IMG/VR virus record: IMGVR_UViG_3300046542_000099
Span: 1 to 20,000 of that record
DNA length: 20,000 nt
DNA from: a virus
Direction: 5' to 3' (one strand)
The position numbers and the translations under genes were made by a program. Positions 1 to 20,000 of the stretch are shown here, piece by piece; position 1 is the first letter of the stretch, and every line of letters starts with the position of its first letter. The notes under the pieces were generated by a model that was not told the origin of the DNA, did no database searches, and saw nothing but the letters and a program-made list of their open reading frames with translations.

Positions 1-844
1 AGTTTGCCGCGTCCAGGTCGGCGGCCGTAAAACGGTCCGATGCCTTCCCGTAGCCCGTCACCAGGCGCTGGATCAGCTGCGCGCAGGTGTTCCTGTACCC
101 GCCCTGGCAGTCTCCCTGCACGGACGCGGCAATCTCGCCGCGCGTGCTGGTGTCAACGTCGGCGGCCAACCGGAATGTGCCGCGCGCGAGATCGAAGCTC
201 GGGAGCGACTCCTCGATGAGGGGCACACCGTTGTCACGTACCTCGATAATCCGCTCGACCACGCCACTGTGAACCTGGAATTCCAGGTTGGTCGGATCGG
301 TCAGCAGCGGCGTGACGTTGTGGCACTCGCCCAGGAGGACTGGGACCAGCGCATCGGCGCTTTGCGTCGTGCCGCCCAGCTTCGCCTCGGTGATCGGGGC
401 ATTCAGGCGCTGCAGCTTATCGCGCAACTTCAGGAGCAGCTTGTCCGGTCCGTTGGGAGCGATGTCGGCGATGATGCCGTTGAAGATCATGCGGAAGTCC
501 GCCCGCGCCCAGCGCACGTCGCCGATATACGCCTTGAACGGCCGGTTCGCCCACACGTAGTCTTTCCAGGCGTCGCGCTCGCCGTTGTAGTTGTCGATCT
601 CCACGTCGCCGGCCGACAGCGCGCCGTCGCCGGTCAGGGACAGCTGCTCGGTGAACAGCGTGCCGACGGTCGCGATCGGGCGGTAGTGGGTGTTGGCCGG
701 GGCGTCGGTCGGCGCGGTGTTGTACCCCTTGGTCGCCATGTAGATCACGGTCTCCACACCGGCGATCCGGGCAGTCGCCTCGATCAGCACCAGGCGGATC
801 GCGGCCGGACTCTTCAGCCATTCCAGGAATTGCGCATCGGTCAT
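1..844 (-). CDS. Phage tail protein downstream of tape measure (3' end outside window)
   Basis: The frame starts at an ATG at 844 (MTDAQFLEWLKSP) and stays open to the left edge, giving at least 281 residues. Its ATG overlaps the tape-measure stop as ATGA, so the two should be translationally coupled. The visible part looks like a soluble, beta-rich virion protein with no signal peptide or membrane segment. It contains the motifs VEIDNYNGERDAWKDYVW and FNGIIADI followed by a Leu/Lys-rich stretch. In siphoviruses of the B3/D3112 type the genes directly after the tape measure encode tail-tip and baseplate-like components, so a tail-tip role is the best inference. I do not recognise the exact family. 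The C-terminus, and therefore any hub or fibre domain, is not visible. Confidence 0.75.
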   Translation of the reverse strand, partial: MTDAQFLEWLKSPAAIRLVLIEATARIAGVETVIYMATKGYNTAPTDAPANTHYRPIATVGTLFTEQLSLTGDGALSAGDVEIDNYNGERDAWKDYVWANRPFKAYIGDVRWARADFRMIFNGIIADIAPNGPDKLLLKLRDKLQRLNAPITEAKLGGTTQSADALVPVLLGECHNVTPLLTDPTNLEFQVHSGVVERIIEVRDNGVPLIEESLPSFDLARGTFRLAADVDTSTRGEIAASVQGDCQGGYRNTCAQLIQRLVTGYGKASDRFTAADLDAAN

Positions 845-3800
845 ACTGGTATTACCCTCGTTTCACGTACTTGCCCCGCCTTTACCGACTCGACGGCGCG
901 GGCGATCTTTTCGGCGGACTGGTCTGCCGCCACCAGGGTGGCCTCGGCCAGATCGCCGGTCTGGCGCTCGGCGTCGCCACGGAACCCCCGCAGCTCGTCG
1001 ACCAGCCCCTGGCGCTCGGCGCGCAGGGACTTGATCTCGGAGACGAGGGACGCCATCGGGAGGGTGCCCATCGCCCGGTAGTCGATCGCCTCCCGGGCGG
1101 TAAGCACTGCCTCATCCTCGTGCAGCTCGGCGATGTAGCCATCGAACGGCACCCGTGCGAGCCCGTTGGCGTGTGAGCCATGGACGCGCTGGTATTCGTC
1201 ACTACGGGAGAACCAGCTCGCGATTTCCGTGATGCTCATCCCGTTGGCCATGTTCTGTTGCCAGTACTGCAGGCCAGCCTCGTCTGCCTGGCGGCCCAGC
1301 ATGTTTTGATAGAGGGACTGCAACGAGGCGGTCTGAGCCGTATTCACCACGCCGGCACCGGACGCCCCCAAGGCAACCCCCAGGTTATTGATCGCCTCCG
1401 TGACCGTCTGCACGGCCGACTTCACCTCGAGCAAGCCGGACACCTGCTGCTGCAGGGCTGCCAGGCTCGCCTCGCCCACGTCGACCTGCTTCTCGGCCCA
1501 GCCGATCGCCTCCTCGGTCGCGGCCTGGGCGTAGGCGAAGTCGCGCTGATAGGCAGCGCCGCTGGCGTTGGCAGTCTTGGATGCGTTCAGGAAGGCGGTG
1601 TAGGCATCCTGGAAGCGCCCTTGGGCGTCCACGTCACCCTTGCGCGCGGCGCCCAATGTCGCCTCGAATTGCGCCCTGGCCTCGGCGTATTTCTGCTGCG
1701 GCGTCAAAGGCGACAGGTCACCCAGCAGGCTCTTGTCGTGCAGAGCACGCAGGCTCTTGGCGAAGGTGGCCAACCGATCCTGGGTGGCTTTGATTGCATC
1801 GGCCTCGCGCTCGTAGGCCTCGGTAATTGCGGTTCGGGCGTCCAGCACCTTGGTCGCGGCCTTCTCCTGGTCGGCCTGCGCCTTCGTCGCCGCCTGCACC
1901 TGGTCGAACAGCGCGCGGTTGCTCTCATCGAGCGCGTCGCGACGCTTCTGCAGCAGTTCGGCTTCCGAAAACGTCAACTCGTCGAGCTGCTGCAGCAATT
2001 CCGCGCGCTCGGCCTGGATATCCGCTTGCGAGCGCAATGCGGCCGTCGTCGCTTCGATGGCCGGATGTACCTGCGCGAAGGCCTCAGCGAGTGCCATCAG
2101 CGAGTCAAACTCGCGCGCGCCCGCTTCGGTGAGGATCGCGCCGGACGACACCAGCTGGTCGATGTGCGCCTTGAACTGCTCGCGGTTCGTGATCGACGCC
2201 AGGCCCAGGCCTGCCATCGCTTCGGTGACGGCTTTGCTCACCGGTGCCAAACGTTCCGCCTCGGTTAGAAAGTTCTGCGCGTAGGTGGCCGCCTGCTGGC
2301 CCAGAACGTCGGCGCCGCCGGCCAAGTCGACCAGCCGCTGGCGTGCCTGGGTCGAAGCAAGCCCCACGTCGCCGAACACGTCGACCGCGCTCTTGCCGAG
2401 CATCTGGGCCATCAGATTGGTGGCCTGGAAGTTCCCCATCAACCGCTGCAGCGTGGCTGCCGTGGTCTCGCCAACCCTGGAGAACTCGGCGACGTTCGGC
2501 ATGACCAGCTTGACCATCGTGTCCGAGATACCGGCGAAAAAGTCGGTGATCGCCTTTTCGTTGGCCGCCTTATCGCTCGTCAGCGCGATGTTGAACGTAG
2601 TCTGGAAGTTGTCGATCGCGTCGCTCGACACCCCGAGCGTTTCGGCCGCCAGGTGCGCCGAGGCGCGGATCGCCAGGAACGCTTGCCCGAGCTGGCTGGC
2701 GGTTTGCGCGTCGAAGTCCTTGCGAACGGGCGTGTTCCGGTCGCTGCTAAACCACCCGCCGTCCTGGTGCTCGGTCGCGTACGTCTGGCCGCCGGCCCCG
2801 GTCCCGTTGAGCCAGCCCGTCATGCCTTGGTTCTGGATCTCGGTCGCCCCGTGGCCGAAGGCGCGGTTGGCGAGACCACCGAGGGCGCCGCCGATGAGCG
2901 CGCCGATGGCAGTGCCCAGGACCGGCACGAACGAGCCGACCGCCGCACCGATGGCGGTACCCGTGTTCACCACCGCTTGCCCGTGGTCGCCGATGCCGTA
3001 ACCGCCCGACAGGGCGTTGCCGATATAGTGCCCGCCGAGCAGGCCGGCGCCGATGCTGGCGGCCGAGCCGAGCGCTGCGCCGGTGGCGCTGGCGCCGGTG
3101 CTGCCGATCGTGCCCGGGCCGAACATGCTGGCGATCGAGTCGTAGCCACCCGCAACCGAGGAGGCGATCTTGTCGAAGCCGCCACTGACCATCTTGTACA
3201 GGTTAGACGCGGCCTGCGCCGCGCCGACCAGGTTTCCGCCCCCTGCGGACGAGGTCTCACCGCCCAAGGCGGCCTGAACCGTACTGCCGGAGATCGTGCC
3301 GGCCATGCTGGTCATGACCTGCACGACGTATTTCTTGATGAACGTCTGGTAGAGCGCATCCGCGAGGGACGCTTTCAGGGTGCTGGCGAGCGAGGTCGAG
3401 AACGACTTCCAGGCGTCGTGCCCGTGCTCCAGCATGTTGCGGAACCCTTCCCGGAAGTCGCCGTCCAGGTTGTTGATGATTCCCTTCCAGCGGTCCACCA
3501 CCGGAGCCAGCTGCCGGTTGGCGTACCACTCGTCGAACTGGGCCTGCAGCTGCCGCTGCGCCTCGGTTCCCTCACCGGCAAGCTTGATCCGCTCGCGCCA
3601 CAGGTCGGCGTCGATCTGCAGGAGCCGCGCCGAGCGGGTCGCTTCGTCCGCGATGGAGTCCGCCGCGAACTTGCGATTCTCCTGGCGCAACTGCTCCGCG
3701 CCGGCCAGCGCCTGGCGCTCGCCCATGATTGCGGCAATATTGTCCTTGCGCGCGACGGCCGCCTGCTCCAGGTCGGCGATTTCCTGCGCGGTGAACGCAT

Positions 3801-5916
3801 GCCCTTGCTTCTGCCAGTTGAGCATGAACTGGCGCAGCTCGGCCTCGACCTTGAGCTGCTCCGCCGATATCTTGCGGGCCTCGGCCGACTGGCCGAACAG
3901 GGCCGCCTCGTCGGCCAGCGCCGATCGCTCGGTCCTGGTGGCGTTCTCCCACGCCTTCGCCTGGTCCGCGATCGCCTTGGTCGCCGCAAACGCGTATTCG
4001 TTCAGGGTGTTCTGAGCTGCCTGGATCACGCCCTTGCGGCGGGCCTCCAGCTCGGCGAGCTGGCCGAGGTACTTCTTGCGCTCGGCGAGGTCGGCCTTGC
4101 CTCCTGCGAGGTCCGCCTTCTTCCGGACGGCCGCCTCCTCGGCAGCCAGGTCCTGCAGTTGCAGGTCCCGCTTTGCAACGACAAACGCGGCGTCGCTCAC
4201 CAGCTGCTGCTTGTGACGGCTCTCCAGGTCGGCCAGGCTGTTGGCGGCCGCTTGCTTTTCCAGACCGCGCTGGGCGTCCATCCCGGCCAACACCACATTG
4301 TTGAGGTCACTGTACTGCTTGCGGATCGCGGCGAGCCGACTGTCGATCTCGGCCTGGGGGATGCCTGCAGCCTTACCCTCGTTGCGGGCCTTGGTCAGAT
4401 CGCGCTCAAGCTGGGCCGCGCGCGACAAGTACTTGTCACCGCCCTCAAGCCATTTTTTGCGGGCCTCGTCCGCCTGGGCGGCTTCCGCCTGCGCCCTGGC
4501 TGATTCCCTCGCCGCGTCGCCGCGCGCGCGCAGCGTGTTGATCTGGCGGTTGTTGAGGTCGAGCTCGGCCTGCAGGGCGGCGATGTTGTTGCCGAGGCCA
4601 CGGGCCTGTGCACGGTGCAGGTTCTCCTCGATCCGGGTCCGCTCATCGAGCAGCGTATTGATCTTCTCGAAGTTCGACTTGTCGCGGCCGCCGGCGAATT
4701 CGATGACCGCGTCGACGGCGCCCGAAGCGGCGTTCTTGATCCGAAGCCAGCCGCGCTCCCAATCGGTCAAGCTGTCGAGCACCTTCTGCCGTTGCGCATC
4801 GATCCCGTCGGCGTAGGCTTTCTGCGCCACTTCGGCCGCCGCGGCGGCCTTGCCCTGGTCCTGCAGCGCCTTGACCTGGGCATAGGTCGCCGCCGTGATG
4901 GAGTGGTACTTGTCGTTGATCTTGTCCAGGGCGGCCAGCGGCGACTTGCCCAGTTCGGCAAAGTCGGCGGCCGTCTCGGCGATGCTACGGCCGACAACAC
5001 GCTCCGCCCCGACTGCCGTCGCCGCGAACTGCTTCATGTTGTCGATCGAGACCTGCCCGGTGCTCACCAGCGCAGTGATTGCGCCAGCAGCCTCGCGCTG
5101 CGAACCCGCTACCTGGCCGACTTCCCGGGCCACGTCGGCGAGCTGCTCAGCGGTCGCGCCGGCCACGTTGCCGCTTAACGCCAGGGAGCGCGCATACGCC
5201 GAAGACTCATCAGCGCCTACTTTGTAAGCAAATGCCAGCCCGGCCGCCACCGCAGTCGCAGCCGCGAACGGGGTGATCAGGCCTAGCACGTAAGAGCCGA
5301 GGCCGCGGGCAGCGGCGCCGATGCTGCCGAACGAGTCGCGCAGTTGGCCACCCTGCTGCAGCATGACAGTCAGCGGCGCCTGCCCGCCCTGGAGCGAGGT
5401 GACGATGTCGGTGACTTGCGCCGGCACCTGGCGCATAGCGTTGTTCAGTTGGGCGGTGCTTGCGCCGAGCTGCTGAACTGAACCTGTCGTGTTCCGGGTC
5501 GCCTCCTGCACCGCGCGGTGGCGCCCTGCGACGTTGTCGAGCTGGACGGCCTGGGACCGGCTTGTATCGGTCAGGTTCGCCTGGGCGGCCTGCAGGGCTG
5601 CGCTGCTCGCTGCCTGGCTGGTCTGAGCCGACTGGACGGCCTGGCTGGTGCGCTGGGCGGTCGCGCCCAGCTGGGTCGTCGACGCGGCGACCTGGTCGAC
5701 CGCCTGCGCCGTAGCGTGGCTCGCAGCCTGGGCTGCCTGCATGGCCGCCGTGTTGACCGTCTGGCGGGCCTGCGTCGACTGGACCGCGTCGCCGGCACGA
5801 TCGGCCGCACTGCCCAGGCGGTCGAGGGAGGCCGCAACCTGGTCGACCGCATCCGCCGAGGCACGATTGCCGTTGACGTTGATACGGATTCCATACTCGA
5901 CCTGGTTGTTGCTCAT
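841..5916 (-). CDS. Tail length tape measure protein (lambda gpH-like), with C-terminal DUF4214-like segment
   Basis: This is the longest frame, 1691 residues. It sets tail length and is thought to be ejected with the DNA. Residues 24-121 hold two copies of a 49-residue Ala/Gln-rich unit beginning VDQVAAS. Residues about 135-430 resemble the prophage tail length tape measure domain, including VPAQVTDIVTSLQGGQAP near 163 and a hydrophobic helix near 199-225. Long charged coiled-coil stretches follow, then a Gly/Ala-rich hydrophobic region about two thirds along. Residues about 1532-1580 (LYQNMLGRQADEAGLQYW) look like a DUF4214 unit. The segment ANGLARVPFDGYIAELHEDE after it is a usual tape-measure C-terminal motif. 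ATG at 5916 lies 14 nt after the preceding stop, with a modest GGGA Shine-Dalgarno. The large size agrees with a long non-contractile tail. Confidence 0.95.
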   Translation of the reverse strand: MSNNQVEYGIRINVNGNRASADAVDQVAASLDRLGSAADRAGDAVQSTQARQTVNTAAMQAAQAASHATAQAVDQVAASTTQLGATAQRTSQAVQSAQTSQAASSAALQAAQANLTDTSRSQAVQLDNVAGRHRAVQEATRNTTGSVQQLGASTAQLNNAMRQVPAQVTDIVTSLQGGQAPLTVMLQQGGQLRDSFGSIGAAARGLGSYVLGLITPFAAATAVAAGLAFAYKVGADESSAYARSLALSGNVAGATAEQLADVAREVGQVAGSQREAAGAITALVSTGQVSIDNMKQFAATAVGAERVVGRSIAETAADFAELGKSPLAALDKINDKYHSITAATYAQVKALQDQGKAAAAAEVAQKAYADGIDAQRQKVLDSLTDWERGWLRIKNAASGAVDAVIEFAGGRDKSNFEKINTLLDERTRIEENLHRAQARGLGNNIAALQAELDLNNRQINTLRARGDAARESARAQAEAAQADEARKKWLEGGDKYLSRAAQLERDLTKARNEGKAAGIPQAEIDSRLAAIRKQYSDLNNVVLAGMDAQRGLEKQAAANSLADLESRHKQQLVSDAAFVVAKRDLQLQDLAAEEAAVRKKADLAGGKADLAERKKYLGQLAELEARRKGVIQAAQNTLNEYAFAATKAIADQAKAWENATRTERSALADEAALFGQSAEARKISAEQLKVEAELRQFMLNWQKQGHAFTAQEIADLEQAAVARKDNIAAIMGERQALAGAEQLRQENRKFAADSIADEATRSARLLQIDADLWRERIKLAGEGTEAQRQLQAQFDEWYANRQLAPVVDRWKGIINNLDGDFREGFRNMLEHGHDAWKSFSTSLASTLKASLADALYQTFIKKYVVQVMTSMAGTISGSTVQAALGGETSSAGGGNLVGAAQAASNLYKMVSGGFDKIASSVAGGYDSIASMFGPGTIGSTGASATGAALGSAASIGAGLLGGHYIGNALSGGYGIGDHGQAVVNTGTAIGAAVGSFVPVLGTAIGALIGGALGGLANRAFGHGATEIQNQGMTGWLNGTGAGGQTYATEHQDGGWFSSDRNTPVRKDFDAQTASQLGQAFLAIRASAHLAAETLGVSSDAIDNFQTTFNIALTSDKAANEKAITDFFAGISDTMVKLVMPNVAEFSRVGETTAATLQRLMGNFQATNLMAQMLGKSAVDVFGDVGLASTQARQRLVDLAGGADVLGQQAATYAQNFLTEAERLAPVSKAVTEAMAGLGLASITNREQFKAHIDQLVSSGAILTEAGAREFDSLMALAEAFAQVHPAIEATTAALRSQADIQAERAELLQQLDELTFSEAELLQKRRDALDESNRALFDQVQAATKAQADQEKAATKVLDARTAITEAYEREADAIKATQDRLATFAKSLRALHDKSLLGDLSPLTPQQKYAEARAQFEATLGAARKGDVDAQGRFQDAYTAFLNASKTANASGAAYQRDFAYAQAATEEAIGWAEKQVDVGEASLAALQQQVSGLLEVKSAVQTVTEAINNLGVALGASGAGVVNTAQTASLQSLYQNMLGRQADEAGLQYWQQNMANGMSITEIASWFSRSDEYQRVHGSHANGLARVPFDGYIAELHEDEAVLTAREAIDYRAMGTLPMASLVSEIKSLRAERQGLVDELRGFRGDAERQTGDLAEATLVAADQSAEKIARAVESVKAGQVRETRVIPV
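5554..5847 (-). repeat. Tandem 49-residue (147-bp) duplication in tape measure N-terminus
   Basis: Two diverged in-frame copies begin at residues 24 and 73 of the tape measure. Both start VDQVAAS, continue with a LGxxAxRxxxAVQS segment and end with ALQAAQA or AMQAAQA. The spacing is 49 residues. It is a protein-level duplication; the DNA copies have diverged. Confidence 0.7.
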
Positions 5917-5930
5917 GTATTAGCTGTCCC

Positions 5931-6368
5931 TTACCGTGAATTCCTGGCTGCTGCCTTGGCGGCCTCCAGTTCCTCTTGCCGCTTGCGCCGGCGCGCCGCG
6001 CGGGCCGCGTTCATCACTCTCATGGCCGCGTCTTCCATCGCCTCAAGGTCGGCGATGACCTCGGGCCACTTGCGACGCGCGATTCCGTTGGTGTTGCGGA
6101 GAATCCCCTCGATGTTCGGCCACCAGATACCCGTCCTGACCAGCTCGCCATCCGGGGCGGCGACAATGTTCCATTTGCTGTGGAGCCGGAGGAAGAGTCG
6201 CAGGGTGGGCCAGTTGTCGGGCCAGATTTCGTACCGCTCCTCCTCGACATCGCTCTCCCTAGGCGCTTCCGCAATCTCGTCGGCCAGACCGAGGAGCTCC
6301 ATGTCGTCGGCCAGCTCGTCGCTGACCGCGCGGGGGCCGGTCGGGTTGTCGTTCGCGCCGCCGATCAC
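5931..6368 (-). CDS. DUF1799-like tail assembly protein, probably made as a -1 frameshift fusion (gpGT-like)
   Basis: The stand-alone frame from a GTG at 6368 would give 145 residues. The same frame is open upstream to the slippery site at 6398, adding LEGAAEWWGR, so a -1 shift from the preceding chaperone gives a fusion of about 276 residues. There is no convincing Shine-Dalgarno before the GTG, which also supports frameshifting as the main route. The middle of the protein (EIWPDNWPTLRLFLRL) resembles DUF1799 phage proteins; the C-terminus is a basic Ala/Arg-rich helix. In lambda the corresponding GT product helps load tail tube protein on the tape measure. The position between the chaperone and the tape measure fits that role exactly. 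The DUF1799 assignment is from memory of the family pattern. Confidence 0.85.
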   Translation of the reverse strand: MIGGANDNPTGPRAVSDELADDMELLGLADEIAEAPRESDVEEERYEIWPDNWPTLRLFLRLHSKWNIVAAPDGELVRTGIWWPNIEGILRNTNGIARRKWPEVIADLEAMEDAAMRVMNAARAARRRKRQEELEAAKAAARNSR

Positions 6369-6391
6369 CCGGCCCCACCACTCTGCGGCGC
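6333..6391 (-). promoter_or_regulatory. Possible H-type RNA pseudoknot stimulating -1 frameshift
   Basis: Read as minus-strand RNA, stem 1 pairs GCGCCGC (6391-6385) with GCGGCGC (6361-6355). Its loop contains GGGGCCGG (6376-6369), which pairs with CCGGCCCC (6340-6333) downstream of stem 1, giving crossed stems of 7 and 8 bp. Stem 1 begins 6 nt after the slippery heptamer, a normal spacing. This is a hand-made fold in GC-rich DNA, so chance complementarity is possible. Confidence 0.5.
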
Positions 6392-6394
6392 CTT

Positions 6395-6760
6395 CTAGTT
6401 TTTTCGCTTGCTCGTCTGGATCGAGTCGAAGAAGGCTTTCACCAACCGTGGGCGGGTTGGGTAGATGTCCAGAAGCGTCGCCAGATTCTCTTCGTTGAAC
6501 TCCTGGGGCTGGTCTTGCCCGTCCAGCACATCTTCCCAGCCGTCCATGACTTCACGCAGCAGCGCGTCGTCGCTCAGCAGTTCTTCGCCATCCTTGAGCT
6601 GCAGGGCGTTGAGGCGGCGGTGGATCTCGTCCAGCTCGGCTTGCGTCTTGCGCTTGAACCGTGCTTTGAAAATGTGTTTGATGGTCTTGCCGCCCCCGTT
6701 CGGCACTTCGACTTCGACGGGTTGGAGGTAGGTCTGGCTGACGCTTCCAATTTTGAACAT
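6395..6760 (-). CDS. Tail assembly chaperone, short form (lambda gpG-like)
   Basis: A 121-residue acidic protein starting MFKIGSVSQTYLQPVEVEVP. It has a beta-rich N-terminus with the basic stretch KHIFKARFKRKTQAE, followed by an acidic helical part (LDEIHRRLNALQLKDGEELL) and FNEENLATLLDIYPTRPRLV. The layout is that of siphovirus tail assembly chaperones, which bind the tape measure in the cytoplasm and are absent from the finished virion. The ATG at 6760 has a GAGG about 8 nt upstream. It lies between tail tube and tape measure and ends in a slippery sequence (KRKN, then TAG), which is the hallmark of this gene. Family assignment rests on position, size and the frameshift more than on a sharp motif. 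Confidence 0.9.
   Translation of the reverse strand: MFKIGSVSQTYLQPVEVEVPNGGGKTIKHIFKARFKRKTQAELDEIHRRLNALQLKDGEELLSDDALLREVMDGWEDVLDGQDQPQEFNEENLATLLDIYPTRPRLVKAFFDSIQTSKRKN
6398..6404 (-). other. Programmed -1 ribosomal frameshift slippery site A AAA AAC
   Basis: The minus-strand sequence is CGA AAA AAC TAG in the chaperone frame. The heptamer A AAA AAC fits the canonical X XXY YYZ pattern in the correct phase, immediately before the TAG stop at 6397-6395. A -1 slip continues as CTA GAA GGC and enters the downstream DUF1799-like frame without a stop. Confidence 0.88.
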
Positions 6761-6797
6761 CTTGTTTCCCTCTATATATATTAGGCAGGTGGTGGAA

Positions 6798-6817
6798 CTG
6801 CTCCCTTCCGGGAGCAG
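6798..6817 (-). terminator. Stem-loop after tail tube gene (attenuator or RNA-stabilising hairpin)
   Basis: A perfect 8-bp inverted repeat, CTGCTCCC and GGGAGCAG, encloses a 4-base loop that reads GGAA (a GNRA tetraloop) in the minus-strand RNA. It begins 4 nt after the tail tube TAA. No U-run follows, so it is more likely a partial terminator or a 3'-end stabiliser that sets a high tube-to-chaperone ratio than a full terminator. Confidence 0.55.
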
Positions 6818-6821
6818 TGAA

Positions 6822-7769
6822 TTACAGGCAGGTCAATGCAATTTCGTCATTACCTGCTACCGGCGCCGGCTCCAAGGTCAGCTTGTAGGCGGCCATCCCC
6901 TCGACCTGGTCGTAGGCGACGTTGGCGATACGGGCTTGCAGATCGACCTTGGTTTTTTTGCCGGCGACGCTGCCGTGCGTTGCACTGATGGGCACAATGG
7001 CGTTGCTCTCGGCAATGGCGAACGGGTTGAAGGTCGCCAGGTCCGGGGCGAGCACGGTCACCGAGGCGCTTGGCGAGCGATCGCTGAGCACGATTTCCTT
7101 CTGCGGCCCAGGGAGGTCGATCCGGCTGACTTTCTGGCCGAAGTCCCAATCCAGCGCCGACCAGGACAGCGCCACGCCGTTAATCGATGCAGGTCCGGTA
7201 TTGACGCTATTAACGCCTTCCTCGACCGGCCAGCCGGTCCGGGTTACGGTGGGCATGGTGCCGGTGGCCGGGGTGACGTACAGGGCGTCGAAGTCGAAGC
7301 TGAGCTTCGGCGTACCCTTGGTAGCCATGCTGGCCTTCGCGTTACCGCGCATGCCCAGGAGCTTGTGCAGCACGCCGTCGATGTTCAGGTAGCCGACGAC
7401 GCTCGGGTAGGCGGACGACACCAGGTTATAGGCGACCGACGTACCGGCGGTCACGGTGGAGGCCGTGCCGGCCGCGAGCATGGCCGCATTCCACTTGGGC
7501 GCCGTGCCGATGGCTGTCCCTGGGATCATGGCCACGTCGAACGAGAGTTTCGCCCAGAAGCCGACCAGGACGCTGCCGGCGTTGCCCGCGTAGGGCAGTT
7601 CAATGTCGCGCTGGACCTTGTCGGCGTCGATCGGCGTCAGCTGGATGTTGCGCGCCTCGATCCAGTCGGCCGCGCCGCTCGGGGTCGAGTCGACGCCGTA
7701 ACTGGTTTCCAGCTTGAGCAGGAGAGCCTTCAGGCGCCACTTGCGCGGGGAGGTAATGAGGTTAGCCAC
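6822..7769 (-). CDS. Tail tube (major tail) protein
   Basis: A 315-residue beta-rich protein starting (GTG) ANLITSPRKWRLKALLLKLE. The pattern YGVDSTPSGAADWIEARNI near the N-terminus, PYAGNAGSV, and later strands such as KLSFDFDALYVTP match the tail tube subunit of Mu-like siphophages, which stacks into rings around the tape measure. There is no signal peptide or membrane segment. The GTG start is preceded by a strong GGGAGG Shine-Dalgarno at good spacing and overlaps the end of the preceding small gene by 8 nt. The gene is followed directly by a stable stem-loop. The family name rests on recognition of general pattern and position; the structural role is fairly sure. Confidence 0.88.
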   Translation of the reverse strand: MANLITSPRKWRLKALLLKLETSYGVDSTPSGAADWIEARNIQLTPIDADKVQRDIELPYAGNAGSVLVGFWAKLSFDVAMIPGTAIGTAPKWNAAMLAAGTASTVTAGTSVAYNLVSSAYPSVVGYLNIDGVLHKLLGMRGNAKASMATKGTPKLSFDFDALYVTPATGTMPTVTRTGWPVEEGVNSVNTGPASINGVALSWSALDWDFGQKVSRIDLPGPQKEIVLSDRSPSASVTVLAPDLATFNPFAIAESNAIVPISATHGSVAGKKTKVDLQARIANVAYDQVEGMAAYKLTLEPAPVAGNDEIALTCL

Positions 7770-8049
7770 GTGCGCCTCCCTTCTTTACGGTGGTGGTGGC
7801 AATGGCGACCGCAGGGGCTTCACCTGCAACGGCGAGGACGGCTTCTGCCTGGGCAGTGGCCGGGGCTACCTCGGCTACTAGCGCAGCAGCCGGGACGCCT
7901 GCCGGCGCCGGTGCTTCGCCCACGCGGGTGCGGGTGCCGGTGGCCGGGTCGTAGATGAACTGTCCACCCGTGCCCCACTCGGGGCAGCTGGTGAAGTCCT
8001 TCAGGGCATGTGGTGCCGCTGGCTGGACGTCGGTGTTGTCTGTACTCAC
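7762..8049 (-). CDS. Small Ala/Val-rich phage protein of unknown function
   Basis: A 95-residue protein from GTG at 8049 (VSTDNTDVQPAAPHALKDF), with AGGAG 7-8 nt upstream. The GTG overlaps the upstream TGA as GTGA, and its own TAA overlaps the start of the tail tube gene, so both ends are coupled. The N-terminal half contains TSCPEWGTGGQFIYDPATG; the C-terminal half is low-complexity Ala/Val/Pro ending in a basic KKGGARG tail. Such short frames are common between gp37-like and tube genes in Mu-like phages, where Mu has gp38, but I cannot show homology. It may be a minor virion or assembly protein. The start-stop overlaps and the good ribosome binding site make the gene itself credible. Confidence 0.72.
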   Translation of the reverse strand: MSTDNTDVQPAAPHALKDFTSCPEWGTGGQFIYDPATGTRTRVGEAPAPAGVPAAALVAEVAPATAQAEAVLAVAGEAPAVAIATTTVKKGGARG

Positions 8050-8471
8050 AGAACGCTCCTGTCGTAGTAGGAAGTGATAAAAAGGTCTTGCCACCAAACG
8101 TGGCCGTCGCGGAAGGTCAGCAGATGGCCGTTGCCGCGCTCGAACGGTTCGAACTCGGGTGCTGCACTCCATCCGTACATCTGGGCCCGGGCCGCCTGGC
8201 GCAGCCCGGCAAGGTCGGCGGCAGCGGCGGCACCTGTCGCGTCGCTCAGGTTGCGGACCACAAAGATCAGCGCAACCGTGACGACTACCCGCTGCTGCAT
8301 GACGTCGGCCGAGATGCTCGGCCCTGGCTGTTCCAGCATCGGAACAACGAAACAGGCCGGCGTTACCCTCGGGTTGTTCTCTGCCGCTGCCTGGAACTCC
8401 GCGGCCCGGCCCACCAGGCGCAGTGCTGGCACGGTGGCCTTGATCCGTTCCTCGACCAGCAGCTCGATCAT
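8046..8471 (-). CDS. Gp37-like protein (DUF1834), probable tail terminator
   Basis: A 141-residue protein starting MIELLVEERIKATVPALRLV. It has the usual features of the Mu gp37/DUF1834 group: an N-terminal helix, a central strand pair (VVVTVALIFVVRNLSDATG) and a C-terminal part with MYGWSAAPEFEPFERGNGHLL and WWQDLF. Proteins at this position commonly cap the tail tube at the head-proximal end. The ATG overlaps the DUF1320 stop as ATGA (8468-8471) and the stop overlaps the next GTG, so it is embedded in the head-tail joining block. The terminator role is inferred from family placement and order, not from a catalytic motif. Confidence 0.85.
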   Translation of the reverse strand: MIELLVEERIKATVPALRLVGRAAEFQAAAENNPRVTPACFVVPMLEQPGPSISADVMQQRVVVTVALIFVVRNLSDATGAAAAADLAGLRQAARAQMYGWSAAPEFEPFERGNGHLLTFRDGHVWWQDLFITSYYDRSVL

Positions 8472-8866
8472 GGCCGGCCACTCCGCCCGAACACCCGCTC
8501 CGTGGGGGCCACCATGACGACCGTGCCAGGCTCGTTCCCAGGGACCGGGGCGGTTTCCTGCAGGGCGACCCGGCCGGCGGCGATGTCACGCAGCCACGAG
8601 ACAGCGTCGCGGTACTCGTCCCGCGCATGCTCGGTCACCGCGTCGCCCAGGAGTTTGTACCTGGCGATCGCGCAGGCATTGGCCACCAGGGCTTCCGGGA
8701 CGGGCGACAGCGGCAGCGTGTAGCGGCTGGCCAGGTAGCCGTCGATCATCGAGGTGGCATCGGTCAGGATCGTGCCCAGGCCGCCATCCGGCAGAGCGGA
8801 GACGCGCTGGGCCACTTCCTCGGCGCCGTAGCGCTGCTCCAGGGCGGATCGGTCGAGGTACGGCAT
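8468..8866 (-). CDS. Gp36-like head-tail joining protein (DUF1320)
   Basis: A 132-residue, mostly helical protein starting MPYLDRSALEQRYGAEEVAQ. The sequence DATSMIDGYLASRYTLPLSP and the following helix VANACAIARYKLLGD are the classic pattern of DUF1320 (Mu gp36), structurally related to gp6/gp15-type head-tail connectors that sit under the portal. GAGGAA lies about 9 nt before the ATG. It ends with an ATGA overlap to the DUF1834 gene. The C-terminus (VFGRSGRP) is short and basic, as is common in this family. Confidence 0.92.
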   Translation of the reverse strand: MPYLDRSALEQRYGAEEVAQRVSALPDGGLGTILTDATSMIDGYLASRYTLPLSPVPEALVANACAIARYKLLGDAVTEHARDEYRDAVSWLRDIAAGRVALQETAPVPGNEPGTVVMVAPTERVFGRSGRP

Positions 8867-8869
8867 CGC

Positions 8870-9406
8870 TTACGCTTCCTCGCCGGCCGGCAGCAGGACC
8901 ACGCGGCACGCCAGCATCGGCTCGGCCGCCAGCTGCCTTGCCTGCTCCTCGGTGATCTCAGAAGGCTCGATCACGGTCGGCGTGGTACTCCAGGCGCGAC
9001 CAGCGCGGCGGAACCCCTCCTGCCTGGAGGTCACCTCGAGACCATAGATGCTTGGGGGAGAAACGACGCTCTTCTTGTCGGCGCTTGCGCCACTGTCCGC
9101 CGCCCCGGCCTGCAGGCTTTGGGTGCCATCGCTGCCCTCGCCCTGCTGCAGGTCGGTCGAGCCCAGCTCGTGCTGCTGCGGAAGCTGGCCTCCGGCCTGC
9201 CCCTGCTGGCCCGCCTGCAGGGGCAGGCCACCCGTCGAGGTGTCCGCCTGCAGGTCCTGGCCGCCCGTCGAGGTGTCCGCCTGCAGCACCTGGCCGCCCG
9301 TCGAGGTGTCCGGTGGCAGGGGGTTCTGGGCGCCAGCGGCCGGTGCGCCCTGTTTCGAGGCTTTGCCGCCCTTCCGAGCTGGGGCGGCCGATGCGTTTTT
9401 TTCCAT
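8870..9406 (-). CDS. Gp35-like phage protein (HI1506 type) with 11-residue repeats
   Basis: Two ATGs are possible, at 9433 and 9406. I prefer 9406 (MEKNASAAPARKGGKASKQG, 178 residues) because GGAG lies 5 nt upstream; the 9433 start would have only a poorly spaced AGGCGG. The basic, Ala-rich N-terminus leads into three copies of an 11-residue unit (DTSTGGQxLQA) and then a Gln/Gly-rich linker. The C-terminal part (about residues 115-178) has SRQEGFRRAGRAWSTTPTVI and ITEEQARQLAAEPML, matching the conserved C-terminus of Mu gp35/HI1506 proteins. The exact function of that family is unknown. Its place between the capsid and DUF1320 genes suggests a head or connector-associated role. The long disordered N-terminus is the part that differs from simple family members. 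Confidence 0.82.
   Translation of the reverse strand: MEKNASAAPARKGGKASKQGAPAAGAQNPLPPDTSTGGQVLQADTSTGGQDLQADTSTGGLPLQAGQQGQAGGQLPQQHELGSTDLQQGEGSDGTQSLQAGAADSGASADKKSVVSPPSIYGLEVTSRQEGFRRAGRAWSTTPTVIEPSEITEEQARQLAAEPMLACRVVLLPAGEEA
9226..9312 (-). repeat. Three in-frame 33-bp tandem repeats inside the gp35-like gene
   Basis: The core GGCCRCCCGTCGAGGTGTCC (plus strand) starts at 9226, 9259 and 9292, an exact 33-bp period. The third copy is partial at its right end. The near identity of the DNA, more than protein constraint needs, suggests recent expansion by slippage or recombination. Each unit encodes an 11-residue DTSTGG-type repeat. Confidence 0.9.
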
Positions 9407-9446
9407 GTCGACTCCGAATGTTGTTTTGTGCATGCCGCCTGGCTTA

Positions 9447-9468
9447 CCCGCCCGGCGATCCGGGCGGG
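9447..9468 (-). terminator. Stem-loop after major capsid gene
   Basis: A perfect 9-bp inverted repeat, CCCGCCCGG and CCGGGCGGG, with a 4-base loop, lies about 24 nt after the capsid stop and before the gp35-like gene. No U-tract follows on the minus strand. It could act as a partial terminator or protect the capsid mRNA 3' end, fitting the high demand for capsid relative to the genes that follow. Confidence 0.5.
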
Positions 9469-9492
9469 GAGCCTATGCGCTCAGGCTGTCGA

Positions 9493-10590
9493 TCAGACTG
9501 GCGCGACCGTGCCGGTCGAGCCGAAGGCGAGCTGCCAGAAGCCGTAGCCGCCGGCCGCGCGGGCCTCGGCGCCGAACTTGAACTTCTTGCGGTTGAACAC
9601 GTCGTCGGCCTGCGGGTCGGTCTGCTGGACGAAAACAGGCGCCTTGCGCTCCTGGTAGACGAACGGCTTGACCGGCTTGGTCGTATCCAGCAGATACCAG
9701 GCAGTGCGCGACTTCAGGCGGGCGTCGACGCGCACGATGAACGCGTTCTTGTACGGGTTCGGAACGCCGTCTTCGAGGCGGTCCGTGGTGACCAGGGTAT
9801 TCGCGGTGGCCTTCAGTGCCGGCGGCACCATCAGCACGTTCGGCTTGATGTTCAGCGGGCGGCCCTCGTCGTCCTTGAATTCCATCATGGCGGTCTCGGC
9901 CGCACCGACGCTGGCCTGGACAGCCGCCAGGCTGGCGATGCTCAGCTTCTTGTCGAACATGTTGCTGACCGAGATGTCCAGCCCGGTATCGTCTTTGGCG
10001 GGGTGGTCGACGTCGAAGAAGTACTGGCCGTCGTAGCACCTGGTGACAAAAGCGCCGTTCACCACGTCGGCGATGATCTCGTCCGGCAGCTGCTTGGCGG
10101 AGTCGCCGGCCGCCGTCGCCTGCGGCTGGTAAATGCCCAGGTTGTCGTCTTCGATGTCGTTGCGGTCGACCTCGACGGTGGCTTCCCAGTCGTTGTTGAC
10201 GATCACGTACTTGAACAGGGACAGCGCCTTGACCGTCTTTTCGCCGATCCACAGGCGCATGCGCGGGAATTTGCTCAACCAGGCGTAGTCGTTCTGGCCG
10301 GTGGTCGACGGCACCTTCATCGCGATCTGCTCCCAGTCCGATGGCGCGGCCGAGAAGGCATTATTGAAGGTGGTTTTCAGGCTGGTGAACAGGTTGCCGA
10401 CGGTTTCCTTGTTAACCAGCAGGCCGCCCATGGCGATCGCCGGCGCGGCGCCGGCGCCCAGCTGTGGCACGAGATCGCCGACCGGGCCCAGGGCAGGACC
10501 GGAAGCGGCCGCGTACACGGCACTGCAGCCCAGGGCCGCCAGTGTGCCCAGGACGGCCCAGGCGAGAGTCTTGTAGATCGTTTTTTTCAT
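9493..10590 (-). CDS. Major capsid protein (Mu gpT-like) with signal-peptide-like N-terminal extension
   Basis: A 365-residue protein. From about residue 55 (LLVNKETVGNLFTSLKTTFN) to the end it follows the Mu major head subunit gpT pattern, including FPRMRLWIGEK, YVIVNNDWEATVEVDRNDIE, FFDVDHP, and the closing YGFWQLAFGS. Unusually, about 50 residues precede this: MKKTIYKTLAWAVLGTLAAL, then GCSAVYAAASG, which look like an n-region, h-region and cleavage site, then a Gly/Pro/Ala-rich stretch. The ATG at 10590 has AGGA about 11 nt upstream; the internal ATG at residue 54 or so (MGGLLVN) has no clear Shine-Dalgarno, so the extension is likely translated. The extension may instead be a prohead delta region removed by the phage protease. 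The gene follows the cement protein gene and is followed by a stable hairpin. Confidence 0.93.
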   Translation of the reverse strand: MKKTIYKTLAWAVLGTLAALGCSAVYAAASGPALGPVGDLVPQLGAGAAPAIAMGGLLVNKETVGNLFTSLKTTFNNAFSAAPSDWEQIAMKVPSTTGQNDYAWLSKFPRMRLWIGEKTVKALSLFKYVIVNNDWEATVEVDRNDIEDDNLGIYQPQATAAGDSAKQLPDEIIADVVNGAFVTRCYDGQYFFDVDHPAKDDTGLDISVSNMFDKKLSIASLAAVQASVGAAETAMMEFKDDEGRPLNIKPNVLMVPPALKATANTLVTTDRLEDGVPNPYKNAFIVRVDARLKSRTAWYLLDTTKPVKPFVYQERKAPVFVQQTDPQADDVFNRKKFKFGAEARAAGGYGFWQLAFGSTGTVAPV

Positions 10591-10636
10591 GTTTCGCGAA
10601 GTCCTAGTGGAGAAGTTTTGTTGCGGGTGGCGGGCG

Positions 10637-11041
10637 CTACTCGATCCAGACGCCGTCGACTTCGACCGCCAGCAGCTTGCCGGCGGCGGAGCGGGCGCCC
10701 GCGCCGTTGGTCTTGGCCACCGTCTGGTCGTCCACGATGTAGACCGTGTTGCCAGCGTCGGCCTGGCTGACCGGGTCCGCCTGGTGGTTCGTGAACTTGA
10801 AGGCGAGCTTGCGGCGCACTGCGAGAGTTTTGGCACCGTCAGCGCCGCCCGTGTTGTCGACGAAGTCTTCCGAACGGCCCTGGTAACGCAAGGTGGCCGA
10901 CACGGAGCCTGGCACCAGGTAGCCGGCAGCGTTCAGCGCCACGAGCGCGCCGCCGTAAATCTTCGCGCCGGCCGCGACCGGGAGCACGACAAGTTCCGTG
11001 CCCTTGTGCGGGGTGGCGCGCGAGGAGGTCAAAGCAACCAT
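10637..11041 (-). CDS. Capsid cement/decoration protein (DUF2190-like)
   Basis: A 134-residue protein starting MVALTSSRATPHKGTELVVL. The segments LPVAAGAKIYGGALVALNAA and GYLVPGSV, the VDNTGGADGAKT turn, and YIVDDQTVAKT near the C-terminus match small beta-barrel cement proteins encoded beside the capsid gene in many Mu-like phages. Such proteins bind the outside of the mature capsid and stabilise it against DNA pressure. TGGAG lies 6 nt before the ATG at 11041. It sits between the protease-scaffold gene and the capsid gene, the usual order. Assignment to DUF2190 or to its near relatives is from pattern recall. Confidence 0.85.
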   Translation of the reverse strand: MVALTSSRATPHKGTELVVLPVAAGAKIYGGALVALNAAGYLVPGSVSATLRYQGRSEDFVDNTGGADGAKTLAVRRKLAFKFTNHQADPVSQADAGNTVYIVDDQTVAKTNGAGARSAAGKLLAVEVDGVWIE

Positions 11042-11081
11042 CTATATCTCCAGTTGAGTAAAGGGGAAACGTCGCCGGCAG

Positions 11082-11657
11082 TTAGGACGCGGTGTCCGAC
11101 TGCAGGGTCTTCAGGAAGTCCTCCTCCGATACGCCCGTCATCCGGCAGAGGTCCTTCTGGTTGGCCGTCAGCGCCGCCGTGCCACCCTTCGGCGGGGTGA
11201 CGGTGTTGCTCTGCATGCCGGACAGGATGGCGATCGGCGGCGCGCTGCCCAGGTAGGCCGACAGCGCGGCGAAGTCCTTCGTGCCGAACTCGCGCGCCCA
11301 TGGCTCCTGGGCGGGCAGCAGCTTGCCGGCTGCGAGCGCGTCCTTCACGGCCTTGTCGACGCGGCCTTCGTTCAGCTCCGCCGACAGCGCGGCGACTTGG
11401 CCCTGCAGGGCGGTCATCGTGGCGACCGGCACGAACTTGGCAGGGTCGGGCGTGGCCGCGCTCAGGCTGGCGACCTGTTCGCATTGGCGCGCCAGGTGGC
11501 CGATCAGGTCGAACGAGGCGGCGGCCGTCGCAGTCGGATTGTCGGTCTTGATCTGGTCGATCAGCTTTTGCAGGTGGGCTTTGATGTCCTCGGCGGGTGC
11601 GCCGACGGGCAGATTCAACATCCAGCGCAACTGCTCCAGCAGTTCTTCGATGTTCAT
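11082..11657 (-). CDS. Internal scaffold protein (Mu gpZ-like), nested in-frame in protease gene
   Basis: An in-frame ATG at 11657 (MNIEELLEQLRWMLNLPVGA) is preceded by GGAGGAAGTAAGC, one of the best ribosome binding sites in the window, while the protease start has none. The product would be 191 residues: helix-rich, without the protease motifs, and identical to the C-terminal scaffold half. In phage Mu the scaffold Z is made in just this way from within gene I, giving many scaffold copies per protease. The start lies right after the low-complexity linker SLSQPTPLPEEVS, that is, at a natural domain border. Confidence 0.85.
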   Translation of the reverse strand: MNIEELLEQLRWMLNLPVGAPAEDIKAHLQKLIDQIKTDNPTATAAASFDLIGHLARQCEQVASLSAATPDPAKFVPVATMTALQGQVAALSAELNEGRVDKAVKDALAAGKLLPAQEPWAREFGTKDFAALSAYLGSAPPIAILSGMQSNTVTPPKGGTAALTANQKDLCRMTGVSEEDFLKTLQSDTAS

Positions 11658-12206
11658 GCTTACTTCCTCCGGTAGAGGTGTGGGTTGGGAAAGGGAAAAG
11701 TGGAGCGCCGCCGCCTCGAGCAGGACTTCGCTCATGCCGTCGATCGCGGGGTTGTTGGTGGCCGCAGCCATATATAGAGAGGTGACCGCCCCGGTGGGCT
11801 TGTCGTAGCCGATGACGGGCGAGATGTAGCGGTACTCATCCGCGGCGATCATGCCGGCTGCGCGGTCGGTCCATTCCACGTCGACGGCAAACAGGCCGAC
11901 GCCGTCGCGCCACTCCAGCTGCTTGAACCACCCGGCCGCCGGCGCCGGCTGGCCGTTATCCTTCGCCAGCAGCGTCTGGTGCTCGTAGTCGAGCACGTAC
12001 GGCGTGCCGCGCGCGTCCGCTGCTGCGATGAGCCGCTGCGCCAGGGCGCCGTCGATGAACCAGCCCGGCGCATCGAAGGGCCGACCGTCGCGACCCCTGA
12101 ACGACCCGGCCGGCAGCAGCTGCAGCTCGCGCCCTGGCGTGATGGCCAGGGAGCAGGCGGCAATCCCGAAGGGCGTTGAAGTGGGGGTTGGAGTGCGTTT
12201 AGGCAT
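11082..12206 (-). CDS. Prohead protease and scaffold (Mu gpI-like)
   Basis: I choose ATG 12206 (MPKRTPTPTSTPFGIAACSL, 374 residues); ATG 12242 would add 12 residues but falls inside an 18-bp palindrome, and neither start has a good Shine-Dalgarno. The N-terminal half is the Mu I-type protease domain: LLPAGSFRGRDGRP, LDYEHQTLL near residue 72-80, EYRYISPV near 124-131 and AATNNPAIDG near 148. It matures the prohead by cleaving scaffold and probably capsid N-termini. The C-terminal half is helical (AALQ-, VDKAVKDAL-type coiled coil) and acts as scaffold. It contains an internal start for a separate scaffold product. The gene is preceded by the largest intergenic gap of the window. Confidence 0.92.
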   Translation of the reverse strand: MPKRTPTPTSTPFGIAACSLAITPGRELQLLPAGSFRGRDGRPFDAPGWFIDGALAQRLIAAADARGTPYVLDYEHQTLLAKDNGQPAPAAGWFKQLEWRDGVGLFAVDVEWTDRAAGMIAADEYRYISPVIGYDKPTGAVTSLYMAAATNNPAIDGMSEVLLEAAALHFSLSQPTPLPEEVSMNIEELLEQLRWMLNLPVGAPAEDIKAHLQKLIDQIKTDNPTATAAASFDLIGHLARQCEQVASLSAATPDPAKFVPVATMTALQGQVAALSAELNEGRVDKAVKDALAAGKLLPAQEPWAREFGTKDFAALSAYLGSAPPIAILSGMQSNTVTPPKGGTAALTANQKDLCRMTGVSEEDFLKTLQSDTAS

Positions 12207-12209
12207 GAC

Positions 12210-12229
12210 GCCATCGTCGCAGCGATGGC
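12210..12229 (-). promoter_or_regulatory. Stem-loop just before the protease ATG
   Basis: GCCATCG (12210-12216) and CGATGGC (12223-12229) form a perfect 7-bp stem with a 6-nt loop. It ends 3 nt before the ATG at 12206 and would hide the ribosome binding region of the protease. If translation starts at 12242 it is only coding sequence. It could keep protease synthesis low compared with the nested scaffold. Confidence 0.4.
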
Positions 12230-12241
12230 CGTGCCGGAACA

Positions 12242-12259
12242 TGCTGACACGTGTCAGCA
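12242..12259. promoter_or_regulatory. 18-bp perfect palindrome, operator-like
   Basis: TGCTGACACGTGTCAGCA is its own reverse complement, with a CACGTG centre. It lies upstream of the preferred protease start. An uninterrupted 18-bp palindrome is typical of a dimeric regulator site more than of an RNA hairpin. It could serve an activator or repressor of the capsid genes. Confidence 0.55.
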
Positions 12260-12285
12260 GTGCCTTGCGGAATTAAAAAACAGTT

Positions 12286-12301
12286 GGAAATTTAAATTTC
12301 C
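12286..12301. promoter_or_regulatory. 16-bp AT-rich palindrome followed by T6 on the minus strand
   Basis: GGAAATTTAAATTTCC is a perfect palindrome in locally AT-rich DNA. Its centre lies 43 bp, about four helical turns, from the centre of the 18-bp palindrome. On the minus strand it is followed after 5 nt by TTTTTT, so two readings are possible: an activator site of a late promoter with a TTTAAT-like -10, or a weak rho-independent terminator for the upstream operon. Confidence 0.45.
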
Positions 12302-12329
12302 GGCTGGCATTCGCGCCGCGCTTCGGAAT

Positions 12330-12366
12330 TAACGCGTGTCTAACGCGCCTACGGGCGTTTAACGCC
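12330..12366. repeat. GCGTTA/TAACGC repeat cluster
   Basis: TAACGCG occurs at 12330 and 12341, one helical turn apart, and TAACGCC at 12360 is half of the inverted repeat GGCGTTTAACGCC (12354-12366). Together with the two palindromes this fills most of the 12207-12493 gap, in which I see no gene. The stretch 12367-12493 holds nothing recognisable. Confidence 0.45.
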
Positions 12367-12493
12367 GCGAATTCGACAGGATGCCCTACCACAAGGATTT
12401 CGGAGGCTCAGATCGGCCGATTCCCCATTTCAGGGTCCGCGCCCAGACCGGGGTTTGGAACAGCTGGCTGGCCGTTCAATGCTGACCATGATT

Positions 12494-13012
12494 TTACCCT
12501 TGGCCGAGGTAGTCCCGAAGCGCGTCGACAATTGCCTCCTCTTCAGCTGGGTACAGCGTGCCGTCCGGCTGGATCGGAAAGAACGGCCGTGCGGGGATGT
12601 CGCCCCACAGGTGCGGGAATTGGGCCTTGGTCCCACCGAAGTGCTGCATGAAGGCTTGCGGCGCCGGCGATGCCACAAGCAGGCTGCCTTCGCCTACCTG
12701 GTAGTGAATACCGCGCGCCATCTCGCCGCTCGCGATCAGCGGCTTTTTGCCCGGCACCGCGGCCCCCTTGCGCTTCGCCCCGGCCGCCTTGCCGCCGCGC
12801 GACTGGATGTACCGCGCCAGCGTGGCCGCGCTGTTCGCCCTCCAGGGCGTCCCGTCCGGCGCCTGGCTGGCCCCGAACCTGCCTTTGATCCGCTCGGCCA
12901 TATCCTCGCCCAGTCCGCGCAGGAACGGCTCCGTGTCACCAACACGCTCGACCAGCTGCGCGAGCAGCTGGTCGACGGGGCCGCTGGCTACCTCGATGTA
13001 CTTGTCGACCAT
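12494..13012 (-). CDS. Virion morphogenesis protein (Mu gpG-like)
   Basis: A 172-residue protein. I choose ATG 13012 (MVDKYIEVASGPVDQLLAQL), since GGGAGG lies 5-7 nt upstream and the upstream gene ends 1 nt away; an ATG at 13048 would overlap that gene with no such site. The pattern APDGTPWRANSAAT, then PLIASGEMARGIHY, FMQHFGGTKAQFP and DIPARPFFPI is that of the phage virion morphogenesis family (Phage_tail_S, Mu gpG). In Mu, gpG is involved in tail or head-tail assembly; in siphoviruses of this group its exact step is less clear. It is the last gene before the palindrome-rich gap. Confidence 0.9.
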   Translation of the reverse strand: MVDKYIEVASGPVDQLLAQLVERVGDTEPFLRGLGEDMAERIKGRFGASQAPDGTPWRANSAATLARYIQSRGGKAAGAKRKGAAVPGKKPLIASGEMARGIHYQVGEGSLLVASPAPQAFMQHFGGTKAQFPHLWGDIPARPFFPIQPDGTLYPAEEEAIVDALRDYLGQG

Positions 13013-13013
13013 G

Positions 13014-14255
13014 TCACCCTCCCTGCACTTTAACGAAGTGCCCGTCACGCAGGCCGGCGGCGATCGCGCCGTCCTCTACCCTGAACGCGCTTACCAGCCG
13101 ATTGAGTTCGCCACCCTGCTGCTGGCTGAAGTCCAGCGCGACCGCCACCTTGCCGGCCTGCCCCTCACCCGCCCGCACTATATATATAAGGGTGCCGCTC
13201 CTGGTATCGAACAGTACCTCGAGCGGCCCGGCCAGCGCATCGCGCAGGGTCAGCCATTCCGCAGCGCCCAGGAACGCATCGCTGCCACTGCCAAGCTGGG
13301 CGCTACTGGCCACCAACCCGTCCTCGAGCACGATCTCGGCGCTGGCCGGCGCCGCGCCGCGCGCCGCCAGCCAATCAAGGATGTCCGGGGCGACGGCGCC
13401 GGCGATCGTGCTGCGACCCCGCCCACCTGGATCGGCCAGCACCGTCTCGACAAAGCCACGGTAGGCCGCCGACTGCTCCGCCTGCAGCACCGGCTGCATT
13501 GCCTGGTACAGGCGCGAGCCGATCGGCGCCGCCAGCCTGGTCAGCCGGTCGTCGACCAGGGACTGCAGCGGCGCGTTTGCGCGCGCGCCTGGCGCATAGT
13601 CGAAACCCTTGTCGATCCCGACCGGCCCGCCGGTTTTGGGATTGATGGCCTGCCAGCCATCGGGAGGCGATGCCTTGCCCGCATCGGCCGCCGCCGCGTA
13701 GGCCCGGGCGTCGACGGCGACTACCCGGCAGTGGCACATCCAGCCATTGGGCGGGAAGTGGGTCGTCCAGAACGCATGGTCGTGCGGCAGCACCAGGCCG
13801 TGCCAGGAAACGTGCAAGGGCCGAGGGTGGGCGACGCCGTCGGCGTGGACGTACTTCCAGTAGGGCTTGACCTTGAGCAGCTGGGGATTCTTCAGCTGCT
13901 GCCAGCGCCCGGCCGCATAGCTGGTCGCCGTGTTGGTCTGGTAGATGATCCTGGTGCGCCATGCTTCGCCGGCCGCCGTGCCTTCCCCGGTCCAGCCGGT
14001 CCAGCCGTGCTTCTGCACGATCTGCTGGAAGTCTTTACGGAACGCCTCCAGCCCACTGCCGGTCTCGATTCCGCGCTGCACCGCGGCGTTCAGGTCGGCC
14101 AGCAGGTCGGCATTGGCTGCGCCGGCAACCACGAACGCCCGGTCGTGGGCGGCGCGCATGATGTCGTCCCAGCGCTCGGTGGGGAGGTTCAGCTTGGCCT
14201 TGAAGAACGCCAGCTGCTCCTCGAACGGGGTGTTCTTGCCTACCTTCAGCGGCAT
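13014..14255 (-). CDS. Mu F-like minor head / head morphogenesis protein with extra C-terminal domain
   Basis: A 413-residue protein beginning MPLKVGKNTPFEEQLAFFKA. Residues about 90-180 form the F-like (SPP1 gp7-type) core: WRTRIIYQTNTATSYAAGR (about 100-117), HADGVAHPRPLH (137-148) and PPNGWMCHCRV (168-178) with the usual CxC. These proteins bind the portal and are injected or retained as minor head proteins. After a linker, residues about 290-413 form a separate alpha/beta domain (PLEVLFDTRSGTLIYIVRAG near 344-363, NRLVSAFRV near 385). That resembles the small RelE/barnase/EndoU-like nuclease domains (PBECR group) fused to many phage head proteins, but this is a weak, by-eye match. AGGACGGGG precedes the ATG, which comes 1 nt after the portal stop. 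Confidence 0.9.
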   Translation of the reverse strand: MPLKVGKNTPFEEQLAFFKAKLNLPTERWDDIMRAAHDRAFVVAGAANADLLADLNAAVQRGIETGSGLEAFRKDFQQIVQKHGWTGWTGEGTAAGEAWRTRIIYQTNTATSYAAGRWQQLKNPQLLKVKPYWKYVHADGVAHPRPLHVSWHGLVLPHDHAFWTTHFPPNGWMCHCRVVAVDARAYAAAADAGKASPPDGWQAINPKTGGPVGIDKGFDYAPGARANAPLQSLVDDRLTRLAAPIGSRLYQAMQPVLQAEQSAAYRGFVETVLADPGGRGRSTIAGAVAPDILDWLAARGAAPASAEIVLEDGLVASSAQLGSGSDAFLGAAEWLTLRDALAGPLEVLFDTRSGTLIYIVRAGEGQAGKVAVALDFSQQQGGELNRLVSAFRVEDGAIAAGLRDGHFVKVQGG

Positions 14256-14256
14256 G

Positions 14257-15837
14257 TCACGCCCCGTCCTGCACGTCGACCATGCCCTTGAGCTCCGCCA
14301 GGGCGAACGCTGCAGCCATCAGCTTGACCAACTGCTCCTGCGGTTGCCCGCCGAAGGTCCGGACCAGATCGTGCTGCAGCGTCGCCAGGTCGGCGGCGCC
14401 GTCGACCATGTCGCTGATCGCGGCGATCAGCGACGCCCAGCCTGGCGCTGCGGCGCCGGTGAGCGCGTCGACCACGCCGGCGTTCGGGTCGGCCACGGTC
14501 GGCGCGGCGATCGCCGGCACCAGGCCTGACAGGCCCGCCTTTCCTTCCGGCGCCGGTGCCGGCAGTGCTTGCGCCACTTTTGGCACCGTCAGCACCACCT
14601 CGCCATCCTTCGGCAGGGGTATCTGCAGCTTCTCGTGCGCCCAGGCCTGCGGCACCTGGAACCCGACCGCCACCAGCTTGGGCAACGCGTCGGCGTAGGA
14701 TTTCAGGTCTTCCGGCTCGTCCAGTTCAAACACCAGGCGCGGGCAGCGCTTCAGGCCGTCGACCCCGCCCCGGTTCAGCGCTATCAGCGGGTAGATGTAA
14801 TCCCTGGTGATGGTGGCGGCGATCTGGCGCGCGTCGCTGGCGCAGATGTCGTGCCTGACCTCGTTGTGGACCTTGCCCAGGGCGAAGCTCCCGCCGCCCC
14901 CTTTGCCGGTATCCGCCGACAGGGTTTGCCCCAGGATGCTCTTCGACTCCGACCGCTCCGCCCACTCCATCATCGCCAGGTGCGCGGAGTCGCCGGCGCC
15001 GCCGGTGATCTTCTGCACCTCCAGCTGCATATCCTGCGGCATGATGGCCCGCGCGTCATGCCCCAGGGCGGTCACCGCCCGCATCAGGCTGGCCTTTTCC
15101 TCGGCCGTAGCGCCGGCGAAGTACTTGCCGACGATGATGGGCAGGCCATAGGTTTCCAGGAACTCGGCGAAGTCGCCCAGGGCGTACGCCTTGTACAGGA
15201 ACGGCCAGACCAGGGTGCGAAACAGGCCCATCCGCCCGAGGTAGCCGGTCTTGGCTTTGCCGTGGGTGTGCATGACCCAGCCGAACGGCAGCAGCGCCTG
15301 GCCGTCGGCGGAACTGTCCTGCAGGTGCAGTTCGGTGCGCGCCATGTTGAGACGGAACCACTCCTGGGGCCGTGGGTGGATGGTCGGCAGCAGCTCGCTG
15401 CCTTCCCGGCGCCACTCCATCTCGACAGGCGCAAAGCCATGGCCCACGCCATCCATCAGCGCCAGGATCATGTCCTCGAGCGGGTCGACCGCATCCTGGA
15501 GCGTCTCGCGCACCCACTCGGCTGCAGCTTTCTCGGCGGCGGTAGCGTTGCGCGGCGGGACGACCTCCCAGGACAGCCCGGCGACCGCGCTCTTGCGCTT
15601 GTCCATCTCGCAGCGCATGTGGCCGTCCCGCTCCTCCATGTCGGAGAACAGGCGGTGCTGTTCCAGCAGGTTGCCCTGGTCGGCCTCGAGCAGGGTGCGC
15701 GCCAGGCGGGCCGGCGTCAGCCCGCCCAGCATCGGCGTCAGGTATTGGTTCTGCACGGACGCGATGCGCGCGGTCTGCGGTTCGTCGAGGACGATCCGGT
15801 CGATCGGCTGTCCGTGCTGGTCAAGAATCTTGCTCAC
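14257..15837 (-). CDS. Portal protein (DUF935, Mu gp29-like)
   Basis: A 526-residue protein beginning MSKILDQHGQPIDRIVLDEP. The first half follows DUF935 closely: LARTLLEADQGNLLEQHRLF, DMEERDGHMRCEMDKRKSAV, LSWEVVPP and FAPVEMEW; later GLFRTLVWPFLYKAYALGDF and ETYGLPIIVGKY, then a Gly-rich linker and the wing/stem helices. It forms the dodecameric ring at one capsid vertex through which DNA is packaged and leaves. The ATG overlaps the terminase stop as ATGA (15834-15837). The C-terminal 110 residues are Ala/Pro-rich with helices, as in other DUF935 portals. Length is normal for the family. Confidence 0.96.
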   Translation of the reverse strand: MSKILDQHGQPIDRIVLDEPQTARIASVQNQYLTPMLGGLTPARLARTLLEADQGNLLEQHRLFSDMEERDGHMRCEMDKRKSAVAGLSWEVVPPRNATAAEKAAAEWVRETLQDAVDPLEDMILALMDGVGHGFAPVEMEWRREGSELLPTIHPRPQEWFRLNMARTELHLQDSSADGQALLPFGWVMHTHGKAKTGYLGRMGLFRTLVWPFLYKAYALGDFAEFLETYGLPIIVGKYFAGATAEEKASLMRAVTALGHDARAIMPQDMQLEVQKITGGAGDSAHLAMMEWAERSESKSILGQTLSADTGKGGGGSFALGKVHNEVRHDICASDARQIAATITRDYIYPLIALNRGGVDGLKRCPRLVFELDEPEDLKSYADALPKLVAVGFQVPQAWAHEKLQIPLPKDGEVVLTVPKVAQALPAPAPEGKAGLSGLVPAIAAPTVADPNAGVVDALTGAAAPGWASLIAAISDMVDGAADLATLQHDLVRTFGGQPQEQLVKLMAAAFALAELKGMVDVQDGA

Positions 15838-17606
15838 ATCATTCTCCTGGATTGCGCGCCGAAGTCGTCGTCGCGGCCGGCGCCGCCGAACGATCCGCCA
15901 CGCGCTTGGGTCTGGATTTCGTATTTGCCCATGCCGCGTGTGATGGCGATGTGCCAGAGCAGGTGCAACGCGGTCAGGCCGTCATAGTGGTGGTTGCTCT
16001 GCGCGGCCGGCCAGGTGTCCAGTTCGGACAGCAGCTGGGTGAGGCTGGCGTGGAAGACCAGCCCTGGCATGAACCGGTCGGTGACGAACGGCTCGATCGA
16101 GTCGATCCGCACCTCCGGCGCCACCGTTGCGGTCACGCCGACGAGCGGCAGCGGCACCCCCTCGCGCAGCCCGGCCAGCATGAAGGTCTGGCGGCTATGC
16201 TCATAGGCGTTGTTGTTCTCGAACGCCCAGGCCAGGCAGCGGAATTCACGCTGGGCGCGGATCAGGTCGACCTCGAGCTTGGACGGCACCCGGCGCTTGA
16301 TTTCGGCGTGCATGACGTGCAGGCGCTTCATGCGCTGATCGAGTCCACCGACCAGGATCGCGGAAGGGTCGGACGTTTCGCCCTTGCCCATGGACGGGTC
16401 ACAGGCGCCGAAGAGCAACCAGTCACGCGATCGCTGCACCCAGTACGTGATGTGGCCGAACACCTTGTCCTCGTCGCTTCGCGGATCGCCCTGCATCTCG
16501 GTGCCGAACGCCTTGGGCGCGGTTGCACGCTGGCGCATCAGCCAGAACAGGCTACGCACGCTCGGCCACGAGATGACCCCTCCCATGTCCATTTGCGCCT
16601 TATTTGTCACGTAAAACCGGAACGACGGCAGGTCGGCGTCGGCCACCACCTTGCCCTGCTCGGCAGCTGCCTGGACGGCGCGGGCGTCGTCGTTGCGCAT
16701 CAGCTCCTCGCACGTGGCCCACAGGCTCATGTCGTCCGGCAGGCGTTCGATCGCGCGGAAGTGGTGGACCACGTGGCCGATCGTGCGCTTGGCGCGGCTG
16801 ATCGGGTCATCCTTGTCCAGGATGGTGCCGACGCCGCAGTACTTGACCGTGCCGTCCGGAGGGCCGAGGTAGTCGATGGCCTTGGTCAGCCAGGTCCAGC
16901 GGTTCTCGCGCTCGGTCGGGCTCTTGGCCTCGGCGTCGGTGATCAGATCGTCGCCCAGGAGCAGCTTTGGGCGGCTGGCGCCATGGAAGGTGCCCCGGAT
17001 CGCCTGTTCGGCGCCGAACGACTCCAGCTTGACGCCGGTCCTGGTGACGCACTCGCCGATTTTCCACATCGAGCCCCGCCCGCACGCCTCGGGAAAATCC
17101 AGCGCGAGCGCGGCGTTGCCGGTCAACTCGGTCTTGACCACCTCGATCAGCTTTGTCGGCAGGACCGTTTCGGCGCCCAGCAGGATCACGTAGTCGATGA
17201 ACGTCGGCGCCACGGCGAGTCCAATCTCCTTGCGGACCTCCGGCCGCTGCAGCAGCGCCTGGACCGCGACCCACGTTGGTCCGATCTTGGTGAGCATGGA
17301 CGACTTGGCCTCGCCTCGAGGCGCGATCCACCACTCCTTGACGCCGCCGGCCTGGCCGAGCAGCTGGGGAAAGCGCTGGCAGAACTGCGCCTGGAACAGC
17401 GAGGGAGTGCCCCGGATGTGGTGCGGGAAGTACGTGTAGGCGAAGAACTGGAAGTCCCCCGACAGCACGCGCTTGCGGCGGGCGCGGATCGCGGCCGGTG
17501 ATCCATCCAGGCCGGCCGCATGCGCTTCGATGTCCTTACGTAAAGAGCCGACCAGGTCGGTCAGCTCTTTTTTGAAGTCCTTGGGGGTCAGGTCGTTGCC
17601 AATCAT
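15834..17606 (-). CDS. Terminase large subunit (ATPase-nuclease)
   Basis: A 590-residue DNA-packaging motor protein. Walker A is APRGEAKSS at residues 95-103, Walker B is LLLGDD at 215-220. Putative RNase H-like nuclease acidic residues are D403 in FGACDPSMGKGE, E463 in AWAFENNNAYEH and D542 in HHYDGLTALH. The N-terminal FFAYTYFPHHIRG is typical of the Mu-like phage terminases. The protein cuts headful-length DNA and drives it through the portal; in transposable phages the substrate is the integrated genome with flanking host DNA. It overlaps both neighbours as ATGA, small terminase before (17603-17606) and portal after. All expected motifs are present, so it looks intact. Confidence 0.96.
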   Translation of the reverse strand: MIGNDLTPKDFKKELTDLVGSLRKDIEAHAAGLDGSPAAIRARRKRVLSGDFQFFAYTYFPHHIRGTPSLFQAQFCQRFPQLLGQAGGVKEWWIAPRGEAKSSMLTKIGPTWVAVQALLQRPEVRKEIGLAVAPTFIDYVILLGAETVLPTKLIEVVKTELTGNAALALDFPEACGRGSMWKIGECVTRTGVKLESFGAEQAIRGTFHGASRPKLLLGDDLITDAEAKSPTERENRWTWLTKAIDYLGPPDGTVKYCGVGTILDKDDPISRAKRTIGHVVHHFRAIERLPDDMSLWATCEELMRNDDARAVQAAAEQGKVVADADLPSFRFYVTNKAQMDMGGVISWPSVRSLFWLMRQRATAPKAFGTEMQGDPRSDEDKVFGHITYWVQRSRDWLLFGACDPSMGKGETSDPSAILVGGLDQRMKRLHVMHAEIKRRVPSKLEVDLIRAQREFRCLAWAFENNNAYEHSRQTFMLAGLREGVPLPLVGVTATVAPEVRIDSIEPFVTDRFMPGLVFHASLTQLLSELDTWPAAQSNHHYDGLTALHLLWHIAITRGMGKYEIQTQARGGSFGGAGRDDDFGAQSRRMM

Positions 17607-18112
17607 TTGACACTCGCGAGGATTTTAGGCAGCACCTCGCCGAACGGCTCCAGTACCTCGACCAGCACACTCCCGTGCTGCGGGTACTTCTCCTGGACGA
17701 ACTCGACCAAGCCGCGGATCACCGCCATGCCGATCGACAGACTGTTCGCCTCCGGGAGGAACTTCTTCATGGCCGACATGCTCTTGTGGATGTTGTCCAT
17801 CAGGCTGGAGAGCAGATCGACCCGCTGGACGGCCGGCATCTCGCTGTCGCCCTTGATCAGGTCGAGCGTGGCGTTGAACTGCACCAGCATCTCGGTGAGG
17901 ATCTGCTGTGACAGCTGCTCGACATCCCCGCCGCTCAGGCTGGAGGCCGTGCGCAGCCTCTCCCAGTCGTCGCCCTCGGCCAGCGCCTTTTCCTTCCAGC
18001 GCTTGGCTGTCGTGTACGACACCACGCCCAGCTTGGCCGCCTGTTCCAGCGACAGCCGGTCGAACACGTAATGCTTGCGCACCTTGGTGCGGATGTCGGC
18101 GCCCTTTGCCAT
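17603..18112 (-). CDS. Small terminase subunit-like protein (DUF1804)
   Basis: A 169-residue protein beginning MAKGADIRTKVRKHYVFDRL. Residues about 10-45 (SLEQAAKLGVVSYTTAKRWK) form a helix-turn-helix suited to binding DNA at the packaging start. The rest is helical with EMPAVQRVDLLSSLMDNIHK and ends FGEVLPKILASVK. This is the DUF1804 pattern seen just before the large terminase in B3-like phages, where it takes the role of the DNA-recognition subunit. Its stop overlaps the large subunit start as ATGA. The upstream TAA shares one base with its ATG. Confidence 0.88.
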   Translation of the reverse strand: MAKGADIRTKVRKHYVFDRLSLEQAAKLGVVSYTTAKRWKEKALAEGDDWERLRTASSLSGGDVEQLSQQILTEMLVQFNATLDLIKGDSEMPAVQRVDLLSSLMDNIHKSMSAMKKFLPEANSLSIGMAVIRGLVEFVQEKYPQHGSVLVEVLEPFGEVLPKILASVK

Positions 18113-18438
18113 TACAGACCGAGCTTCTCGCGGGCCAGCGCAATGAGCACACTCATGGCCACGCCCGAGCCGAGGCCCGCAATGACGCCGGCGCGCGCGG
18201 CTCCCTTTTCCAGCGCTTCGATACGCTTCGAATGGTCGGATACCGTCTGCGACAGCTTCTCGGGGTTGGTCACTTCGAGCTTGCGGATGCGCTCGTCGTG
18301 TTCGTCCAGGCGACGCGTGACCTTGCGGTCGACGCTGGCCACCGCCTCCTCGACGCGCTTGGAGGTGCTGGCCTGTTCATCGAGTTTCGCTTCCAGGCGG
18401 CCGAGAATTCTTGCCAGATCGTCATTGCTAATTTGCAT
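18112..18438 (-). CDS. Coiled-coil protein with C-terminal membrane segment
   Basis: A 108-residue protein beginning MQISNDDLARILGRLEAKLD. Residues 1-80 form a charged coiled coil with heptad-like spacing (ASTSKRVEEAVASVDRKVTR, then RRLDEHDERIRKLE); residues about 83-101 (GVIAGLGSGVAMSVLIALA) are hydrophobic enough to cross the membrane; the end is AREKLGL. AAGGA lies 6 nt before the ATG at 18438. Similar short proteins (Mu gp25/gp26 or DUF2730 position, XhlA-like architecture) occur between lysis and packaging genes in Mu-like phages. Function unknown; a lysis accessory or a membrane-linked packaging factor are both possible. Confidence 0.82.
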   Translation of the reverse strand: MQISNDDLARILGRLEAKLDEQASTSKRVEEAVASVDRKVTRRLDEHDERIRKLEVTNPEKLSQTVSDHSKRIEALEKGAARAGVIAGLGSGVAMSVLIALAREKLGL

Positions 18439-18453
18439 GCGGTTCCTTATGGT

Positions 18454-18708
18454 TTAACGGTTTGCGCTTGCGCGGTTCACGTGGTTTCGCGCGCAGCGGG
18501 CGCAGCGCATACAGCCTGGTACCGCTTTGCGCCGCGCCTCCGGGATCGTCTCCTCGCAGCCCAGGCAAAGCGCCGGACCGGCGCCGCGCGCGGTCTCCCG
18601 CGCCTGTGCGAGCTGGGCGTCCAAGGCAAATCGCGCCTGGCGTTCGGCGATCAAGCCTTCGCGCTCGCGCATCTCGGCTTCGGTCGCCTCCTCAAAAATA
18701 TCGGTCAC
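18454..18708 (-). CDS. TraR/DksA-type zinc-finger protein
   Basis: An 84-residue protein from GTG at 18708 (VTDIFEEATEAEMREREGLI). AGGAG lies 6 nt upstream and the GTG overlaps the Rz1 stop as GTGA. The N-terminal helix is followed by CLGCEETIPEARRKAVPGC and CARC, giving the C-X2-C-X17-C-X2-C spacing of the DksA C4 zinc finger, plus one additional cysteine inside the loop. Family members bind in the secondary channel of RNA polymerase; the short F-plasmid TraR mimics DksA with ppGpp. A phage copy could retune host transcription late in infection. That it acts on polymerase is inferred from the family; many phage copies are uncharacterised. Confidence 0.88.
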   Translation of the reverse strand: MTDIFEEATEAEMREREGLIAERQARFALDAQLAQARETARGAGPALCLGCEETIPEARRKAVPGCMRCARCARNHVNRASANR

Positions 18709-18965
18709 TTGGGCTCCTCGGTGCTGGTGTACCAGTCGATCCAGCCGGCGGTCCTGTTCTGGCAAAGCCGATACAGGCGGGCGGTCTCGATGTGGTTATT
18801 GACCACGTTCTCCCCCGGCTGCGCTTTCGGAAGGGGTGGGCAATTCACCATCAGGTTGGCTTGCGGCGTCGCCGTCTGACTGCGCGTTTGCTTCGTTCCA
18901 CCTGCGCAGGCTGTCAGCATCAAGCACGCAGCCAGCGCCAGGGTTCTTGCGTTGGTCGGTTTCAT
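18705..18965 (-). CDS. Rz1-like outer membrane spanin lipoprotein
   Basis: An 86-residue lipoprotein precursor, MKPTNARTLALAACLMLTAC. It has a basic n-region, a hydrophobic core and the lipobox LTAC with acceptor Cys at residue 20. The mature part has NCPPLPKAQPGE, the Pro-containing motif common in Rz1, and ends WIDWYTSTEEPK. It is anchored in the outer membrane and pairs with Rz to fuse inner and outer membranes at the last step of lysis. Its first two thirds lie inside the Rz gene in another frame (18796-18965). No strong Shine-Dalgarno is visible, as expected of an overlapping, coupled gene. Confidence 0.85.
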   Translation of the reverse strand: MKPTNARTLALAACLMLTACAGGTKQTRSQTATPQANLMVNCPPLPKAQPGENVVNNHIETARLYRLCQNRTAGWIDWYTSTEEPK

Positions 18966-19203
18966 AGTTGGCACGTATCTGTTGGAAGGCGTTGTCTGTC
19001 GCTGCCTGCGCCCGCTCGGTGCGGATGCCAACGGCCAGCGCCTTGCCATCCTTCCGGGCCTTGAGCTTGACTTCCTTGTCCTGCGTTTGCGCCTCCTTTG
19101 TCACTTGTGCCGCGCCGCGCATGTAGTACCCGAGGGCGAACCCGCCGATGCCCAGGAACAGGGACCACGCCAGCACTGCGATTACGACGACGGAGGTCCT
19201 CAT
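18796..19203 (-). CDS. Rz-like inner membrane spanin
   Basis: A 135-residue protein beginning MRTSVVVIAVLAWSLFLGIG. Residues about 4-26 are an N-terminal membrane anchor; the periplasmic part is a charged helix (TKEAQTQDKEVKLKARKDGK) leading to GAGCVLDADSLRRWNEANA, a segment usual in Rz-like proteins of Mu-like phages. The ATG overlaps the transglycosylase stop as TGATG, with GAGG upstream. It encloses the start and most of Rz1 in another frame, which is the classic Rz/Rz1 arrangement. Together they make the spanin complex of Gram-negative hosts. The C-terminal tail after RRWNEANA is unusually polar and Gly/Ser-rich. Confidence 0.88.
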   Translation of the reverse strand: MRTSVVVIAVLAWSLFLGIGGFALGYYMRGAAQVTKEAQTQDKEVKLKARKDGKALAVGIRTERAQAATDNAFQQIRANYETDQRKNPGAGCVLDADSLRRWNEANAQSDGDAASQPDGELPTPSESAAGGERGQ

Positions 19204-19814
19204 CAGGTGGCCTCGATACACAGGGGAGCGCCCCAGGACAGGTAACGGCGCTGGTGGGTGAACAGGATGGTTCGCGGGTACTGGCGCGAGTACTGGAAGT
19301 TTTTGGCGCTTTGGCCGGCGTTGATGTATTCCGTGGCGCCGAACCAGACCCCTGGAGTCGGTGACTGCCGCTGCGCGCGCTGGACGTACCCGGGTCCAGC
19401 GTTGTAACCCTTCAAACCGCCGCCCCAGCGCTCGCAGGCGTTGATGCCCTTGACGCGGGCGATCAGCCAGTTGTCGTAGCGGACCAGGGCACGGATCGCC
19501 CAGGTGGGGTTGTAGGGGTCGGGCACGCCCAGTTCGGGGAACGTGCGGGATACCTGCTCGGCGGTCGGGTCCATGAACTGGGCGATGCCCCGGCCGTTGT
19601 CCCAGGCGGTGATGTCGGCCCTGCATGTGCTCTCCTGCAGGAGCTGCCCGGCCAGTGCCGGCACCGGCGCACCGATCCCGAAAACCGCCTGGGCCTCGCG
19701 GGTCAGCGTAGCCCGGTAGCGATCGCACGGGTCGGCCGCGTACGCCGGTGGGGCGCACCGGCAAAGCAATGCGGCCATGACCAGGAGCACGGACAGCGGA
19801 ATGCGCTTGGTCAC
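19203..19814 (-). CDS. Secreted lytic transglycosylase (endolysin)
   Basis: A 203-residue protein from GTG at 19814, with N-terminal MTKRIPLSVLLVMAALLCRC then APPAYAADP, a signal peptide with probable cleavage after AYA or a signal-anchor of the SAR type. The SLT domain shows the catalytic Glu at about 61 (LLQESTCRAD), GRGIAQFMDP near 74-83 and LKGYNAGPGYVQRA near 134-147. It should cleave peptidoglycan to 1,6-anhydro products. Export by Sec would make it independent of a large holin hole. The GTG overlaps the holin stop as GTGA, and its stop overlaps the Rz ATG. The three Cys residues in and near the signal could matter for SAR-like activation, but that is conjecture. Confidence 0.92.
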   Translation of the reverse strand: MTKRIPLSVLLVMAALLCRCAPPAYAADPCDRYRATLTREAQAVFGIGAPVPALAGQLLQESTCRADITAWDNGRGIAQFMDPTAEQVSRTFPELGVPDPYNPTWAIRALVRYDNWLIARVKGINACERWGGGLKGYNAGPGYVQRAQRQSPTPGVWFGATEYINAGQSAKNFQYSRQYPRTILFTHQRRYLSWGAPLCIEAT

Positions 19815-20000
19815 AGCCCGGTCCCGATGGTGTACATCGCACCAAATATGATGATGGCGCGGCGGATCATGACCAGCGGCTGGCTTTCCTGATTGATGCG
19901 ATCGCGAAAGGCGGCGCGGTCAATCCAATAACCGGCGTAGCCGCCCATCGTCACGTGGCCGAGTTTCCAGATGATGGTCTGGACCGGCCCTTGGTGGCCG
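19811..20000 (-). CDS. Putative phage holin (5' end outside window)
   Basis: The frame ending with TGA at 19811-19813 is open to the right edge, about 62 residues. It reads WKLGHVTMGGYAGYWIDRAA, then RRAIIIFGAMYTIGTGL at the end. The GYWIDR motif, with hydrophobic segments before and after it and a pair of Arg before the last one, is the pattern of the putative 2/3 transmembrane holins of Mu-like and related phages. The position before a lytic transglycosylase supports this. It would depolarise or permeabilise the inner membrane at lysis time. The start and first membrane helix are outside the window. Confidence 0.78.
   Translation of the reverse strand, partial: GHQGPVQTIIWKLGHVTMGGYAGYWIDRAAFRDRINQESQPLVMIRRAIIIFGAMYTIGTGL

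Follow-up and report, generated by a model that had tools for sequence, protein, structure and literature searches.

We analysed a window of 20 kb, the whole stretch taken from IMGVR_UViG_3300046542_000099, in which the structural genes lie on the minus strand. The preliminary description of this DNA had called it a Mu-like siphophage, and Pfam matches agree with that description: those to MuF and Mu gp36 point to head genes like those of Mu, and those to tail-tube and TMP_2 families to a tail of the siphophage type. A gene of the TAC_4 family and a reading frame of the DUF1799 family lie between the tube gene at 6822-7769 and the TMP_2 gene at 841-5916. The features of the locus, in the order of transcription, are as follows.

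6822..7769, minus strand: tail tube protein gene, upstream neighbour of the chaperone gene (Pfam Phage_tube_2, E=1.5e-12)
6395..6760, minus strand: tail assembly chaperone gene (TAC_4, gpG-like), zero frame, 121 codons plus TAG (Pfam PF08748, phrog_569/313)
6398..6404, minus strand: slippery heptamer A_AAA_AAC in the chaperone's phase (sequence; A_AAA_AAC or G_GGA_AAC in relatives)
6395..6397, minus strand: chaperone TAG stop, 0 nt after the heptamer (sequence; adjacency in 47/52 clusters of relatives, see below)
5931..6398, minus strand: DUF1799 (gpT-like) extension, -1 frame, 155 residues, stop at 5931-5933 (Pfam PF08809)
6355..6391, minus strand: possible 3' stem-loop, 6 nt after the heptamer, with arms of 7 bp at 6391-6385 (GCGCCGC) and 6361-6355 (GCGGCGC), from a fold of 40-48 nt past the stop
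841..5916, minus strand: tape measure protein gene, downstream neighbour (Pfam TMP_2, E=6.1e-61)

The window chaperone matches TAC_4 (PF08748) with E=2.8e-7 and 31.2 bits, against a gathering cut-off of 21.1, and the -1 frame product matches DUF1799 (PF08809) with E=4.7e-10 and 40 bits, against a cut-off of 26. The chaperone's start, ATG 6760, has AGAGGGA upstream, and its client is presumed to be the tape measure protein. Profile searches gave no credible PDB match, nor did fold comparison of the TAC model (pLDDT 90); the DUF1799 model, compared with viral models, showed a weak resemblance to proteins predicted as 'tape measure chaperone' (best E 0.004). Elsewhere in the window, a DUF4214 domain (E=8.6e-13) spans residues 1532-1577 of the tape measure protein (841-5916, minus strand), close to the C-terminus, and a 187-aa gene at 8870-9433 on the minus strand (MEKNASAAP...) encodes short tandem repeats (TSTGGQVLQADTSTGGQDLQADTSTGGLPLQ...). 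Near the start of this last gene is a second in-phase A_AAA_AAC (9395-9401, minus strand), followed by GCA, which is probably there by chance.

Read on the minus strand, the chaperone gene ends AAG CGA AAA AAC TAG AAG GCG (C-terminus ...QTSKRKN*), confirming the earlier observation of a heptamer A AAA AAC in phase on the chaperone stop with a -1 frame that runs into DUF1799. Past the slip no stop interrupts this frame between 6398 and 5934, a stretch encoding 155 aa (LEGAAEWW...), and a fusion would comprise 121+155=276 residues joined as ...TSKRK(N or K)-LEGAAEWWGR. The junction peptide previously proposed, AFFDSIQTSK-KLEGAAEWW, omits an Arg and needs to be corrected to this sequence. Upstream, the -1 frame opens at 6551 and has no ATG, GTG or TTG before the slip; its first possible starts are GTG 6368, 10 codons past the slip, and ATG 6302. 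The frame had also been described as having only a GTG and no ribosome binding site. It does indeed lack a start codon ahead of GTG 6368, but the second half of that statement is slightly too strong, because GTG 6368 is preceded by a G-rich stretch that weakly resembles an SD sequence (-6.3 kcal/mol, the same value as for the ATG of the chaperone).

Conservation of the frame relation and heptamer

Searches with the window chaperone, by direct DNA search of a phage collection and by protein-pattern scans, found no close relatives, and relatives were recovered by searching with DUF1799 instead. We compared DUF1799 loci drawn from IMG/VR, from GTDB genomes and from GenBank phages, with both genes placed by iterated profiles. 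The conservation set consists of 203 loci, gathered without use of the heptamer and grouped into 52 clusters at 70% DUF1799 protein identity. A further 120 loci derived from a pattern search (L213 and later) were excluded from the conservation counts, since the search pattern itself contains the heptamer and stop.

The DUF1799 frame stands in the -1 relation to the TAC frame in 319/319 pairs. A canonical heptamer is present in 49 of the 52 clusters, as G_GGA_AAC in 25 and A_AAA_AAC in 24 (counting L161, where it lies 24 nt upstream of the stop). The stop falls directly on the heptamer in 47/52 clusters and 3 nt later in one cluster, and across the 52 clusters it is TGA in 34, TAA in 13 and TAG in 5. 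None of 1426 other ORFs of at least 120 codons in the comparison loci ends with a strong heptamer on its stop. Among isolate phages the heptamer with a 0-nt stop occurs in 18/20, for example in the T1-like ADB-2, in cyanophages and in a Rhodovulum phage. An independent pattern scan found it in at least 120 IMG/VR stretches, and 115 of the matches listed lie at the TAC/DUF1799 junction.

A heptamer that is not conserved in close relatives had been named beforehand as a result that would refute the frameshift, and the comparison does not refute it. In the closest relative found (L002), whose chaperone is 55% identical and whose DUF1799 part is about 80% identical, the heptamer, the TAG and 35 consecutive bases across the slip are the same as in the window. 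In a distant relative (L003) the corresponding site is G_GGA_AAC on TGA, and in cyanophage S-CBS1 it is A_AAA_AAC on TGA. Two diverged members, Skenny (L098) and L164, lack a canonical heptamer, and none was found at the junction of Ymer (L093). The junction reads GCA AAA GTT TAA in Klebsiella phage Skenny and CAA AAG TAA in Pectobacterium phage Ymer, with the place of the stop unchanged. At one locus in a gammaproteobacterial MAG (L198), two DUF1799 reading frames lie close to each other, with a TAC match for neither.

We looked for stimulators on both sides of the slip site. Folding stability was compared with that of synonymous codon shuffles, over 36 nt from the sixth base past the heptamer. 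The A_AAA_AAC group (23 clusters) has a mean z of -1.61, where control offsets give -0.12 to -0.81, which supports a putative 3' stem-loop beyond coding constraint in that group; the G_GGA_AAC group has weak extra stability (mean z -0.82). The window's own hairpin is not more stable than its synonymous shuffles (z -0.80 over 36 nt, -0.07 over 48 nt). Covariation in 16 hairpin sequences of common register was not counted as evidence, because these sequences had been picked for pairing. Upstream of the slip, the window has no clear SD-like stimulator (-2.2 kcal/mol), and in the family such a stretch is only slightly enriched (mean -4.2 vs -3.4 kcal/mol).

On this comparative sequence evidence we conclude with high confidence that the chaperone gene in the window contains an element for programmed -1 ribosomal frameshifting, of the type found in lambda G/GT; the frameshift is very probably real and functional. 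The preliminary description had read the locus in the same way, as a -1 frameshift giving a 276-residue fusion by lambda G/GT logic, and the constant frame relation and the 49/52 heptamers lend comparative support to it. Most ribosomes would read CGA AAA AAC and end at the adjacent UAG, yielding the 121-residue gpG-like chaperone. A minority would slip -1 on A_AAA_AAC, with the tRNAs on AAA AAC re-pairing with AAA AAA, and would read on through DUF1799 to give the 276-residue gpG-T-like fusion. If lambda is a guide, the tape measure protein would be coated by the short form, and a few copies of the fusion would recruit the tail tube subunit. Against this explanation counts the finding that in E. 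coli A_AAA_AAC slips far less readily than A_AAA_AAG (PMC5009743). The ordinary stability of the window's hairpin, the absence of a clear SD-like stimulator upstream of its slip site and the missing heptamers of Skenny, L164 and Ymer count against it as well.

The stop codon on the heptamer

The adjacent stop had been described as an uncommon refinement. Against the background of tail chaperone frameshifts in other phages this is fair, as PMC10885494 gives mean slip-to-stop distances of 26 nt for SEA-PHAGES genomes and of 36 nt for the Xu set. Within the TAC_4/DUF1799 phages, however, the adjacent stop is the norm (47/52 clusters) rather than an uncommon refinement, and it had been seen before: such frameshifts, stop-adjacent ones included (KL1, Loki), have already been predicted in single phages. 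We found no paper in the open-access literature searched that states stop adjacency as a rule of the family.

One way to view this stop is as a by-product of the protein sequence. In the stop-adjacent set the -1 frame has an invariant Leu, of which CTG is the commonest codon (41% of Leu codons), and a Leu codon (CTG or CTA) followed by A or G would spell a zero-frame stop. We examined codon use at the stop position in all 52 clusters. The position following the conserved Leu holds chemically varied residues (T, I, R, K, E, S), yet its codon and that of the Leu together spell a zero-frame stop in 50/52 clusters. Where that residue is Arg, it is encoded by AGR in 9/9 clusters, whereas the same genes mostly use CGN and AGR is rare in them. 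The joint p is about 1e-10 (9 Arg clusters and one Ser, with clusters taken as independent) and is overstated because the clusters are related. Additionally, the loci that have CTC for Leu (L079 and others) stop one codon later through CTA A, and Skenny retains the stop with TTA AGG despite the loss of its heptamer. These patterns all speak against a by-product, and codon choice suggests that selection at the nucleotide level maintains the stop as such.

This selection may be for tuning of the frameshift or for fixing of the chaperone's C-terminus, and the patterns fit both alike. We give a little under an even chance to the stop on the heptamer itself being functional, with slippage occurring while the stop is in the A site and the ratio set by competition with release factor. 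If this is true, the ratio of chaperone to fusion would depend on which stop codon is present and on the RF1 or RF2 level of the host. The chance that the frameshift is real but unaffected by the adjacent stop, which would then be either a by-product of Leu codons or there only to end the short chaperone at that residue, is also considerable but falls somewhat short of even; some stop past the slip is needed in any case.

Published work bears on the direction of any such effect. The preliminary description had suggested that ribosomes paused at the stop may be more prone to slip, and this is not supported: the E. coli experiments related in a passage of PMC4373837 (citing its reference 33) point the opposite way, as a stop placed after the HIV-1 heptamer lowered frameshifting, and a surplus of its cognate release factor, RF2, abolished it. 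Not all systems behave like this. In pea enation mosaic virus, full frameshifting needs a stop 3 nt downstream, and in some bacterial dnaX genes a stop apparently lies directly after the slip site (PMC5009743). Judging from the bacterial work, post-translocation slippage in the window would compete with release factor 1, since the next codon is a stop, and the role of the adjacent stop is probably to set the ratio and hold it down, not to trigger the slip. Most likely, the stop keeps the fusion to a small share, which would fit a ratio like that of lambda, where chaperone to fusion is 30:1 (PMC5009743).

Other sources of the downstream product

It is very unlikely that no fusion is made and that DUF1799 is instead a gene of its own, with translational coupling providing the start at GTG 6368 or ATG 6302. 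Most GenBank records do annotate two genes, and GTG 6368 has the weak SD-like stretch described above (-6.3 kcal/mol). The conserved block of the -1 frame, however, begins exactly at the slip, ahead of any start codon; its LxxAA motif sits between the slip and the GTG, upstream of both candidate starts and without a start of its own, and would therefore be made only by read-through from the chaperone. GTG 6368 is GTC in L002, and a separate gene would leave the heptamer on the stop in 47/52 clusters without a reason. Likewise very unlikely is transcriptional slippage on the window's run of six A in place of ribosomal slippage, because about half of the clusters have G_GGA_AAC, with no long homopolymer, at that position, and six A is in any case short for polymerase slippage.

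Comparison with known systems and annotation

The lambda G/GT tail assembly chaperone frameshift was reportedly described by Xu, Hendrix and Duda in 2004 and by Levin in 1993. The window resembles it in having the gene between tail tube and tape measure, a short form with a -1 extension and a heptamer near the end of the chaperone, and differs in its A_AAA_AAC, where lambda has G_GGA_AAG, its 0-nt stop and its TAC_4 and DUF1799 families. Another known case is gp18/gp19 of Burkholderia phage KL1, a stop-adjacent frameshift predicted previously, which differs in using G_GGA_AAC with TGA and in having an extra gene before the tape measure gene. Acinetobacter phage vB_AbaS_Loki likewise has AAAAAAC directly adjoining the gp12 stop, with a gp12/gp13 fusion proposed (PMC5313236); it belongs to another phage lineage, its fusion is only predicted, and it too has an extra gene before the tape measure gene. 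The tape measure chaperones of T1-like phages (Stevie, Skenny, ADB-2) share the -1 relation of TAC and DUF1799, although these are Drexlerviridae and Skenny is without a canonical heptamer; ADB-2 has A_AAA_AAC_TAA, and the frameshift product is annotated in Skenny and mentioned for Stevie. Some eukaryotic RNA viruses also place a stop directly after a slippery sequence (PMC4373837), but their products are unrelated and eRF1 takes the place of RF1/RF2.

The frameshift itself is textbook, and the interest lies in what appears to be a family-wide selected stop on the slippery site. Kept in nearly every cluster, through two heptamer types and three stop codons, this stop offers a natural series for bacterial -1 frameshifting, addressing whether a bacterial -1 slip is possible once the next codon has entered the A site and how strongly termination competes with it.

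The TAC_4/DUF1799 family is large, diverse and under-annotated. A tblastn search with one DUF1799 protein matched 1099 phage records. It had been expected that standard annotation would miss the fusion, and mostly it does: a joined CDS is given in only 2 of the 21 GenBank records examined, leaving the fusion unannotated in 19. The genes are also misnamed at a number of loci (L004, L086, L090, L091, L100 and others). Chaperone and DUF1799 genes are called 'tail length tape measure protein', which is also the PHROGs name of phrog_569 and phrog_680, and other names include 'FAD-dependent oxidoreductase' in Acidovorax phage Aval and 'ATPase component of the ABC-type' transporter in S-LBS1.
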